DNA of 64,000 bases. It comes from Saccharothrix deserti. GTDB lineage: Bacteria; Actinomycetota; Actinomycetes; Mycobacteriales; Pseudonocardiaceae. The notes under the pieces were generated by a model that worked only from the letters and a program-made list of their open reading frames with translations, did no database searches and had not been told where the DNA came from. The stretch is taken from positions 124,001 to 188,000 of the forward strand of contig NZ_VKAB01000026.1 of NCBI RefSeq assembly GCF_009769385.1, in the 5' to 3' direction. This document shows positions 1 through 64,000 of this stretch, piece after piece; position 1 is the stretch's first letter; each line of letters begins with the position of its first letter. Made by a program: the position numbers and the translations under genes.

Positions 1-1172
1 GCGATGCCCCGACGCCCGGCGGCGGCCACGAACGTCTCCGCCCGCCACCGTTCCGGCAACCGCCACCAGCAGTGGTAGGAACCCGGATCGGCACGGATGT
101 CGAACCCCGCCAGCCGCTCTCGGACGAGCTGCTGCCGTGCCGACGCCAACGCCCGCTTGCGGTCCACTATGGACTCCACGGTGCCGTCGGTGATCCAGCC
201 GGTGGCCGCCGCGATCGCGAAGTGGCCCGCCGCCCAACCACCTGACCGCGCGGCGGCGGCCACCCGGTCGACCAGGTGCTCGGGCGGCACGGCGAACCCG
301 ACCGTCAGACCCGGCGCGAGACGCTTGGACAGGCTGTCCACCACGGTCGTGCGCTCCGGCGCGAGCGGCGGCAGGTCGGGACCCAGGAACGCGTAGATGC
401 CGTCCTCGATCACCTGCACGTCCAGTTCCCGCACGGTGTCGGCGAGTTCGGCCCGCCGCCGCTCGGGCATGGTGGTGCCGAGCGGGTTGTGCAGCGTCGG
501 CTGGAGGTAGACCACGCGCACGTCGGTGGCCCGGACCGCCTGTGGCACCACGCCCGCGTCGTCCACCGGCAACGGCACGAGCGTGATACCCAGCCTGGTC
601 GCGATGGCCTTCACCACCGGGTAGGTGACGGCCTCCACACCGAGCCGCCCGCCGACCGGCACCAACGCCGACACGGCCGCCGCGATCGCCTGCCTGCCGT
701 TGCCGGTGAACAGGATCCGCCGCGGGTCCGGCGCCCACCCGCCCCGCGCCAACGTCCGCGCGGCAGCGGCACGCGCCTCGGCCGTGCCGCGGACACCGAT
801 CGGCGTGAGCGCCTCACCCAGCCCTTCGCGGACGACCCGTTCGAGCCCCGGCGCCAGCAGCTCCGGCTGATCGGGCAGCACGCAGAAGTTCAGCTCCAGG
901 TCCACCCGCGCCCCACCCGGTTCGGCCAACGCGGGCTCGACCGGTGGACGCGCGGCACGCACGAACGTCCCGCGCCCGACCTCCCCCACCGCGAGACCAC
1001 GCCGGACCAGCTCGCCGTAGACACGCGCCGCCGTCGACCCGGCGATGCCGTTCCTGCGGGCGAACCGCCGCTGCGGCGGCAGGCGGTCACCCGGCTTGAG
1101 CCGCCCGGCCGCGATGTCCGCGGCGAGCCGGTCTGCGATCACCCGGTAGTCCGGCACGCGAGCACCCCACAT
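1..1172 (-). CDS. MocR/GntR-type PLP-dependent transcriptional regulator (3' end outside window)
   Basis: The visible part, about 390 codons, has an N-terminal GntR winged-helix domain (residues about 5-70, with GDRLPPQRRFARRNGIAGST) joined to an aminotransferase fold-type I domain. The PLP-binding lysine is likely the K in SLSKRLAPGL. MocR proteins bind DNA through the N-terminal domain and sense PLP or an amino-compound through the C-terminal one. ATG 1172 has no good ribosome site. GTG 1157, preceded by TGGGGTG, is an equally good start. The gene is divergent from an alpha/beta hydrolase, and a direct repeat overlaps its start, which suggests autoregulation and control of the neighbour. 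The C-terminus lies outside the window. Confidence 0.9.
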   Translation of the reverse strand, partial: MWGARVPDYRVIADRLAADIAAGRLKPGDRLPPQRRFARRNGIAGSTAARVYGELVRRGLAVGEVGRGTFVRAARPPVEPALAEPGGARVDLELNFCVLPDQPELLAPGLERVVREGLGEALTPIGVRGTAEARAAAARTLARGGWAPDPRRILFTGNGRQAIAAAVSALVPVGGRLGVEAVTYPVVKAIATRLGITLVPLPVDDAGVVPQAVRATDVRVVYLQPTLHNPLGTTMPERRRAELADTVRELDVQVIEDGIYAFLGPDLPPLAPERTTVVDSLSKRLAPGLTVGFAVPPEHLVDRVAAAARSGGWAAGHFAIAAATGWITDGTVESIVDRKRALASARQQLVRERLAGFDIRADPGSYHCWWRLPERWRAETFVAAAGRRGI

Positions 1173-1203
1173 TGCACCGAGAGCATTGTTTTCATTGCAC
1201 CGA
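1170..1203. promoter_or_regulatory. Direct repeat, candidate MocR operator
   Basis: The 11-mer CATTGCACCGA occurs at 1170-1180 and exactly again at 1193-1203, a 23-bp period, about two helical turns. It lies in the 80-bp divergent gap and overlaps the regulator's ATG. MocR/GntR-type regulators often bind direct repeats, so autoregulation is inferred. Confidence 0.5.
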
Positions 1204-1252
1204 CGATCGTGGCGTTCCTACGCTTCGGACGTCAACGGCTCCAGGGGGACGC

Positions 1253-2035
1253 ATGCGCGTGAACGACATCGACATCGCCTACGACGACAAGGGCGCCGGG
1301 CTGCCCGTCCTGCTCGTGCACGGCCACCCGTTCGACCGCTCGATGTGGCGGCCACAGGTCGAACAGCTCAGCTCGCGGTACCGGACGATCGCCCCGGACC
1401 TGCGCGGATACGGTGAGACAACGGTCGTGCCCGGCAAGACGCCGCTGAACGTGTTCGCCGACGACCTGATCGGCCTGCTGGACCGCCTCGACCTGGACCG
1501 GGCAGTGCTGTGCGGCCTGTCGATGGGCGGCCAGATCGTCATGGAATTGCACCGCACGCACCCCGAGCGCGTCCACGCCCTGATCCTCGCGGACACCTTC
1601 CCCGAGGCCGAGACACCAGCCGGCCGCGAAGCCCGCCACGCGGCGGCGGAACGCGCGCTCCGCGAAGGCATGGGCCCTTACGCCGACGAGGTGCTGGACA
1701 AGATGATCGCCCCGCGCAACGTCCAGGCCCTCCCCGCCGTAGCCGCTCACGTGCTGCGGATGATGCGCGGCACGTCACCGGAAGGCGCCGCCGCGGCCCT
1801 GCGCGGACGCGCGGAACGCCCCGACTACCTCGACTCCCTGTCCCGCACCACCGTGCCCGCGCTGGTCGTGGTCGGCGAGGACGACGAGTACACGCCGGTC
1901 GACGTGGCCCGGCGGATGCACTCGACCATCCCCGGTTCGACGCTCGCCGTGATCCCCGGCGCGGCCCACCTGCCGAACCTCGAACGGCCGGAGGAGTTCA
2001 CGGGCGCGGTGGAACGCTTCCTCGACACCCTGTGA
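1253..2035 (+). CDS. Alpha/beta hydrolase
   Basis: This 260-residue cytosolic alpha/beta-hydrolase-fold protein has the nucleophile elbow GLSMGG (Ser90), an oxyanion-region HGHPFDRS, an acid in EDDEYTP and a catalytic His in GAAHLP. The family covers esterases, lactonases and haloperoxidase-like enzymes, so the substrate cannot be read from sequence. ATG 1253 is chosen over the upstream in-frame ATG 1172 because AGGGGGAC sits just before it and the shorter protein matches the family's usual N-terminus. The MocR gene and the repeat upstream are its likely regulation. Confidence 0.88.
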   Translation: MRVNDIDIAYDDKGAGLPVLLVHGHPFDRSMWRPQVEQLSSRYRTIAPDLRGYGETTVVPGKTPLNVFADDLIGLLDRLDLDRAVLCGLSMGGQIVMELHRTHPERVHALILADTFPEAETPAGREARHAAAERALREGMGPYADEVLDKMIAPRNVQALPAVAAHVLRMMRGTSPEGAAAALRGRAERPDYLDSLSRTTVPALVVVGEDDEYTPVDVARRMHSTIPGSTLAVIPGAAHLPNLERPEEFTGAVERFLDTL

Positions 2036-2068
2036 CGTGCCCCGACCCACCCGGCCGCCCGCCCACAA

Positions 2069-2087
2069 CCGGAGAACGCCGCTCCGG
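2069..2087. terminator. Candidate bidirectional terminator hairpin
   Basis: CCGGAG (2069-2074) and CTCCGG (2082-2087) form a perfect 6-bp stem with a 7-nt loop between the convergent hydrolase and kinase genes. There is no T tract, as is common in actinomycetes. Confidence 0.4.
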
Positions 2088-2098
2088 CAGCCGTCGCC

Positions 2099-2953
2099 CT
2101 ACTCCGCGGGCTGCGCCCGACCACCGCAGAGCAGCCCGTCAGGCAACACCCCTGAGATCGGCCCGGAGCGCAACATGTCGGCACACCGCGCGGCCGACGG
2201 CCGGCGCCGAGCGGACAGCGAGGTCATCAACGTCAGCAGCCGTCCCAGGTCGGCGGGCAGATCACGCGGGATCCCGGGCGGCCGGTCCAGCCGGGCGACG
2301 GCGGCGTCGACCCGATTGCCCTGGTACTCGCGGTACCCCGTCAGGCACTCCAGCAGGACCAAGCCGAGCGCGTACACATCCGCGGCCGGTCCGACGTCCT
2401 CGCCGCGCACCTGCTCCGGGGCCAGGTAGGCGGCGGTGCCGACGATCTGCTTGGTCTTGGTGAGCCTGGTCGAGCCGAGCGACCGGGCCAGGCCGAAATC
2501 GGCGAGGTACGCGGTGTCGGTCCGGTCGAGGAGGATGTTCGACGGCTTCACGTCCCGGTGCACGACACCCTGTTCGTGGACGTGGGCGAGGGTGTCGGCG
2601 AGCCGGTGGCCAAGGGCCCGGACCTGCGCGGACGACAACGCGCCGTGCACCAGCCGATCACCGAGCGTCCTGCCTTCGACCAGCTGTAACACCACGAACG
2701 ACGTCCCACCGCACGTGCCGGCGTCGTAGACGGAGACGAGTCCGGGATGCGACAGCCGGGCCAACGTGCGGACCTCGTTGTCGAACCGGCTCCCACCGAC
2801 CGCGTCACCCCGCAACTCGAACAGCTTGACCGCGACGAACCGCCGGAGCAGCACGTCCCACCCCCGGTGGACCTCGGCCATACCGCCTTCACCGAGCTTC
2901 CCCACCAGTTGGTAGCGACCCGCCAGCACACGGTTCTCAACGGACAGCGACAT
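2099..2953 (-). CDS. Soluble serine/threonine protein kinase
   Basis: This 284-residue Hanks-type kinase is almost all catalytic domain. It has a glycine loop (GEGGMAEV), the ATP lysine in FVAVKLF (about K43), the catalytic loop HRDVKPSN, the metal site DFGLA and an activation-loop/APE region (TAAYLAPEQV). There is no transmembrane segment and no extracellular sensor, so it should be cytosolic, unlike the membrane kinase at 32.4 kb. The start is placed at ATG 2953, after AAGGGCGGGG. An in-frame extension to 3058 looks non-coding. The substrate is unknown. Confidence 0.9.
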   Translation of the reverse strand: MSLSVENRVLAGRYQLVGKLGEGGMAEVHRGWDVLLRRFVAVKLFELRGDAVGGSRFDNEVRTLARLSHPGLVSVYDAGTCGGTSFVVLQLVEGRTLGDRLVHGALSSAQVRALGHRLADTLAHVHEQGVVHRDVKPSNILLDRTDTAYLADFGLARSLGSTRLTKTKQIVGTAAYLAPEQVRGEDVGPAADVYALGLVLLECLTGYREYQGNRVDAAVARLDRPPGIPRDLPADLGRLLTLMTSLSARRRPSAARCADMLRSGPISGVLPDGLLCGGRAQPAE

Positions 2954-3091
2954 GGCCCCGCCCTTCGAGTCACCGGTCGGTCCGGACGCCACCGAATTCC
3001 CCCAGAAGAGCTGGATCAAACCGCCGACACGATCCGCCCCCGACCACCGGCCGACCACCGCCGCCGATCAAGAGCCACGAACATCAGAGCC

Positions 3092-3266
3092 GCACCCCGC
3101 ACCCCGCACCCCGCACTCCGCCTCCCCACCGCGCCCGCGACGACCTCGGCGCCATCGAGCACGGCGGGCGGGACGTCGATCACCGCACGATCCCAGCCGC
3201 GGCACCCCCGAAGCGCACCCCCGAAGCGCGGCCCGGTGTCAGCGGCCCCGAGTCAGCGGCCCCGAG
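3092..3266. repeat. Cluster of short tandem repeats in a 313-bp intergenic gap
   Basis: The gap between the kinase start and the lysyl-oxidase-like gene end (2954-3266) holds no gene. It carries three unrelated arrays: GCACCCC four times at 3092-3119 (the last copy has one change), a 13-bp unit GCACCCCCGAAGC twice at 3202-3227, and a 14-bp unit TCAGCGGCCCCGAG twice at 3239-3266, ending at the downstream gene's stop. Confidence 0.7.
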
Positions 3267-4217
3267 TCAGGGGAAGTTGGCGGCGCAGCGTTCCCGCCCC
3301 GGGCAGTTCCGCAGCAGCTTCACCTGCGGCGGGTCGATGATCTGCGCGGGCGGTTCGGTGGCGCCGCCCGGCCACCGCACCGAGATCGCCATGGACGACG
3401 CGTTGTTGGTGTACGACTTCTCCATCAACGTCCGGTCGCCGTTGACCACGTTCACCACGTCGTACACCCCCGACGGCACCGTGGTGATGTCCAGCCACTG
3501 GAAGTCCACCGTGTGCAGGTAGGCGTCCCCGTGCCCGACCGAGATCCCCTGCATCACGGTCAACGCCTCCGGCACGTGGTGGCCGCACTGGTTCCCCGCC
3601 AGCACGTCCGCCAACTCCTCCTCCGGGCTGTCCCCCTTGCCCGGCCGGTTCGGCAGGCGATCGCCCGTCTCGTAGCGGTCACCCAGGCAGAAGCCGGTCT
3701 TCCGGTCGGTGACCAGCGTGTCACCCGACGGGGTGCGAAGTTGGAAGTGCTCGAAGCCGAGCAGGTGCCAGTGCTCGTGCGTCGCGGCGGGCTCGTAGTA
3801 CATCGTCGCCGGGATCGGGTGCTGCGCCTGCTCGTACGACGCGGGGATCGAACCGTCCACAGCGGACTGGAGCGCCTGCCGCGCCGACATCCCGTGCTGG
3901 CCGAGGTGCTCCCGCCGGCCGTAGATCAGCAACGGCCCGTCGCCGATGTTCTCCGCCGATGTGGTGAACCTCAGCCGGACCGCACCGGCCGGCCCCCTCT
4001 TCACGCACTCGCCGTTCGCCCCGGACGGATCGACGACCAGGCACACGTCCCAGTCGACGCACCACGACGGGTTGCCGGAGTAATCACCCGCGCATCCCAC
4101 AGCCGCCTGCCGCAGATCGGGCAACAGCACCGTCCCCATGGCCTGCGCGTGCGACGGCCCCACCGACATCGCCACGAGCACCGTCGTGGCGAACAGGGCC
4201 GCGTACCTTCGAACCAT
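3267..4217 (-). CDS. Secreted lysyl oxidase-like copper protein
   Basis: This 316-residue exported protein has a signal peptide of about 26 residues (MVRRY, then a hydrophobic core ending SHAQA). The mature part carries the lysyl oxidase family copper-ligand pattern HEHWHLLGFEHFQL and a following KTGFCLGDR segment. Lysyl oxidases oxidise peptidyl lysine to the aldehyde with copper and a self-derived quinone cofactor. Six or more cysteines suggest disulfides outside the cell. Start at ATG 4217. The bacterial members' substrate is little known, and cross-linking of surface protein is only a guess. Confidence 0.8.
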   Translation of the reverse strand: MVRRYAALFATTVLVAMSVGPSHAQAMGTVLLPDLRQAAVGCAGDYSGNPSWCVDWDVCLVVDPSGANGECVKRGPAGAVRLRFTTSAENIGDGPLLIYGRREHLGQHGMSARQALQSAVDGSIPASYEQAQHPIPATMYYEPAATHEHWHLLGFEHFQLRTPSGDTLVTDRKTGFCLGDRYETGDRLPNRPGKGDSPEEELADVLAGNQCGHHVPEALTVMQGISVGHGDAYLHTVDFQWLDITTVPSGVYDVVNVVNGDRTLMEKSYTNNASSMAISVRWPGGATEPPAQIIDPPQVKLLRNCPGRERCAANFP

Positions 4218-4395
4218 TGTCCTCAGTCCGTCCGATTGTCAAAGTGATCCACACGCAAACTTACTGACGTAACCCCCATCTCAGGTCCAGCGCCAGTCAA
4301 CTTCACTCGATCGACTGAGGCGCAAGGGAAAACGGCCGCCGGGACTCTAACCTTCTCCGCGATCGCGCCCAGGAGCGCGTCATCCGCGACTGGAG

Positions 4396-5661
4396 GTGGT
4401 TTCGATCGACGAGGGAGCTCTCGGCGCCGTCACGATGGTGTGCGGCACCAGGCCGGAGCTGATCAAGCTGGCTCCGCTGATCCGCATGATCGGGACGAAC
4501 GCGACCGTCGTCTACACCGGACAGCACTACGACACCGCGATGTACCAACGGATCCGGCAGGACATCGGCTGTCCGGGCCGGTTCCACGAGCTGGGTGTCG
4601 GCGCTGGACGGCGCGGCGCACAGCTGGGCGCGGCCATCACGGCGGTGGACGAGGTGCTGGCCCAGCAGCCGACGCGGGCGGTGATCGTGCAGGGCGACAC
4701 GACGTCCGCGCTCGCCGGGGCGTTGGCCGCCAACGCGAACGACGTGCCGCTGGTGCACGTCGAAGCGGGCCTGCGCAGCTTCGACCGGGCGATGCCGGAG
4801 GAGCACAACCGGGTGGCCATCGACCACCTCGCCGACCTGTGCTGCGCACCGACCCCGCTCAACCGCACGAACCTGCTCGCCGAGAGCGTCCCGGAGGAAC
4901 GGATCGCGATCACCGGCAACACGGTCGTGGAAGCACTCGTCACCGCCCTCCCCGGACGTGACGAGGAGTCCGTCGTCCTGGACGGCCACGAACTCGAACG
5001 CGACGGCTACGTGCTCGCCACCATTCACCGGCCGGAGAACGTGGACGACCCGGTCAACCTGGAGACGATCCTCCGCGAGCTGAACCGGCTGCCGCTGCCG
5101 GTGCTCCTCCCGCTGCACCCGCGCACCGCCAAGCGCGTGGAGAGCTTCGGGCTGACCGCCCTGCTTCGCCCCCTCAAGGTGGTCGAACCCCAGGCCTACC
5201 CGGCGTTCCTGGCCCTGGCCCGGTGCGCCGCCGTGGTCGTCTCCGACTCCGGCGGCATCCAGGAGGAGGTCAGCGTCCTCAAACGGCCGGTGGTCGTGGT
5301 GCGCCGCAGCACCGAGCGCCCGGAGATCGAGGGCACGTTCGGCACCCTCGTCCCGCCCGGTCCGAAGATGAGCACTGAAGTGCTGCGGTGGCTGGACGAC
5401 GTCGCCGGCCACCGGGAACGCCTGGAGCACATCCCGTCGCCGTACGGCACCGGCTCGCCGTCGGCCCGGATCGCCGCCGCACTCCGGCAACTGGTCCGCG
5501 GCCAGTCGGTCCACACCCAGTCGGCCCACACCCAGCCGGTCCACACCCAGCCGGTCCACCCACAGTCGGGGGACCGGCTCAGCCCGGAACGGTTTGCGGT
5601 GCCCCCGCCAGCGTCGCGACGACCCGCCGCGCGAGTCCCACACTCGAGTTCCAGCTCGTGA
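4396..5661 (+). CDS. wecB: UDP-N-acetylglucosamine 2-epimerase (non-hydrolysing)
   Basis: The enzyme interconverts UDP-GlcNAc and UDP-ManNAc, supplying a precursor to the surrounding polysaccharide locus. Family motifs are clear: CGTRPELIKLAP, QGDTTSALAG, HVEAGLRSFDR, ATIHRPENVDD and SDSGGIQEE. The catalytic body fills about 370 residues, the normal length. About 50 extra C-terminal residues are encoded by a 15-bp tandem repeat and then by DNA antisense to the next gene, so the tail is probably dispensable. GTG 4396 keeps the first beta strand (GAVTMVCGTRPE), but its ribosome site is poor and ATG 4435 is the alternative. The 3' end overlaps the convergent oxidoreductase gene by 83 bp. Confidence 0.9.
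   Translation: MVSIDEGALGAVTMVCGTRPELIKLAPLIRMIGTNATVVYTGQHYDTAMYQRIRQDIGCPGRFHELGVGAGRRGAQLGAAITAVDEVLAQQPTRAVIVQGDTTSALAGALAANANDVPLVHVEAGLRSFDRAMPEEHNRVAIDHLADLCCAPTPLNRTNLLAESVPEERIAITGNTVVEALVTALPGRDEESVVLDGHELERDGYVLATIHRPENVDDPVNLETILRELNRLPLPVLLPLHPRTAKRVESFGLTALLRPLKVVEPQAYPAFLALARCAAVVVSDSGGIQEEVSVLKRPVVVVRRSTERPEIEGTFGTLVPPGPKMSTEVLRWLDDVAGHRERLEHIPSPYGTGSPSARIAAALRQLVRGQSVHTQSAHTQPVHTQPVHPQSGDRLSPERFAVPPPASRRPAARVPHSSSSS
5503..5569 (+). repeat. 15-bp tandem repeat in the epimerase tail
   Basis: There are four 15-bp units plus a partial one starting at 5503, 5518, 5533, 5548 and 5563. They encode QSVHT, QSAHT, QPVHT, QPVHP and QS. They begin exactly where the conserved epimerase fold should end. 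Confidence 0.8.
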
Positions 5662-6901
5662 CTTCCGGGTAGACGTGCGCGGTGGTCGCCAGCAGCAACG
5701 GCGTGCCGGCGACCACCACGGGCGGGCGCCGCGCCAGGTACCCGAGCGGGTACACCGGCTCCACGAACGGCGCCTTGAACACCCGCACGTCCTCCACGTC
5801 GGCACGGCTCAACGACGGGTGCAGCGCCAGCAACTGCGAAGTCCACCGCGCCGCGACCGAGGCGTCGTCCTCCTGGAACAACGCGGACTCCCGATCGGTG
5901 TACCGCATCGCGTAGACGAGATGCCGCCCGCCGTACGGCTCCACACCCGCCAACGGCGTCATCTGGATCAGCCCGTCGAACTCCGTGCCCGACCGCACCA
6001 CGGGCGTCCAGTAGTGCCCGGACAACGGCCGCCGCAGGAAGAACAGCGCGTTCACCACACCCTGGTACGGCAACCGCACGTCGGGCAGCCGGGCGGCCAG
6101 GTCGTCGTCCGCGAGCTGCCGGAGCAACGGCAGCGGCAGCGTCGACACCGCGCGATCCGCCGACACCACCTCGTCGCCGTCCAGCCGGATCCGCACGCCG
6201 TCGGCGACCCCGATCCGCCGCACCGGGGCGTCGAGCCGCACCACCCCGCCACCCGCCTCGATCGACCCCCTCAGCGCGTCGATGACGGCCCGGTAGCCGC
6301 CCTCCGGGTAGCCGCGCACCGACACGGCCCCCTCACGCCCCAGCCGCTGCCACAGGTACAGCGCGGGCACGTCGCCGAAGCGGGCCCCGAACTTCGCCCC
6401 GAACAGCGGCGCCAGCAGCAGCTCCCACACCCGGTCGCCGTACAGCCCGCGCAACCAGTCCTCGGTGCGCGTGCCGTCCAGGTCCTTGCCCTGCCCCAAC
6501 CGCCGCAGCAGCACCGACACCGCGCCGAACCGCAGCCGGTCGAGCACACCCAACGGGGTGAACCTGAGCAGGTCCAGCGCCGTGTTGAACGGGAAGCTCC
6601 GGCCGTCCACCACCATGCCCATCCGGGTGCGGCGCCACGCGATCGACTCGCGCAGCCCCAGTTCGCCCAGCAGGCCGAGCAGGTGGTCGTCGGTCGGCAT
6701 CACGCAGTGGTAGAAGCGCTCGACCCAGCGGTCGCGCCACGGGAAGAACGTGCCCAGCCCGCCGAGCTGGTCGCTGCCCTCCAGCAACGTCACCCGCGCG
6801 CCCGCGCGCACCAGCCGGTGGGCCGTGGCCAGCCCGCAGATCCCGCCGCCGACCACCACCACGTGCCCGTGGTCCACCCGCCCGTCCGGCACACGTCGCA
6901 T
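5579..6901 (-). CDS. FAD-dependent amine oxidase/protoporphyrinogen-oxidase-like oxidoreductase
   Basis: This 440-residue flavoprotein starts with a Rossmann FAD motif, VVVVGGGICGLATAH, followed by an acidic residue in TLLEGSDQLGG. It has the HemY/phytoene-desaturase type two-domain architecture and a C-terminal FAD-contact region (AGTPLLLATTAHVYPEVT). Homologues often sit beside glycosyltransferases in polysaccharide loci, where they may act on sugars or lipid carriers, but the substrate is unknown. ATG 6901 overlaps the upstream GT2 stop as TGATG, so the two are translationally coupled. Its 3' end lies antisense to the epimerase tail. Confidence 0.8.
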   Translation of the reverse strand: MRRVPDGRVDHGHVVVVGGGICGLATAHRLVRAGARVTLLEGSDQLGGLGTFFPWRDRWVERFYHCVMPTDDHLLGLLGELGLRESIAWRRTRMGMVVDGRSFPFNTALDLLRFTPLGVLDRLRFGAVSVLLRRLGQGKDLDGTRTEDWLRGLYGDRVWELLLAPLFGAKFGARFGDVPALYLWQRLGREGAVSVRGYPEGGYRAVIDALRGSIEAGGGVVRLDAPVRRIGVADGVRIRLDGDEVVSADRAVSTLPLPLLRQLADDDLAARLPDVRLPYQGVVNALFFLRRPLSGHYWTPVVRSGTEFDGLIQMTPLAGVEPYGGRHLVYAMRYTDRESALFQEDDASVAARWTSQLLALHPSLSRADVEDVRVFKAPFVEPVYPLGYLARRPPVVVAGTPLLLATTAHVYPEVTSWNSSVGLARRVVATLAGAPQTVPG

Positions 6902-7695
6902 CACAGCACCCGGTACGGGGCGGGCGACAGCCGGTCGCGGACCAACAGCTTCAGGTACTGCCCGACGGTGCGCGCGATCCTGATCTTGCTCGGCCCCTGC
7001 TTGCGGTCGTAGCGCAAGGTCAGCGGCACCTCGGTGACCACCGGCCGGCAGTGCCGCAGCTTGAGCAGCAGCTCGACCATGCACGCGAAACCGCGTTCCT
7101 CGATCAACCGCTCGCCCCAGTGGCTCTCGGCACGGGCCAGCAGGCTGACCCGGTAGGCGCGGAAGCCGCTGGTGAAGTCGCGGACGCCGTCGACCCGCAG
7201 CACCCGGCGGAACAGCACCGCCGCACCGCGCGACAGCAGCCGGCGCAGCGCGGGCGCGGTCGCGTCGTCGCCGCCGGCCACGAACCGGGAGCAGATCACC
7301 ACGTCCGCGCCCGCCGCGATCTCCCGTTCCAGCACGCGGATCAGGGTCGGGTCGTGGGTGTCGTCGGCGTCCATCACGACGACGACGTCCCCCTCACCGG
7401 CCTCGGCGAGCACGGCCCGCAGTCCGGATTGGACGGCCTGGCCGAGGCCGAGGTTCACCGGGTGGCTGACCAGCCGGACCTCCAGCCCCGGCACGCCGGT
7501 GGCGGCGACCTCGGCGGTGCCGTCGGACGACCCGTCGTCCACGACCCAGGCGGTGAGCCGTCCGGTGAGCGCGACCTCCGCGAGCCGGCTCAGCAGCGGC
7601 GGCAGCGAGGCGGCCTCGTTGTAGGCGGGTAGCACGACGTGGGTGCGCTTGCCGCCGGAAAGGGCCGGTCCGCCCTCTTCCGACGCGGTGCGCAC
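6901..7695 (-). CDS. Family 2 glycosyltransferase (dolichol-phosphate mannosyltransferase-like)
   Basis: This 264-residue GT-A enzyme has the nucleotide-sugar motif VVDDGSSDGT and the metal-binding MDADDTHDP. There are no C-terminal transmembrane helices, so it probably works at the inner membrane face on a polyprenyl-phosphate acceptor. GTG 7695, preceded by GAAGGCGAC, is the best start. A TTG at 7755 would add 20 unconserved residues. It is the first gene of a two-gene unit with the FAD enzyme and is divergent from the phosphoglycosyltransferase. Confidence 0.85.
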   Translation of the reverse strand: MRTASEEGGPALSGGKRTHVVLPAYNEAASLPPLLSRLAEVALTGRLTAWVVDDGSSDGTAEVAATGVPGLEVRLVSHPVNLGLGQAVQSGLRAVLAEAGEGDVVVVMDADDTHDPTLIRVLEREIAAGADVVICSRFVAGGDDATAPALRRLLSRGAAVLFRRVLRVDGVRDFTSGFRAYRVSLLARAESHWGERLIEERGFACMVELLLKLRHCRPVVTEVPLTLRYDRKQGPSKIRIARTVGQYLKLLVRDRLSPAPYRVL

Positions 7696-8047
7696 GTCGC
7701 CTTCATCGACGGTCAAAGGGCCCCATTTCACTGGATGGCGGATGGCGGTCCACAATTATTCGCCTCCGTACCGCGACTAGATTCGACCACCCCGCGGTAT
7801 CTCGTCGCACGACCGGGCGAATTCAGGCGGAGAACGGACCCGATGATCACCAGAAAGAGGAACAGTGTTCACCGAACGAGTGAATTAACGCCGAAGATCA
7901 CACTTGGCGAACACCCAGTGAGTAGAGATTCCCGTTCGGATGATCTCGAACGGGTGACCGATATCGAGTTCATGGTGGGAAGGACGTCGTCCGAATGTGG
8001 TGTGGCGTGGACGGGACGCGCTCGGGCCCCGGCAAGGGCGGTCCGAG
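7696..8047. promoter_or_regulatory. Divergent control region of the polysaccharide locus with a perfect dyad
   Basis: This 352-bp gap separates the GT2 and phosphoglycosyltransferase genes and is visibly more AT-rich than its surroundings. CCCGTTCG (7931-7938) and CGAACGGG (7947-7954) form a perfect 8-bp inverted repeat with an 8-bp spacer, a likely regulator site. A smaller dyad, TTCAC (7868-7872) and GTGAA (7880-7884), lies upstream. No small ORF with convincing codon use was found. Confidence 0.5.
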
Positions 8048-9481
8048 ATGAACGGGGTGGGTTCGGCGACCACCTCGCCCCTGGTGTCGCGGTGGCGGCA
8101 CCCGAGACCGCGGGAGACGTCGTGGGCGGACCTGCTCCGGCGGGTGAACGCGGTGGCGGTGCTGCTGGTCGCGGTCGACGTGACCACGGTGGTCGCGGTG
8201 GCCACGCGGTTCTCGCCGGGCGGGTGGTGGACGGTGGCGGTCGCGGCGGCGCTGCTGGGCGTGCGAGGCGCGTACCGGCTCTACCGGCGGCGGCTGTGGC
8301 TGTCCTGGTTCCACGACCTGCCGCGCTCCGCTGGCGCGACCGCCGTGGCGTTCGCGCTGGTCACACTGGTCGCGCTGATCGGCAGCGCACCACCTGACGC
8401 CACCAGGGCCGCCCAGTGGTCGGTGCTCGCCTTCGCCGCGCTGAGCGAACCGGCCCGGGTCGTCGTGTTCGCCTTCGGCCGCTGGGCCCGCCGCCGGTTC
8501 CACCGCTGCGACCGCACGATCGTGGTCGGCGCCGGGAAGGTCGGGGTCGACCTGGCCGGCGCGATGCTCGCGCACCCCGAGTTCGGCTTGCGCCCGGTCG
8601 GGTTCGTCGACCCCCAGCCCTCGCAGGACCTGCAGTCCGCGCTGGACCGCGCCGCCCTGCCGGTCGACCTGATGGACGAGGACCTCGCCGACGCGATCAC
8701 CCGGTTGGGCGTCGGCACGGTCGTGCTGGCGTTCTCCCACGCCCGCGAGTCGTCGGTGGTCGACTCGGCCATCACCGCGCACCGACTGGGCTGCACCACC
8801 CTGGTCGTGCCCCGGATGTTCGAGCTCTACCAGGACGGACCCGATATCGAACGGCTCCGCAGCTACCCGCTGATGCGGCTGGGCACCGCCCCGACCAGCC
8901 GACCGACCTGGTGGGTCAAGCGCGCCATGGACGTGCTGCTGGCCGCCGTCGCGCTGGTCGTGCTCTCGCCGGTGATCGCGCTGTGCGCGCTGGCCGTGCT
9001 GCTGGAGAGCGGCCGTCCGGTGATCTTCCGCCAGGTCCGGGTCGGGATGGACGATCAGCCATTCGTGCTCTACAAACTGCGCAGCGTGAGAATGTGCGGC
9101 GAAGACGATTCCCAAGTCACCTGGTCGGTGGCCGGGGATCGCCGGGTCGGACCAGTCGGACGATTCCTCCGCAACAGTTCCCTGGACGAACTGCCGCAGT
9201 TGTGGAACATCCTCCGGGGTGACATGTCCATCGTCGGACCACGCCCGGAACGGCCGGGTTTCGTGCGCGAATTCTCGGCTATCCACGAGCTGTACTGGGC
9301 CCGGCACCGAGTTCCCACGGGACTGACCGGACTCGCGCAGGTGCACGGCCTGCGGGGTGACACCTCGATTGTCGACAGGTCCCGGTACGACAACTACTAC
9401 ATAGCCAACTGGTCGTTGTGGCTGGACGTCAAAATCCTGTTGCAGACGGTGGGTGAGCTGATGTGCCGAAGGAACCGCTGA
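8048..9481 (+). CDS. Polyprenyl glycosylphosphotransferase (exopolysaccharide initiation)
   Basis: This 477-residue membrane enzyme transfers a sugar-1-phosphate to undecaprenyl phosphate, the first step of Wzx/Wzy-type polysaccharide synthesis. It has N-terminal transmembrane helices (about 30-130), a central nucleotide-binding-like domain (about 155-275, starting TIVVGAGKVGVDLAG), and the bacterial sugar transferase domain with a reentrant helix (MDVLLAAVALVVLSPVIAL) and catalytic-region motifs LDELPQLWNILRGDMSIVGP and RHRVPTGLTGLAQV. ATG 8048 follows AAGGGCGG. The last 19 nt overlap the next gene. Confidence 0.93.
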   Translation: MNGVGSATTSPLVSRWRHPRPRETSWADLLRRVNAVAVLLVAVDVTTVVAVATRFSPGGWWTVAVAAALLGVRGAYRLYRRRLWLSWFHDLPRSAGATAVAFALVTLVALIGSAPPDATRAAQWSVLAFAALSEPARVVVFAFGRWARRRFHRCDRTIVVGAGKVGVDLAGAMLAHPEFGLRPVGFVDPQPSQDLQSALDRAALPVDLMDEDLADAITRLGVGTVVLAFSHARESSVVDSAITAHRLGCTTLVVPRMFELYQDGPDIERLRSYPLMRLGTAPTSRPTWWVKRAMDVLLAAVALVVLSPVIALCALAVLLESGRPVIFRQVRVGMDDQPFVLYKLRSVRMCGEDDSQVTWSVAGDRRVGPVGRFLRNSSLDELPQLWNILRGDMSIVGPRPERPGFVREFSAIHELYWARHRVPTGLTGLAQVHGLRGDTSIVDRSRYDNYYIANWSLWLDVKILLQTVGELMCRRNR

Positions 9482-11109
9482 ACCGACGCCCCATCCGCGA
9501 GTTCGGCAGCCACGTGCTCGGCCTGGTGTGCGCGGCCGCGCTGCTGCTGCCGAGCGCCGGGTGCACCCTGGACGCCGCGTCAGGCCGGTCGGTGCCCCCG
9601 GACCCGCTCGCCCCGATGCCGAGACCGCTCGCGCCTTGCGGCTGGTGGTACGGCATCGGCGAACCACCCACCACGAACGAGATCGCGTTCGCCGCGCAGC
9701 ACTACAGCCTGGTGGTGCTCAACGCGACCGAGACGGCCTCCCTGCGCCAGCTCAAGCAGCTCAACCCGAAGATCAAGGTGCTGGCCTACAAGGACTTCTC
9801 CAGCGCGCGCAACTACCCGGGCGCGGTCGACGGCGAGACCGACGCGCCGCTGCTGCCCACCGGCATCGGGTACTTCAAGGCACAGCGCGAGAGCCCGCAC
9901 TGGTTCGCCCTGGACACCGAGGGCAAGCGCATCGAGTGGAAGCCCTACCCGAAGCACTGGCAGATGACCGTCTGGGACCCGGCCTACCAGAAGGCGTGGA
10001 GCGAGGCGGTCACCGCCGAGGTCGTGCGCGAGGGCTGGGACGGCGTGCTCGCGGACAACGACTTCAGCTCCCTCAAGTACTACTCCACGGCCGTACTCAA
10101 GGGCGCGGCGGACGCGGCCGAGTCCGACCGGATCATCCGCGAGGGCATGGACACGTTCCTCACCACGGCCGGCGACGCCCTGCGCCAGGCGGGGAAGATC
10201 CTCATCCCGAACGTGTCCGAGTCGCACCTGACCCCCGGCCGGTGGTCCGCGCACTCCCGGTACGACGGCGCGATGGAGGAGAACTTCGGCCTCCGCGACA
10301 CCGGCACGGGTGAACTGCTCACCTTCAAGGGCAACGAGTGGAAGGAACTGCGGTCACAGGCCGCGCTCGGCGAGTCCTGGCTCCTGCTGATCACCCACAC
10401 CAAGGGGGCAAGGGAGGAACGCGTCGGCTACGCCACCGCGGCACTCCTGGCCAGCCCTCACACGTGCTGGTCCGGCGCGACCACCAAGGACTACCGCAAC
10501 CCGGACTGGTCGCGCTACCAGGACGCCGACCTGGGCGAGGCGACCGAAACGGCGAACCAGCTGCCGTCCGGCGCGTGGGACCGCCGGTTCACCGGCGGGT
10601 ACGTGGCGGTGAACCCGACCGGCAAGACCGCGCGGGTGACCCTACCACCGGACTTGGTCAACGTCGACGGCGGCGCCGCCGCACCGGCCACGATCGACCT
10701 GGCCGCGGGCGACGCCGTGATCCTGGTCAAGCCCACCGGAACCACCACGACAACACCACCCACCACCACTACCACCACCACCACGACCGCCCCAACGACA
10801 ACCCCCACCACGACCACGGGCACGACGACCACCACGACCCCACCCGCAGTAATCCCGACCACCACCGGGCAGACGACCACGACACCCGGCCCGACCACCA
10901 CACCCGACCTGACCACGACAACCGAGCCGACCACCACCCAACCCACCACGACCCAGCCACCCGCAACCGAACCGCCCACAACCCAGCCGCCGACGACCCG
11001 ACCGCCGACCACCCAACCGCCGACCACCGGGCCCCCGACCACCGGGCCCCCGACCACTCAGCCCCCGACCACCACGGCGACCACTACGCCGCCGGCTCCC
11101 AGCCCATGA
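9463..11109 (+). CDS. Exported glycoside-hydrolase-like protein with Thr/Pro-rich tail
   Basis: This 548-residue protein has an N-terminal hydrophobic export signal ending LLLPSAGC, possibly a lipoprotein with a weak lipobox. A putative TIM-barrel glycosidase-like domain follows (about 60-420, GHL15-like: CGWWYGIGEPPT, VLADNDFSSLKYY, MEENFGL). The tail of about 120 residues is nearly all T and P, in PPTTQ/G repeats, and looks like a wall-spanning or glycosylated stalk. GTG 9463 follows GGGTGAG inside the previous gene, giving a 19-nt overlap and coupled translation. It may trim or modify the locus glycan. No catalytic residue is assigned with confidence. Confidence 0.75.
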   Translation: MPKEPLNRRPIREFGSHVLGLVCAAALLLPSAGCTLDAASGRSVPPDPLAPMPRPLAPCGWWYGIGEPPTTNEIAFAAQHYSLVVLNATETASLRQLKQLNPKIKVLAYKDFSSARNYPGAVDGETDAPLLPTGIGYFKAQRESPHWFALDTEGKRIEWKPYPKHWQMTVWDPAYQKAWSEAVTAEVVREGWDGVLADNDFSSLKYYSTAVLKGAADAAESDRIIREGMDTFLTTAGDALRQAGKILIPNVSESHLTPGRWSAHSRYDGAMEENFGLRDTGTGELLTFKGNEWKELRSQAALGESWLLLITHTKGAREERVGYATAALLASPHTCWSGATTKDYRNPDWSRYQDADLGEATETANQLPSGAWDRRFTGGYVAVNPTGKTARVTLPPDLVNVDGGAAAPATIDLAAGDAVILVKPTGTTTTTPPTTTTTTTTTAPTTTPTTTTGTTTTTTPPAVIPTTTGQTTTTPGPTTTPDLTTTTEPTTTQPTTTQPPATEPPTTQPPTTRPPTTQPPTTGPPTTGPPTTQPPTTTATTTPPAPSP

Positions 11110-12244
11110 GTTCGCGGTAGAGCGCGAGGTGGCGCCGCGCGCACACGTCCGGCGCGAACAGCTCCCGTGCCCGTTCAGCGAGCAGACGGCCCGTGCGGGC
11201 GGGGTCGGGGTCGGCGAACAACGCCCGCAGCCGCGCCGCCAACTGGTCGACATCACCGGGCGCGGCCAGCGGACCCACATCACCCCAGCCTGAAAGACCG
11301 CCGCCCGGAGAACCACACCCCAGCATGTCGGCAACCCCACCGGTGTCCGTGGCCACCACGGGCTTGCCCGCCGCCATCGCCTCGGCCACCACCAACGGCT
11401 GCTGCTCCATCGTGGACGGCAGCACGAGCGCGTCGTGGTGCCGCAGCAGATCCGGCACATCGGTCCGGAACCCCAGGAACTCCACCCGCCCGCCCAACGC
11501 ACGGGCCAGCTCTTCCGACCTCACCCGCTCCGGACCGTCACCGATCACGGTCAACGTGGCGTCCGCCGGCATCACCCCCGGCAACGCCAACGCCGCCAGC
11601 AACGTCGCCAACCCCTTGCGCTCCACCAGCAGACCGACGAACACCAGCCGCCGCACCGGCCCAACAGGCAGCTGCACGTGCGCGGGCTCCACGCAGTTGT
11701 CGATGTGCACCAACCGAGCTCCCGGCACCCGCAGCCGAGTCGACAGGAACCGGCCCATCGCCCGCGCCGGCACCACCGTCCGGTGCACAGCCCGCGCCAC
11801 CACGGCATCAGCCGCCAGCACGGTCCGCGTGTAGGCGGAAGGCCGAGCAGCCCGCGGAACCCCCCGGAACCACGCCTCCCCCACATCATCGGGCACACCG
11901 TGGTACGTCTGGACCACCTTGTGCCGCCACCGCAGACCGGCGCTGACCAGCCCGGCCCGCCGGTCCTGCGCGTGCACCACGTCCGGCCGCCAAGCCCGCA
12001 ACGCCGCCCGCGCCCGCCACCCGGCCCGCACGTCGGCCTTGTCACCGACCTCCACCAGCTCGTGGTGCCCGTCCAACGCCTCCGCACCCCGCCGAGGCAC
12101 CGGCCCGAACACCCGCACGTCCACCTCACCGGACGCGAGCAAGGCCTGCGCCAAGCGCACGGTCACGTCCACCGGTCCCCCGCTGTCCTGGGTCAACAGG
12201 TACGCGACCCGCAGACGCCGCACCTCTCCCGCGAATCCGCTCAC
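11084..12244 (-). CDS. Family 4 glycosyltransferase
   Basis: This 386-residue GT-B enzyme has a C-terminal donor-binding half with VFVGLLVERKGLATLLAAL and the family signature PSTMEQQPLVVAEAMAAGKPVVATDTGG. It should add one sugar from a nucleotide donor to the lipid-linked oligosaccharide. GTG 12244 overlaps the upstream stop as GTGA. It is the last gene of the long minus-strand operon. Its 3' end overlaps the convergent Thr-rich gene by 26 bp. Confidence 0.9.
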   Translation of the reverse strand: MSGFAGEVRRLRVAYLLTQDSGGPVDVTVRLAQALLASGEVDVRVFGPVPRRGAEALDGHHELVEVGDKADVRAGWRARAALRAWRPDVVHAQDRRAGLVSAGLRWRHKVVQTYHGVPDDVGEAWFRGVPRAARPSAYTRTVLAADAVVARAVHRTVVPARAMGRFLSTRLRVPGARLVHIDNCVEPAHVQLPVGPVRRLVFVGLLVERKGLATLLAALALPGVMPADATLTVIGDGPERVRSEELARALGGRVEFLGFRTDVPDLLRHHDALVLPSTMEQQPLVVAEAMAAGKPVVATDTGGVADMLGCGSPGGGLSGWGDVGPLAAPGDVDQLAARLRALFADPDPARTGRLLAERARELFAPDVCARRHLALYRELMGWEPAA

Positions 12245-13332
12245 CGAACACCCACCACGAGCTTGTCCACCAGCATCGCGATCTGATCGGCCACCTGCCG
12301 CCGGTCGAACAGCAACTCCACCCGCCGCCGCCCGTGCGCGCCCTCCCGATCGGCCAACGCCGGATCCGCGAGCCGCAACGCGACGGCCTCCACCAGCGCC
12401 CCGACGTCACCGACCGGCAGCACCGCACCGGCCTCACCCACGCTCTGCCGCACCCCGCCGACGTCGAACGCCACCACGGACCGCCCGCACGCCATCGCCT
12501 CCAACGGCACCAACGCCATCCCCTCGGCCCGCGACGGCAGCACGACCACATCGGCGGCGGCGTAGAAGTCGGAGACCGAATCGTCATGCCCCCACCACCG
12601 CACGGACTCGTCGTCGCACGCCGCCTGCCACCGCTCGCGCATCGGTCCGTCGCCGACCAGCACCAGCCGGGCGTCCGGCACCTTCGCCCGCACCTCGGGC
12701 CACGCCGCGAGCAGCTGGTCCTGTCCCTTGAACGGCGCGAGCCGGCCGACGCACACCGCCGTGGGCGCCTTCTCCGGCAACCCCAGCCGCCACCGCGCCG
12801 CGACCCGGTCGCCCGGCCGGAACCGGTCGATGTCCACCCCGTTGCACACCACCTCCGCGGGCCCATCGACACCGGCGGCCCGCCCCACGGCCAGTTCATC
12901 GTCGCTCACGCACACCAACAGGTGCGTCCACCGAGCCCCTAACCGCTCCCACGCCCGAGACGCACGCCCCACCACACCGGCAGCGCTCTGGAACGACCAC
13001 ATGTGAGGCTGGAACAAGGTCAGCCGCCGCCCACGCAGCACCACCCGTCCGACCAACCCGGCCTTGGAGCTGTGCAGGTGCACGACATCCGGCGCGAGTT
13101 CCCGCAGAATCCGCCGAAGCCGAAGAGCCTCCACCACCGTCCCCACCCCGGGATGCCGACGAGCAGGCCAGTCACGCACCTCGACACCCAGACCGAGCGC
13201 CCGCTCGGCGAGCGGACCCGGCGGGCACACCAGGGTCACCGACCACCCGAGATCCCGTTGCGCCTCGACCAACTCCAGCACCACACCCGCCACACCCGCC
13301 GCCACGGGCTGGCTCACGTGCACGACCTTCAC
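12241..13332 (-). CDS. Family 4 glycosyltransferase
   Basis: This 363-residue GT-B enzyme has an N-terminal acceptor half starting KVVHVSQPVAAGVAGVV. The donor half contains CVGRLAPFKGQDQLLAAW and PSRAEGMALVPLEAMACGRS. GTG 13332 is chosen because GGGAGG lies 9 nt upstream and it forms a GTGA overlap with the flippase stop. Upstream in-frame codons are only flippase DNA in another frame. It acts in oligosaccharide repeat-unit assembly at the inner membrane. The sugar is unknown. Confidence 0.9.
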   Translation of the reverse strand: MKVVHVSQPVAAGVAGVVLELVEAQRDLGWSVTLVCPPGPLAERALGLGVEVRDWPARRHPGVGTVVEALRLRRILRELAPDVVHLHSSKAGLVGRVVLRGRRLTLFQPHMWSFQSAAGVVGRASRAWERLGARWTHLLVCVSDDELAVGRAAGVDGPAEVVCNGVDIDRFRPGDRVAARWRLGLPEKAPTAVCVGRLAPFKGQDQLLAAWPEVRAKVPDARLVLVGDGPMRERWQAACDDESVRWWGHDDSVSDFYAAADVVVLPSRAEGMALVPLEAMACGRSVVAFDVGGVRQSVGEAGAVLPVGDVGALVEAVALRLADPALADREGAHGRRRVELLFDRRQVADQIAMLVDKLVVGVR

Positions 13333-14735
13333 CGCCGCAACGCCTCCCGGTTCGCCGCCAGCACGACCACGCCGCACACCACCGCCAACACGCCACCTTC
13401 ACCCAAAGCGCCCACCACCGAACCGGGCGGCCCGAACACGTCACCGACCACGAACGCCACCACCGCACAACACCCCGCCGCCAAGACCACCCCGCCAACC
13501 CCCTTGACCAGCGACCTCAACGGCGGCCCGATCCCCCGCCGGGCCAACGCGCGCCACGTGCACGGCACCACCAGCCACACGGCCACGACCTGCACCAACG
13601 CGACCGCCACCACCCCGTGCCGGGTGAACACCACCAGCCCGCCCACCAGCAACGCCAGGTGCGTCGCCTCCAACGCCAGGTAACGGCGGGCGTGCCCGGC
13701 CGCCTTGAGCACCTGGTACCACAGGTGCAGCAGGCTGATCCCCAAGCCGTACAAGCACAACAGCGCCAGCGGCACCGCCGCCCCCGCCCACCGCGCGCCG
13801 AACACCACCACCCGATCGGCCAACGCCGCCGTCACCGCGTACAGGCCACCGGTCACCACCAGCACCGCCGACGTGAACCGTCCGACCACTTCGGACAGCC
13901 CCTGCCCATCCCGGATCAACTTGGCGCACAACGGGAGCACCACACCACCGAGCACCACCGCGACCAGGATGTACGGCACCCAGGCGATCCGGTACGCCAA
14001 CGAGTACACACCGACCGCCTCCGGCCCGTGCACCCGCGCGATCGCCAGGTAGTCGACGTTGATCAGCAGCACGGCCACCACCGCACCCGGCCCGACCACC
14101 GCGATCCACCGCAACGCCTCGCCCGCCGCGCCCGCGTCCCACACCGGCCGCACCCGCACCCCGGCCACCACACCGAGCACGGGTTGCGCCACCGCCGTGC
14201 ACAACAGCCCGATCACCAGCGAGTACGGCCCGGCCCCACCCACCGCGAGCACGATCGTCACCGCCGCACCGAGCACCGCCCCACCCGCGTCGGGCAACAG
14301 CCGGCGGCGGAAGTCCAACTCCCGGTGCAGCAACCCCATCTGCACGCCGGCCACCGCCGAGAACGGCAGGCTCACCGCCGCCAACCGCACCAGCGACGCG
14401 ACCGAAGGGGCGTCCAGCGCCCGAGCGATCCCATCGGCCGCGAGCACCAACCCCAAGGCCAGCACCAACCCCGCGCCCGCACTGAGCGTGAGCAACGTCC
14501 CCGCCACCCGACGCGGATCCCGGTCCGTCCGGCTGACCACGTCGTACACGCCCATCGACTGCACGACCTGGCCGATGTTCACCAGCGCCACCGCCAGCGC
14601 CACCAGCCCCAGCCCTTCCTCGGTGAGGAAGGCGGCCAGCACCAGCGTGACGGCCATCTGGCTGCCCTTGCCGACCAGGTTGACCAGGAACAGCCACAGC
14701 GAACCCCGCACGGCCCGCTGACCGACGGGTGTCAC
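13329..14735 (-). CDS. Polysaccharide repeat-unit flippase (Wzx/MVF-type)
   Basis: This 468-residue protein has about 12-14 hydrophobic helices and the N-terminal signature of oligosaccharide flippases (RAVRGSLWLFLVNLVGKGSQM). Such proteins move undecaprenyl-linked repeat units across the membrane. GTG 14735 overlaps the GT87 stop as GTGA. The operon also contains a polymerase-like and a chain-length protein, which completes a Wzx/Wzy/Wzz-type export set. Confidence 0.87.
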   Translation of the reverse strand: MTPVGQRAVRGSLWLFLVNLVGKGSQMAVTLVLAAFLTEEGLGLVALAVALVNIGQVVQSMGVYDVVSRTDRDPRRVAGTLLTLSAGAGLVLALGLVLAADGIARALDAPSVASLVRLAAVSLPFSAVAGVQMGLLHRELDFRRRLLPDAGGAVLGAAVTIVLAVGGAGPYSLVIGLLCTAVAQPVLGVVAGVRVRPVWDAGAAGEALRWIAVVGPGAVVAVLLINVDYLAIARVHGPEAVGVYSLAYRIAWVPYILVAVVLGGVVLPLCAKLIRDGQGLSEVVGRFTSAVLVVTGGLYAVTAALADRVVVFGARWAGAAVPLALLCLYGLGISLLHLWYQVLKAAGHARRYLALEATHLALLVGGLVVFTRHGVVAVALVQVVAVWLVVPCTWRALARRGIGPPLRSLVKGVGGVVLAAGCCAVVAFVVGDVFGPPGSVVGALGEGGVLAVVCGVVVLAANREALRR

Positions 14736-15997
14736 GCCCGCACCGTGCCGACGCCCGAGCAACGGCGAGTGGCCGCGAAACCCACCGCCAGCAGCCACGC
14801 CGCCGCGACCGCCACACCGTCGACCGTCACATCGACCCGCGCACTCGACACCGCCCGGATCGCCAGGCTGACGAAGTGCAAGTGCGCGAAGGGAACCAGG
14901 AGCAGCACCACCGACAACCCGACGAGCCGCCAGTCCCGTTCACGCCGACGCGGCCACCACACGACACCCACCGCCACCATCGACGGCACGGCGATCAGCA
15001 CGTCACCCGGCTGGTGCACGATGGCCACCACCACCGCCAGGCACGTCAGCAGGTCCGCCGCGGCCGGCTGGCCCATCCGGTCCAGCCGCCGCACGAGCAC
15101 CCCGCTCACCACCAGCACGCCGACCAGCGCCAACAGTTCCGCGCCGCCCGGCAGCCAACCCGTGACGCGGTAGAGCACGGCCGCGAGGTCGATCCGCTGC
15201 GCCGTCATGGAATCCACCGCGCCGTACGACGTCTGACTTGCGTGCGCCAGGTTCGCCGCGATCACGTCCAGGAACGGTCCGACCCCACCACCGCGCACGA
15301 TCAACGGCACCAGGACGACCAGACTCGCCACCGCCGCAATCGCCGTCCCGGTCAACGCCACCCGCCGCGACCCGCGCACGAACAGCAGCAACGCCAGCGG
15401 TAGACCGAACTGCGGCTTGAGCCACGCCAACGCCAACGCGACCGCCGCCCACTTCGGCGAGTCCCGCCGCGCCAGCAACGCACCCGCCGCCCCGACCGCG
15501 ATCAGCGGGTTCACCTGCCCGACGTACAGCTGCGCCTTCCCCACCTGGCTGAACACCAGCAGGGTCGCGATCACCGCCGTGCCGAGCACCAACGGCACGT
15601 GCTGCCGCAACCGACCCGCCGCCAACACCGCCAGCGCGACCAGCAGCAACAACGACGCCAACGCGAACGCCACCGCGCCCACCCGGTACCCCGGCAGCGC
15701 GAACGGCGCGTGCAGCAGCAGGTGGTACGGCTGGTAGAGGTTGAAGTTCTGCCGCACCGGCCAGTGCTCGAACATCGCTGCCGGGTGGTACGGGTTGCCG
15801 CCGGCCAGGAACTCGCGGATCGGGAAGTACAGCGCGTCCCGGAAGTCCTGCATCCGCTCCTCGGGCAGGTTGGCCGGGGTCGGGAGCGGCACCTCCCACG
15901 AAGGCCGCAACGCACGCCACGCGCCCACGACCCCCACCAACGCCACCAGGGCAACGAGGGGTCGTTGTGTTTTTCCGGAGGCCCGATCGTATCTCAT
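14732..15997 (-). CDS. GT87-type integral membrane glycosyltransferase
   Basis: This 421-residue polytopic protein (about 10 helices) resembles the GT87/DUF2029 family of polyprenyl-phosphate-sugar-dependent GT-C enzymes, such as mycobacterial alpha-mannosyltransferases. A loop after helix 1 (FRDALYFPIREFLAGGNPYH) carries the acidic residue typical of GT-C active sites. ATG 15997 follows AAGG at about 11 nt. GTG 16039, overlapping the upstream gene, is an alternative. A dyad spans the chosen start codon. The reaction probably occurs on the outer membrane leaflet. Confidence 0.8.
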   Translation of the reverse strand: MRYDRASGKTQRPLVALVALVGVVGAWRALRPSWEVPLPTPANLPEERMQDFRDALYFPIREFLAGGNPYHPAAMFEHWPVRQNFNLYQPYHLLLHAPFALPGYRVGAVAFALASLLLLVALAVLAAGRLRQHVPLVLGTAVIATLLVFSQVGKAQLYVGQVNPLIAVGAAGALLARRDSPKWAAVALALAWLKPQFGLPLALLLFVRGSRRVALTGTAIAAVASLVVLVPLIVRGGGVGPFLDVIAANLAHASQTSYGAVDSMTAQRIDLAAVLYRVTGWLPGGAELLALVGVLVVSGVLVRRLDRMGQPAAADLLTCLAVVVAIVHQPGDVLIAVPSMVAVGVVWWPRRRERDWRLVGLSVVLLLVPFAHLHFVSLAIRAVSSARVDVTVDGVAVAAAWLLAVGFAATRRCSGVGTVRA

Positions 15998-16005
15998 ATA
16001 CGATC
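15985..16005. promoter_or_regulatory. Inverted repeat spanning the GT87 start codon
   Basis: GATCGTAT (15985-15992) and ATACGATC (15998-16005) are perfect 8-bp arms around a 5-nt spacer containing the start codon. In mRNA this would form a hairpin masking the start. In DNA it could be an operator. It is AT-rich for the region. Confidence 0.4.
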
Positions 16006-16032
16006 CGACCTTTTCGCGGAACGTACCAGCCC

Positions 16033-16914
16033 TCAACACAACACCACCGCCACCACGGTCGCCGCGGCCGGCAGCGCGCCGACCACGGTCGCCAACTCGT
16101 CGTGCCGCCTGCTGCCAGCCGGAACGAGCACGATCACCGCGTCACCGTCGCCGGGCTCACCGGTCTTGTCCGGCAACCCGGCCGCCAGCGCCTCGGCGCG
16201 TTCGGTCAACTCGGGAACCACGGCCACGACGCGCGCCGGCCGTGCCGACGCCTCGCACAGCACCGTCAACCGCTGTGCCAAGCCGGGATCGTCGTCGGGC
16301 AGCACCGCGACCGGGTGCCGCACACCGCCGGCGGTCAGAGCCGCGCGCACCTGGTCACCGAGGCGGGTCCGGCGCAGGTGGCCGACCGCGTAGGCGGCCA
16401 GGCCCGCGACCACGGCCGCGACCAGGGCCAGGCCGAACGCCAACGGCCGGTCGGGTGCGATCCGCGTGGTCTCGGGTCGGTCGAGCAGGCGGAGCCGGGC
16501 GGCGGGTGCGAGCAGGTTGGCGTCCACCACGGCCTGTGCGATCCGCATCGCCGCCTGCGCGGCCTCGTCGGCGGTCGCCGCGCGCACCGACAGCCGGGCC
16601 AGGCCCGAGGCGGGCACCAGCTCCACCGACACACGCCGGGCCAGGTCTTCGATCGTGGTGCCCAGCTCGTCGGCGGGGGTGCGCAGCACGGACGGGCTGC
16701 GCGACACCTCGACCAGCGCGGGCAGTGCGAGGGCGACGACCTCGCCGTACTGCGCTCGCACGCCGGGTGCCTGGCCGTCGGGGGGTGGGTCGGTCGCCAC
16801 CGCGAGCAAGCCGACGCGGCTCTCGTACTCCTCGCCGCCCAACTCGACGGTGAGCAGCACGGCCAGGGCGACCAGCAACGCGACGCCGAGACTGACCAGC
16901 AGCGGACGCTTCAT
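16033..16914 (-). CDS. Chain-length determinant-like membrane protein (Wzz/YveK type)
   Basis: This 293-residue protein has an N-terminal transmembrane helix (about 5-24), an extracytoplasmic part of about 140 residues, and a second helix (about 165-190, PLAFGLALVAAVVAGLAAYAVG). That is the layout of polysaccharide co-polymerases. The cytoplasmic tail resembles a degenerate nucleotide-binding domain without a clear Walker A, and no tyrosine cluster is seen. It should set polymer length with the O-antigen ligase-like protein. ATG 16914, after GGGAAG, overlaps the small ORF stop as ATGA. Confidence 0.75.
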   Translation of the reverse strand: MKRPLLVSLGVALLVALAVLLTVELGGEEYESRVGLLAVATDPPPDGQAPGVRAQYGEVVALALPALVEVSRSPSVLRTPADELGTTIEDLARRVSVELVPASGLARLSVRAATADEAAQAAMRIAQAVVDANLLAPAARLRLLDRPETTRIAPDRPLAFGLALVAAVVAGLAAYAVGHLRRTRLGDQVRAALTAGGVRHPVAVLPDDDPGLAQRLTVLCEASARPARVVAVVPELTERAEALAAGLPDKTGEPGDGDAVIVLVPAGSRRHDELATVVGALPAAATVVAVVLC

Positions 16915-17036
16915 GATGCCGCTTCCCATTCCTTGATCACGGCCCGTTTCCCGGAGGAGTTGGTGCCGGGGATGACTTGTGCCGTGCAGGCGGCGTTGAC
17001 CAGGTCGGCCATCTCGTTCGGATCGATCGCATCCAT
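16911..17036 (-). CDS. Small coupled ORF, 41 residues, unknown function
   Basis: The reading frame beginning right after the GT4 stop (17067) stays open to a TGA at 16911-16913 that overlaps the chain-length gene start as ATGA. From ATG 17036 it encodes 41 residues starting MDAIDPNEMADLVNAACTAQ and ending KEWEAAS. GTG 17042 would add two. Third positions are mostly G or C, like neighbouring genes. No domain or export signal is seen, and the ribosome site is weak. It could be a real small protein, a leader that couples translation, or the remnant of a longer C-terminus. Confidence 0.5.
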   Translation of the reverse strand: MDAIDPNEMADLVNAACTAQVIPGTNSSGKRAVIKEWEAAS

Positions 17037-17066
17037 CGCCACGAGCAGCTTCTTGCGCTTGAGGTT

Positions 17067-18161
17067 TCACACCGCCGCCGACTTCGGTGATCCACCGGTC
17101 GACAGCAAGGTGCGCAGGAGTTCGTCGTAGGACCGCATCAGCAGGCGCGGGTCGTGTTCGCGTTGGACCGACGCGCGCCCCGCCTCGCCGAGTTCGGCTC
17201 GTGCCCGGGTGTCGAACAGCAGTGACCGCAACGCTTCCGCCGTCGCGGCCGGGTCTCGGCGGGGCACCGTGACGCCGCCGCCACCGGCCAGCGCCTCGCG
17301 CACACCGTCCACATCGGTCGCCACGACCGGGCGGCCGGCGGCCAGTGACTCCAGCACCGCGATCGGCATGCCCTCCCAGTCGCTGGTCAGCACGGTGACG
17401 TCGGCGGCGGCGAGGAGGTCGGGCACGTCGCAGCGGTTGCCGAGGAACCGGACCCGGTCCTGGATGCCGAGGTCGGCGGCACGCCGGCGCAGCGCGTCCC
17501 GGCGGCTGCCGTCGCCGGCCAGCCACAGCACCGCCTCGCCGTCCAGCCTGGCCCACGCGTCCAGCAGCACGTCGTGTCGTTTCTGGGGTTCCAGGCGGGC
17601 CGGGCACAGCGCGACGGGCACGTCCGGGGCGACGCCGTGCACGGCGCGGACCGCGTTCCGATCCACCCGTTCGGGTTGCGGGAACACCGCGTTGGGTATC
17701 ACCACCGGGTCGGGGACGCCCGCTGCGCGCAGCCGGTCGGCCGTCGCGTCGGCGACCGCGACGACCGTGCGCGAGGTGCGTTTGAGTATGCGGGCCGCGC
17801 CGGTGTAGTCGGCTTCGGCCACGCCGTGGAACACGGTCAGCAGCGGCAGGCGGCGGGGCAGCACGGCGAGCCGCGCGACGAGGCTGGCCGACACGTTGTG
17901 CGCCAGCACGACCTCCGGCCGGAAGCTGCGGATCGCGGCCTTGGTGGCGGTCGTCGCGCGCAGCACGCCGGTGGCCTTGCGCTGGGCCACCGGCACGGTG
18001 AACGTCGGCACGCCGAGCGCGCGCAACGCCTCGGCCCGGTGTCCGCCGCCGCTGGCGACGGCGGAGTGCCAGCCGAACTGCTCGCCCGACCGGGCCATCC
18101 CGGCGACCAGCGCTTCGGCGCCGCCGGTCCCCATCTCACTGATCACGTGGAGCACACGCAA
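17067..18161 (-). CDS. Family 4 glycosyltransferase
   Basis: This 364-residue GT-B enzyme opens with RVLHVISEMGTGGAEALVAG, the classic GT4 N-terminus. The donor half has CPARLEPQKRHDVLLDAW and TSDWEGMPIAVLESLAAGRPVVATDVDG. Start TTG 18161 is preferred because AGGAGG lies 10 nt upstream within the ligase gene. That gives a 26-nt overlap and coupled translation. The nucleotide-sugar donor cannot be predicted. Confidence 0.88.
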   Translation of the reverse strand: MRVLHVISEMGTGGAEALVAGMARSGEQFGWHSAVASGGGHRAEALRALGVPTFTVPVAQRKATGVLRATTATKAAIRSFRPEVVLAHNVSASLVARLAVLPRRLPLLTVFHGVAEADYTGAARILKRTSRTVVAVADATADRLRAAGVPDPVVIPNAVFPQPERVDRNAVRAVHGVAPDVPVALCPARLEPQKRHDVLLDAWARLDGEAVLWLAGDGSRRDALRRRAADLGIQDRVRFLGNRCDVPDLLAAADVTVLTSDWEGMPIAVLESLAAGRPVVATDVDGVREALAGGGGVTVPRRDPAATAEALRSLLFDTRARAELGEAGRASVQREHDPRLLMRSYDELLRTLLSTGGSPKSAAV

Positions 18162-19308
18162 CGTTGCTCGTCCTCCTCAGGCGCAGGTCGGCCGCGGCCA
18201 CGACCGCGACCAGCGACCACAACGGCAGGTAGTACTGCTGGGACAGGAAGGCGGAGGCGACCACGACCGCGATCAGGGACGCCTGCACGGCGACCACCGG
18301 CAGCGGGTCGGTGGTGGTGCGCCGCACGCGTTCGCTGGTGACCGCGGTGAGCACGAGGAGTGCGGCGAACAGCGCGAACCCGGTCAGGCCGAGTTCGGCG
18401 GCCACCTCCAGGTACATGTTGTGCGCCACCGGGCTCTGCTCGTCGATCTCGGCGTTGTGCGAGGCGGCGGGGTACGCCTCGCGGAACCCGCCCGGCCCGA
18501 CGCCGAGGCCGGGGTTGTCGGCGACCACGCGGGCGGCGGCCTGCGAGCGCAGTTCGCGGGTGTCCACGTTGGTCCCGGCGATGTGGGTCTTCTCCCGCAA
18601 CGCCCGGTCGAGCTCGGGTCCGGCGAACAGGACTCCCGAGACGCCGAGCACGGTGAGTGCCACCGCCGCGCCCGCCACCGCCTTGAGCGGCAGCGCGCGG
18701 CGGGCGAGCAGCCAGGCCACGGCGGCGGTGAGGGCGAGCGCGCCGCCTCGGGAGAACGTCGCCGCCGCGCCCGCGACGAGGGTGGTGGCGGCGAGGGCGA
18801 GGGTGACGCGTCCGGTTCGGCGGAGGGCCACGAGCAGCGGGATGGCCGCGACGAGGACGTAGGCGAGGTCGTTCGGGTCCTCCAGCGGGCCGGTCGCGCG
18901 CGTCTCGCCCGCCGCGAGCAGGCTGTACAGCGCGCCGACGGCGGCCACCACGGCGCCCGCGACGGTCGCCGCGAGGACCGCGCGGATCGGCACCTCGCGT
19001 GCGGCGACGTCCACCAGGATCACCGTGACCAGCAGGAACGGTAGCCAGCGGACCAGGTACTGCATGGTGAAGGCGCCGCCCGCGTGCAACGCCGACGACG
19101 CGAGCAGCACGATGGCGAACATCGCGAGGACCGCGTGCACCGGGTGCGGTTCGGGCGCTCGGCGTTGACGCACCCGGACCGCGACCCAGGTGACGGCGAG
19201 CAGCGCGGGCGGGAGTTTGGCCAGTTGGCCGTGTGCCTGGAGGAGGTAGCCCTCGAGCGGTGCGGCGAACACCGTCGCGCACGTGAAGGCCCGCAACAGC
19301 CAGGTCAT
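18136..19308 (-). CDS. O-antigen ligase/polymerase-like membrane protein
   Basis: This 390-residue polytopic protein has the Wzy/WaaL-type pattern: many helices, a large extracytoplasmic loop (about 240-310) with NPGLGVGPGGFREAYP, and a later histidine-containing segment SPVAHNMYLEVAAELGL. It probably polymerises repeat units or ligates the glycan outside the membrane. ATG 19308 overlaps the deacetylase stop as ATGA. A longer upstream reading in this frame is antisense-like, low-quality protein. Confidence 0.82.
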   Translation of the reverse strand: MTWLLRAFTCATVFAAPLEGYLLQAHGQLAKLPPALLAVTWVAVRVRQRRAPEPHPVHAVLAMFAIVLLASSALHAGGAFTMQYLVRWLPFLLVTVILVDVAAREVPIRAVLAATVAGAVVAAVGALYSLLAAGETRATGPLEDPNDLAYVLVAAIPLLVALRRTGRVTLALAATTLVAGAAATFSRGGALALTAAVAWLLARRALPLKAVAGAAVALTVLGVSGVLFAGPELDRALREKTHIAGTNVDTRELRSQAAARVVADNPGLGVGPGGFREAYPAASHNAEIDEQSPVAHNMYLEVAAELGLTGFALFAALLVLTAVTSERVRRTTTDPLPVVAVQASLIAVVVASAFLSQQYYLPLWSLVAVVAAADLRLRRTSNVACAPRDQ

Positions 19309-20255
19309 CCGCCGCACCGCGCCAGCAGTCCGGTGTCGTGCTCGCGCAGGCCCGCTTCGAGCCGGTCGACGTGCGCGCCGGTGCCGACGACGTCGAAGTG
19401 GCCGCGCAGGGCGCCGAGCACCCAGCCCAGGAACTCGACCTTCCGCGCGCCGGGGACCGCCATGCCGGGGAAGAACTCCATGCCGGGTGCCTCGGCCGCG
19501 CCGAGCACGTCCGTGGGGTGCAGCAGCAACGACGGCTGCACGCCGCGCGCCCGGCACAGCCGCAACGCGGTGGTGAAGTAGCCACGGGCGAGGCGGGGTG
19601 ATACCTGGTGCAGTTGGAGCAGGTAGGAGCCGTGGATCGGGACGCGCAGCAGCGGCATGGTGGTGACCGGCAGTTCGACCAGGCCCGTGCCGACGCGCCA
19701 GCGGTAGGCGGCGTTGGGTGCGCGGACGCGGGAGAAGCCGCCGAACAGGTCGCGTTCGCCGCCGGTCGGGGCGGTGCGGTTGTGGTAGGCGCGGGCGAGC
19801 GGGCCGATCCAGGTGGGCAGGGTGCTGGCGTCGTAGCGGTAGCCGCGTTCGGCGAGCAGCTCGAGGAGGTCGTGGGTGACGCTGTAGCCGGGGCCGCGGA
19901 AGCCGGTCGGGCGTGGGGCGCCGGCGGCGACGATCGCGTCCTCGGTGCGGGCGAGTTCGGCTTCGAGCCGGTCGCGGGAGTAGCGGTGCAGCCAGGGTTC
20001 GTGGCCGTAGGAGTGGTTGGCGACCTCGTGCCCTGCTCCGGTGATGGCGGCGACGGCCTGCGCGCCGTCCTCGCGTTCGACGTCCGCGCCGACGACGAAG
20101 ACGGTCGTGGTGAGGCCGTGCGTGCCGAAGGCGTCCAGCAGGCGTGGCACGGCGGTGGGCAGGAAGCTGGGGCGGCGTTCCCACTCGGGGTCGCCGTGGG
20201 TTTTGAGGTAGGCCCAGAGGTTGTCCAGGTCGAGCGAGACGCTGGCGGTGTTCAT
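19305..20255 (-). CDS. Polysaccharide deacetylase family protein
   Basis: This 316-residue NodB-homology protein has the first metal/catalytic motif SLDLDNLW, the second motif HEVANHSYGHEPW (H-x3-H type) and TGFRGPGYS, as in peptidoglycan or GlcNAc deacetylases. It has no signal peptide, so it may act on a cytoplasmic or lipid-linked intermediate. ATG 20255 overlaps the carrier stop as ATGA. Removal of N-acetyl groups from the locus glycan, which is fed by GlcNAc/ManNAc chemistry, is the likely role. Confidence 0.85.
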   Translation of the reverse strand: MNTASVSLDLDNLWAYLKTHGDPEWERRPSFLPTAVPRLLDAFGTHGLTTTVFVVGADVEREDGAQAVAAITGAGHEVANHSYGHEPWLHRYSRDRLEAELARTEDAIVAAGAPRPTGFRGPGYSVTHDLLELLAERGYRYDASTLPTWIGPLARAYHNRTAPTGGERDLFGGFSRVRAPNAAYRWRVGTGLVELPVTTMPLLRVPIHGSYLLQLHQVSPRLARGYFTTALRLCRARGVQPSLLLHPTDVLGAAEAPGMEFFPGMAVPGARKVEFLGWVLGALRGHFDVVGTGAHVDRLEAGLREHDTGLLARCGG

Positions 20256-21091
20256 CGGGCCACCTGTGCGGGGGATTTCGCGAGCCGGCCGGAGTAGCCG
20301 AGCAGGAGCACGCCGGTCACGACCAGGCCCACGCCGAGCACCACCCACCACTCGCGGCCGGGGGTGATCCGGTCGCCTAGGGCGGCGATGCCGATGACGG
20401 ACGTGAGCACGACGGTGGTGGCGTCCATGGTGGCGACGGTCGAGGTGGCCGAGCCGCGGCGCAGTGCGAGGGCGAGGTAGGACTGGCCGACGAGGGCGGC
20501 GACGATCATCAACCACGCCAACGGGTACAGCGGGAGGGTGAGGAGCGGTTCGTCGGCGAGCGTGCGGCTGGTCATGGCGACCACGGCGAACGCCAGGCCC
20601 GCCGACGCGGCCAGTGGCACGACGCCGGCGATCCGGCGTTGGACCAGCCGGCGTTGGATCAAGACGAGCGCGGCCAGCGGGAGTCCGAAGAGGACGATGC
20701 CGAGGCCCGGCGGCACGTCGTGGGCGGCCGACGGTGTCGCCGCCGCGGCCAGCAGCACCAGTCCGGTCGCCATCACGACGAGCACGACGATCTCGACCGC
20801 GCGGACCCGCCAGCCGAGCACGGCGATGCCGAAGAGGGTGGCCAACCCGACCGCGCACGAGGACCCGGCCTGGACGAGGTAGAGCGGGAGTTCGGCGCGG
20901 GCGAGGAACGCCAGCGCGAAGCCGCCGACCTGTCCGGCGAAGCCCAGCAGGTAGAGCCGGTCGCGGAGGAGTCGGGCGAGCAACCCGAGCCCGCCGCCGC
21001 CTTCGTCGGCGCGCCGGGAGGCGACCGACTGGGCGACGATGCCCAACGCGTACAGCACCGCGGAGGCGGCGAGCTCGAGGTAACCAGTCAC
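20252..21091 (-). CDS. EamA/DMT-family membrane transporter
   Basis: This 279-residue protein has about 9-10 transmembrane helices in the two-repeat EamA arrangement. It is the first gene of the minus-strand polysaccharide operon and may carry a lipid-linked sugar or metabolite, as small DMT proteins do in some glycan pathways. GTG 21091 is preceded by GGGAAGAG. The substrate is not evident. Confidence 0.75.
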   Translation of the reverse strand: MTGYLELAASAVLYALGIVAQSVASRRADEGGGGLGLLARLLRDRLYLLGFAGQVGGFALAFLARAELPLYLVQAGSSCAVGLATLFGIAVLGWRVRAVEIVVLVVMATGLVLLAAAATPSAAHDVPPGLGIVLFGLPLAALVLIQRRLVQRRIAGVVPLAASAGLAFAVVAMTSRTLADEPLLTLPLYPLAWLMIVAALVGQSYLALALRRGSATSTVATMDATTVVLTSVIGIAALGDRITPGREWWVVLGVGLVVTGVLLLGYSGRLAKSPAQVAR

Positions 21092-21531
21092 GCGACTCTT
21101 CCCATGGAGACACCCGGCGCGCGGTACGCGGTCGGTGTGATCCCGATATCGGAAGGGCAGCGTAGAACCCGGAAACCTTCGACACGTTCGAGCGATAGGC
21201 GGTTACACGATCGAGTTAACTTCCCGACTACGCAACGGCATTTCCGCTTCGGACGGTCGACATTCCCCGTGCCGGAGCGGCCGGCCCGGTGACCCGCTCG
21301 GCTTGGTCGGCCGAAGTCGGCGGCTGTTATCACCGCCGGCTTCGGCCGGGACCAGGCTCGGTCGGTGCGGGCAGGCGCGGCACGGGTGGGCGGCGCGGGG
21401 CGAACAGGGCAGGGCGGGCAGTTGTACCGGACGGGTGTTGCACTGGGCGGGGCGTTGCAGGGCAGGACAGGGTGGGACAGGGCAGGGCGGGTGTTGCGTC
21501 GGGCAGGCGTAGCGCCGGGCGGATCTGCGGG
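21092..21531. other. Intergenic region with G-rich low-complexity block
   Basis: No gene is supported in these 440 bp. The part near 21092-21290 is relatively AT-rich and should hold the promoter of the polysaccharide operon. From about 21360 to 21530 the plus strand is built from repeated GGGCAGGGCGGG, GGACAGGG and GGGTGTTGC words, with many G3-G4 runs close together. That could form G-quadruplexes or slip in replication. Confidence 0.5.
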
Positions 21532-22491
21532 TCAGGTGGCGTCGGCTACCGCGAGGCCGATCCTGGTCAGCTGTTCCTCGGTCAACGGCAGGGTCTCGCG
21601 TCCCGCGCCGGTGCGTTCGAAGCCTCGTTGATCTTCCTGGACGGTGAAGTCGGGGCTGCCGAAGTTCAGCAGGCTGATCGCGTAGATGTCACCCGTCGGT
21701 GTGTAGACGCGGAGCACCTGGCTCAATGACTGGAACGGCTCGTTCGCCCGCACCGTGTAGTACTGGAGCACGGTGCCGTCCGACCGGACCAGGCGTCGTG
21801 GCGGGGCGCAGTTGCCCTCGGCGAACGCCTCCTCGTCGGCCGCCGCGAGTGGGGCGAGGGTGGTGTGGCCGGCCCTCAGGTCGACGCTGCCGGTGCCGTG
21901 CTCGTCGGTGACGTCGATCCACTGGGTGTGGCCGTCGACCGAGTCGGGGTGCTTCTGCTTGTTCGCCGGGAACGTTTGCGCGTGGAGCTCGCTCACCGTG
22001 GCCGGTGACGCGACCTGGCCCACGGCGAGCACCCAGGCGTTCAGCACCGGTGCGGGTGGGCGGGGGTTCAGCCAGGTCGTGTGCTGGCCGACGGTGCTCT
22101 GATCGCACTCCGGGATCGCCAGGATCTCGCGGCCGGCGGGCGGTGGTGCGGTCCACGCGGGGGTGAACGTGCCGTAGGGGGTGCGTGGCGGCTGGTTCAC
22201 GGTCGTCCACTCGGGGCCGACGGTCGCGGGTGACGTGGTGACGAGTGGCGCGTTGGTCGTGCCGTCGGCGGGTGGCGAGTGGTCGGGTCCGGCGAGGCCG
22301 CTCAACGCCACCGTGCCGAACCCGACCACGCCGACGACCGCCAGCACGCCCGCCGCCGCGCCTGCCCGGCGCACCAGCAACCGGCGGCGGCCACGCCGCA
22401 GCACGTCCGCCACGTCCATCCTCGCGACGGGCGCTGGTCCGTCTACTTCGGACCGCAGCGCGCCGCTCAACTCCTGCTCGTTCTCCCACAT
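21532..22491 (-). CDS. Anti-sigma-factor-like membrane protein
   Basis: This 319-residue protein has a cytosolic N-terminus of about 50 residues (MWENEQELSGALRSEVDG), one transmembrane helix (about 45-70, AGAAAGVLAVVGVVGFGTVALSG) and a secreted C-terminal domain of about 240 residues. It follows a SigE-family sigma gene, and its ATG overlaps the sigma stop as TGATG. This is the usual sigma/anti-sigma arrangement, with the cytosolic part holding the sigma factor and the outer part sensing. No ZAS zinc motif is visible, so the role rests mainly on context. Confidence 0.7.
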   Translation of the reverse strand: MWENEQELSGALRSEVDGPAPVARMDVADVLRRGRRRLLVRRAGAAAGVLAVVGVVGFGTVALSGLAGPDHSPPADGTTNAPLVTTSPATVGPEWTTVNQPPRTPYGTFTPAWTAPPPAGREILAIPECDQSTVGQHTTWLNPRPPAPVLNAWVLAVGQVASPATVSELHAQTFPANKQKHPDSVDGHTQWIDVTDEHGTGSVDLRAGHTTLAPLAAADEEAFAEGNCAPPRRLVRSDGTVLQYYTVRANEPFQSLSQVLRVYTPTGDIYAISLLNFGSPDFTVQEDQRGFERTGAGRETLPLTEEQLTRIGLAVADAT

Positions 22492-22988
22492 CACGCACTC
22501 CCCGGGGTCACCGCGCCGCGATAGGCCTCGCGGAGCGTCTTCAAGCCCTTGGCGGTCTGGCTCTTGACCGTGCCCGTCGAGCACCGCAGCGCCTCCGCCA
22601 CCTGCTCGACCGACAGGTCGTGCACGTACCGCAGCACCAGCACGGCCCGCTGCCGGGGCGGGACGTGCTGCAACGCGGCCAGCAGCGGCTGGCGTTCGTC
22701 GGCGCCCGACGTGTCCGCATCGACCGCGGACTCCGGTGGTGAGGCGACGGTCTGCTCGCGTTGTCTCCCTCTGCGCCGTGTGTCGAGGAACAGCCTGGTC
22801 ACCACGGTGCGCAGGTACGCTTCCGCGGTTCCCTGTCGCACCTTGGGCCAGTGGACGTAGATGCGGACGAACGCGTGCTGAGCGATCTCCTCCGCCTCCA
22901 CCCAGTCACCGCACAGCGCGTAGGCCGTGCGTCGAGCCGGGTCGAACCGGCTCGCGAAGAACCGGGAGAACTCGTCGTCGCGTTTCAC
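22491..22988 (-). CDS. SigE-family ECF RNA polymerase sigma factor
   Basis: This 165-residue protein contains sigma region 2 (FSRFFASRFDPARRTAYAL, then EAEEIAQHAFVRIYVHWPKV) and region 4 (LPPRQRAVLVLRYVHDLSVE, ending in a helix-turn-helix with GTVKSQTAKGL; the leading L reads as V in this protein). GTG 22988 is chosen because GGGGGAGG lies just upstream. It is cotranscribed and coupled with the membrane anti-sigma candidate. Repeated GGCAAC words upstream on its own strand could be autoregulated -35 elements. Confidence 0.9.
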   Translation of the reverse strand: MKRDDEFSRFFASRFDPARRTAYALCGDWVEAEEIAQHAFVRIYVHWPKVRQGTAEAYLRTVVTRLFLDTRRRGRQREQTVASPPESAVDADTSGADERQPLLAALQHVPPRQRAVLVLRYVHDLSVEQVAEALRCSTGTVKSQTAKGLKTLREAYRGAVTPGSA

Positions 22989-23018
22989 CCGTTGTCCTCC
23001 CCCATGTCTGCGGTCACC

Positions 23019-23089
23019 ACAACTACGCAGTTGTCTCCCGGCGGGTTGCCCCGGGCCTCGGTGTTGCCGGATCAGCAACTTTTGTTGCC
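23019..23089. promoter_or_regulatory. Divergent promoter region of sigma and methyltransferase genes
   Basis: The region contains ACAACT-ACGC-AGTTGT (23019-23034), the hairpin GCAAC-TTTT-GTTGC (23075-23088), and GTTGCC at 23045, 23063 and 23084. On the sigma gene's strand the last reads as three GGCAAC words. ECF sigma factors commonly use AAC-containing -35 elements, so autoregulation is plausible. No start site is proven. Confidence 0.35.
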
Positions 23090-23121
23090 GGTTGGGCGCG
23101 CATGGTCGCAGGATCGGGGGC

Positions 23122-23745
23122 ATGGACACCACAGAGGAGTTTTGGGAGACGTTCTACCGGGACCGCGATCAGGTCTGGACCGGCAAGGCCAACGAGTTGC
23201 TGGTGCGGGAGGTCGCGCACCTGGCGCCCGGCACCGCGTTGGACCTCGGGTGCGGGGAGGGAGGTGACGCGTTGTGGCTGGCCGAGCAGGGCTGGGTGGT
23301 CACCGCGGTCGACGTGTCCACCACCGCGTTGGCCAGAGGCGCGGCGCGGGCCACCGAGGCGGGTCTGGCCGCGCGCATCGACTGGCAGCGGCACGACCTG
23401 GGGCGCTCGTTCCCGACCGGCGTGTTCGACCTGGTCTCGGCGCAGTTCCTGCACTCGTCGGTGGCCCCGGAGGGTGAGCGCGAGAGCATCCTGGCGCGGG
23501 CGGCCGAGGCGGTGGCGCCCGGTGGCGTGCTGCTGATCGTCGGGCACGCCGAGTGGGCGTCGTTCCAGCGGCACGACCCGCCGGTGGAGTACCGGTTCCC
23601 GACCAACGCCGAGGTGCTGGCGTCGTTGAAGCTCGATGGGGGGTGGGTAGTTGAGGTGGACGAGTCGGTCGAGCGTGAGATGACCGGGCCGAACGGTGAG
23701 CACGGCACGCGCGCGGACCACGTGCTGCGGCTGCGTCGGACCTGA
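23122..23745 (+). CDS. Class I SAM-dependent methyltransferase
   Basis: This 207-residue Rossmann methyltransferase has the SAM motif LDLGCGEGGDALWLAEQGW, an acidic loop (VDVSTTALARG) and post-motif DLVSAQFLHSS. It resembles TehB/thiopurine-type small-molecule methyltransferases. ATG 23122 directly follows a GGATCGGGGG ribosome site. Upstream in-frame codons overlap the sigma gene in antisense and are rejected. The substrate is unknown. Confidence 0.87.
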   Translation: MDTTEEFWETFYRDRDQVWTGKANELLVREVAHLAPGTALDLGCGEGGDALWLAEQGWVVTAVDVSTTALARGAARATEAGLAARIDWQRHDLGRSFPTGVFDLVSAQFLHSSVAPEGERESILARAAEAVAPGGVLLIVGHAEWASFQRHDPPVEYRFPTNAEVLASLKLDGGWVVEVDESVEREMTGPNGEHGTRADHVLRLRRT

Positions 23746-23765
23746 GCCGGACCAAGCCGAGACGG

Positions 23766-23859
23766 CCCGTGGTGGGCCGTGGCCTGACCGTGGTGGGCCG
23801 CCGCCGAGGTCTTGCCCGGTGGTGGGACATCCTCGGCGGCGGACCCGCGGTTTCCGCGG
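23766..23859. terminator. Compound terminator between convergent genes
   Basis: There are three hairpins in a row: GGCCC-GTGGT-GGGCC (about 23766-23780), a perfect 12-bp inverted repeat CCGCCGCCGAGG (23798-23809) with CCTCGGCGGCGG (23831-23842), and CCGCGG-TTT-CCGCGG (23845-23859). The location between convergent stops supports bidirectional termination. Confidence 0.55.
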
Positions 23860-23871
23860 CGCGGTCGGGTA

Positions 23872-24432
23872 TTACTTGTCGATGAATTCGATCAGGAAAT
23901 CCACCAGGACTTTTTCGATGGGGTCGACGCAGGGCACCTCGTTGTCCAGGGGCACCGCGACGGGCTCTCCCCGGCCGTCCTCCCAGTGCAGCAGGGCGGC
24001 CAACCCCTGGCTGGATTCGTAGAACGTCCGGCTGATCTGCCGGTCCATCGGCGCGCCGGAGGGGGTGTGGGTGAGGTGGATGGTGAACTCACCCTGCCCG
24101 CTGGTCGCGACGCAGTTGCCGTAGGCATTTGCCGTGGCCTGGAAGGTGCCGGTGCCGACCACCGGCTCGCCGTCCACCGTCAGCGTGCAGGCGGCGGTGC
24201 CGGTCGGGCCGTTGGACGTGACCCTGAGGTGCTCCTTGACCAGGCTCAACCCGGGGTTGACGTCGACGACGACATCGACGTTGCAGACGCCGACGACGTT
24301 CTCCGGCGGCGCGGCCACCGCCGTGGTGGCGGCGGCCGGGCCGCCCAGCAGTGCCGCGAGCGACAGCGCGAGCAGCGCTCTCCGGATCGCGGCGGCATGG
24401 TGGTGTCGACCGGATTGGCGGTGTTTCATCAT
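23872..24432 (-). CDS. Secreted protein of unknown function
   Basis: This 186-residue protein has a signal peptide of about 41 residues (basic start, hydrophobic LLALSLAALLGGP, ending AVAAPP). The mature part has four cysteines (in GVCNVDV, AACTLTV, GNCVATS and VPCVDP), probably two disulfides, and is predicted to be beta-rich. The family is not recognised. ATG 24432 follows AAAGGACAC. ATG 24429 is the next codon and is equally possible. It is monocistronic. Confidence 0.75.
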   Translation of the reverse strand: MMKHRQSGRHHHAAAIRRALLALSLAALLGGPAAATTAVAAPPENVVGVCNVDVVVDVNPGLSLVKEHLRVTSNGPTGTAACTLTVDGEPVVGTGTFQATANAYGNCVATSGQGEFTIHLTHTPSGAPMDRQISRTFYESSQGLAALLHWEDGRGEPVAVPLDNEVPCVDPIEKVLVDFLIEFIDK

Positions 24433-24770
24433 ATATGTGTCCTTTGTTGTGAATGGCGTGGCTCACCGGCCGGCGGCACCGGTCGTGACGAGCCACGGCC
24501 ACAGCGGATTCATTCGCCGCCGATCCGTGGATTCGGCAGCGACCGCGAAACCAACAGCTACGCCGGGTTTCGGGGAATACCCCGGGACAAGTAGGCGCGA
24601 CCGCCTGGTGGAGCCTATGACGGAACGCCGAACGGACCCGGCCGTCGTCATTCTTATGCCGACGGAAAACGCCCCGTTCGGCCCAATCGGCCGGAATGGT
24701 CCATCGACAACGGGCGAGCGGAGACCTGGTCGTGTCCCCGATCGGCCGCGCCGGGGTGCCGTCGCGGCGA
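24433..24770. other. Non-coding gap upstream of the secreted-protein gene
   Basis: No supported gene lies in these 338 bp. A 9-bp inverted repeat, GCCGAACGG (24627-24635) and CCGTTCGGC (24674-24682), is the only structure noted, and its arms are far apart. Confidence 0.4.
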
Positions 24771-25646
24771 CTACGCCAGGCGGGAGAGCAGGGAGGTCAG
24801 GGCCGCGCCCAGGGGCAGGTCGACGCGGACGGTCGCGTGGGCGTCGCCCCTGGTCTGGCCCTTGTTGACGATGAGGACGGGTTTACCGGCGGTCGCGGCG
24901 TGCCGGACGAACCGCAGGCCGGACATGACGGTCAGCGAGGAGCCGAGCACGAGCAGCGCGTCGGCGGAGTCCACCAGCCGGTAGCACTGCTCGACGCGCG
25001 GTCGGGGCACGTTCTCGCCGAAGAACACCACGTCCGGTTTCAGCACGCCCGAGCCGCAGTCGGCGCACTCGACCAGTTGGAACGAGCGCACCTCGTGATC
25101 GGGCAGGTCGACGTCGCCGTCGGGGTTGATCCGGGTGGCGGTGGCCTCGAACGCGGGGTTGGCGGCGCGGAACCTGCGGTCGAGGTCTTCGCGAGGGCTG
25201 ACCGCGCGGCAGTCCAGGCAGATCACCCGGTCGAGGCTGCCGTGCAGGTCGACCACGTCCGATGTGCCCGCGGCCTGGTGCAGGCCGTCGACGTTCTGCG
25301 TGATCACGCCGGAGAGGTAGCCGCGGGCGTGCAGTTCCGCCACCGCGTGGTGGCCGGTGTTCGGCGCGGCGCGGGCGATGGTCCGCCAGCCGAGGTGGCT
25401 GCGCGCCCAGTAGCGGCGCCTGCCCTCGACGCTGCCGACGAACTCGTCGTAGGTCATCGGGGTGTGCTTGCGCAGGCTGCCGGACTCGCCCCGGTAGTCC
25501 GGGATACCGGATTCCGTGGACAGGCCGGCGCCGCTGAGCACGAGCACCCGGCCTTCGGCGACGACCCGCACGACCTCGTCCAGGCTGGTCGTGCGCGGCA
25601 ACGGCGCACCGGTCGCCGTCCAGCTCAACGTGGGCCGTGTGCGCAT
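24771..25646 (-). CDS. Sir2-family NAD-dependent protein deacylase
   Basis: This 291-residue sirtuin has the NAD motifs VLSGAGLSTESGIPDYRG and TQNVDGLHQAAG, the catalytic His in DLHGSL, a four-cysteine zinc site (ICLDCR and VECADCG), and the later LVLGSSLTV and LIVNKG segments. It removes acyl groups from lysines in cytosolic proteins using NAD. ATG 25646, after AAGTGGA, is preferred over GTG 25655. It lies downstream of the LacI gene on the same strand. Confidence 0.93.
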   Translation of the reverse strand: MRTRPTLSWTATGAPLPRTTSLDEVVRVVAEGRVLVLSGAGLSTESGIPDYRGESGSLRKHTPMTYDEFVGSVEGRRRYWARSHLGWRTIARAAPNTGHHAVAELHARGYLSGVITQNVDGLHQAAGTSDVVDLHGSLDRVICLDCRAVSPREDLDRRFRAANPAFEATATRINPDGDVDLPDHEVRSFQLVECADCGSGVLKPDVVFFGENVPRPRVEQCYRLVDSADALLVLGSSLTVMSGLRFVRHAATAGKPVLIVNKGQTRGDAHATVRVDLPLGAALTSLLSRLA

Positions 25647-25718
25647 GCGGTCCACTTTACGTCGAGCGTGGGCGCTTCCGGCTGGTCAACGTTTCGGTGT
25701 GGTCAGCGCCGGGGGTGG

Positions 25719-26765
25719 TCAGCGCCGGGGTGTGGTCAGCGGTCCGGTCGACTCGCGGATCACCAGTTCGGGCGAGCGGATGTCGATCGACGCGTCCTCG
25801 ATCTCGTCCAGCGACGCGAGCAGCACGCGGGCCGCCGCCCGGCCGAGGCCGACGAGGTCCTGGCGCACGGTGGTGAGCTGCGGGTAGACGAGTTCGCCGA
25901 GCGGCAGGTCGTCGTGGCCGATCACGGACAGGTCGCCGGGCACGTCCACGCCGAGCCGGCGGGCCGCGCTCATGCCGGCCACGGCCATCGAGTCGTTGGC
26001 GAACAGGACGGCGGCGGGGCGTCGGCGGTCTTCCAGCAGCCTGCCGACGGCGTCGACCGCACCGGCCGCGGTGAAGTCGGAGACGATGGTGTGGCTGGGC
26101 GCGAGGCCGTGCGCCGCCAACGTCTCCTCGAACACCCGCCGCCGGTGGAGCGTGTGCACCCGGTCCTCGGGGCCGGAGACGTAGGCGATGCGCCGGTGGC
26201 CGTGCGCCACCAGGTGCTCGACGGCCGACCTGATGCCGTTGTCCAGACCGGTCGCCTGCACGGCGGGCACCGGGTCGTCGCGCCACGGCGTGCCGATCAG
26301 CACGGTGTTCATGCCGAGGGTCCGCAGCAGTTCGAACCGGGTGTCGCCGATCAGGCTCTCGGTGAGCACGACACCGTCGACCCGGCGTTCGTCGGCCAGC
26401 CTGCGGTAGGCGGCCTCCTCGGCGCGCGGCTCCTCGCCGACGATGTGCAGCAGCAGGCCGTACCCGAGCGGGGACAGTTCGCTCTCGATGCCGGAGATGA
26501 GCAGGGTGAAGTGCGGGTCGGCGCTGAGCAGGTCCGGTGAGCGCTTGGCGACCATGCCGATGGCGCGGGTCTTCGCGCCGCGCAGGGCGACCGCGGCGGC
26601 GGACGGGGTCCACTGGAGCTTGCTCGCGGCGGTCAGGACGCGTTCGCGGGTGGGCGCGGAGATGCCCGCCTTGCCGTTGACGACCTTCGACACCGCCGCC
26701 ACCGACACCCCGGCCAGGGCCGCCACGTCCGCGATCGTCGGCTTGCCCGGTCCGCGTCCCACCAC
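25719..26765 (-). CDS. LacI-family transcriptional regulator
   Basis: This 348-residue repressor has an N-terminal helix-turn-helix with hinge (PTIADVAALAGVSVAAVSKVVNG) and a periplasmic-binding-protein-like ligand domain (TRAIGMVAKRSPDLL, ending IRSPELVIRESTG). It is divergent from the glycosidase/mannonate dehydratase genes, so a uronate or mannonate-derived inducer is likely. GTG 26765 or 26762 is the probable start, although the ribosome site is weak. The 3' end runs through a 16-17-bp tandem repeat at 25699-25740 (GTGGTCAGCGCCGGG, three copies). Confidence 0.9.
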   Translation of the reverse strand: MVGRGPGKPTIADVAALAGVSVAAVSKVVNGKAGISAPTRERVLTAASKLQWTPSAAAVALRGAKTRAIGMVAKRSPDLLSADPHFTLLISGIESELSPLGYGLLLHIVGEEPRAEEAAYRRLADERRVDGVVLTESLIGDTRFELLRTLGMNTVLIGTPWRDDPVPAVQATGLDNGIRSAVEHLVAHGHRRIAYVSGPEDRVHTLHRRRVFEETLAAHGLAPSHTIVSDFTAAGAVDAVGRLLEDRRRPAAVLFANDSMAVAGMSAARRLGVDVPGDLSVIGHDDLPLGELVYPQLTTVRQDLVGLGRAAARVLLASLDEIEDASIDIRSPELVIRESTGPLTTPRR

Positions 26766-26769
26766 GCCG

Positions 26770-26827
26770 CAAACGTTACACCGACCGGTGGTCGTACCTC
26801 GACACACGGCTGGTAAAACGATATACC
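26770..26827. promoter_or_regulatory. Candidate LacI operators
   Basis: GGTAAAACGATATACC (26812-26827) is an imperfect 16-bp palindrome with a central CG, typical for LacI-family sites. It sits just before the glycosidase start. A second CG-centred half-match, GCAAACGTTACA (about 26769-26780), is next to the regulator's start. Confidence 0.5.
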
Positions 26828-26833
26828 TGGGCG

Positions 26834-28786
26834 ATGCAGCGCAACTCCGCCAAGCTCGCCGACGCCGACGGCGCACCACTGGTCTGGGTAGGGGTCAACT
26901 ACTGGTCGCGCACCGGTGGCCCGCTGATGTGGCGCAACTACGACCCGTCCGTGGTGGACGAGGAGCTGCGCACGATGCGCGACCACGGCATCGGCCTGAC
27001 CCGCAGCTTCTTCTACTGGCCGGACTTCATGCCGACCGAGGACTCGCTGGACGAGAAGCTGCTGACCAGGTTCGACGACTTCCTCGACCGGCACCGGGCG
27101 TTGGGGATGCGGACGGTCCCGACGTTCGTCGTCGGGCACATGTCGGGCCAGAACTGGGACCCGGCGTGGCGGAACGGCCGGGATGTCTTCACCGACGAGT
27201 CGTTCCTGGACCGGCAGCGCTGGTACGTCCGGGAGCTGACCGCGCGGTGGAAGGACCACGAGGCGGTGGCCGGGTGGCTGCTGAGCAACGAGATCCCGAT
27301 CTACGCCGACTGGCGGTCGCGGGGTATCGGCACGCTCGACGCGGAGGCCGTGACGGCGTGGGCGGCGGCGTTGATCGGCGAGATCCGGGCGGCGGGCGCG
27401 ACGCAGCCGGTGTCGGTCGGTGACGGCGCGTGGGGTGTGGAGATCACCGGGCTGGACAACGGTTTCCGAGTCCGCGACCTGGCGCCGTTGATCGATTTCC
27501 ACGGGCCGCACGTGTACCGGATGGAGGACGACCAGCTGCGGCTGCACCTCGGCGCGGCGTTCGTCTGCGAGTTGCTCGACATCGGCGGCAAGCCCGTGGT
27601 CATGGAGGAGTTCGGCGTGACGTCGGACTACGTGTCCGAGGCCAACGCCGCGCACTACTACCGGCAGATCCTGCACACGACGTTGCTCGCGGGCGCGACC
27701 GGCTGGATACCGTGGAACAACACCGATTACGACGGGTTGGCCGACCAGGAGCCGTACCGGCACCACCCGTTCGAAATGCACTTCGGGTTGACCGACCACG
27801 AGGGGCGACCGAAGCAGCAGCTGCGGGAGGTGCACGCGTTCACGGAAGTGTTGCGGCGCACCGATTTCGCGCGGTTGCGGCGGCCGGACACGCGGATCGC
27901 GCTGCTGGTGTCGTCGTTCCTGGAGGCGCCGTACCCGTTCACGCAGCCCGAGGACGCGACGAGCGTGGCGAACAACTCGCGGCAGGCGTACATCGCGGCG
28001 CGGGAGGCGGATCTGCCGGTGGGTGTGGTGCGCGAGCTGGACGGTGTGCCGGACGACTGCGCGCTGTACCTGGTGCCGTCGGTCAAGCAGCTCACCGCGC
28101 CGACGTGGCGGACGTTGGTGGAGCGGGCTTCGGCGGGCGCCGTGGTGTACGCGTCGTACTTCGTCGGGGAGCACCGGACGCAGCGCGGTCCGTGGTGGCC
28201 GAAGCTGGACGAGACGTTCGGCGTGGTGAAGCAGCTGCGGTACGGGCTGGTCGACCCGATCGAGGACGACGAGCTGCGGATGGAGTTCGTGCGGGACTTC
28301 GGCGGCATCGGCGCGGGCGAGGAACTGGTGTTCCGGGTCGGCGGTACGGAGAACTCCCGGGCGTTCCTGCCGGTGGTGCCTGATGGCGCGGAGGTGGTCG
28401 CGGTCGACGGCCGGGGTCGGCCCGCGTTGCTGCGGCACCGGGTCGGTGACGGGTGGGTGGTGTTGTGCACGTACCCGTTGGAGCACATGGCCGCGATGAC
28501 GCCTCGGGTGAACCCGGAGCCGACGTGGCGGCTGTACGCGGCGCTGGCGGCTTCGGCCGGTGTGCCGCCCCGGGTGTCGGTCGACGACCCGCTGGTGATG
28601 ACGGGGTTGATGGAGCACGCGGACGGGCGGGTGTTCGCCTGGTTCGTGAGCCAGCACGCGTCGCCGGTCGTGGTGGAGCCGGTAGTGGCGGACGGGGTGT
28701 TGGCGACGTTGGACGGTGAGCCGTTGCGTGCGGTGGAACTCGACGCCTTCGGCGTTGTGGTGGCGGAAGTGCGGAGGGGCGCGTGA
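26834..28786 (+). CDS. Cytosolic glycoside hydrolase (GH5/GH42-like, two-domain)
   Basis: This 650-residue protein has an N-terminal TIM-barrel cellulase-clan domain (about 1-350) with the acid/base Glu in WLLSNEIP and the nucleophile in VVMEEFG. A second half (about 355-580) resembles the trimerisation/amidotransferase-like domain of GH42 enzymes, followed by a small C-terminal domain. No signal peptide is seen, so it acts on imported oligosaccharide. The stop overlaps the mannonate dehydratase GTG as GTGA, linking it to uronic-acid breakdown. The ribosome site is weak. Confidence 0.82.
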
Positions 28787-30012
28787 AGATCGCCGCGGTG
28801 GATGTCGTGGTGACCAGTCCGGGGCGGAACTTCGTCACGCTCCGGATCACCACGGAGGACGGGATCACCGGTCTGGGTGATGCGACGCTCAACGGCCGTG
28901 AGCTGGCGGTGGAGGCGTACCTGCGGGAGCACGTCGTGCCGCTGCTGATCGGGCGGGACGCGCACGACATCGAGGACACCTGGCAGTACCTGTACCGGGG
29001 CGCGTACTGGCGGCGTGGTCCGGTGACGATGGCCGCGATCGCCGCCGTCGACACGGCGTTGTGGGACATCAAGGCCCGCGTCGCCGGGATGCCGCTGTAC
29101 CAGTTGCTGGGCGGTGCGTGCCGGGTCGGCGCGTTGGCGTACGGGCACGCGTCGGGGCGTGACCTGCCGGAGCTGTTCGACTCGATCCGGCTGCACCTGG
29201 AGCTCGGGTTCCGGGCGATCCGGGTGCAGACGGGCATTCCGGGGCTGGACACCGTGTACGGCGTGGCGGCGTCGGCGGCGGGTGGTGGTGACCGGTACGA
29301 CTACGAGCCGGCGCGGGCCGGTGTGCTGCCGGTGGAGGAGAGCTGGGACACGCGGGCGTACCTGCGGCACGTGCCGAGCGTGTTCGAGGCGGTGCGGGCG
29401 GAGTTCGGGCCGGAGCTGCCGTTGCTGCACGACGGTCACCACCGGATGACCCCGATCGAGGCGGCCCGGTTGGGCAAGTCGCTGGAGCCGTACGACCTGT
29501 TCTGGTTGGAGGACGCCACACCCGGTGAGGACCAGGCGGCGTTGCGCCTGATCCGGCAGCACACCACCACGCCGTTGGCGATCGGCGAGGTGTTCAACTC
29601 GATCCACGACTACACCACGTTGTTGAGCGAGCGGTTGATCGACTACGTGCGTTCGGCGGTCACCCACACCGGTGGTGTGACGGGGTTGAAGAAGGTGCTG
29701 GACTTCGCCGCGGTGTACGGGATCAAGTCGGGGATGCACGGGCCGACGGACATCTCGCCGGTCGGCATGGCCGCCGCGTTGCACCTGGACCTGGCGGTGC
29801 ACAACTTCGGCATCCAGGAGTACATGCGGCACACCCCGGCGACCTTGGAGGTGTTCCGGACGTCTTACACGTTCGTGGATGGCCTGCTGCACCCGTCCGA
29901 CACGCCGGGGTTGGGCGTGGAGCTGGACCTGGACGCCGCGGAGCGGTTCCCCTACCGTCCGGCGTACCTGCCGGTGAACCGGTTGGCGGACGGCACCCTC
30001 CACGACTGGTGA
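28783..30012 (+). CDS. manD: D-mannonate dehydratase (enolase superfamily)
   Basis: This 409-residue member of the mandelate racemase/enolase superfamily matches the ManD/RspA group: [40 protein letters not shown] and VQTGIPGLD. Metal ligands fall in [17 protein letters not shown] and IGEVFN. ManD converts D-mannonate to 2-keto-3-deoxygluconate in hexuronate catabolism. Some relatives are slow or act on gluconate, so activity is likely but not certain. GTG 28783 overlaps the glycosidase stop, so LacI control is shared. Confidence 0.87.
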
Positions 30013-30017
30013 GGTTC

Positions 30018-30581
30018 ATGGGGAAGATCATCCACATCGCGGCGGTGTCCCTCGACGGCTTCTTCGAGGGACCGGACCGCGAGATCGACTGGCACCTCGT
30101 CGACGACGAGCTGCACCAGCACTTCAACGACAAGTTGTCGCGGATGGGCGCGTTCCTGGCCGGGCGGCGCACCCACGCGCTGATGGCCGAGTTCTGGCCG
30201 ACCGCCGACCGCGATCCGGCGATCTCGGGGCCGATGGCCGAGTTCGCGCGGATCTGGCGGGAGATGCCGAAGATCGTGTACTCGCGGACGTGGGAGTCGA
30301 CGGACTGGAACACGACCATCCTGCGCGAGGTGGTGGCGGACGAGGTGCTGGCGCTGAAGGCTTCGACCGGTGGGGATCTGTCGTTGGGCAGCGCGGACCT
30401 GGCCTCGACGTTCCGGCGGCTCGGGCTGATCGACGAGCACCACCTGTACGTGAACCCGGTCCTGCTCGGACGAGGGCGACCGTTGTTCGGGCCGGCGGAC
30501 GACCGGACGGACCTGGACCTGATCGACAGCCGGACCTTCGGCAACGGCGTGGTGCTCCTGCGCTACCGGGTTGGAAGCTGA
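30018..30581 (+). CDS. Dihydrofolate reductase-fold (RibD C-terminal-like) protein
   Basis: This 187-residue RibD_C-family protein has the N-terminal strand KIIHIAAVSLDGF, the NADPH-contact-like GAFLAGRRTHALM and LSLGSADLAS, and the C-terminal NPVLLGRGRPLFG. Such small actinobacterial proteins are probably NADPH-dependent reductases of unknown substrate. ATG 30018 is preceded by GGTGAGG within 4 nt. GTG 30009, overlapping the ManD stop, is an alternative. It may belong to the manD transcript. Confidence 0.83.
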   Translation: MGKIIHIAAVSLDGFFEGPDREIDWHLVDDELHQHFNDKLSRMGAFLAGRRTHALMAEFWPTADRDPAISGPMAEFARIWREMPKIVYSRTWESTDWNTTILREVVADEVLALKASTGGDLSLGSADLASTFRRLGLIDEHHLYVNPVLLGRGRPLFGPADDRTDLDLIDSRTFGNGVVLLRYRVGS

Positions 30582-30689
30582 GCCGACGAGCGGGCGGCTG
30601 GTGGCGTTCGACGACCGGGTGCGGGCGACCACCCACCAGACCCTGGCCCGGCGAAAACGCGATCGACAGGGCCGGACGGCCGGCGCACC

Positions 30690-31640
30690 ATGTCCGCCAT
30701 GGACGCCCTTCCCACCGGTCACACCGTCCGGCCACCAAAGCTGGACGACGCCGAGACGGTCCTCGGCCTGGTGCAGGCGTACACGACGGCGGTCGTGGGG
30801 TTCGCCGACTACACGCTCGACGACGTGCGGGACGAGTTGACCAGGCCGGAGTTCGACCCGGAGCGCGACGCGTGGCTGGTGTTCGACGCGGCGGGCGCGG
30901 CGGTCGGGTACGCGACAGCGGACGGCAAGAGCGGCAGCGACGAGGTCGACGTGGACGTGGTCTCGGCGGACCCGGCCGTGACGGACTGGCTGTTCGCGCG
31001 GGTGCTGGACCGGGCACGCGAGATCGGGCGCGAGGGCGGGCACGACAAGGTCGCCGTCGACCAGTGCGTCTACCGGGACGACGTGTCGCTGCGGGCGCGG
31101 GTGGGTGCGCTCGGGTTCCAGGTCGCCACCACGTTCCACCGGATGCGGATCGACCACGCCGGTGCCGTGCCGCCGCCGTCACCCGTGGCGGGGCTGGTGC
31201 TGCGGCAGGCGGTGGACGAGGACGTGCGGCGGGTCGTGCACGAGGTGTGGAACGCGTCGTTCGCCGGGCAGTTCGGGTTCGTGCCGAAGCCCTACGAGGC
31301 GTGGCACGAGAAGCTGGACCGCAAGTCGATCTTCGACTGGTCGGGGATGTGGCTGGCCGAGCTGGACGGGCGGCCGGCCGGGTTCCTGGAGTGCACCGAC
31401 CAGTTCGCCGACGAGAACTGCGGGTACGTCGGCCACCTGGGCGTGGTGGCCGAGGCGCGCGGGCGGGGTGTGGCGAAGCACCTGCTGCGGCACGCGTTCA
31501 GCGTGGACGCGGGTGCCGGGCGGGTGGGCACGATCCTGCACGTCGACTCGAACAACCCGACGCCCGCGCTCGGCCTCTACGAGTCGGTGGGGATGCGGCC
31601 GATCCTGGTGATCGACGTGTGGCGCGGCGACTTCACCTGA
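30690..31640 (+). CDS. Double-domain GNAT acetyltransferase
   Basis: This 316-residue protein carries two tandem GNAT folds, as in mycothiol synthase. The N-terminal one (about 10-150) looks degenerate. The C-terminal one (about 165-310) has the acetyl-CoA loop VVAEARGRGVAKHLL and the LYESVGM motif. ATG 30690 and ATG 30699 are both possible, and neither has a clear ribosome site. Its stop lies in a hairpin. The acceptor is unknown. Confidence 0.82.
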   Translation: MSAMDALPTGHTVRPPKLDDAETVLGLVQAYTTAVVGFADYTLDDVRDELTRPEFDPERDAWLVFDAAGAAVGYATADGKSGSDEVDVDVVSADPAVTDWLFARVLDRAREIGREGGHDKVAVDQCVYRDDVSLRARVGALGFQVATTFHRMRIDHAGAVPPPSPVAGLVLRQAVDEDVRRVVHEVWNASFAGQFGFVPKPYEAWHEKLDRKSIFDWSGMWLAELDGRPAGFLECTDQFADENCGYVGHLGVVAEARGRGVAKHLLRHAFSVDAGAGRVGTILHVDSNNPTPALGLYESVGMRPILVIDVWRGDFT

Positions 31641-31654
31641 CCGGCCTCAGGTGA
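31633..31654. terminator. Hairpin between convergent genes
   Basis: TCACCTGA (31633-31640) and TCAGGTGA (31647-31654) form a perfect 8-bp stem with a CCGGCC loop. It contains the GNAT stop codon and lies just before the end of the convergent gene. Confidence 0.5.
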
Positions 31655-31680
31655 CGAAGTACCCGATGGCGCACGGCTGA

Positions 31681-32337
31681 TCACCCGAGGACGAACGGGA
31701 GTTTCGCGGCCGGTTCGCCCAGTTCGGCCTTCTCCGCGTCGGTCGGTGCACGTCGGCCGGTGCCGATCAGCAGCGCGTCCTTGTCGGAGAAGGACTCGGG
31801 GAACGCGGTGCCGGCGATCTTCTCCAGCATCTCGCGCGACCGGGCGAGGCCTTCGGCGGGCGGTTCCGCCGCGTCGGGGAGGTGCGCGATCAGGTCGAGG
31901 TGGTGCAGCGTCCATTCCAGGACGTACGCGGTGAGGTAGTCGCCCGCGGTGAGGACCTGGTCGCGCGTGCCGATGCGGACCGCGGGGTCGGCGAGTTCGG
32001 CGGCGCGACCGGCGGCGGAGCCGATGTCGTCGAGGTGGGACTTGAGCAGCCGCGGCTCCTCGTACGCGGCGGCCAGCCGGACGGTCAGCGCGTCGAGCGG
32101 GTCGTCGCCGGTCGGCGGCGTCCGGGTGACCTCCCAGTAGGTGACCGCGTCCCGGGTCGGTTCGGTCTCGGTGGGGGTCGCGAGGGTGATCAGGACGTCC
32201 TGGGCGTCGATGACCAGGTGGCACACCAGGTCCCGGACGAGCCACCCGGCACAGCCGGACGGCCGCGCGAAGTCCTCGTCCGGGACCTCGGCGACCGCCG
32301 TGCGCAACGCCGTCCAAGAGCGTGAGAACAGCTCCAC
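31681..32337 (-). CDS. DinB/MDMPI-type (mycothiol-dependent) family protein
   Basis: This 218-residue four-helix DinB-superfamily protein matches the maleylpyruvate isomerase N-terminal family. Candidate metal histidines lie in VCHLVIDAQDV and VLEWTLHHLDLI, the typical three-His site. Family members use mycothiol as thiol cofactor. GTG 32337 is the likeliest start because upstream codons run into the kinase gene region without a better site. The reaction is not predictable. Confidence 0.78.
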   Translation of the reverse strand: MELFSRSWTALRTAVAEVPDEDFARPSGCAGWLVRDLVCHLVIDAQDVLITLATPTETEPTRDAVTYWEVTRTPPTGDDPLDALTVRLAAAYEEPRLLKSHLDDIGSAAGRAAELADPAVRIGTRDQVLTAGDYLTAYVLEWTLHHLDLIAHLPDAAEPPAEGLARSREMLEKIAGTAFPESFSDKDALLIGTGRRAPTDAEKAELGEPAAKLPFVLG

Positions 32338-32384
32338 ACCGGCAAGGTAGTGCGGTGCCGGAACGGCGGACAAGCGTGCGCGCC

Positions 32385-33944
32385 CTAGTTCCCGTTCTGC
32401 CTGTCGATCGCCCACTGCCCGTTGACCTTGACCAGCGTGTACACGTTCTGCTCGGACTGGGTCCCGCCGGACTTGAACGTGTACGACACGGTCGCCGACA
32501 CCGTGTCCGGCCCCACGGCCTGCACGTTGCTCACGCTGACCGCGCTCATCTGGCCCCACCACCCCTGGTAGTCGGCGAAGGTCGGGCTCCAGTTGGCCTT
32601 GAAGCGGTCGGTGAGCCGGCTGTACGCGGCTTCCGTGTTGCCCGGCAGGAGGCCGTAGTAGTCGCTCAACGCCTGGTCCGCGCCGATCTCGGCGGGCGGC
32701 TGGGTGGTGGTCTGGGTCGTGGGCTCCGGCTGCGCGGTGGTCGTGGGCTGCTCCGCCGGGACCGTTCCGGTGGGCTGGGTGGTGCCGGGGTCGGCGTTCG
32801 CGGGCTGGGTGGAGGCTTCGCTGCCGGTGGTCGGCCCGGCCGTCGTGGTGTTGTCGCCCTCGCCCCGGTTGACCAGGTACACCACCACGGCGGTGGCGAT
32901 CAGGGCGACGATCGCGAGCGCGGCGAGCGCCTTCCGGTCACCTCGCCGTTCTTCCGAAGGTGCGGGCACGGGGTCGACGGGTGCGGGCGGGGTGGGCGGC
33001 TGCTGAACCGGTGCGGACTGGGCCGGTGCGGACTGGGCGGGCGTGGACTGGGCCGGCGTGGACTGCGGAGGCTCGACCGGCGCGGGCATCACCGCGGTCG
33101 GCGTCGGTGTCGGTGCGGGCACCGGAACCGGGACCGGGTGCCCGTCGAACCGCACGTCCCGCAGCATCTCCGCCGCCTCGGCCATGGTCGGCCGGGTCTC
33201 CGGGTTCGAGTCGAGCAGGCGCATCAGCACCGGTGTCAGCGGTCCGGCGTTCCGCGGTGGCGGGAACCGGCCGTCGGCGACCCGGTGCAGCAGGGCGATG
33301 GTGTTGCCGTCCTGGCCGAACGGCGGCGCGCCCTCCAGCGCCGCGTACAGGGTCGAACCCATCGCGAACACGTCGGCCGGGAACTCGCCCTTGCCGCCGC
33401 GCGCCACCTCCGGCGCCAGGTAGGCGGGTGTGCCGACGAGCATCCCGGACGCGGTGACGGTCGCTTCGTCGGCCGCGCGCGAGGTGCCGAAGTCGGTGAC
33501 CTTGACCGTGCCGAACTCGGTGACCAGCACGTTGCCCGGCTTCACGTCCCGGTGCACGACGCCTGCCTTGTGCGCGGCGGCCAGTCCGGACGCCAGCTGC
33601 ACGCCGTACCGGGCCACCTCGTCCGGCGGCAGGGGGCCGCGTTCGGTCATCACCGTGGCCAGGCTGCGGGACGGCAGGTACTCCATGATCAGCCACGGGT
33701 GGCCGTCGTGCTCGACGACGTCGTACAGCGCGATCACATTGGCGTGCTGCAACCGTGCCGCGATGCGTCCCTCCCGGACCGCGCGGTCGATCGACTCCTG
33801 GTCGAAACCGGTGCGGGACAGCAGTTCCTTGACCGCCACGATGCGGCGCAACCGCTGGTCCTCCGCCCGCCACACCACCCCCATACCACCAGAGCCGATC
33901 CTCTCAGTCAGCCGGTACCGGCCGGCGATCGTGCGGTCCTCCAC
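32385..33944 (-). CDS. Membrane serine/threonine protein kinase with extracellular NTF2-like domain
   Basis: This 519-residue kinase has a complete cytosolic catalytic domain: GSGGMGVV loop, VAVKELL lysine, VHRDVKPGN, TDFGTS and LAPEVA. A Pro/Ala/Gln linker with a 15-bp DNA repeat (33010-33069; STPAQ, STPAQ, SAPAQ, SAPVQ) follows. Then come one transmembrane helix (about 335-355), a Thr-rich stalk, and a C-terminal domain of about 100 residues resembling SnoaL/NTF2-like folds that could sense an extracellular signal. There are no PASTA repeats. GTG 33944 follows GGGAG. Confidence 0.9.
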   Translation of the reverse strand: MEDRTIAGRYRLTERIGSGGMGVVWRAEDQRLRRIVAVKELLSRTGFDQESIDRAVREGRIAARLQHANVIALYDVVEHDGHPWLIMEYLPSRSLATVMTERGPLPPDEVARYGVQLASGLAAAHKAGVVHRDVKPGNVLVTEFGTVKVTDFGTSRAADEATVTASGMLVGTPAYLAPEVARGGKGEFPADVFAMGSTLYAALEGAPPFGQDGNTIALLHRVADGRFPPPRNAGPLTPVLMRLLDSNPETRPTMAEAAEMLRDVRFDGHPVPVPVPAPTPTPTAVMPAPVEPPQSTPAQSTPAQSAPAQSAPVQQPPTPPAPVDPVPAPSEERRGDRKALAALAIVALIATAVVVYLVNRGEGDNTTTAGPTTGSEASTQPANADPGTTQPTGTVPAEQPTTTAQPEPTTQTTTQPPAEIGADQALSDYYGLLPGNTEAAYSRLTDRFKANWSPTFADYQGWWGQMSAVSVSNVQAVGPDTVSATVSYTFKSGGTQSEQNVYTLVKVNGQWAIDRQNGN

Positions 33945-34027
33945 CCGTGCTCCCAACGTCGCGCGCACGCCCGGCGACGGGTACCCGATCGTGTCACCCC
34001 TCGAACGTGCGTTTCAGTGGTAACACT

Positions 34028-34873
34028 TCAGGTGGTCGTTTGTCCGTTCACCACGCGGGTCCAGCCCAGCCATGTGAGCAGCGCACCACCGAGCACCAGG
34101 TCCCGTTCCGCGCCGCCGAGGTACGGCACCGCTTCGGTGAACAGGCGCAAGTTGTCGGTGTAAGCGCAGGGCAAGCGGGTCCAGTCGCTGCCCCAGAACA
34201 CGCGGTCGGGTCCGAACGCCTCGATCACTTGTCGCAACGGGTCGTGCAGGTCGGTGAAAGGGTAGCGCCGCGCCGAGTGGCACGGCAGCGCGGTCGCCTT
34301 GACCGCGACGTTCGGCAGGTCCGCCAACGCCAGCAGGTCCGGCAGGTGCGCGAACGCGTCCGGGCCGGTCGTGCCCAGCGGCACGTTCAGGTGGTCCACC
34401 ACCAGCCGCACGCCCCGGTACCGGCGCGCGACCGTCCTCAGTGGACCGGACAGGCCGGGTCCGTACACCATGACCGGCAGTTCGACGGCGGACGCGGCGG
34501 CCCAGAACCAGTCCAGCCCGCCGGTGGAGAACACCGTCCGCCACGGCTCGCGGTGCAGGGTGAGGCGGACGCCGAGCATGCCGGACTCCCGCCAACCGGA
34601 CAGCGTCCGCGCGGCCGGGTCGAGCGGGATCCGGCCCATCACGGCGAACCGGTCGGGGTGCCGCCGGGCCGCGTCGAGCACCACGTCGTTGCGGTCGCCT
34701 TCCCACGACGGCGGCACCAGCACGGCCCGGTCCACACCGGCGTCGTCCAGCACCGCCAGCGTCTCGGCGACGGTGGGCGGCACGTCCCGGTGCGCCATCC
34801 CGCGGCCGTCCCCGGGCCACGGCCGGTCCGGGCTGTCGGCCGCCCACAGGTGCACCTGGGCGTCGACGATCAC
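34028..34873 (-). CDS. Metal-dependent amidohydrolase (PF04909-like)
   Basis: This 281-residue TIM-barrel hydrolase has the N-terminal metal motif VDAQVHLW (H-x-H replaced by Q-x-H), a late LVVDHLN histidine and GSDWTR with the conserved Asp. Relatives hydrolyse lactones or decarboxylate aromatic acids (ACMSD group). It is the last gene of a five-gene operon, and its GTG 34873 overlaps the upstream stop as GTGA. The first residue of the H-x-H pair is missing, so metal use may differ. Confidence 0.8.
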   Translation of the reverse strand: MIVDAQVHLWAADSPDRPWPGDGRGMAHRDVPPTVAETLAVLDDAGVDRAVLVPPSWEGDRNDVVLDAARRHPDRFAVMGRIPLDPAARTLSGWRESGMLGVRLTLHREPWRTVFSTGGLDWFWAAASAVELPVMVYGPGLSGPLRTVARRYRGVRLVVDHLNVPLGTTGPDAFAHLPDLLALADLPNVAVKATALPCHSARRYPFTDLHDPLRQVIEAFGPDRVFWGSDWTRLPCAYTDNLRLFTEAVPYLGGAERDLVLGGALLTWLGWTRVVNGQTTT

Positions 34874-36012
34874 CGTCGGTCCGGGACGAGTTCGGCGATG
34901 ATCGCGCTGGTCACGGCCGAGCCGGACGCCGCGCGTTCGGGACCGACCAGGTCGTAGGTCAGCGTCTCCCCCTTGCCCAGCACGGTCCGCACGGCGGAGT
35001 AGACGTCCTCGGCCGCCGCGGTCGACGCGTCGTCGGAGTGCCGGTCGCCGAGCCACCGCAGCATCTCGGCGGCGGCCAGCACGGTGGCCATCGGGTTCAC
35101 CCGGTCCCGGCCGACGTGCTTGGGCGCGGAGCCGTGGATCGGTTCGAACATGCCGTGCCGGTCGCCGATGTTGCAGCCGACCGACATGCCCATGCCGCCC
35201 TGCAACGCCGACGCCAGCTCGGTGATGATGTCGCCGAACATGTTGGGCGCCACGACCACGTCGTAGTGCTCGGGCCGCCGCACCAGCCACTGGGTGAACG
35301 CGTCGACCAGCACGACCTCGCGTTCGACATCCGGGAACTCCTCGCCGATCTCGTGGAAGACCCGCACGAACAGCCGGCAGCCGTGCAGCACGTTGTCCTT
35401 GACCACGCACGTCACCCGCCGCACGCCGTCGACCCGGGCGCGCAGCGCCGCCGCCTCGAACGCGCGGCGGATGATCCGCTCGCTGGCGGGGCGGGTGACG
35501 ATCCGGGTGTCGATGGCGACCTCGCTGGTCCCGGCCGCCTTCATCATCCCGCCGACGCCCGCGTACAGGTCCTCGGTGTTCTCGCGGAAGAACACCATGT
35601 CGACGTCCTCCGGCTCCCACACCTGCCGGTGCCGTCCGGAGATCAGGTGCCGCACGCCGGGCAGCAGCTTCACCGGCCGCACGTTGGCGTACAGGTCGAG
35701 CCCGATCCGGTTGCCGACGATCGCCGACCAGCCCGCCATCTTCCCGTCCGGCCGCAGCGCGGTGCCGGAGCCGTCCGGCGCGGGCCAGCCGATCGCGCCG
35801 AGGAGGATGGCGTCCGCGGCGGCGCACCGCTGTTCCGCGCCGTCCGGCCAGTCCCGCCCGTGTTCCAGGAAGTACCGCGCGCCGCCGGGGATCTCGTCGT
35901 AGGCCAGGTCGAGCCCGCGGTGCGCGGCCACGGCGTCGAGCACCCGCCGCGCGTGCGCGACGACCTCCACGCCGACGCCGTCACCGGGCAGCAACGCGAT
36001 CGAGTAGACCAC
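34870..36012 (-). CDS. Isocitrate/isopropylmalate dehydrogenase-family enzyme (tartrate dehydrogenase-like)
   Basis: This 380-residue NAD-dependent beta-decarboxylating dehydrogenase shows LLPGDGVGVEVV, FFRENTEDLYAGVGG, the VVKDNVLHG lysine region, APNMFGDIITELAS with metal aspartates, and EPIHGSAPKH. It would oxidise a 2-hydroxy diacid such as a malate or tartrate analogue. The longer N-terminal part and RENTEDLYAG favour the tartrate/isocitrate branch over LeuB. GTG 36012 begins 3 nt after the acyl-CoA dehydrogenase-like stop. Confidence 0.87.
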   Translation of the reverse strand: MVYSIALLPGDGVGVEVVAHARRVLDAVAAHRGLDLAYDEIPGGARYFLEHGRDWPDGAEQRCAAADAILLGAIGWPAPDGSGTALRPDGKMAGWSAIVGNRIGLDLYANVRPVKLLPGVRHLISGRHRQVWEPEDVDMVFFRENTEDLYAGVGGMMKAAGTSEVAIDTRIVTRPASERIIRRAFEAAALRARVDGVRRVTCVVKDNVLHGCRLFVRVFHEIGEEFPDVEREVVLVDAFTQWLVRRPEHYDVVVAPNMFGDIITELASALQGGMGMSVGCNIGDRHGMFEPIHGSAPKHVGRDRVNPMATVLAAAEMLRWLGDRHSDDASTAAAEDVYSAVRTVLGKGETLTYDLVGPERAASGSAVTSAIIAELVPDRR

Positions 36013-36015
36013 CGG

Positions 36016-37203
36016 TCAGCTCCCCAATCCGGTCGGGTCCAGGTCGAGCCCGGTGCCGACCAGCCTGCTGCCGCCGTACTCGACGGGCAGCCCCAGTTGC
36101 TGCGCGACCAGTTCGCGCAGCCGGTTCGACGCGAAGCCGCCGATGACGTTCATCGGCGCGTCCCGGCTCAGCCGCTCCACCGCGTTGCCCGGCATGAGCC
36201 CGGCCGAGCCGAGGATCTGCACGGCGCGTTGCGTGACGCGCACGGCCATCTCGGTGGCGAACGGTTTGAGCATGCCGACCAGGTCCTGCACCAGCCTGCC
36301 CTCGGTGCGGTGCCACGCGCAGCGGTAGGCGAGCAGCCGGGCGGCGTCGATCTCGGTGCGCATGTCGGCCAGTTGCGCCTGCACGGCCTCCATCCGGCCC
36401 AACGGCCCGCCGAACGCCTGCCGGGTGCGGGCCCGGTCGAGTGCGGCGTCGAACGCGGCCTCGGCGATGGCGATCGACGCGATGGAGATGAACAGCCAGC
36501 CCCACGCCATGCCTTCGGGGAACTGCTCCAGCCGCAGCGGCACCACGTCCCGCGCCTCGACCTTGACCTCGTCGAACACCAGCCCGCCCCACGGCATCGC
36601 GCGCAACCCGCCGTGCGGCATGGGGTACGTGCGCACGCCCGGCTGCCGCAGGTCGACGAACGCGTAGCACCACCCGTCCGGGTGATCTTCGAGGCGGGAG
36701 AACACGACGGCGAGGTCGGCGTTCGTGGCGTTGGTGATGCGCGCCTTCTCACCGCTGATCACGTAGTCGTCGCCGGCCCGCCGCACGGTCGTGGTGTAGG
36801 TGCCCGCGTCGCTGCCCGATTCCAGTTCCACCACCGGGAAGCACGCCAGCCGGTCACCGGCCAGCAGCGGGTCGGTCAGCCGCCGGTGGACGTCCGGGTC
36901 GCCGTAGGTGTGGATCAGCTTCACGCACACCAGCGCGGACATGGTGGCCGACCAGAACGTGCTCGGGCACGCCCTGGCCAGGGCTTCCATCGCCCGCGCC
37001 TGGGTGACGCCGTCCACGCCGAGGCCACCGACCGCCTCCGGGTGGAACACCCGGAGGTAGCCGCTGTCCACCACGTCGCGCCAGTTCTGCTCCGGCAGCA
37101 CGCCGGTCGCGTCGGCATCGGCGGCCCGTCGTGCGATGCCGGCGAACCGGCCTTCCAGGTCGGCGACCAGCTTCGCGTCGTCGTCGTCCAGCGAGTAGTC
37201 CAT
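36016..37203 (-). CDS. Acyl-CoA dehydrogenase-fold flavoprotein
   Basis: This 395-residue protein has the four-part ACAD layout: an N-terminal helical domain, a beta domain with LESGSDAGTYTTTV and ISGEKARITNATNADLA, and a C-terminal helical bundle with RTRQAFGGPLGRMEAVQAQLA. The usual C-terminal catalytic Glu motif (YEGT) is absent, and the matching stretch reads NVIGGFASNRLRE. It may use another base or perform a different flavin reaction, such as hydroxylation. ATG 37203. It lies 18 nt downstream of a second ACAD-fold gene, suggesting a heteromer. Confidence 0.82.
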   Translation of the reverse strand: MDYSLDDDDAKLVADLEGRFAGIARRAADADATGVLPEQNWRDVVDSGYLRVFHPEAVGGLGVDGVTQARAMEALARACPSTFWSATMSALVCVKLIHTYGDPDVHRRLTDPLLAGDRLACFPVVELESGSDAGTYTTTVRRAGDDYVISGEKARITNATNADLAVVFSRLEDHPDGWCYAFVDLRQPGVRTYPMPHGGLRAMPWGGLVFDEVKVEARDVVPLRLEQFPEGMAWGWLFISIASIAIAEAAFDAALDRARTRQAFGGPLGRMEAVQAQLADMRTEIDAARLLAYRCAWHRTEGRLVQDLVGMLKPFATEMAVRVTQRAVQILGSAGLMPGNAVERLSRDAPMNVIGGFASNRLRELVAQQLGLPVEYGGSRLVGTGLDLDPTGLGS

Positions 37204-37221
37204 CTTCAGTCCCGGTCCCTG

Positions 37222-38328
37222 TCAGTTCGCGCCCAGCAGCGATTCGGCGATCACGGCGCGCAGCACGTCGGTCCCGCCGGCGGAGGCGGCGAACGCGACC
37301 GAGTCGCGGTGCAGCCTGACGATCACGTCGTCCGGGGCGAGTCCGGCGGCGACCCCGGTCGCCGACAGCAGCGCCTCGGTGAGGAAGAGCTTGGCCATGG
37401 CGGGATCGCGGCGGGGCGTGCCGCCGCCCGAACCGAGTTCCCACGCCGCCCGGTACAGCAGGTCGGCGGCCAGTTCGGTCCTCGTCCGCACGTCCACCAC
37501 GGCCAGCCGCACCGACTGCGACCGGGCGAGCGGTGCGCCGAACCCGGTCCGTTCCGCCGCCAGCCGCACGGCCCGCCCGCCGAGCCCGCGCAGCAGGCCG
37601 AGCCACGGCGCGGCCAGGCACGTGCGGTCGAGGGCGGCGAGCAGCGGGATCAGCTCTTCGGTGGCCCGGCCCGGCTTGCCGAGCACGGCGTCGTCACCGA
37701 CTTCGCAGCCGGTCAGCACCAGCTCGCCCACCGGGCACGTGCGCAGCACCGCCGGTTCGTCGACGGGCCGCACGGCCAGGCCCGGCGTGTCCCGGTCGAG
37801 CAGGAACGCCGTGCGCGAGCCGTCGCCGGAGATCGCCGTGACCAGGAAGTGGTGCGCGACCGGGGCGTTGGCGACGGTGTGCTTGCCGCCGTCGAGCCGC
37901 CAGCCGTGCGCCGTGCGCAACGCGACGATCTCGTCGCCGGTCTCGGACGACGCGACCGCGCCGACCCGTTCACCGGACACCACGTGGGACAGGTGGCGGT
38001 CCCGCTGGGACCGGCTGCCGAGGGTGGCGATCGGCACGCCGAACAGCACGCCGTGGATCGTGGCGGAGAGGGCGAGACCGGCGTCGTCGCCGCCCTCGCC
38101 GAACCCCTCCAGCAGGGCCACCGCCTCCAGCGGGGTGGCGCCCCGCCCACCGTGTTCGGTGGGCAGGGCGACACCCAGGACACCGGCCGCGCCGAGCGTG
38201 GTGAACAGGTCCGGATCCCAGCCGGCCCGCGCGTCCCTGGCAGGGGCACTCGGGGCGACCAGGGTCCGGCCGGTGTCCAGGCCGCGCTCCCGCAGTTCGG
38301 CGAGCCCGCCGTCGAAGGCGAACTCCAT
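37222..38328 (-). CDS. Acyl-CoA dehydrogenase-fold flavoprotein (partner)
   Basis: This 368-residue ACAD-superfamily protein has LPTEHGGRGATPLEAVALLEGFG, ASSETGDEIVALRT and a GGKHTVANAPVAHHF beta-domain segment. The C-terminal bundle ends in FAASAGGTDVLRAVIAESLLG, where Gly occupies the position of the usual catalytic Glu. It is paired with the adjacent ACAD gene, an arrangement known from heterotetrameric FadE pairs. ATG 38328 overlaps the upstream stop as TGATG. Confidence 0.8.
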   Translation of the reverse strand: MEFAFDGGLAELRERGLDTGRTLVAPSAPARDARAGWDPDLFTTLGAAGVLGVALPTEHGGRGATPLEAVALLEGFGEGGDDAGLALSATIHGVLFGVPIATLGSRSQRDRHLSHVVSGERVGAVASSETGDEIVALRTAHGWRLDGGKHTVANAPVAHHFLVTAISGDGSRTAFLLDRDTPGLAVRPVDEPAVLRTCPVGELVLTGCEVGDDAVLGKPGRATEELIPLLAALDRTCLAAPWLGLLRGLGGRAVRLAAERTGFGAPLARSQSVRLAVVDVRTRTELAADLLYRAAWELGSGGGTPRRDPAMAKLFLTEALLSATGVAAGLAPDDVIVRLHRDSVAFAASAGGTDVLRAVIAESLLGAN

Positions 38329-39284
38329 CAGACCGTAACCGGCACGCAACGCTGCGGCGACAGGTCGCTGATGTACTTCGCCTCGATACCGGATTTGCGC
38401 AAGTATTCCAATGCGAGCGCGACCCGCTGCACGCGTTGGTTGATGGTGTTCTCACTGACCGGGTCGTGCGGGTGGGACTGGGCGCTGGCGCCGATCTTCA
38501 GCATCATCGGCGAACAGATCTGAACCAGCTCCGGCACTTCGTAGAACCGAATGAAACCGCCTTTGCTGCCGTAGACGTCGGTCGGCAGGTCGATGGTGAG
38601 GTCCGGCGCGGCCTTGCGCATGTCCTGGAGCACCGGGAGACCGAGGTCGTGGATGGTGGTGACGCTGTTCGCGCCATTTTCCGCGTACACTTTCGCGGTC
38701 AGCGGGTTCGAGATGATGCAGTGCGACGACACCTTGATCATCAGGTCCGCGGGCAGCGCGCCCGCGGTGCGCATCTCGGACAGCATGCGGATCACGCCCA
38801 GGTCGTAGGCGATGAGGCCGCGGCAGCCCATCTCGGTCAGCCGCAGCGCCTCCTCGGCCGACTGGGCCATGGCGTCGTTGTTGTTGACCCGGCGGCCCTG
38901 GGACGCGCCGAACCCGCCCCGGTAGAACGCGGCCTTGCGGTCGTACTCGGGGCGCGGGCCGAGCGCGAACACCATGCCGACGCCGTTTTCCCTGCACAGG
39001 GCCAGCATGTCGGCCACTTCGGCGTCGGACAGCAGGAACGCGCCCAACGTCTCGTTGAAGCGGGTGACGGGCAGGCCTTCGGCCTGGAGCCGGCTGAGCG
39101 TGGCCTCCAGGACCTTGAAGCTGTTCACCACGGGGATCTCGACGCCGTAGTGGCCGCCGTCGGTGAACTCCCGGCCGGAGGGCTCCAGCGGGATCTCGTC
39201 GCTGTACGGCAGGCCGTGCTCACGCAGCCACGTTCGGGCGCGGGACGCACCCCTGGTTAATTCAGAATCCAACGTCGCGGTCAC
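38328..39284 (-). CDS. TIM-barrel protein, possibly peptidase-U32-like
   Basis: This 318-residue protein leads the operon. GTG 39284 has a strong GGGGAGG site 5 nt upstream. It looks like an alpha/beta barrel with repeated strand-helix units (GCRGLIAYDLGVIRML, ADLMIKVSSHCIISNPLTAK, NGANSVTTIHDLGLPVLQDM), resembling U32-type proteins in which the barrel hunts an ordered succession of strands. U32-like proteins include enzymes of tRNA and quinone hydroxylation. No iron-sulfur cysteine cluster is obvious. The function is unknown. Confidence 0.6.
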   Translation of the reverse strand: MTATLDSELTRGASRARTWLREHGLPYSDEIPLEPSGREFTDGGHYGVEIPVVNSFKVLEATLSRLQAEGLPVTRFNETLGAFLLSDAEVADMLALCRENGVGMVFALGPRPEYDRKAAFYRGGFGASQGRRVNNNDAMAQSAEEALRLTEMGCRGLIAYDLGVIRMLSEMRTAGALPADLMIKVSSHCIISNPLTAKVYAENGANSVTTIHDLGLPVLQDMRKAAPDLTIDLPTDVYGSKGGFIRFYEVPELVQICSPMMLKIGASAQSHPHDPVSENTINQRVQRVALALEYLRKSGIEAKYISDLSPQRCVPVTV

Positions 39285-39591
39285 GTTACCTCCCCATATG
39301 GGAATTTCGGCGGAGTGTGGTGATTGTGCGGGGATTGTGCGAATTCGACCGGCAACGGGCACCGAACAGCCCGGCCGCAGAAAGTTAGCAGGATCGGCCG
39401 GGAAATCGCCATCACCCGTTCAGGCGTCACACTCCTGATCCGAATGGACGCCACTCCGCCGAACACGGGTCGCGATGCCGAGGCATGCTCCTCAGCCGTG
39501 TTCCAGGCGAACTTTAGTCGTATTTGACTTCCAAATGCGTGAGACCCAGATCACAATGCATTCGGCACGAGTACGGCGGATGCTGGAGCAC
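39285..39591. promoter_or_regulatory. Divergent control region (307 bp)
   Basis: This gap lies between the five-gene operon and the oxidoreductase gene. Around 39505-39565 it is clearly AT-rich for this genome, including TATTTGACTTCCAAATG, which may hold the rightward promoter. No convincing small gene is seen. If the oxidoreductase starts further upstream, part of this would be coding. Confidence 0.4.
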
Positions 39592-40590
39592 ATGGTGCTC
39601 GCAGTGCGATTCCACGAACTCGGCGGTCCGGAAGTACTGCGATTCGACGATATCCCGTTGCCCGAACCCGGACCCGCAGAATTGCGGTTGCGAGTGGCCG
39701 CGATAGGGCTGAACAGGGCGGAGGTGAACTTCCGCCGCGGCACCTACATCGACAAGCCGCGGTCGCTGCCGTGCGGGCTCGGCTACGAGGCGGCGGGCGT
39801 CGTCACGGCGGTGGGTCCGGACGTGACCGGGTTCGCGGTGGGCGACCCGGTGAGCGTGGTGCCCGCGTTCTCGCAGAACGACTACGGCACGTACGGGACG
39901 GAGGTCGTGGTGCCCGTCGCGGCCGTCGTGCGGCGACCGGCCGAAGTGGACCCGGTGATCAGCGCGGCGGCGTGGATGCAGTACCTCACGCCGTACGGGG
40001 CGTTGGTCGACATCGGCGGGATGCGGGCCGGTGACCACGTGGTGGTGACGGCGGCGACCAGCAGCGTCGGCCTGGCCGCCATCCAACTGGCCCGGCTGGT
40101 CGGCGCGCTGCCGATCGCGGTGATCCGGTCGTCGGACAAGGCGGACGCGGCCAAGGCCGCCGGTGCGGTGCGGGTCGTCGTGAACTCGCCCGACCTGGTG
40201 CCGGAGGTGCTGGAGGAGACGGACGGGCGGGGCGCGGACTTCGTGTTCGACGCGGTCGCCGGTCCCGGTGTGCGCGACCTGGCGCGGGCCACCGCGACCG
40301 GTGGTCAGCTGATCGTGCACGGTACGTTGAGCGGGGAGCCGACACCGTTCCCCGGCACGGAGGGTATGCGGGCTTTGGTGATGCGCAGCTACACGTTGTT
40401 CGAGATCACGCGCGTGCCGGAACGGTTGCGGCGGGCCGAGCGGTTCATCGGCGCGGGGTTGGCGTCGGGCGCGCTGCGGCCGGTGGTCGACCGCACGTTC
40501 GACCTGGCCGACATCGTGGCCGCGCACGAGTACCTGGAGTCGGGCGCGCAGGTCGGCAAGGTCGTGGTGACGGTCGGTGAGGCGTCGTGA
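39592..40590 (+). CDS. Quinone oxidoreductase-like MDR-family reductase
   Basis: This 332-residue medium-chain reductase starts VLAVRFHELGGPEVLRF. It has an N-terminal GroES-like domain (GLGYEAAGVV) and an NADPH-binding Rossmann domain (VVTAATSSVGLAAIQLA). The cysteine and histidine ligands for catalytic zinc seen in alcohol dehydrogenases are missing, which fits the QOR branch that reduces enones or quinones. ATG 39592 follows CTGGAGCAC. ATG 39580 is possible. GTGA overlap links it to the next gene. Confidence 0.85.
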   Translation: MVLAVRFHELGGPEVLRFDDIPLPEPGPAELRLRVAAIGLNRAEVNFRRGTYIDKPRSLPCGLGYEAAGVVTAVGPDVTGFAVGDPVSVVPAFSQNDYGTYGTEVVVPVAAVVRRPAEVDPVISAAAWMQYLTPYGALVDIGGMRAGDHVVVTAATSSVGLAAIQLARLVGALPIAVIRSSDKADAAKAAGAVRVVVNSPDLVPEVLEETDGRGADFVFDAVAGPGVRDLARATATGGQLIVHGTLSGEPTPFPGTEGMRALVMRSYTLFEITRVPERLRRAERFIGAGLASGALRPVVDRTFDLADIVAAHEYLESGAQVGKVVVTVGEAS

Positions 40591-41417
40591 AGTTCGGGTT
40601 CATCGCCTTCCCCACCCGCGAGTCGATCCGGCCGGGTGACTTCGCGGCCCTGCTGGAGTCCCGCGGCTTCGAGTCCCTGTTCTACCCCGACCACACGCAC
40701 ATCCCCGCCGTGACGCCGGAGTACTACGACGTGGCGGGGCTGGCGCCGGAGTTCAAGAACGGCCTGGACCCGTTCGTCGCCCTGGCCGCCGCCGCGCAGA
40801 CCACGACGACCCTGACCATCGGCACGGCGGTCGCGCTGGTCACCGAACGGGATCCGTTCGTGACCGCGAAGGCCGTGGCTTCGCTGGACGTGCTGTCAGA
40901 CGGCCGGATGCAGTTCGGCGTCGGCCCCGGCTGGATCTACCAGGAGCTGCGCAACCACGGCGTGCGGCCGGAGGACCGCTGGGCGGTGATGCGGGAACGG
41001 GTCGAGGCGATGCAGGAGATCTGGACGAAGGACGTCGCGAGCTACCACGGCAAGTTCGTCTCGTTCGACCACGTGACCTCGTGGCCGAAGCCCGTGCAGG
41101 AGCGGATGCCGATCCTGGTCGCGGGCAACGGTCCCACGGTGGCGCAGCGCGTGATCGCGTACGGCGACGAGTGGATCCCCATGGCCAGGCCGGGCGTGCT
41201 GGACGAAATCGCCCACTTCCGCCGCACCGCCCGCAAACCCGGCTCCGACGAACCGATCCCGGTGACCCTGTTCGGCGGCGCTCTGGAGGACATCGCCCTG
41301 TACGAACGCGCGGGTGTGGACCGCTGCCTCTTCTGGCCCCGCCCGATGGACCTCGAGGACACCACCGATTTGGTGGACAAGGTGGCCCTGTCGTTGGGCG
41401 CCCGCCTGTCGACGTGA
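40587..41417 (+). CDS. LLM-class F420-dependent oxidoreductase
   Basis: This 276-residue luciferase-like barrel protein has GFIAFPTRESIRPGDFA, the YPDHTHIPAV segment, TIGTAVALVTERDPF and GVGPGWIYQEL, with RMPILVAGNGPTVAQRV near the C-terminus. These match F420-dependent LLM oxidoreductases of actinobacteria. F420 would serve as hydride donor or acceptor for an unidentified substrate. GTG 40587 overlaps the previous stop as GTGA, so both proteins probably act on related intermediates. Confidence 0.87.
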   Translation: MKFGFIAFPTRESIRPGDFAALLESRGFESLFYPDHTHIPAVTPEYYDVAGLAPEFKNGLDPFVALAAAAQTTTTLTIGTAVALVTERDPFVTAKAVASLDVLSDGRMQFGVGPGWIYQELRNHGVRPEDRWAVMRERVEAMQEIWTKDVASYHGKFVSFDHVTSWPKPVQERMPILVAGNGPTVAQRVIAYGDEWIPMARPGVLDEIAHFRRTARKPGSDEPIPVTLFGGALEDIALYERAGVDRCLFWPRPMDLEDTTDLVDKVALSLGARLST

Positions 41418-41476
41418 GCCGGTGGAGCCCAGTCCGGGGCCTCGTCCGGGGCCGGGGGACGTTGTAGCGTTCGGCC

Positions 41477-41848
41477 GTGATCACGAGCTCCCCCAACCGC
41501 CCTGGCGTGGCGTCCGGTTTGAGGTTCCTCACCGAACTGGTCGCTTGGGTCGCCACGCCTTGGGCGTTGTGGGACGTCTCCTGGGTGCTGTCGGTGCTGT
41601 CCGTCGTGGTGCTGATCGGGTTGCCGACTGTGTTCGCCACGCCCGGGGACAAGCCTCACGTGGTGGTGCCAGCGCCCGGGTACGTGACGATCGCGCTGGT
41701 GGTGCTGCAGGTCGTGGCGGCCGTCGTGTCGTCGTGGATCGCCTGGCACCCGGTCGCGGCGGGCGCCGTCACGGCGTTGGCGGCGGCGTCGGTGGTCGCC
41801 GAGTTGCCCCGGTGGCGGTGGCTGGCCGGGGCGGCCCGTCAGGCCTGA
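41477..41848 (+). CDS. DUF2568-like small membrane protein
   Basis: This 123-residue protein has four predicted transmembrane helices (about 14-32, 36-52, 68-88 and 92-108). The opening GLRFLTELVAWVATPWALW matches the YrdB/DUF2568 family. The function is unknown. GTG 41477, 59 nt after the LLM gene, suggests a shared transcript. Confidence 0.75.
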   Translation: MITSSPNRPGVASGLRFLTELVAWVATPWALWDVSWVLSVLSVVVLIGLPTVFATPGDKPHVVVPAPGYVTIALVVLQVVAAVVSSWIAWHPVAAGAVTALAAASVVAELPRWRWLAGAARQA

Positions 41849-41883
41849 CCACTGGTGTCCGTTCTCCGGTGTCGCGGGCGGTG

Positions 41884-43185
41884 TCAGCGCCAGCGTGGTT
41901 CGTCGGTGCCCCAGAGGGTCGGTGGGTGTTCCCACGTCCCGTCGTCGGTCAGTGGCGGGCGGGCGTGGCGGAGGGTGCCGTAGGGAGATGCGGTTTCCAC
42001 CAGCCACGGTTCGGGGTCGTAGTCGCCTTGGGCGGGTGAGGGTTCGATGTCGTGCAGGAGCCACGACGCGGTGCCGGCCAGGGACAGCCTGAGGTGTCGG
42101 CCTCGTTGTTCGGTGAGGGCGCGCAGGACGGCGGCGGCCAGCAGGTAGCCGGTGCCGTGGTCGAGGGCCTGCGCCGGGAGCGCGCCGGGCGTGCCGTCGG
42201 TGCTTTCCGCGCTTTCGACGGCCGCGATGCCGGTGGCGGCTTGGACGAGGCTGTCGAAGCCGCGCCGGTCGGCCCAGTCGCCGGTGTAGCCCCAGGCGGA
42301 GAGCTGGGCGATGACCAGGTCTGGGCGTTTGTCGTGCAGGGCTTCGGGGGCCAGGCCGTGGCGGTCCAGTGCGCCGGGTCGGTAGCCGGTGACGACGACG
42401 TCGGCCTGGTCCAGCAGGTCGTCGAACGTCTGCCGGTCGTGGCGGGTGGTGAGGTCGAGGAGGGTGGAGCGCTTGCCCATGCCGGTGTCCGCGTAGGCGT
42501 CGGGGTGTTCGGGGAGGTTCGGTGAGTCGACGCGGAGGACGTCGGCGCCCAGGAACGCGAGGGTGCGGGTGGCCACCGGGCCGGCGATCACCCTGGTGAG
42601 GTCCAGGACGCGGACACCTCCGGCGGGGCGGGATGACGGTGGGAGAGCGCGTCTTTCGGCGTTCGTGGGGCGGGTTTCGACCAGTGGGCGTCGTGTCTGA
42701 TCGGGTTCGGTCGCCACCGCGACGGCCAGGCCGCCCGCGGCGTAGACGGTTTCCTGGACTTCCGCGGCTTGGCGGGTGGCCAGCGCGCGTTCGAGGGCGG
42801 TTCGGTCTTCGGTGACGTCCAGGGCTTCGAGCAGGCGGGCCCGGTGGTGCGGGTAGTTGGCGTGGGTGCGGACCCAGCCGTCGGCGGTGCGCCAGAACCC
42901 GGACAGCGGCGCGAACGCGGCGCCGGTCCGGCCGTTGATCCGCAGGTGGCGTTCGCTGATGAACGCCGTGGCGACGGCGGCCTCGTTCACGGTTACCGGT
43001 GGTATCGGGGTGTTGTTGCGTCGGGCCGCGAGTTCCGCCGCCGCGAGCGCGCACACCGCGACCGTGGCGCGTGCCATGTCCCGCACGGGCAGGCGGGCGT
43101 TCAACACGTCTGCCGCCTTGTAGTCCACGGTCAGGTCGGGTCGACCGCCGAGCGCTGTCCAGGCGTGTGCTGTCACCGGGTCCAT
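41884..43185 (-). CDS. Family III CoA-transferase (CaiB/BaiF type)
   Basis: This 433-residue protein contains the family III hallmark VLDLTRVIAGPVATRTLAFLGADVLRV (residues about 190-220) with a downstream GMGKRSTLLDL and VVVTGYRPGAL. About 185 residues with CoA-transferase character precede this core, a rearranged order seen in some actinobacterial members. It transfers CoA between carboxylic acids through an aspartyl-anhydride. The candidate Asp is not assigned securely. ATG 43185 is 62 nt from the divergent P450 start. Confidence 0.82.
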   Translation of the reverse strand: MDPVTAHAWTALGGRPDLTVDYKAADVLNARLPVRDMARATVAVCALAAAELAARRNNTPIPPVTVNEAAVATAFISERHLRINGRTGAAFAPLSGFWRTADGWVRTHANYPHHRARLLEALDVTEDRTALERALATRQAAEVQETVYAAGGLAVAVATEPDQTRRPLVETRPTNAERRALPPSSRPAGGVRVLDLTRVIAGPVATRTLAFLGADVLRVDSPNLPEHPDAYADTGMGKRSTLLDLTTRHDRQTFDDLLDQADVVVTGYRPGALDRHGLAPEALHDKRPDLVIAQLSAWGYTGDWADRRGFDSLVQAATGIAAVESAESTDGTPGALPAQALDHGTGYLLAAAVLRALTEQRGRHLRLSLAGTASWLLHDIEPSPAQGDYDPEPWLVETASPYGTLRHARPPLTDDGTWEHPPTLWGTDEPRWR

Positions 43186-43247
43186 GCGGGCAGTGTGCTT
43201 CTTCTCGCGCCCATCAGCTGTGCGTTACGGCTATAAGGTCGATCACC

Positions 43248-44417
43248 ATGGACTACCCGATCGCGCGTCGTCCCGGTTTCGACCCGCCGGCGGAGTTCGC
43301 GTCGTTGCGCTCGCGATCGCCGGTGTGCCCGGTGTCGTTGCGGCACGGCCAGGAGGCGCACCTGGTGACGCGGTACGACGATGTGCGTGCGGTGTTGCGG
43401 GACCACGACCGGTTCAGTTCGGACCCGAGCACGCCGGGTTTCCCGCAGCTGCGGCCGGTGGTGGACCGCAAGGCCGCGCCGGGGAGTTTCCTGGTCACCG
43501 ACCCGCCCGAGCACACCCGGTACCGGCGGATGCTGACCGGTGAGTTCACGGTCCGGCGGATGAACGCCTTGCGGCCCGAGGTGGAGCGCATCACGCGGGA
43601 ACGCCTGGCGGCTCTGCGTTCGGGGCCTCGTCCGGCGGATCTGGTGACGGGGTTCGCGCTGCCCGTGCCGTCGGACGTGATCTGCCTGCTGCTCGGCGTG
43701 CCGGTGTCGGACCAGGAGTTCTTCTCGACCCGGAGCCGGGCCCACCTGAACCGGTCGTTGTCGGCGGAGCAGGTGCAGGCGGCGTTGGACGAGCTGCACG
43801 GGTACTTGGAAGACCTGATCCGCGCCCGCCGTGCGTCGCCGCGGGATGACCTGATCAGCCGCCTGGTGCGGGAGCCGGGGTTGACCGACGAGGAGGCCGT
43901 CGGGATGACCGTGCTGCTGCTCGTCGGTGGTCACGAGACGACCGCGAACTCCATCGCGCTGTCCGTGCTGGCGTTGCAACGGGACCGGGCGCAGTGGGAG
44001 GCGTTGGTCGCCGAGCCCGATCTGGTCGAGAACGCGGTGGAGGAGCTGCTGCGCTACCTCAGTCCCGTGCACCAGGGGGTGGTGCGGGCGGTGGCGGGTG
44101 AGGCGGCGGTCGGCGGGACGGTTCTGGGTGCGGGCGAGGGCGTGATCGCGTCTTTGTCCGCCGCCAACCGCGACCCGGCGGCGTTCCCCGAGCCGGACCG
44201 CCTCGACCTGCGGCGGAACGCCAAGGCGCACCTCGCGTTCGGCAGCGGGGTGCACCAGTGCATCGGGCACCTGTTGGCGCGCTTGGAGATGCACGTCGCC
44301 CTCCGTGCCCTGGTGACTGAACTGCCCACCCTGCGCCTGGCCGTGCCGTTCGAGGACGTCGAGTTCAAGTTCGACGCCCCCATCTACGGCCTCCGGTCAC
44401 TGCCGATCACCTGGTGA
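43248..44417 (+). CDS. Cytochrome P450
   Basis: This 389-residue soluble class I P450 has the oxygen-binding I-helix LLVGGHETTANS, the ExxR motif in VEELLRYLSP, and the heme loop FGSGVHQCIGHLLAR with its cysteine ligand. Its size and layout are like bacterial CYP105/107-type enzymes of secondary metabolism or drug oxidation. ATG 43248 follows AAGG at 9 nt. No ferredoxin or reductase gene is adjacent. A strong hairpin follows the stop. Confidence 0.93.
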   Translation: MDYPIARRPGFDPPAEFASLRSRSPVCPVSLRHGQEAHLVTRYDDVRAVLRDHDRFSSDPSTPGFPQLRPVVDRKAAPGSFLVTDPPEHTRYRRMLTGEFTVRRMNALRPEVERITRERLAALRSGPRPADLVTGFALPVPSDVICLLLGVPVSDQEFFSTRSRAHLNRSLSAEQVQAALDELHGYLEDLIRARRASPRDDLISRLVREPGLTDEEAVGMTVLLLVGGHETTANSIALSVLALQRDRAQWEALVAEPDLVENAVEELLRYLSPVHQGVVRAVAGEAAVGGTVLGAGEGVIASLSAANRDPAAFPEPDRLDLRRNAKAHLAFGSGVHQCIGHLLARLEMHVALRALVTELPTLRLAVPFEDVEFKFDAPIYGLRSLPITW

Positions 44418-44420
44418 GCC

Positions 44421-44458
44421 GAACGGCCGCCCGCGGACCCCACCGCGGGCGGCCGTTC
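44421..44458. terminator. Perfect 16-bp inverted repeat, terminator
   Basis: GAACGGCCGCCCGCGG (44421-44436) pairs perfectly with CCGCGGGCGGCCGTTC (44443-44458) around a 6-nt loop. It starts 3 nt after the P450 stop and faces the convergent sugar operon. Confidence 0.75.
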
Positions 44459-44475
44459 TCCCCTTCCATTCCCCC

Positions 44476-44527
44476 GTGTCCAGTCCCCGTGTCCAGTCCC
44501 CGTGTCCAGTCCCCGTGTCTATTCCCC
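44476..44527. repeat. 13-bp tandem repeat at the operon end
   Basis: The unit GTGTCCAGTCCCC occurs at 44476, 44489 and 44502, followed by a changed copy at 44515-44527 that contains the stop codon of the sugar isomerase gene. Confidence 0.85.
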
Positions 44528-45523
44528 CGTGCTGAACGCGGCGTCGAACGAGGCGGACGGTGGGTCGAACAGGTGTCGTCGGATGAACCCGACGGCCTCC
44601 TCGGCCCCGCGCAGCCGGTCCATGCCGGCGTCTTCCCACTCCACCGAGATCGGTCCGGTGTACCCGATGGCGTTCAACGCCCGGAACGACTCCTCCCACG
44701 GCACGTCGCCGTGCCCGGTCGACACGAAGTCCCAGCCACGCCTCGGATCGGCCCACGCCAGGTGGGAGCCGAGCCGCCCGTTGCGCCCGTCGAACCGCTT
44801 CTTCGTGTCCTTGCAGTCCACGTGGTAGATCCGGTCGGCGAAGTCGAGGATGAAGCCGACCGGGTCGAGGTCCTGCCAGATGAAGTGCGACGGGTCCCAG
44901 TTGAGGCCGAACGCGGGCCGGTTGCCGACCGCGTCCAGCGCGCGCTTGGTCGTCCAGTAGTCGTACGCGATCTCCGACGGGTGCACCTCGTGCGCGAACC
45001 GCACCCCGACCTCGTCGAACACGTCCAGGATCGGGTTCCACCGCCGGGCGAAGTCCTCGTACCCGGCGTCGATCACGGCCTGCGACACGGGCGGGAACAT
45101 CGCCACGTACTTCCAGATCGACGACCCGGTGAAGCCGACGACGGTGTCCACGCCCAGCCGCGCCGCCGCCCGCGCCGTGTCGGCCATCTCCGCGGCAGCA
45201 CGCTCACGCACACCCTCTGGCGAGCCGTCACCCCAGATCCTCGCGGGCAGGATGGCCTGGTGGCGGAAGTCGATCGGGTCGTCGCACACGGCCTGGCCGA
45301 CGAGGTGGTTGGAGATGGCGAACACCTCCAGCCCGTACTGCTTGAGCATCGCGCGCTTGGCGGGCACGTAGTCGTCGTCCGCCAACGCCTTGTCCACCTC
45401 GAAGTGGTCGCCCGAACAGGCGATCTCCAACCCGTCGTAACCCCACCCGGACGCGAGCCGGCACACCTCCTCGAACGGCAGGTCGGCCCACTGGCCGGTG
45501 AACAGCGTGACCGGTCGGCTCAT
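44519..45523 (-). CDS. Sugar phosphate isomerase/epimerase family protein
   Basis: This 334-residue AP-endonuclease-2-like TIM barrel has candidate metal ligands in [26 protein letters not shown] and ISVEWEDAG. The family isomerises or epimerises sugars and inositols. It is the last gene of the ROK-ABC operon, coupled to the Gfo/Idh gene by ATGA. Together they probably oxidise and rearrange the imported sugar. Its stop lies within a 13-bp tandem repeat. Confidence 0.87.
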
Positions 45524-46659
45524 CGGGTTTCTCCAATCGTGGTCCACGTCGACTGCTGCCCGGCACTCTCCTCCACCGCCGCCAGCACCCGCTGCACCCG
45601 CAGGCCGTCGGCGAAGCTCGGCGCGGGGTCGACATCGCCGCCGATGGCCGTCAGGAAGTCCGCCACCTCGTGCGTGAACGTGTGCTCGTAGCCGATCAGG
45701 TGACCGGGCGGCCACCACGCGCCCACGTACGGGTGGTCCGGCTCGGTCACCAGGAGCCGCCGGAACCCGGCCGCCGACCCGTCGTCCTCGGAGAACACCG
45801 ACAGCTCGTTCATCGACTCGAAGTCGAACGCCAGGCTGCCGCGCGTGCCGTTGACCTCCAGCCGCATGGAGTTCTTGCGCCCCAAGGCATACCTGGTCGC
45901 CTCGAACGTGCCCAGCGCGCCGGACGAGAAGCGGGCCAGGAACACGGCCGCGTCGTCCACGGTCACCTCGCCGCGCCCGTCGCCGTCGGGCCGTGAGCGC
46001 ACGAACGTTTCCGTCGTGCCGCTGACCCCGGTGATCAGGTCGCCGGTGACGTACTGGGCGGCGTCCACGATGTGCGCGCCGAGGTCGCCCAAAGCTCCCG
46101 AACCGGCGTGTTCGCGCCGCAGCCGCCACGTCATCGGCGACTCGGGGTCGGACAGCCAGTCCTGCAGGTACACCGCGCGCACGTGCCGGATCTCGCCGAT
46201 CCGGCCTTCCGCGACCAGCTTGCGGGCCAACGCGATCGCGGGCACCCGGCGGTAGTTGAACGCGACCATCGACCGAACGCCCCTGGTCGCCGCCTCGGCC
46301 GCGGCGGCGGCCATCGCCTCGGCCTCGGCCACCGTGTTGGCCAGCGGTTTCTCGCACAGCACGTGCTTGCCGGCGGCGAGCGCGGCGAGCGCGATCTCGG
46401 CGTGCGTGTCGCCGGGGGTGCAGATGTCGACGATGCCGACGTCGTCCCGGGCGACGAGCGCGCGCCAGTCGGTCTCGGCGGCGGCCCAGCCGTACTTGGT
46501 CGCCGCTTCCTTGGTGCGCACCGCGTCACGTCCGCCGAGAACGGCCAGCCGGGGCGTCAGGGGCACGTCGAAGAACCGGTGGACGCTGCGCCAGGCGTGC
46601 GAGTGCACCGCGCCCATGAACGCGTGGCCGACCATGCCCACGCCGATCTCTTCCGTCAT
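45520..46659 (-). CDS. Gfo/Idh/MocA-family sugar or inositol dehydrogenase
   Basis: This 379-residue oxidoreductase has an N-terminal NAD(P)-binding fold ([19 protein letters not shown], a variant of GxGxxG), the signature [13 protein letters not shown] with catalytic Lys, and [13 protein letters not shown] with the active-site His. It oxidises a sugar or cyclitol hydroxyl to the ketone. ATG 46659. It is encoded between the binding protein and the isomerase. Confidence 0.9.
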
Positions 46660-46705
46660 CAGCAGCCTTTCGCAGCAGTGTCTTACCCAAAAGGGTCGGA
46701 CCGGG

Positions 46706-47752
46706 TCAGGAGTCGAACCCGACGTCGAGGTACTGGTCGACGTTCTCCTTGGTCACCACGGCGGAGTAGGTGGTGATGGACGCGGGGATGTCGTGTTCGG
46801 CCATGTCGCCGATGCCCTTGGTCTGGCCGAGCAGCCTGGCCAGCGCGATCGCCGAGGACGCCATCGACGGGCTGTAGAGCACGGTCGCCTTGACCACGCC
46901 GCTGTCGGCCTTGATCAGGTCCATCATGTTGCGCGAGCCCGCGCCGCCGACCATGACGAAGTCCTTGCGGCCGGCGCTGTCGATCGCCGCCATCACGCCG
47001 ATGCCCTGGTCGTCGTCGTGGTTCCACAGCGCGTCCAGCTTGGACGCCGACTGGAGCAGGTTGGCCGTCTGCTGCTCGCCCGACTCGGACGTGAACGACG
47101 CCGAGACGCGCGGGCCGACGGAGAAACCGGCGCGCGCCAACGCGTCGCGGAAGCCCTTGCTGCGCTCCTGGGTCAGCGGCAGCGAGTCGATGCCCGCGAT
47201 CTCACCGATGATCGGGTTGCCGATGTTCTTGGCCTTCATCTGCGACACGATGTACTCGCCCGCGTTGACGCCCATCCGGTAGTTGTCGCCGCCGATCCAC
47301 AGCCGGTAGGCGAGCGGGGTGTCGAAGACGCGGTCGACGTTGATGACCGGGATGCCCGCGTCCATCGCCTGGCGGCCGACCTCGGTGAGCGCCTTGCCGT
47401 CGAACGGCAGCACGACCAGCACGTCGACCTTGTCGTTGATCAGCGTCTCGACCTGGCCGATCTGCTGGTTGACGTCGTTGGTGCCCTCGGTGGCCTTGAA
47501 CGTGACGTCGGAGAACCGGTCGGCCTGGGCCTTCGCGTTCTTCGTCATGGCCGCCATCCAGCCGTGGTCGGCGGCGGGCGCGGAGAAGCCGATGGTGACC
47601 TGCTTGCCCGGCTGGGTGTTCTCCCCCGATCCGCCCGCGACGGCGTTCGGCGCGGTGTTGGCGGACTCGTTGGACGTGCACCCCGCGAGGAGTGCCGCGG
47701 TGCCTACGGCGGTGGTGCCCCAGAGGAAGCGGCGGCGGTCTAGTGAGGGCAT
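46706..47752 (-). CDS. Sugar ABC transporter substrate-binding lipoprotein
   Basis: This 348-residue RbsB/YtfQ-like binding protein has a twin-arginine signal (RRRFLWGTTAVGTAALLAGC) with a lipobox cysteine at about residue 25, so it should be exported folded and lipid-anchored. The mature fold shows VTIGFSAPAADHGWMAAM, VDVLVVLPFDGKAL and WNHDDDQGIGV. It captures a monosaccharide for the permease/ATPase encoded upstream. ATG 47752. Confidence 0.92.
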   Translation of the reverse strand: MPSLDRRRFLWGTTAVGTAALLAGCTSNESANTAPNAVAGGSGENTQPGKQVTIGFSAPAADHGWMAAMTKNAKAQADRFSDVTFKATEGTNDVNQQIGQVETLINDKVDVLVVLPFDGKALTEVGRQAMDAGIPVINVDRVFDTPLAYRLWIGGDNYRMGVNAGEYIVSQMKAKNIGNPIIGEIAGIDSLPLTQERSKGFRDALARAGFSVGPRVSASFTSESGEQQTANLLQSASKLDALWNHDDDQGIGVMAAIDSAGRKDFVMVGGAGSRNMMDLIKADSGVVKATVLYSPSMASSAIALARLLGQTKGIGDMAEHDIPASITTYSAVVTKENVDQYLDVGFDS

Positions 47753-47793
47753 GGCTGTCTCCCGGGCGGTGTGTCGGGTTTGGAGGTGCCTCG

Positions 47794-47825
47794 GTGCGTC
47801 AGGGCGTCAGTGCGTCAGTGCGTCA
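47794..47825. repeat. 8-bp tandem repeat inside the ABC operon
   Basis: Four 8-bp units GTGCGTCA (the second reads GGGCGTCA) lie end to end between the permease stop and the binding-protein start. The following sequence is a decayed continuation. Confidence 0.8.
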
Positions 47826-47842
47826 GTGCGAGTGCGCGAGTG

Positions 47843-48847
47843 TCAGGTGGCGTGGGCGCGGCGGCGGGTCGTGGTGCGCTGGAGGAGCACCGCGGCGACG
47901 ATGATCACGCCCTTCGCGATGTTCTGGATGTCGGTGTCGAGGTTGTTCTGGGTGAAGATGTTGCCCACCACGGTGAAGATGAGGACGCCGATCAGCGTGC
48001 CGATCAGCGAACCCCGGCCGCCGCTGAGCAGCGTGCCGCCGATGACGACCGCGGCGATGGCGTCCAACTCGTAGAACATGCCGTTGGTCGAGGCGCCCGA
48101 GGTGGTGCGGGCGACGACCATGAGCGCGGCGATGCCGCAGCACAGTCCGGCGATGCCGTAGACGAGCGCGGTGTGCCGCCGGACGTCGATGCCGGCCAGG
48201 CGGGCTGCTTCGGCGTTGCCGCCGACGGCGAACGTGCGGCGGCCGAACGTGGTGCGGTTGAGCACGACCCAGCCGACCGCGAACACCGCGGCCAGCATCC
48301 AGATCAGCACCGGGATGCCGAGGATGTCGCCCCGGAAGAACGTGGTGAACCCGGTCTCGGTGACCACCTGGGTGCGGCGGCCGGACAACCGTTCGGCCAG
48401 GCCCTTCGCCGACGCGTACATGGCGAGGGTGGCGATGAACGGCACTACCTTCCCGTACGAGATCAGCAGCCCGTTGACCAGGCCGCAGCCCAGGCCGACG
48501 AGCAGCGCGCACAGCACCATCACGACCGGCCCGTAGGACTGGGTGGCGACGGTCGTCATCCACACGCCCGCCAGCGCCACGATCGACCCGACGGACAGGT
48601 CGATGCCGCCGCTGATGATCACGAACGTCATGCCGACGCTGACCACGCCGATCGCCGCGGCCAGCCGCAGCATGGTGGAGATGTTCGCCTCGGTGAGGAA
48701 GCTGTCCGGTCGGGTGGCGTAGCCGACGATGCACAGCACCACCAGCACGCCCAGCAGGCCGGTGAGCCTCAGGTCCAGGTTGCGCCGGTGCTTGGGCCGC
48801 TCCTGGGGCGGGGCGGATTTCGGGTCGAGGACCGTCACGTCGCTCAC
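47843..48847 (-). CDS. Ribose-type sugar ABC transporter permease
   Basis: This 334-residue RbsC-like permease has about 8-10 helices. Its conserved segments are [21 protein letters not shown], the [10 protein letters not shown] coupling loop and [19 protein letters not shown]. It likely forms a homodimeric channel for the binding protein. GTG 48847 overlaps the ATPase stop as GTGA. Confidence 0.93.
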
Positions 48848-50373
48848 TGGACCTCCTCGGTCGCGGCACCCTCGGTGATGGCACTGCCCGCCATCACGAT
48901 GTCCAACACGGCGGACTCGGTGAGCTCGTCGGCCCGCCGGTCCGCGACCACCTCGCCGTCGCGCAGCACCAGCACCCGGTCGGCCAGGCCGAGCACCTCG
49001 GCGACCTCGCTGGACACCAGCACCACGGCCACGCCGGCGGCGGCCAGTTCGTGGATCACCCGGTACAGCTCGGCGCGTGCGCCGACGTCCACGCCGCGCG
49101 TCGGCTCGTCCAGCAGGAGCACTTTGCAGCCCCGGACCAGCCAGCGCGCCACGACGGCTTTCTGCTGGTTGCCGCCGGAGAACTCGGCGACCAGCCGGCG
49201 CGGGTCGGCGGGCCGCAGGTCCAGTCGTTCCAGGGTGGCCTTCGAGTCCTTCAGCTCACGGGCCCGGTCCATGAAACCGGCGCGGCTGTAGGCGGGGAGG
49301 CTGGACAGGGTCACGTTGTGCGCGACCGACAGGTCCAGCAGCAGGCCCTGGGCCTTGCGCTCCTCCGGCGCCAGGCCGATGCCCGCCTTGACGGCCGCGA
49401 CGACGCTGCCCGGCTTGACCGGTTTGCCGTCGACCGCGACGTGGCCGGCGTCCGGTTTCCGGGCGCCGAACACGGTTTCCAGGATCTCGCTGCGCCCCGC
49501 GCCGACCAGGCCCGCGATGCCCAGCACCTCTCCCGCGTGCACGTGGAAGCCGATGTCGGAGAACTCGCCCTTGCGGGTCAGGCCGGTGACCGTCAGCACC
49601 TCGCGGGTGGTGTCCACTGTGGACGTTTCGCGGTGCGGGAAGACGGTGTCCACCTTGCGGCCGGACATCAGGTCGACCAGCAGGTCGGTCGGTGTGTGCG
49701 CGGGCAGGTTCGCGGCGACGGTGCGGCCGTCCTTCAGCACGGTGACCCTGGTGCCGATGCGGCGGATCTCCTCCAGGCGGTGGGAGATGTAGAGAACGGC
49801 GACGCCGTCCTTGGTGAGTTCGCCGACGATGCGGAACAGGTTGTCCACCTCGTCGGCGGCCAGGGCGGCGGTCGGCTCGTCCATCACGATGAGCCTGGCG
49901 TCGTGGGCCAGGGCGCGGGCCATGGACACCAGCTGCTGACCGGCGGCGGACAGCCGGCCCACCTCGCGGTCGGGGCTGATCTCCGGGTGACCCAGGCGGG
50001 CCATCAGGGTCCGGGTGTGGTTGCGGGCCGCTTTGCGCCGGGTGAAGCCGAACCTGGTCGGCTCGTGGCCGAGGAAGACGTTCTCCGCGACCGAGATGTC
50101 CGGCACCAGGTCCAGTTCCTGGTACATGGTGGCGATGCCCAGCCGCAACGCGGCCACCGGTGACGGGAGGGTGGCCTTGTCGCCGCGCCAGGTGATCTCG
50201 CCGTCGTCGGGCTGGTGCGCGCCGGAGAGCACCTTGATCAGGGTGGACTTGCCCGCGCCGTTCTGGCCGAGCAGGCAGTGCACCTCACCCTCGGCGACCT
50301 CCAGGTCGACCTGGTCCAGGGCGCGCACGCCGGGGAAGGTCTTGCCGATGCCCGTCATCGTGAGCAGCGTCAT
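48844..50373 (-). CDS. Double-domain sugar ABC transporter ATPase (RbsA/MglA type)
   Basis: This 509-residue protein holds two ABC domains. The first has Walker A GQNGAGKST, signature LSAAGQQ and Walker B LIVMDEPTAAL. The second has a degenerate Walker A (GLVGAGRSE), signature FSGGNQQKAV and Walker B VLLLDEPTRGVDV. This asymmetry is normal for the CUT2 family. ATG 50373 overlaps the ROK stop as ATGA. Confidence 0.95.
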   Translation of the reverse strand: MTLLTMTGIGKTFPGVRALDQVDLEVAEGEVHCLLGQNGAGKSTLIKVLSGAHQPDDGEITWRGDKATLPSPVAALRLGIATMYQELDLVPDISVAENVFLGHEPTRFGFTRRKAARNHTRTLMARLGHPEISPDREVGRLSAAGQQLVSMARALAHDARLIVMDEPTAALAADEVDNLFRIVGELTKDGVAVLYISHRLEEIRRIGTRVTVLKDGRTVAANLPAHTPTDLLVDLMSGRKVDTVFPHRETSTVDTTREVLTVTGLTRKGEFSDIGFHVHAGEVLGIAGLVGAGRSEILETVFGARKPDAGHVAVDGKPVKPGSVVAAVKAGIGLAPEERKAQGLLLDLSVAHNVTLSSLPAYSRAGFMDRARELKDSKATLERLDLRPADPRRLVAEFSGGNQQKAVVARWLVRGCKVLLLDEPTRGVDVGARAELYRVIHELAAAGVAVVLVSSEVAEVLGLADRVLVLRDGEVVADRRADELTESAVLDIVMAGSAITEGAATEEVQ

Positions 50374-51581
50374 GCCACGGTTCCTTCCTGCCGGGCACCT
50401 TCATGTGGACTGTCCTGCTTCGGGGTGCCTTCCTTGACGGGCACGACGGTCGGGTCGTCCAGCACGCGGCGCAGCGCGGCCAGGGCCGCACCCCTCGCGC
50501 CCGCGGCGAAACCGAGGGTGGAGGCGGTGACCGGGGTCTTCCCCTGCTTCTGCGGCGCGACCAGCCAGTCCTGGAGGGCGGCGAAGTAGCCGCCGAGGAC
50601 GATCTTCTGCGGGTTGAGCAGGCTGGTGAGGACCGACAGGCCGGCCGACAGTGCGGCGGCCGTGCGGTGCAGCGCGTCGAGGGTGCGCGCGTCACCGCGT
50701 TCGGCGCGGGTGCGCAGGATGGACATGCGTTCGCCCTGCGCCAGCTCCGGGTTGTGGACCTGGTCGTGGAGCGGCGCGCAGGCGTGCAGGAACGCGTCCA
50801 GGCCCACCTGGGTCTCCCAGCAGCCGCGTGTTCCGCAGGCGCAGTAGGTGCCGCCGAGCGGGTCCAGGACCACGTGGCCGACCTCGCCCGCGCGGTTGTC
50901 CGCGCCGCGCACCAGGACGCCGTTCGCGATGACGCCCGCGGCCACGCTGTGGTCGCCGTGGAGGTAGACGAGGTTGTCGACCGGGTCGGTGTCGTGTTCG
51001 GCGCAGGCGGCGAGGTTGGCCTCGTTGTCGATGTCCAGCCGGGTGATGGGCAGGCCGGTGCGTGCGGCCAGACCGTCCACGACGGCCACGTCGCGCCAGC
51101 GCAGCCGGGTGGCGGTGGCGGTGCCGGTCGTCCGGTCGGCCCGGCCGGGGATGGCGACCGTGACGCCCGCCCAGTCCGCTGTCGCCACGTCCATGAGGGC
51201 TTTCCTGGTCAGGTCGGCCAGTTGGTCGAGGGCGTGCTCCGGGGCGCTGGTGTCGCAGCCCGCCTGCCGGCGGAGGTGGACCTCGCCGGTCAGGTCGGTG
51301 ACGGTCGCGCCGAGGTGGCCGGGGTGGACGTCCAGGCCGATGCCGCAGACGGCGCCGGGGCGTAACCGGATCAGTTGACCGGGTCGGCCCTGGGTGGTCG
51401 TGGTGCCCGCGCGTTGGGTCAGGCCGCGTTGTTCGAGGTTCGTCAGGAGCGGGGAGACGGTGGCCTTGGAGAGGCCTGATCCGGCGGCCAGTTGGGCGCG
51501 GGAGAGGGGGCCTCGGGCGCGGAGCGTGCGCAGGAGGAGGGCGAGGTTGACCTCGCGCCTGCCTTCGGTCTGCGCCTGCAT
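50370..51581 (-). CDS. ROK-family transcriptional regulator of the sugar ABC operon
   Basis: This 403-residue protein has an N-terminal winged helix (GPLSRAQLAAGSGLSKATVSPL) and a sugar-kinase-like ROK domain with EVGHVVLDPLGG and the zinc motif CACGTRGCWE. ROK repressors release DNA when the transported sugar binds. It is the first gene of the operon, so control is autogenous. ATG 51581 is preceded by a 225-bp AT-rich region with a dyad. Confidence 0.92.
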   Translation of the reverse strand: MQAQTEGRREVNLALLLRTLRARGPLSRAQLAAGSGLSKATVSPLLTNLEQRGLTQRAGTTTTQGRPGQLIRLRPGAVCGIGLDVHPGHLGATVTDLTGEVHLRRQAGCDTSAPEHALDQLADLTRKALMDVATADWAGVTVAIPGRADRTTGTATATRLRWRDVAVVDGLAARTGLPITRLDIDNEANLAACAEHDTDPVDNLVYLHGDHSVAAGVIANGVLVRGADNRAGEVGHVVLDPLGGTYCACGTRGCWETQVGLDAFLHACAPLHDQVHNPELAQGERMSILRTRAERGDARTLDALHRTAAALSAGLSVLTSLLNPQKIVLGGYFAALQDWLVAPQKQGKTPVTASTLGFAAGARGAALAALRRVLDDPTVVPVKEGTPKQDSPHEGARQEGTVA

Positions 51582-51697
51582 CGTCTCTCCGACTTCGTTG
51601 AGGGAGTCGATCGAATGAGGTGGTCCAGCTCACGTTCTGGGGTGAGTTGCGGCCGATCCTGGCAGTTGACTGCACGGTCTGACAAGAACTTCGACCC

Positions 51698-51722
51698 ACT
51701 TTTGTCGGTTCGTTGCAAAAGT
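51698..51722. promoter_or_regulatory. Dyad upstream of the ROK-ABC operon
   Basis: ACTTTTG (51698-51704) and CAAAAGT (51716-51722) are perfect 7-bp arms with an 11-bp spacer. Two related direct words, TGACAAGAACTTCG (51680) and TGACAGAAGCTCG (51734), flank it. It is the most AT-rich DNA nearby and fits a ROK operator. Confidence 0.5.
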
Positions 51723-51806
51723 CGGCTGTATTTTGACAGAAGCTCGTAATTGCTTTCGCAAACCCGACTGAGGTGCGCGAACGTTTCGAGGGTGGTGCGA
51801 GTCGGG

Positions 51807-53012
51807 TCAGCCCGCCGGCGAGAAGGCGCGGTCGGTCGCGGACCAGGCGGCGCCGGTCACGCCCGCCAGGTCGCCGAGCTCCGACAGCACGATGGGCAGG
51901 TTGCCCGTGGCCAACGGCAGCGAACGGCGGTAGACGGCGCTGCGCACCTCGGCCAGCAGGGAGTGGCCCAGCCGCGAGACACCGCCGCCGATCACGACCA
52001 TGCCCGGGTTGAGGAAGCTGACCAGCGACGCCACCACGTGCCCGAGCCGCCGGCCGCCTTCGCGCACCAGGTTGGCCGCGGCGAAGTCGCCCGCCGCGGC
52101 GGCGGTGCCGACGTCCTCGGCGGTGAGCACGCCCTTGTCGTGCAGGGCGGTGGCGAGGGCGACGGAACGCCCGCTGCGGGCCAGGGTCGTGGCGTCACGG
52201 GCCAACGCCGCGCCGCCGAAGTAGGCCTCCAGGCACCCGACCTCGCCGCACGCGCAGGCCGGGCCGAAGTCGTCCAGCCTGATGTGCCCGATGTCGCCCG
52301 CGGTGCCTGCCACGCCCCGGTAGACCCGTCCACCGAGGACTATCCCGCAGCCGATGCCGGTGCCGACCTTGACGAAGATCAGGTCTTCGAGGGACCGGGC
52401 GACGCCCGCGTGGCGTTCGCCCAAGGCCATGGCGTTCACGTCGTTGTCCACGGTGACCGGGCAGCCCCAACGGCCGGCCAGCTCGTCCCGCACGGGGTAG
52501 CGGTCCCAGCCGGGCATGATCGGCGGCGCGACCGGCATGCCGTCGCGGAAGCTCACCGGACCCGGCAGGCCGATGCCCGCGCCGATGAGCCTGCCCGGCG
52601 CCTTCGCGTAGACGAGGTCGGCCAGCTCGGCGACCCTGCTCAGCACCTGCGCCGGGCCGCTGCGGACGTCGCAGTCCTCGCTGCGGCTCTCCAGCACCTC
52701 GCACCGGCCGTCGGTGACCGCGACCGTCACCGACGTCGCGCCCACGTCCACACCCAGCACGCGCAGGTCGTCGGCCAGGTGGACCAGCGTCGACCGCCGC
52801 CCGCCCCGGCTCGCGGCCGGTCCGCCGATCTGCACCAGGCCCACGTCCACCAGCCGGGCCAGCTCGGCGGTCAGCTTGGCCCTGGGCAGCTCCAGCCGTT
52901 CGCCCAGCGCTACGCGGGACATCGCGCCCTCGTCGCGGAGCAGCCCCAGCAGCTCCGACTGCCTGCCGGAGACCACCCGCGGCTGCTGGCCGCTGCCCGT
53001 CGCGCTGCTCAT
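51807..53012 (-). CDS. ROK-family transcriptional regulator or sugar kinase-like protein
   Basis: This 401-residue ROK protein has a winged-helix N-terminus (GAMSRVALGERLELPRAKLT), the ATPase motif LGVDVGATSVTVAV, GTGIGCGIVLGG and the zinc site CACGEVGCLE. The phosphotransferase aspartate region PVTVDNDVNAMA is intact, so kinase activity is not excluded. It is only 32% or so alike by eye to the adjacent ROK protein, so it is not a recent duplicate. ATG 53012 has no evident ribosome site and may be leaderless. Confidence 0.88.
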   Translation of the reverse strand: MSSATGSGQQPRVVSGRQSELLGLLRDEGAMSRVALGERLELPRAKLTAELARLVDVGLVQIGGPAASRGGRRSTLVHLADDLRVLGVDVGATSVTVAVTDGRCEVLESRSEDCDVRSGPAQVLSRVAELADLVYAKAPGRLIGAGIGLPGPVSFRDGMPVAPPIMPGWDRYPVRDELAGRWGCPVTVDNDVNAMALGERHAGVARSLEDLIFVKVGTGIGCGIVLGGRVYRGVAGTAGDIGHIRLDDFGPACACGEVGCLEAYFGGAALARDATTLARSGRSVALATALHDKGVLTAEDVGTAAAAGDFAAANLVREGGRRLGHVVASLVSFLNPGMVVIGGGVSRLGHSLLAEVRSAVYRRSLPLATGNLPIVLSELGDLAGVTGAAWSATDRAFSPAG

Positions 53013-53145
53013 GGGACCAATTTACGGCCAGGTGGTCACAGCGCCGGATCCCATCCGCGGACGCCCCGTTCACCACGGCGAAGCTGTGCCGCTGATCCAC
53101 GTCCGATCTTCACGTCGAGCACCTCCGGACGTTCCACCTGCCGGA

Positions 53146-54489
53146 TCACGCGGGACCGACGCCGACGGCAGGAGGACGCAGGTGCGCGGGCGGTTCCGCC
53201 GGCAGGCCCACCGGCAGGACGCGGACTTCCCCGTCGGAGCGCTCACCCTCGCTCCCGTAGACGAACCAGCGGCCGTCCGGGGACCACAGGACGTCGGTGA
53301 TGTAGGTGTTGGGGCGGTGGCGGAGGACGACCTCGCCGTCGGCGAGCCGTCGGACGCACAGCTCGTCGCCGGTGTCCTCCCACGGGCCCTGCTCGAACGA
53401 CCCGCTGGTGGCGAGGTACGCCCCGTCGGGACTGAGGTCCAGACGCCCCACGACGGTCGCGACGTTCGGGATCGTGTCCACGATCGTGCCGGCGCGCGGG
53501 TCGATCACGTACACATCCGGGCTCTCCGCGGTGACGAACACGAGGGATTCGTCCTCGGTGAAGGTCGCTCGGGCGGCCGTCAGCTCGTCGGGCAGCGGCA
53601 CCTCCACGGGTTCACCGCCTTCGACCCGGATCTCCGCGCCGGGGAACAGGCTGACCTCCACCCGGAGGCGACCGGTGCGGGAGCGCGCGAACCCCTGCTC
53701 GACGGGCACCTCGACCGCGGTCCGGGCGTCCACGTCGTACGCCTCCTGCCGGACTTCACGCGCATACAGGTCCGTGAGGACGACGACGTGCCGGCCCGGC
53801 AGCCACTTCAGGAACCAGGTGTAGGTGCGTCCCAGCGTGAAGCGGTCGTGCTCGGACCAGTCGACGCAGTCGTACACCACGATGTCGTCGCCGTAACCCG
53901 TGACCGCGAGGAACCGGCCGTCGTCGGAGAACGCCATCTTGTCGGGCGCGCCGGAGCCGAAGGGGCGGAGAACCGCGGGGGCGTGCACGTTCGGCAGGTG
54001 GGGCAGGTCCTCGGCGCGCGGGTTGTCGGCGTCCACGGGGTACCACGCGTCGCCCCAGCCGTCGCCGGGGTCGAGGTGCTCGATCCAGGTCGCGTCGGTG
54101 ACCCGGACGACGTAGTCCGCCTGCACCAACAGGTCCTCGTCGGCCCAGTGACCGAGGCGTTCGTAGTAGAAGTCCTTGAGCTCGGCCCAGTCCTCCTCGG
54201 TGGGCGGGTCGTTGCGCACGGCGGTCCGCTCGACGTGCTCGACGAAGAACCGGGCGTGCTCGACCACCCACTGCCGGTCGAGGAGCTGGTCGACGGAGAC
54301 GACTTGGCGGATCGCGTTGTCGCGGCGCGGCGACCTCAGCAGACCGAGGAAGAACCCCGGGTCGCGTTCGGGCGGCGAGAGGTAGTGCCGGGCGGTGGTC
54401 TCGTAGTAGACGACGAACACCCGCAACCGCACTTCACGACGTTCGCGATCGACGCCGAGGACCCGGACCCCGAAGATATCGGTCGACAT
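53146..54489 (-). CDS. WD40-like beta-propeller protein of unknown function
   Basis: This 447-residue cytosolic protein has an N-terminal part of about 160 residues, rich in W, Y and acidic residues (WAELKDFYYERLGHWADEDL), and a C-terminal part with propeller-like repeats (MAFSDDGRFLAVTGYGDDIV, LDLSPDGAYLATSGS, VLWSPDGRWFVYGS). Such propellers bind partners rather than catalyse. It follows the DUF6939-like gene and, before the insertion, the cupin gene on the same strand. ATG 54489. Confidence 0.7.
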   Translation of the reverse strand: MSTDIFGVRVLGVDRERREVRLRVFVVYYETTARHYLSPPERDPGFFLGLLRSPRRDNAIRQVVSVDQLLDRQWVVEHARFFVEHVERTAVRNDPPTEEDWAELKDFYYERLGHWADEDLLVQADYVVRVTDATWIEHLDPGDGWGDAWYPVDADNPRAEDLPHLPNVHAPAVLRPFGSGAPDKMAFSDDGRFLAVTGYGDDIVVYDCVDWSEHDRFTLGRTYTWFLKWLPGRHVVVLTDLYAREVRQEAYDVDARTAVEVPVEQGFARSRTGRLRVEVSLFPGAEIRVEGGEPVEVPLPDELTAARATFTEDESLVFVTAESPDVYVIDPRAGTIVDTIPNVATVVGRLDLSPDGAYLATSGSFEQGPWEDTGDELCVRRLADGEVVLRHRPNTYITDVLWSPDGRWFVYGSEGERSDGEVRVLPVGLPAEPPAHLRPPAVGVGPA

Positions 54490-54551
54490 GTCCGCGCACC
54501 GTAGTGGCAGCCACTACACGGAACGCACACAAACTCCCGACACGGCGGTGA

Positions 54552-55100
54552 TCACGGCCAGCGGTCCTCCAGGTACGCGGCGATCAGGGCGGCGTGGGAC
54601 AGCGGTGTCTTCAGGTCCGCCACGTCGCCGTTCGTCGTGTAGTCGAGGAGCACCACGTCACCCTGGCCGCTCAACTCCTCCAGCGCAGCCACTTCCTCCG
54701 CCGCTCTGTGCTCCAGGACCCATCGGTAGGTCGGCAGGTAGATCGCGCGGCGGGCGTCCTCATAGGACAGGAGCCGGTCGCCGTCCAGTCCCTCCCGGTG
54801 ACCCCGGACCCCACCGAAGCGCCGGACCGTGCGCTTCAGCCCCGTCATGGTCTTCACCTCGAGCTTCCCCGGGTCCACGTCCGCGCCCTCGAAGACCTTC
54901 AACGCCTGCCAGACACCCTCCACCGACTGCGCCGTCACACCGGGCGTGAACGGCACCGGTATGCCGCCGTGCGGGTAGAACGGGCTCAACCGCACCCACG
55001 GCTGCACCCCCTTCGACGTCACGTCCACGACGGACGCACCGGGATACGCCTTCGCGAGCCAGGTCGCACCCCGCCGCCTGCTCGCCACGTGCACCGCCAC
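54552..55100 (-). CDS. DUF6939-like conserved protein
   Basis: This 182-residue cytosolic protein contains TWLAKAYPGASVVDVTSKGV and WVRLSPFYPHGGIPVPFTPG, then GVWQALKVFEGADVD and RRAIYLPTYRWVLEH. I recognise this as the actinobacterial DUF6939 type, with unknown activity. The stretch resembles nucleic-acid or nucleotide-linked proteins only loosely. GTG 55100 follows GGGGAG at 8 nt. Before the IS insertion its start lay 62 nt after the cupin stop, so the element now cuts it off from that promoter. Confidence 0.7.
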   Translation of the reverse strand: MAVHVASRRRGATWLAKAYPGASVVDVTSKGVQPWVRLSPFYPHGGIPVPFTPGVTAQSVEGVWQALKVFEGADVDPGKLEVKTMTGLKRTVRRFGGVRGHREGLDGDRLLSYEDARRAIYLPTYRWVLEHRAAEEVAALEELSGQGDVVLLDYTTNGDVADLKTPLSHAALIAAYLEDRWP

Positions 55101-55233
55101 CGTGCCACTCCCCTCCTCGACACCGCGATGGTGTCAGAGGGGTACGACAACGGCGGGATGCGTCACCGGCCGCCAGGACCGAGCGGGGTGTCCGATGTGG
55201 ACAGCGGTGCCGGGTCGGGTTCTAATCAGTTCT

Positions 55234-55430
55234 GGGAGTGAGCCATCCGGCAGACTCCTGGTCGGTAGCCGACCGGCAGGTGAGCACTCTCGGGTCCTGG
55301 ACGTCGAGTCCTGTTGAAAGACCGTGCCCCTGCCGGTGGGCCGGGAGAGTTGATCGCTGCTGGGATGTCGTGCCCGCCGCCGGTCGGCGTGAGCACTGCT
55401 TGATTAGGTCGCTGATGGTTCTCCCGCCGG
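55234..55430 (+). ncRNA. Bridge RNA with decoded target and donor loops
   Basis: A 5' hairpin GTCGG-TAG-CCGAC spans 55261-55273. The target loop is closed by CCGGCAGG (55273-55280) with CCTGCCGG (55329-55336) and GCAC with GTGC, and capped by GGAC-GTCC. Its 5' side UCGGGUCCU (55290-55298) matches the left flank TCGGGTTCT (8 of 9). Its 3' side UGUUGAAAG (55312-55320) pairs with the right flank CTTTCAGT (6 Watson-Crick, 2 wobble). The donor loop is closed by CGGGAGA/TCTCCCG (55342, 55420). Its left guide CTGGGATGTC (55360-55369) is identical to the right element end (56712-56721). Its right guide TGATTAG (55401-55407) is complementary to the left end CTAATCA. RNA ends are estimates. Confidence 0.9.
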
Positions 55431-55467
55431 CTGCTGTAGGTGATCGGCATCGGGAACGGGAGGATCG

Positions 55468-56700
55468 TTGCGACTGTTCGTGGGAGACGACTGGGCCGAG
55501 GACCACCACGATGTGGAGGTGATGGACGGCTCGGGTCGCCGGTTGGCCAAGGCCCGTCTGCCCGAGGGCGTGGCGGGGATGGCGCGGCTGCACGCGATGG
55601 TGGGTGAGCTGGTCGGTGACGACGCCGACGCCGACGAGGACGTGGAGGTGCTGGTCGGGATCGAGACCGACCGGGGCCCGTGGGTGGCGGCACTGGTCGC
55701 CGCCGGCTACACGGTGTTGGCGGTCAATCCGTTGCAGGCGGCCAGGTTCCGCGACCGGCTGGGGGTGTCGGGGGCCAAGAGCGACGCCGGTGACGCGCAC
55801 GTGCTGGCCGACATGGTCCGCACCCACGGCCACGAGCTGCGCCCGGTCGCCGGGGACAGCGCCGAGGTCGAGGCGGTCAAGGTGGTGGCCCGCACCCACA
55901 AGACGCTGATCTGGGAACGGACCCGCCACACCCAGCGGCTGCGCCACGCACTGCGCGACTACTTCCCCGCCGCCCTGGTCGCCTTCGAGGACCTGGACGC
56001 CGCCGACACCCTGGAACTGTTGGCCAAGGCTCCCACCCCGGCGAAGGCGGCCCGGCTGACCATTGCGCAGATCGGCGCAGCGCTCAAGCGGGCCCGCCGC
56101 CGCGACGTCGCGGAGAAGGCCGAGCTGGTCCAGGCCGAGCTGCGCGCCGAGCACCTCGGCCAACCCGAGGTCGTCACCACCGCCTACGCCGCCTCGGTCC
56201 AGGCGCTCATCGCGGTCCTGACCGTGCTGAACACCCAGGTCAAGGCCATGCAGGGGCAGGTCGAGGCCCATTTTGGGCGGCACCCGGCCGCTGAGATCGT
56301 GTTGTCCCAGCCCGGCCTGGGACCGATCCTCGGCGCCCGGGTGCTCGCGGAGTTCGGCGACGACCCCGACCGCTACACCACCGCCAAGGCCCGCAAGAAC
56401 TACGCCGGCACCAGCCCGATCACCCGCGCCTCGGGCAGGAAGAAGGTCGCCCTGGCCCGGTTCGTGCACAACGACCGCCTCATCGACGCACTCACGACCC
56501 AGGCGTTCACCGCGCTGCGGCACTCGCCCGGAGCACGCGCCTACTACGACCGGCAGCGAGCCCGCGGCAGCGGCCACAACGCCGCCCTGCGCCAACTCGC
56601 CAACCGACTCGTCGGCATCCTCCACGGCTGCCTCAAAACCGGCACCCGCTACGACGAAGCGACCGCCTGGTCGCATCACGCCGAGAACGTCGCGGCTTGA
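55468..56700 (+). CDS. IS110-family DEDD transposase (RNA-guided recombinase)
   Basis: This 410-residue protein has an N-terminal RuvC-like DEDD domain (LFVGDDWAEDHHDVEV; VLVGIETDRGPW; KSDAGDAHVLADMVR), a helical linker, and a C-terminal Transposase_20 domain with LSQPGLGPILGARVLAEFGD and YAGTSPITRASGRKK. A serine before the PGxG motif fits the catalytic serine known for the family. Start TTG 55468 follows GGGAGG. The stop TGA overlaps the TTGACA half-promoter. The frame is intact, so the element may be active. Confidence 0.95.
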   Translation: MRLFVGDDWAEDHHDVEVMDGSGRRLAKARLPEGVAGMARLHAMVGELVGDDADADEDVEVLVGIETDRGPWVAALVAAGYTVLAVNPLQAARFRDRLGVSGAKSDAGDAHVLADMVRTHGHELRPVAGDSAEVEAVKVVARTHKTLIWERTRHTQRLRHALRDYFPAALVAFEDLDAADTLELLAKAPTPAKAARLTIAQIGAALKRARRRDVAEKAELVQAELRAEHLGQPEVVTTAYAASVQALIAVLTVLNTQVKAMQGQVEAHFGRHPAAEIVLSQPGLGPILGARVLAEFGDDPDRYTTAKARKNYAGTSPITRASGRKKVALARFVHNDRLIDALTTQAFTALRHSPGARAYYDRQRARGSGHNAALRQLANRLVGILHGCLKTGTRYDEATAWSHHAENVAA

Positions 56701-56722
56701 CATCTACGCTCCTGGGATGTCT
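56697..56722 (+). promoter_or_regulatory. Right-end half of a circle-junction promoter
   Basis: TTGACA (56697-56702) is followed by exactly 17 nt and TCT. In the excised circle the next bases are AAT from the left end (55224-55226), giving -10 TCTAAT, five of six to consensus. Start would be near 55233, just upstream of the bridge RNA folds. In the integrated state the halves are 1.5 kb apart. Confidence 0.8.
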
Positions 56723-57015
56723 TTCAGTTCGATGAAGATGCTGTGGGTTCGGGTGGCGCCGGTGTTCTCGCCGGTGTGCTCCTGCGCGCCGAGCCACCGC
56801 ACCTCGCCGGCCGGGAGTTCGACGTCGACCTGACGGCCACCGGCCGACACGCGCCGCTGGAAGCTGCTCAGCGTGACCATGACGCTGTCCGGGTGCCGGT
56901 GCGGGTTGGTCCTGTCACCGGGGTGGTCCCGGTACTCCAGGACACGGACCCTGTCGTTCTCGAAGACCACCTTGTAGAGCCGCGGGTCGGTGACGGCGGG
57001 ATCGTGGCTGTCCAT
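56704..57015 (-). CDS. Small cupin protein with 3' end replaced by IS110
   Basis: This 103-residue single-domain cupin has the metal-type motif HPGDRTNPHRHPDSVMVTLS and a later DVELPAGEVRWLGAQEHTG strand pair. It ends THSIFIELK and then DIPGA, where the last five residues come from the element. Joining the flanks at the CT core gives ELKEPDPAPLSTSDTPLG plus PGGR and a stop at 55163, a 117-residue protein. The fold is probably kept. ATG 57015 follows AGGTGA. It is divergent from a TetR gene. Confidence 0.87.
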   Translation of the reverse strand: MDSHDPAVTDPRLYKVVFENDRVRVLEYRDHPGDRTNPHRHPDSVMVTLSSFQRRVSAGGRQVDVELPAGEVRWLGAQEHTGENTGATRTHSIFIELKDIPGA

Positions 57016-57052
57016 CGGGGTTCACCTGGCTCTGGTCGACTGGCGACACGAG

Positions 57053-57092
57053 ATGGGACTCCAGTCCCATGGGATTACAGTACCATCATGGT
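57053..57092. promoter_or_regulatory. Nested palindromes, candidate TetR operator
   Basis: ATGGGACT-CC-AGTCCCAT (57053-57070) is a perfect 18-bp palindrome. It overlaps a second, TCCCATGGGA (57065-57074). ACCATCATGGT (57082-57092) covers the TetR start. All lie between the cupin and TetR starts. Confidence 0.65.
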
Positions 57093-57690
57093 GATGGCCA
57101 TACCATATGAGGCGACGGGCCGGACGCAGCAGAAGTCGCGGACCAGGCAGGCGCTCGTCGCGGCCACCCGGGAGCTGCTCTCCCGGGGATCGACCCCGAA
57201 GGTCGAAGACGCCGCCGAGTACGCCGGGATCTCCCGGACCACCGCGTACCGGTACTTCCCGAACCAGCGCAGCCTGCTCCTGGCCGCCCATCCCCAGATC
57301 TCGCCCGAAACGCTGCTGCCCGACGACGCGCCGAGCGACCCCACCGCACGCCTCGACGCCTTCATGGAGGCGTTCACCCGCTACAACTTCGACTGGGAAC
57401 CGCAGCTGCGCGCGTCACTGCGGCTGTCGTTGGAGCCGGCCGGCGCCCAGCCGGCGCCCGCGCTGCGCCAAGGCCGCGCCGTCGCGTGGATCGAGGACGC
57501 CCTCGAACCGGTGCGCCACAGCCGACCGGACGTCGACGTCCACCGGCTGGCCGTCGCCATCCGCTCGGCCGCCGGCATCGAGTCGCTGATCTGGCTCGTC
57601 GACATCGCCGGCTACACCCGCGACCAGGCCGCCCGGACCGTGCGCCACACCGCGCACGCCCTCCTCACCGCCGCCCTGGCCGACGGCTGA
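57088..57690 (+). CDS. TetR/AcrR-family transcriptional regulator
   Basis: This 200-residue regulator has an N-terminal helix-turn-helix (TRQALVAATRELLSRGSTPK, then ISRTTAYRYFPNQRSLLLAA) and an all-helical ligand domain. ATG 57088 has no ribosome site and lies in a palindrome, so the transcript may be leaderless. ATG 57094 is also possible. The operator-like palindromes in the 72-bp divergent gap suggest it represses itself and the cupin gene. Confidence 0.9.
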   Translation: MVMAIPYEATGRTQQKSRTRQALVAATRELLSRGSTPKVEDAAEYAGISRTTAYRYFPNQRSLLLAAHPQISPETLLPDDAPSDPTARLDAFMEAFTRYNFDWEPQLRASLRLSLEPAGAQPAPALRQGRAVAWIEDALEPVRHSRPDVDVHRLAVAIRSAAGIESLIWLVDIAGYTRDQAARTVRHTAHALLTAALADG

Positions 57691-57703
57691 CGTCCACCGG
57701 CGG

Positions 57704-58333
57704 TCAGGGCACGTCGAGGTACCGGAGGTAGCCGGTCGCCACCAGGTGCTCGCCCAGCTGTCGGTGCGGGAGTTCGAGCAGCTCCGGGTGGTCGGCCATG
57801 ACCCGCTCCGGCAGGGCGACGAGTTCGGGCACGATGGCCACCGGTGCGGGCTCGCCCTGGACGATCGCGTCCCAGTCGAGTTCCAGCGAACCTCCCCATT
57901 GGTCCAGCACGAACCCCGCCGTCGTGTCCAGGTTGGACCGGACGTGCCCGATCATCACCCTGATGACGTCGTCGCGCTCTTCCTCGGCCATGCCGTGGAG
58001 GTCCACCTCCGAGGAGTACAGGCCGCCGCCCACGTGGCGCAGGTGCACCAGGATCTCGTCGTCCCCGCCGTTCCAGAGCTGGAACGTGAACTGCCGGGCA
58101 CCCGTGAGCGCGGCTCTGTCCAGCAGGCCGGCGCGGTCGGTGACCACCTGGTCCCCGATGTCCGGCCCCTCCGACCGGATGTAGGTGATGCGGCCGGTGG
58201 CGGAGTTGAGCGGCGACCAGCCACTGTCTTCGAGCGCGCCGAGGTCCTGCATGATGAGTTCGTCGGTGGCCGGCCATTCGGTGCGCGGCCGGACGTCCTG
58301 CCACAGGCCCGATTCCGGTTCGGGGATCGCCAC
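57704..58333 (-). CDS. Conserved-looking protein of unknown function
   Basis: This 209-residue acidic cytosolic protein has no signal or membrane segment. GTG 58333 follows a very strong AGGAGGGG. It lies 9 nt after the stop of the frameshifted small helical gene, so it belongs to the same operon as the YbaB-like gene. The middle carries QFTFQLWNGGDDEILVHLRH, a beta-rich stretch. It could be a chaperone or immunity partner of the secreted-type protein, but this is only context. No family is recognised. Confidence 0.65.
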   Translation of the reverse strand: MAIPEPESGLWQDVRPRTEWPATDELIMQDLGALEDSGWSPLNSATGRITYIRSEGPDIGDQVVTDRAGLLDRAALTGARQFTFQLWNGGDDEILVHLRHVGGGLYSSEVDLHGMAEEERDDVIRVMIGHVRSNLDTTAGFVLDQWGGSLELDWDAIVQGEPAPVAIVPELVALPERVMADHPELLELPHRQLGEHLVATGYLRYLDVP

Positions 58334-58342
58334 GGACCCCTC

Positions 58343-58662
58343 CTAGCTCGGCTCGGGGAACGCGTGGGCGGCGTTGACGTCCCCCTGGCGGTAGAGCTGG
58401 ACGCTGTCACGGCCCGCCGCGATCAGCTCGCCGTACTGGCCCTGCCGCCGGTCCGCCTCGGGACGCAGCCGCTCCGCCCGCGGCGTGCAACCCGGGCGGA
58501 ACGCCTGGTTGAGCGTGTCGGGAGGACCGATCGCGCTCTCCCCGGCCCGGATCGCGGCGGTGGCCTCGAACCACGCCTTGTCCACGTCGGACCGCTGCTC
58601 GGCCAGGGTGTCGAACGCCGGGCCACGAGCTCTTCGTCGAGGTGGATGTCCGGTTGGGTCAT
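58343..58662 (-). pseudogene. Frameshifted small helical protein, type VII secretion substrate-like
   Basis: ATG 58662 begins MTQPDIHLDEELVA, then the coding signal jumps frame to PAFDTLAEQRSDVDKAWFEA and continues to HAFPEPS. Both parts have almost only G/C third positions. Adding one C to the CCC run (plus-strand GGG at 58620-58622) fuses them to about 106 residues. The product is two-helix-like, with YRQGD near the end matching the YxxxD/E type VII secretion signal. It has no WxG motif, so it is closer to the EspC-type. It could be a true mutation or a sequencing error. Confidence 0.6.
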
Positions 58663-58664
58663 GG

Positions 58665-59027
58665 TCACGGGCTCCGTCCGGCGAGGATGTCGTTCAGGTC
58701 GGCGGCGATCCGGGCACGTGCCCGGTCCCCGGCGTCCCGCACCGTGCTCGTGATCCGGGCGGCCAGCCGTCGAGAGTCGGAATCCCGGTAGACGCGCGGG
58801 TCGAGCCGCAGGTCGAGCAACTCGCCGCGCTCGCGGTCCAGCCCTTCGCCGATGACCGGCACGTCGTCCGGTCGCGGTGCGGCGGTCGGGGGTCCGGTAT
58901 GACGGTCGAGCGCGTGCAACGCGGGCGCGAAGATCAGGTCGGCCTCCTCCGGCGTGCTGCCCGGGGGCAACTGCGCGGCGACCACGTCGTAAGCCGTGCG
59001 CGCGGCGGAGTTCGCGGCTGCCCGCAC
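58665..59027 (-). CDS. YbaB/EbfC-like small protein
   Basis: This 120-residue protein has a C-terminal strand-helix RGELLDLRLDPRVYRDSDSRRL followed by LAARITSTVRDAGDRARARIA, as in YbaB-like proteins next to type VII substrates in actinobacteria. GTG 59027 has no good ribosome site and a stop codon lies just upstream in frame, so the N-terminus may be short or damaged. Its stop TGA is 2 nt from the next gene's ATG, which supports coupled translation. Confidence 0.55.
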   Translation of the reverse strand: MRAAANSAARTAYDVVAAQLPPGSTPEEADLIFAPALHALDRHTGPPTAAPRPDDVPVIGEGLDRERGELLDLRLDPRVYRDSDSRRLAARITSTVRDAGDRARARIAADLNDILAGRSP

Positions 59028-59158
59028 GGTGGCCAGGACGTTCGCGGCGAGCGCGGCGTCCCTGGTGCGGTGGTGTCAGCTAGCGGTCACGCCACCGCAC
59101 GTTCGGTGAACGCGCTGACAGACGGGTGTGAAGCCGCTGTCGACCGATGGGCACCGGG

Positions 59159-61921
59159 TCAGCGCGGGGTGACCGGGCACCAAGACGCTTGGGAGACGTC
59201 GATGTCTTCGCGGTTCGGGTAGTCGCCGCAGAACGCGACGACCTTCGGCGGATTGCCCTGGTCGACGCGGAGCACGGCGAGGAACTTGTCGATCGGCACC
59301 TGGCCCCCGCTGAAGTCGATCACGCCGCTCTCCCCCGACAGCGGGCGGTCGCCGCCGATGTCGCTCATCTCCTTGCAGATGTGGCCTGGTGACACGGGAA
59401 TCCGGCCCAGCTGGTTCATGGCGTGCACGAAGAGGTACAGCGCGTCGTAGGTCAGCGCGGCGTGCCCGTCCAGCGACAGGTTCGCGTCCTCCTCGCACTC
59501 GTCCGGCATCAGTTCGCGCAACGCCTGGTTCATCTCGGTCGCCGCCGCGCAGCCCTGCGAACCGATCGCGAACGACACGTAGTCGAACGAGATCTCCGGG
59601 TGCTCGCCGCGCAACTCGCTGTCGGCGGCGTAACGGGCGATGTCGTCACCGGCGATCAGCTCGGGCGGACGGTTGCGGCAGCCGGCGCTGAGCCCGTCGC
59701 GCAGTTTGCCGAAGTCGGCCGGTCTGCCCGCGAAGAACACCACCTCGTCGGCGGCCACCGCGCACAACCGCTGCCCCAGTTGCCGGGCGTCCGCGCTCTG
59801 TCCGGTGCCCACCGGCCGGTACGGCTCCTCGCGCACGGTGAGGCCGGACTCGGTGAACCACACCTTCACGTCGTCACGCAGGTTGCTCGCGTAGGAGTCG
59901 GCCTCGTCGCTGGAGTGCACGATCACGACGCCCCGCTTGTCCGGGTACGCCACCCGCACGTGCCGCGCGACGACCTGCGCCTGGCGGTTGTTGGTCGGCG
60001 AGACCTGGAAGTACATCCGGGACGCGGTGGGCATGTTGTCGTCCGACAGGGTCGCGGCGACGACCGGCAGGCCGACGTCGCCGATCCGGGTGATGGTGTT
60101 CCTGGTCGGCGTGCTGCTCAACGCCATGCCCAGCACGCCGATGATGCTCTTGTCCCGTTCCAGCATCGACCCGAGCTTCTCCGCGACCACGTCACCGTGC
60201 TGCATCGCCGATCCCGCGTTGCTCAGCAGGACCCGGATCAGCGGCTCGTCGGAGTCGGTGCGCTGGAGCAGCCGTGCCTGCCGGGCCGCGATACCGACCA
60301 GCCGCGCGGTGTTGCTGGCCAGCGCCTCCCTGGCCGCGCCCATCGCCGACACGTACACCACTGTCGCGTAGGGACGGTCGGGGTCGAGCGCGTGCGCTTC
60401 CAGCACCCGCCGGTTCTGGCGCACGATCAGTTCCTGGACCCGGTTGAAGCGCTCGAGGTCTTCGCCGTCGGGCCGGCCGAACAGCGGCACGTGGCCCGTG
60501 GTGACGCCGACGCAGTCGTCACCGACCCGTTGCAGGGTGTGCGCGTCGGGGTTGTCCCGGGCCAGGCCGCAGTGCTCGTACCGCCACAGTTCCTCCTCGG
60601 CGACGATCCCGCGCACGTGCCGGTAGCCGGCCGTCGCCACGGACGCGATCAGCAGCACGGCGACGATCGCGAGCACCGACGTGCGCGACCAGATCGGGGC
60701 CGGGCGCACGGACAGCGTCGCCATGGGCGGCACCTCGCCCCGGACGACGGGCACGGCGGGCACCTTGAGCGGCAGGAACCAGGCGGTGGGGCGGCGGGCG
60801 CGGCTGTCGGTGGCGAGCTTGCGCGCCCACGTCTCGTAGGCGTGGGTCGCCTGGCTCACCGGCGCCGGTTCGCGTTCGGCGGTCGTCTCGGCGTCCGGCG
60901 GCACCTTGGCGCTGCCGCTGATGATCACCAGCGGGTCGAACGCGCCGGTGTCGTTGCGGACGTCGTTGATGACCTTCAGCAGGGTGTAGCCGCCGTTGTC
61001 CCGGCGGATGCCGTCCAGCAGCACGACCGGGTACACGGTGCGGCGGGCCGACCGGATGCGCCACCACGACCGCCGGTACGCGCTGCGCACGTCCTCCAGG
61101 AACGCGTTGACCAGCAGCTTCGCCAGCTGGCCGGTGTCCTCGCGCGGATCGGCGCTCTGGCCGGGCACCAGGGCTGACGTCAGCCGCTCGGCGAAGCCGA
61201 TGAACGTGCCCGGGTCGTGCGGCGCGAGGTACGGCTGCCGCAGCAGCCACCGGTACTCGCTGCCCGGCACGAATCCGCGCAGCTTGGCCCGGAACAGGAA
61301 CGACGGCACCAGCCGCACCACCAACCGCACCCACCACGGCGCGGTCTCGGTGGCGTCGTCCAGCACTTCCCTGGGTAACAGGTCGTCGCCGCTGCGGCGA
61401 CGCAGGTCGCGTTCCCGCAGCCGGGTCAGCAGGGTCGCGGCGGCCTCCGCGTCCGCGCCGTCGAGGCGCTGGTTCATCAGCCAGTAGACGAGTTCGAAGC
61501 GGCGGAACTCGTGCCGCCCGTAGCGGCTGTTGACACCGGCGGACAGTTCGCGGGCGATCCGCACCAGCACCGAGCCGACGGCCTCGAACGTGGTCGGCCC
61601 GGAGGTGGTCGGCCCGGAGGTGGCGGACCCCGGTGTCGGCACGTCGGGGTCCGGGTCGGGGAAGCGGTGGTAGGCGTGCGGCACGCGGCCGGGGTGCGCG
61701 CCGCGCAGGTGCGCCTGGAGGGCTTGGAGCAGACCGGCGCTCTCCGTGCCGCGGACCAGGCAGACCAACGGGATGCCCCGATCGCCGCCCGCCCGCGCAC
61801 CCGCACGGCGGCCGGGCAGTTCACCGAACCGCGGGCGTTCGGTGAGGTCCTGCATCAGCTTCACCAGCTCGTCGACGACCTCGACGGACGAAAAGCGTTC
61901 CCCTGCACCGTGTTCGGCCAC
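59159..61921 (-). CDS. Large membrane receptor-like protein: cytosolic NTPase-like part plus extracytoplasmic ligand-binding domain
   Basis: The protein has 920 residues. The first 390 or so are cytosolic, with VELVKLMQDL-type helices, PLVCLVRGTE and YPVVLLDGIRRDNGGYTLLK resembling a degenerate P-loop domain without a clear Walker A. A single transmembrane helix (about 415-435, SVLAIVAVLLIASVATAGY) follows. The outer part (about 450-920) has the type I periplasmic-binding fold of branched-chain amino acid receptors (IIGVLGMALSSTPTRNTITR, RGVVIVHSSDEADSYASNL). GTG 61921 has an excellent GAGGAG. No transporter genes accompany it, so sensing is likelier than uptake. Confidence 0.75.
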   Translation of the reverse strand: MAEHGAGERFSSVEVVDELVKLMQDLTERPRFGELPGRRAGARAGGDRGIPLVCLVRGTESAGLLQALQAHLRGAHPGRVPHAYHRFPDPDPDVPTPGSATSGPTTSGPTTFEAVGSVLVRIARELSAGVNSRYGRHEFRRFELVYWLMNQRLDGADAEAAATLLTRLRERDLRRRSGDDLLPREVLDDATETAPWWVRLVVRLVPSFLFRAKLRGFVPGSEYRWLLRQPYLAPHDPGTFIGFAERLTSALVPGQSADPREDTGQLAKLLVNAFLEDVRSAYRRSWWRIRSARRTVYPVVLLDGIRRDNGGYTLLKVINDVRNDTGAFDPLVIISGSAKVPPDAETTAEREPAPVSQATHAYETWARKLATDSRARRPTAWFLPLKVPAVPVVRGEVPPMATLSVRPAPIWSRTSVLAIVAVLLIASVATAGYRHVRGIVAEEELWRYEHCGLARDNPDAHTLQRVGDDCVGVTTGHVPLFGRPDGEDLERFNRVQELIVRQNRRVLEAHALDPDRPYATVVYVSAMGAAREALASNTARLVGIAARQARLLQRTDSDEPLIRVLLSNAGSAMQHGDVVAEKLGSMLERDKSIIGVLGMALSSTPTRNTITRIGDVGLPVVAATLSDDNMPTASRMYFQVSPTNNRQAQVVARHVRVAYPDKRGVVIVHSSDEADSYASNLRDDVKVWFTESGLTVREEPYRPVGTGQSADARQLGQRLCAVAADEVVFFAGRPADFGKLRDGLSAGCRNRPPELIAGDDIARYAADSELRGEHPEISFDYVSFAIGSQGCAAATEMNQALRELMPDECEEDANLSLDGHAALTYDALYLFVHAMNQLGRIPVSPGHICKEMSDIGGDRPLSGESGVIDFSGGQVPIDKFLAVLRVDQGNPPKVVAFCGDYPNREDIDVSQASWCPVTPR

Positions 61922-62051
61922 CGGACTCCTCGTGCGGACCAGCCCCGTCCCACCCTCGCCGGCGTGACGCAGGACATCCGACTGTAGTCGTCCGGACGAT
62001 CAAAACCGGGCGTTCCGGCACGATCCGCCCACGTCACCGCACTCTTGCGGT

Positions 62052-62260
62052 TTGTCCGGCGCGCTGTCGGCGCTGCTCGGCGTGGACGTCGACCTGGTGG
62101 AGGCGGCGGACCCGGTGGCGAACGAGGCCCCCGGCTGGTCGAGGCGATCACGGCCGCGGTCTCCGGTGACGCGGCGGCACGGGCGCGACCGGCCTTGTCC
62201 GGGGCGTTGGGGGACGTGTCGGGCTGGTTCGACCCGACCGCGCCGCGCCCGGTGCCGTGA
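62052..62260 (+). pseudogene. Frameshifted small-gene remnant
   Basis: From TTG 62052 the frame reads LSGALSALLGVDVDLVEAAD and on to NEA. The G/C-third-position signal then switches frame to PRLVEAITAAVSGDAAARAR and ends WFDPTAPRPVP with a stop at 62260. Adding one C to the C5 run at 62128-62132 joins them into about 69 residues. No family is recognised and the start is uncertain. Confidence 0.4.
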
Positions 62261-62442
62261 CCGCCGCCGCCGCCGCGTTGGGACCGTCACGGCAACTCGC
62301 AAGCAACCTTCTCGGGGGTGTGGACGTCACAGTGAGTCCAGGGTTCGCGCCGTTCAGGGCCGGCCCGCACCCGCGACCGTTACCGTTCTGACATATGGGT
62401 GACCCTCCGAACGACGGAGAGTAGCCGTTACGACGCCCAAAC

Positions 62443-62456
62443 GTGACGCGCGTCAC
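62443..62456. promoter_or_regulatory. Crp-type palindrome upstream of the transglycosylase gene
   Basis: GTGACGCGCGTCAC is a perfect 14-bp palindrome and fits the actinobacterial Crp pattern GTG-N6-GNCAC. In mycobacteria the Crp homologue controls the resuscitation factor gene rpfA, also a muralytic gene, so cAMP control here is plausible. Confidence 0.5.
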
Positions 62457-62633
62457 CCATTGTCGTCCTGCGCTTGCCACCTCAAATCACCAACGGTTAC
62501 GTTCTCGGCCGCAGATCACGGTTCTATCACCGTACGGACACAGGGCCGACTCCCCCTTACAACGGGCCCGTGACCACCTGGATCCCCCGCCAGGTCCGGT
62601 GATGGAGATCCCCGACCGCAGGAGGCTGCACCG

Positions 62634-63464
62634 TTGGCTCGGCATGCTCGACATAAGAACAGCAGTGAACAGACAACCGTATTCATGCTCCCCGTACCCC
62701 CACCACCGCCACCCGGCTACCAGGGCGCGCACCGGGCAGAGGCGGAGCGGGTGCTCCCCCGACGTATCGCCAGTGTGGCGGTGGCCGTCGGCATCGCGTC
62801 CGGCGCGGGCGCCGGCGCACACGCCATGAGCGGGACGTTCAGCCCCGTCGCCGGCAGCCTGGACCTCGGCGGTGTGCCGGACGACACCGCGCAGACCGGC
62901 AAGGCCGAGACCGTGCACGCGATCAACCTCGGCTCGGAGACCGTCCGCATCCTCCGCCAGGAGCAGTTGACGGCGATGGAGACGTTCAACCAGGCCAGCG
63001 GCGTGGCGCAGAACGGCTACGCGGCGCGCAAGGCCGCCGAGGAGAAGGCGGCCGAGGACGCGCGGAAGGCGCAGGAGGCCGCTGACGCGGGCAAGCCCCC
63101 GAAGCAGCGGCAGGTCGAGGGCTGGATCCGTGAGGCCATCAAGATCATGGCCGCCAACGGCACCCCGGTCTCCGAGGCCAACATCGCCGATATCTACACG
63201 ATCATCATGAAGGAGTCCAACGGCAACCCGAACGCCATCAACACCTGGGACTCCAACGCCGCCAAGGGCACGCCGTCCAAGGGCCTGATGCAGTGCATCG
63301 ACCCGACGTTCCAGGCACACAAGCTGCCCGGGCACAACGACATCTACAACCCGGTCGACAACATCATCTGCGGCGTCCGCTACACCTTCGCCCGCTACGG
63401 CAGCTTCGAGCGGCACCCCGGTCTGGCCGGGATCCGGCGGGGCACCGGTTACGTCGGGTACTGA
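62634..63464 (+). CDS. Exported lytic transglycosylase (SLT domain)
   Basis: This 276-residue protein has an N-terminal cytosolic stretch MARHARHKNSSEQTT, a Pro-rich segment, one hydrophobic export/anchor region (about 45-65), and a helical linker rich in A, E and K (about 120-155). The C-terminal lysozyme-like domain has its catalytic Glu in IIMKESNGNPNAIN and the conserved GLMQCIDPTFQAH. It cleaves peptidoglycan glycan strands. TTG 62634 is supported by AGGAGG 8 nt upstream and the family-typical MARHARH start. A Crp-type site lies upstream. Confidence 0.88.
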   Translation: MARHARHKNSSEQTTVFMLPVPPPPPPGYQGAHRAEAERVLPRRIASVAVAVGIASGAGAGAHAMSGTFSPVAGSLDLGGVPDDTAQTGKAETVHAINLGSETVRILRQEQLTAMETFNQASGVAQNGYAARKAAEEKAAEDARKAQEAADAGKPPKQRQVEGWIREAIKIMAANGTPVSEANIADIYTIIMKESNGNPNAINTWDSNAAKGTPSKGLMQCIDPTFQAHKLPGHNDIYNPVDNIICGVRYTFARYGSFERHPGLAGIRRGTGYVGY

Positions 63465-63468
63465 GCGG

Positions 63469-64000
63469 ATGATCCCCGTCCCCTCGGGTCGGGTGACGCT
63501 CTCGCACCGCGGAGCGCAGCGCAGCTGGTCGGTCGACGTCGCGCCGTACGAGTTGGCGCCACACCCGGTGACCCAGGCGCGGTACGCGGAGGTGACGGGC
63601 CGACGGCCGAGCGCCGTGCGCGGCGACCGGTTACCCGTCGAGGGCGTGTCGTGGTTCGACGCGCTCCGGTTCTGCAACGCCCTGTCGGGCCTCGAAGGCC
63701 TGACACCCGCGTACCGGTTCGATGCCGACGACGTCGAGTGGGACGTCTCCGCCGACGGTTACCGGCTGCCGACCGAGGCCGAGTGGGAGCACGCGTGTCG
63801 TGCCGGCACGACCGGTGCGCGGTACGGGCCGCTGGACGACATCGCCTGGTACCGCGGCAACTCGGACGAGCGGATCCACGAGGTCGGCGGCAGGCGGCCC
63901 AACGCGTGGGGCCTGCACGACATGCTCGGCAACGTCTGGGAGTGGTGCTGGGACGTGCACGACGCCGAGGTCAAGGGCATCTACCGGGTCCTGCGCGGCG
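63469..64000 (+). CDS. Formylglycine-generating enzyme-family protein (3' end outside window)
   Basis: About 177 residues are visible. They show the SUMF1/FGE-sulfatase fold: PYELAPHPVTQARYAEVTG, PVEGVSWFDALRFCNALS, YRLPTEAEWEHACRAGT, and LGNVWEWCWD near the edge. Members oxidise cysteine to formylglycine or are sugar or ergothioneine-type enzymes, and the catalytic cysteines lie beyond the window. There is no signal peptide. ATG 63469 is 4 nt after the transglycosylase stop, with GAGCGG overlapping it, so the two are probably cotranscribed. Confidence 0.85.
   Translation, partial: MIPVPSGRVTLSHRGAQRSWSVDVAPYELAPHPVTQARYAEVTGRRPSAVRGDRLPVEGVSWFDALRFCNALSGLEGLTPAYRFDADDVEWDVSADGYRLPTEAEWEHACRAGTTGARYGPLDDIAWYRGNSDERIHEVGGRRPNAWGLHDMLGNVWEWCWDVHDAEVKGIYRVLRG

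What the first reader, a model, noticed from the sequence alone, without database searches (positions are those of the whole stretch)
55222..56722. An IS110 element whose bridge RNA can be fully decoded
The 5' non-coding end folds into two stem-loops with internal loops. Loop 1 matches the left flank (UCGGGUCCU vs TCGGGTTCT, 8 of 9) and pairs with the right flank (UGUUGAAAG with CTTTCAGT, wobbles allowed). Loop 2 is identical to 10 nt of the element's right end (CTGGGATGTC) and complementary to 7 nt of the left end (CTAATCA). All four guide segments point to the same CT core at both junctions. Bridge RNAs are known for IS110 (IS621 work), but this element, its guides and its target look undescribed. 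Chance agreement of four segments at consistent positions is very unlikely.
Basis: partly seen in the sequence, partly recalled or inferred. Interest (0 to 1): 0.95.

Follow-up and report, generated by a model that had tools for sequence, protein, structure and literature searches.

The report
IS110 element with decoded bridge RNA
This is a jumping gene of the known IS110 kind whose built-in guide RNA can be read off the DNA and matches both its own ends and the place where it landed; many of its relatives carry guides that fit the ribosome-landing signals in front of genes, and most of those also keep a second, backward reading frame open through the element.

Summary
Window 55222-56722 is an IS110-group element with recombinase 55468-56700 and CT cores at both ends. 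For these guides the insertion site is the single best of 5,032 CT sites in the emptied window. Removing the element restores a gene tail like those of some relatives, with one CT and no target duplication.

Seven of nine RNA helices show compensatory changes. A promoter spans the circle junction in 54 of 57 left ends.

This is the published bridge-RNA mechanism: a new member of a known kind.

Beyond it: 30 of 64 loops carry guides for Shine-Dalgarno sites (RTG GAAAG); 14 of 38 such targets lie before an ATG-started ORF (1.6 expected). These elements keep an element-long antisense ORF (IS900 'hed'-like) in 24 of 30 loops, others in 6 of 34. The tree-corrected test is inconclusive, and the window copy is not at such a site.

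The parts
55215..55223 (+). left target with CT core 55222-55223
   Evidence: 8 of 9 identity with LTG; best of 5,032 CT sites in the emptied window
55222..55467 (+). left end (LE, 246 nt) encoding the bridge RNA
   Evidence: covarying structure in 41 left ends; ends mapped by sibling copies and the empty site
55222..55228 (+). right-donor sequence, core plus LE tip (CTAATCA)
   Evidence: complementary to RDG; co-varies with RDG
55232..55261 (+). 5' stem-loop of the bridge RNA
   Evidence: 55224-55262 folds at -16.8 kcal/mol, z -2.85; its two helices pair in 100% and 97.5% of cells
55264..55435 (+). outer helix (GGTAGCC 55264-55270 with GGCTGCT 55429-55435) enclosing both loop modules
   Evidence: 94.4% of cells paired, 3 of 7 pairs with changes on both sides
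55273..55336 (+). target-binding stem-loop: CCGGCAGG/CCTGCCGG, GCAC/GTGC, hairpin GGAC-GTCC
   Evidence: the GCAC/GTGC helix hardly varies and gives no covariation
55290..55298 (+). LTG, left target guide
   Evidence: tracks own left flank across siblings
55312..55320 (+). RTG, right target guide
   Evidence: tracks own right flank across siblings
55321..55322 (+). predicted handshake guide AC, complementary to donor GT 56719-56720
   Evidence: read from sequence by analogy with IS621 (PMC11208158, passages); not tested by covariation
55343..55425 (+). donor-binding stem-loop (GGGAGA/TCTCCC; inner hairpin 55370-55396)
   Evidence: closing helix 97.6% of cells paired, 5 of 7 pairs with changes on both sides
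55360..55369 (+). LDG, left donor guide
   Evidence: identical to 56712-56721; little variation, 1 of 20,000 shuffles as high
55401..55407 (+). RDG, right donor guide
   Evidence: complementary to 55222-55228; covariation z 7.7
55468..56700 (+). IS110 recombinase, 410 aa, TTG start; D8, E66, D106, D109, S322
   Evidence: Pfam PF01548 and PF02371; NCBIfam NF033542, 188.5 bits, cut-off 140; PDB IS621 match (its N-terminal part alone is weak, 14.2 bits); residues
56697..56702 (+). -35 box TTGACA; in the circle 17 nt from TCTAAT across the core
   Evidence: junction sequence; 54 of 57 distinct left ends of siblings and window
56712..56722 (+). left-donor sequence and right CT core 56721-56722
   Evidence: identical to LDG; ends mapped
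56721..56728 (+). right target
   Evidence: 8 of 8 with RTG allowing wobble
55222..56703 (-). element-long antisense ORF, 493 aa ('hed'-like); ATG 56701-56703, stop TAG 55222-55224
   Evidence: kept open in most GAAAG-type siblings; no Pfam or NCBIfam match
56709..56713 (-). AGGAG ribosome-binding site of the antisense ORF
   Evidence: present in 26 of 30 GAAAG-type loops, 9 of 34 others
56704..57015 (-). host gene (103 aa as truncated) interrupted at its 3' end
   Evidence: joined flanks restore a tail IELKEP...LGPGGR-stop as in some relatives

Best explanation
It is an apparently intact IS110-group insertion sequence. Excision gives a circle whose junction (RE-CT-LE) forms a promoter, TTGACA-N17-TCTAAT, that transcribes a bridge RNA from the left end. 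The RNA has a 5' stem-loop, a target-binding loop and a donor-binding loop. LTG and RTG pair with opposite strands of a chromosomal target around CT, LDG and RDG with the circle junction around its CT, and the DEDD/serine recombinase exchanges strands at the two cores, leaving the element between two CTs without target duplication. Here it entered the 3' end of a small conserved gene. Shown by sequence: ends, guides, guide-flank covariation, RNA structure, junction promoter motif, empty site, catalytic residues. Inferred from IS621: transcription, RNP formation and catalysis.
For: Domains and residues. Ends from same-genome copies and restored gene. Guides track flanks: 72 elements, 46 loops; then 64 loops from 101 of 140 loci, non-core LTG 4.79 of 7 against 2.59 shuffled, RTG 4.73 of 6 against 2.34, 0 of 20,000 each, and LTG still within the GAAAG class alone (30 loops). 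Own site strictly best among CT sites of its own flanks in 61 of 93 elements, within the top 1% in 81 of 93; window site best of 5,032. Donor guides (40 of 46 loops parsed). Structure: 96.7% of cells paired, 23 of 48 pairs with changes on both sides (shuffled mean 7.4), slid controls 37-47% paired. Junction promoter motif in 54 of 57.
Against: No RNA or activity data. Some copies fit poorly: LTG 1 of 9 in L055 (its left end was not found), 3 in L067, 4 in L075, L101, L102 and L104; RTG 3 of 8 in L108; in 32 of 93 elements another CT site nearby scores as high or higher. Energy folding is weak. LDG varies too little for a strong test (6.95 against 6.81 of 7). Rfam at gathering thresholds reports no bridge RNA here. 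No other full copy in its own genome, so recent mobility in this strain is not shown. The promoter scan demands A at the second place of the -10 box and so could not have seen TCTAAT; it is no control.
Confidence: 0.94

Rival explanations
1. The antisense ORF is a working part of the Shine-Dalgarno-aimed subgroup. Insertion at the ribosome site of a gene leaves SD core and start codon next to the element, whose left tip reads ..ATTAG|GA on the gene's strand. Ribosomes entering at the element's own AGGAG/ATG cross the 1.5 kb insert along the read-through transcript and stop at or near the rebuilt SD, so the target gene stays expressed (an anti-polarity track). This adds to the best explanation rather than replacing it.
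For: Antisense stops inside the recombinase gene, codon-aligned frame: mean 0.08 in 26 GAAAG-type against 1.97 in 31 others; the other two antisense frames do not differ. Full-length ORF (over 85% of the element) 24 of 30 against 6 of 34, AGGAG 26 of 30 against 9 of 34. ATG-started ORF behind the target 14 of 38 against 1.57 expected; 0 of 54 in other guide classes. Fourfold third positions are not clearly more conserved in ORF-open pairs, which argues for translation rather than for a protein.
Against: After correction for descent the association is not shown: seven independent contrasts on supported branches, same direction 2-3, opposite 0-1, rest equal; three with the GAAAG rule, same 1.5-1.8, opposite 0-0.1. 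By duplex energy, 12 of 35 SD-like elements lack the full ORF (L044, L057, L058, L077, L108, L109, L118, L122, L156, L162, L168, L200; L044, L058 and L168 only just) and 2 of 22 others have it (L067, L199). The window copy is not at an SD, and half of the GAAAG-type targets (19 of 38) have no start codon with an ORF at that distance. No expression data.
Confidence: 0.35
2. The antisense ORF encodes a functional protein (Hed).
For: Own ribosome site and start codon, full length in most GAAAG-type elements; IS900 has a comparable ORF called hed (PMC8141618, passages).
Against: No Pfam or NCBIfam match; LE lengths change modulo 3 among siblings, so its C-terminus is not conserved; fourfold third positions of the recombinase not clearly constrained.
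Confidence: 0.1
3. The antisense ORF is a chance result of high G+C, codon bias and common descent.
For: Long antisense frames are common in GC-rich DNA (general knowledge); 6 of 34 other-guide elements also have it; guide type and ORF are clustered on the tree.
Against: Antisense-stop codons 2 against 175 control codons in 26 GAAAG-type, 61 against 170 in 31 others; joint presence of ribosome site and start codon.
Confidence: 0.45
4. The guide-flank agreement is coincidence or common descent of flanks rather than RNA guidance.
For: The core positions match almost everywhere and carry no information; in two sets of copies the flanks themselves are alike.
Against: Non-core positions alone give z 16.5 and 17.5; copies of one element at unrelated sites agree with one guide.
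Confidence: 0.02

Closest known systems
IS621 (IS110 group) and its bridge RNA
   Same: DEDD RuvC plus Tnp domains, CT core, no target duplication, LE-encoded RNA with 5' stem-loop and two internal loops, LTG/RTG/LDG/RDG layout, junction promoter (PMC11208160 sections, PMC11208158 passages; compared)
   Different: Actinobacterial, 410 aa against 328 aa in the PDB chain; distant sequence; different guides; the aligned RNA region of about 215 nt has an outer helix around both modules, whose presence in IS621 I did not check
IS900 of Mycobacterium avium subsp. paratuberculosis
   Same: IS110 family, antisense ORF spanning the element, target motif CATGNNNNNNTCTCCTT (PMC8141618, passages and section 17): the same start-codon/SD context as in GAAAG-type siblings here
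   Different: IS900 hed is reported there without ribosome site or start codon; here both are in the right end. The IS900 sequence was not examined; no paper with both IS900 and bridge RNA was found in the searched library
IS1111-type elements and seekRNA (PMC11187229, passages)
   Same: RNA-guided DEDD transposase
   Different: IS1111 elements mostly encode the RNA in the right end and have longer subterminal inverted repeats (PMC11208160 section 12); here the RNA is in the left end and the right end is 22 nt
IS110-family transposases of Rhodococcus and Streptomyces plasmids
   Same: The best plasmid places cover 92-99% of the element at 76-82% DNA identity (first twelve rows)
   Different: Other guides in the parsed ones, and those lack the full antisense ORF

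Membership tests
IS110 family, IS110 group | PF01548 and PF02371 domains | tested here: met
   NF033542 above cut-off
IS110 family, IS110 group | DEDD residues and conserved serine | tested here: met
   D8, E66, D106, D109, S322 aligned with IS621
IS110 family, IS110 group | no target duplication, core dinucleotide shared by both junctions | tested here: met
IS110 family, IS110 group | long LE, short RE, RNA encoded in LE | tested here: met
   246 nt against 22 nt; RNA structure
IS110 family, IS110 group | promoter rebuilt at the circle junction | tested here: met
   sequence motif only: (54 of 57)
Bridge-RNA systems | two internal loops with guides to target and donor that covary with them | tested here: met
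   weak for LDG
Bridge-RNA systems | RNA expressed, bound by recombinase and required for recombination | not testable with these tools
   needs bench work
IS900-like SD-targeting elements | insertions at SD/start-codon sites | tested here: inconclusive
   enriched for siblings with the same guide type (14 of 38 targets), not met for the window copy
IS900-like SD-targeting elements | element-long antisense ORF | tested here: met
IS1111 group | RNA in the right end | tested here: not met
   right end is 22 nt; guides are in the left end

The most novel reading that the evidence does not exclude
A subgroup of IS110 elements uses its bridge RNA to aim at Shine-Dalgarno sites in general and carries an antisense reading frame, with its own ribosome site and a stop at the rebuilt Shine-Dalgarno, that exists to be translated: it carries ribosomes across the insert so that the target gene stays on. 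Guide choice and reading frame then evolve together, and the frame decays when the guide moves to other targets. This would explain the old riddle of IS900 hed.
Probability: 0.33. Interest if true: 0.78.

Novelty: new member of a known kind. Interest (0 to 1): 0.45.

Why it matters
The element and its siblings give a large, clean replication of bridge-RNA decoding in actinobacteria, with many natural guide-target pairs. If the added reading holds, bridge RNAs can encode a general, low-harm target class (ribosome-binding sites), and an antisense frame can be selected for being translated rather than for its protein, which would make the old IS900 hed observation testable.

Tried and rejected
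Energy folding of the whole left end: weak. Rfam at gathering thresholds: only Ms_AS-4 on the antisense strand of the recombinase gene. Further full copies in the own genome: none, only fragments. Empty site in the same genus: the interrupted gene has no match in the other 24 genus genomes, so the family was used (27 of 346 genomes matched, the own one included). The BLAST used queries cut at the proposed ends, so its sharp starts and ends prove nothing; one search was run to map the ends without that fault. The first structure count used a shifted bracket string and is void (corrected, where 2 of the 50 RNAalifold pairs were left out). Dropped rows: first set 71 of 80 siblings plus the window (L049, L060, L068, L078, L103, L106 not entered; L082, L091, L105 without a right end). 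Expanded set 101 of 140 loci parsed, 24 of the 39 failures for want of the right-end pattern; at least two of the 101 are the same copy fetched twice (L155 as L035, L161 as L043), which the counts over distinct loops or flanks collapse. Donor parsing failed in 6 of 46 loops. The SD class depends on its definition: duplex energy gives more exceptions than the GAAAG rule. The association corrected for descent was inconclusive. The promoter scan could not see the motif in question. The paper behind Ms_AS-4 was not read.

Full report
Observation. The recombinase ORF 55468-56700 matches the two IS110 Pfam domains, the NCBIfam model 'IS110 family RNA-guided transposase' above its cut-off and the IS621 and ISCro4 chains in the PDB; the DEDD residues and the serine are present. 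Eighty sibling loci, the best of 384 relatives, were fetched.

Ends. In eleven sets of same-genome sibling copies the flanks were compared. In nine sets (2 to 11 copies each) identity runs on for only 1-6 nt left and 3-7 nt right of the corresponding CTs, about the reach of the target guides, and 10-40 nt outside it is 0.03-0.57, while the first 40 nt inside are 97-100% identical; the one exception is a pair of M. methanotrophicum copies that lies in a shared context. Two sets (Phytohabitans, Prauserella flavalba) have alike flanks and do not tell. In the window, removal of the element in a script leaves one CT and restores the frame of a minus-strand gene with the tail IELKEPDPAPLSTSDTPLGPGGR-stop. 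Of 13 relatives read on the gene's strand there, seven continue beyond ELK to a tail with a GP motif near its end (for example L134 IELKEPQPAHLTTPIDTIGPTSH, L132 VELKEPRPSGAVAGTALGPGGP), four stop right after ELK and two shortly after it. The insertion therefore shortened that gene.

Guides. In the first set, 72 elements with 46 distinct loops, each element's LTG and RTG were compared with its own and with other elements' flanks: own LTG 6.47 of 9 against 4.39 shuffled, own RTG 6.70 of 8 against 4.48, 0 of 20,000 shuffles. Per position the signal runs from -4 outwards on the left and from +3 to +7 on the right; core positions carry none. In the expanded set, 101 of 140 loci parsed, 64 loops, non-core LTG 4.79 of 7 against 2.59 and RTG 4.73 of 6 against 2.34, 0 of 20,000; the LTG signal also holds inside the GAAAG class alone (4.86 against 3.19, 30 loops). 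Examples: L100 CTCCCGCCCT in both guide and flank; L057 GAATGGTCCT in both; L065 RTG GATCTGAG with flank CTCAGACC; L067 RTG CCGCTAG with flank CTAGCGG. With its own guides, an element's own site is strictly best among CT sites of its flanks in 61 of 93 elements and within the top 1% in 81 of 93. In the window the real site alone reaches its scores among 5,032 CT sites. Poor fits exist: L041, L055 (left end not found), L067 (LTG), L075, L101, L102, L104, L108, L200.

Donor side and promoter. RDG covaries with the left tip (4.80 of 6 against 4.02, 0 of 20,000; 40 of 46 loops parsed); LDG hardly varies (6.95 of 7 against 6.81, 1 of 20,000). The junction reads TTGACA-17-TCTAAT. Of 57 distinct left ends, 55 have a TTGAC-type box in the right end, and 54 of these have TCTAAT (50), CCTAAT (3) or TCCAAT (1) 17 or 18 nt away across the core. 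In the integrated form that place reads TCTTTC.

RNA structure. RNAalifold on 41 left ends gives a 5' stem-loop, a target loop and a donor loop inside an outer helix. With 48 of its 50 pairs, 96.7% of cells pair, 23 pairs show changes on both sides (shuffled mean 7.4), seven of nine helices have such pairs, and slid versions pair 37-47%. Single-sequence folding is weak except for the 5' and target stem-loops (z -2.85 and -2.55). By analogy with IS621 (PMC11208158, passages read) the bases after RTG (AC, 55321-55322) would be a handshake guide for donor GT 56719-56720; this is read from the sequence and was not tested.

Targets. Of 64 loops 30 share RTG GAAAG, among them all 22 rows of the supported clade around the window element; with an LTG ending in TCC plus T or C, as most of them have, the target on the minus strand reads GAAAGGA, a Shine-Dalgarno sequence. 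Among 38 distinct targets of GAAAG-type elements, 14 have an ATG with an ORF of at least 80 codons 5-14 nt downstream (expected 1.57, p 1.6e-10) and 19 have any start (expected 5.82); among 54 targets of other guide types, 0 (expected 1.50) and 8 (expected 7.27). An earlier count on the first set gave 11 of 33 against 1.7. The window copy is an exception: its target lies in the 3' part of a gene. IS900 has the target motif CATGNNNNNNTCTCCTT and an element-long antisense ORF, hed, reported without ribosome site or start codon (PMC8141618, passages and section 17); the 1997 paper on IS900 and translation-initiation signals was seen only as a reference title.

Antisense ORF. The window element has a 493-aa antisense ORF from ATG 56701-56703 to TAG 55222-55224, with AGGAG at 56709-56713. 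Among 64 distinct loops, an antisense ORF over more than 85% of the element is found in 24 of 30 GAAAG-type and 6 of 34 others; AGGAG in 26 of 30 and 9 of 34; in elements with an intact recombinase gene (26 and 31), antisense-stop codons against control codons are 2 to 175 and 61 to 170. Inside the recombinase gene the codon-aligned antisense frame has 0.08 stops in GAAAG-type and 1.97 in others, while the other two antisense frames do not differ (p 0.70 and 0.44). Fourfold third positions are not clearly more conserved in ORF-open pairs (0.59, 0.60, 0.64, 0.63, 0.69 against 0.55, 0.57, 0.57, 0.66, 0.71 by identity class, the last two broken classes with only 9 and 3 pairs). Selection, if real, is then against stops rather than for a protein. 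On a tree of 57 recombinases the SD-like class (by duplex energy) changes nine times, but only seven independent contrasts are supported; the ORF traits go the same way in 2-3 and the opposite way in 0-1, so the association is not established after correction for descent. By that class 12 of 35 SD-like elements lack the full ORF (three of them only just) and 2 of 22 others have it.

Mechanism proposed for this extra layer, inferred: a translated antisense track prevents termination on the read-through transcript and delivers ribosomes to the target gene, whose SD core and start codon are kept beside the left tip. In the window the shortened gene's stop TAG (56704-56706) lies directly before the antisense ATG (56701-56703), so coupling is possible there too.

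Known or new. Bridge RNAs of IS110 elements, their guide layout and their decoding over thousands of elements are published (PMC11208160: abstract, sections 5, 6, 7, 12, 21 and passages; PMC11208158 and PMC11187229: passages). The window element is a new member. Library searches: IS900 with bridge RNA, 0 papers; IS110 with Shine-Dalgarno and insertion sequence, 5 papers, of which one was opened at passages (PMC7823733) and does not make the link there; IS900 with hed gene, 2 papers; a five-term search, 0. PMC12500396 and PMC4109619 were seen at passages. The library holds open-licence papers only, and ISfinder was not available, so absence of the SD link from print is not shown.

Noticed in passing
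window 56307-56388 (-): Rfam family Ms_AS-4 (Actinobacteria antisense sRNA) matches on the antisense strand of the recombinase gene, the strand of the long antisense ORF. It may reflect an antisense transcript in a relative, or only coding similarity.
   Followed up: partly
L004 1501-1577, L005 1501-1538, L012 1501-1547, L015 1501-1553: Short orphan left-end pieces (5' stem-loop region) in this genome (L004, L005) and two others of the genus; L004, L012 and L015 stand just beside a CATG, as if decayed insertions at start-codon sites.
   Followed up: partly
L060, L078, L103: Sibling loci whose left end is split or set apart from the recombinase gene by roughly 0.9-2.2 kb of other DNA, probably later insertions.
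   Followed up: no
L202 (Mycobacterium phage Feyre 32194-37626): A relative (66% identity over 97% of the element) sits in a phage genome near a gene annotated cro.
   Followed up: no
L002, L003 (own genome, contig C7): A decayed IS110 copy, 83% identical over about 390 bp plus a 72-bp piece, in the same genome.
   Followed up: no
L156 against L157: Two copies in one genome: L156 has LTG ..GGCCT, an antisense stop and no AGGAG; L157 has ..GTCCT with the antisense ORF intact.
   Followed up: partly
window 56704-57015 (-): The interrupted gene has no Pfam or NCBIfam match; homologues (E up to 1e-15) occur in 27 of 346 family genomes, own included, and in none of the other 24 genus genomes searched.
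   Followed up: partly
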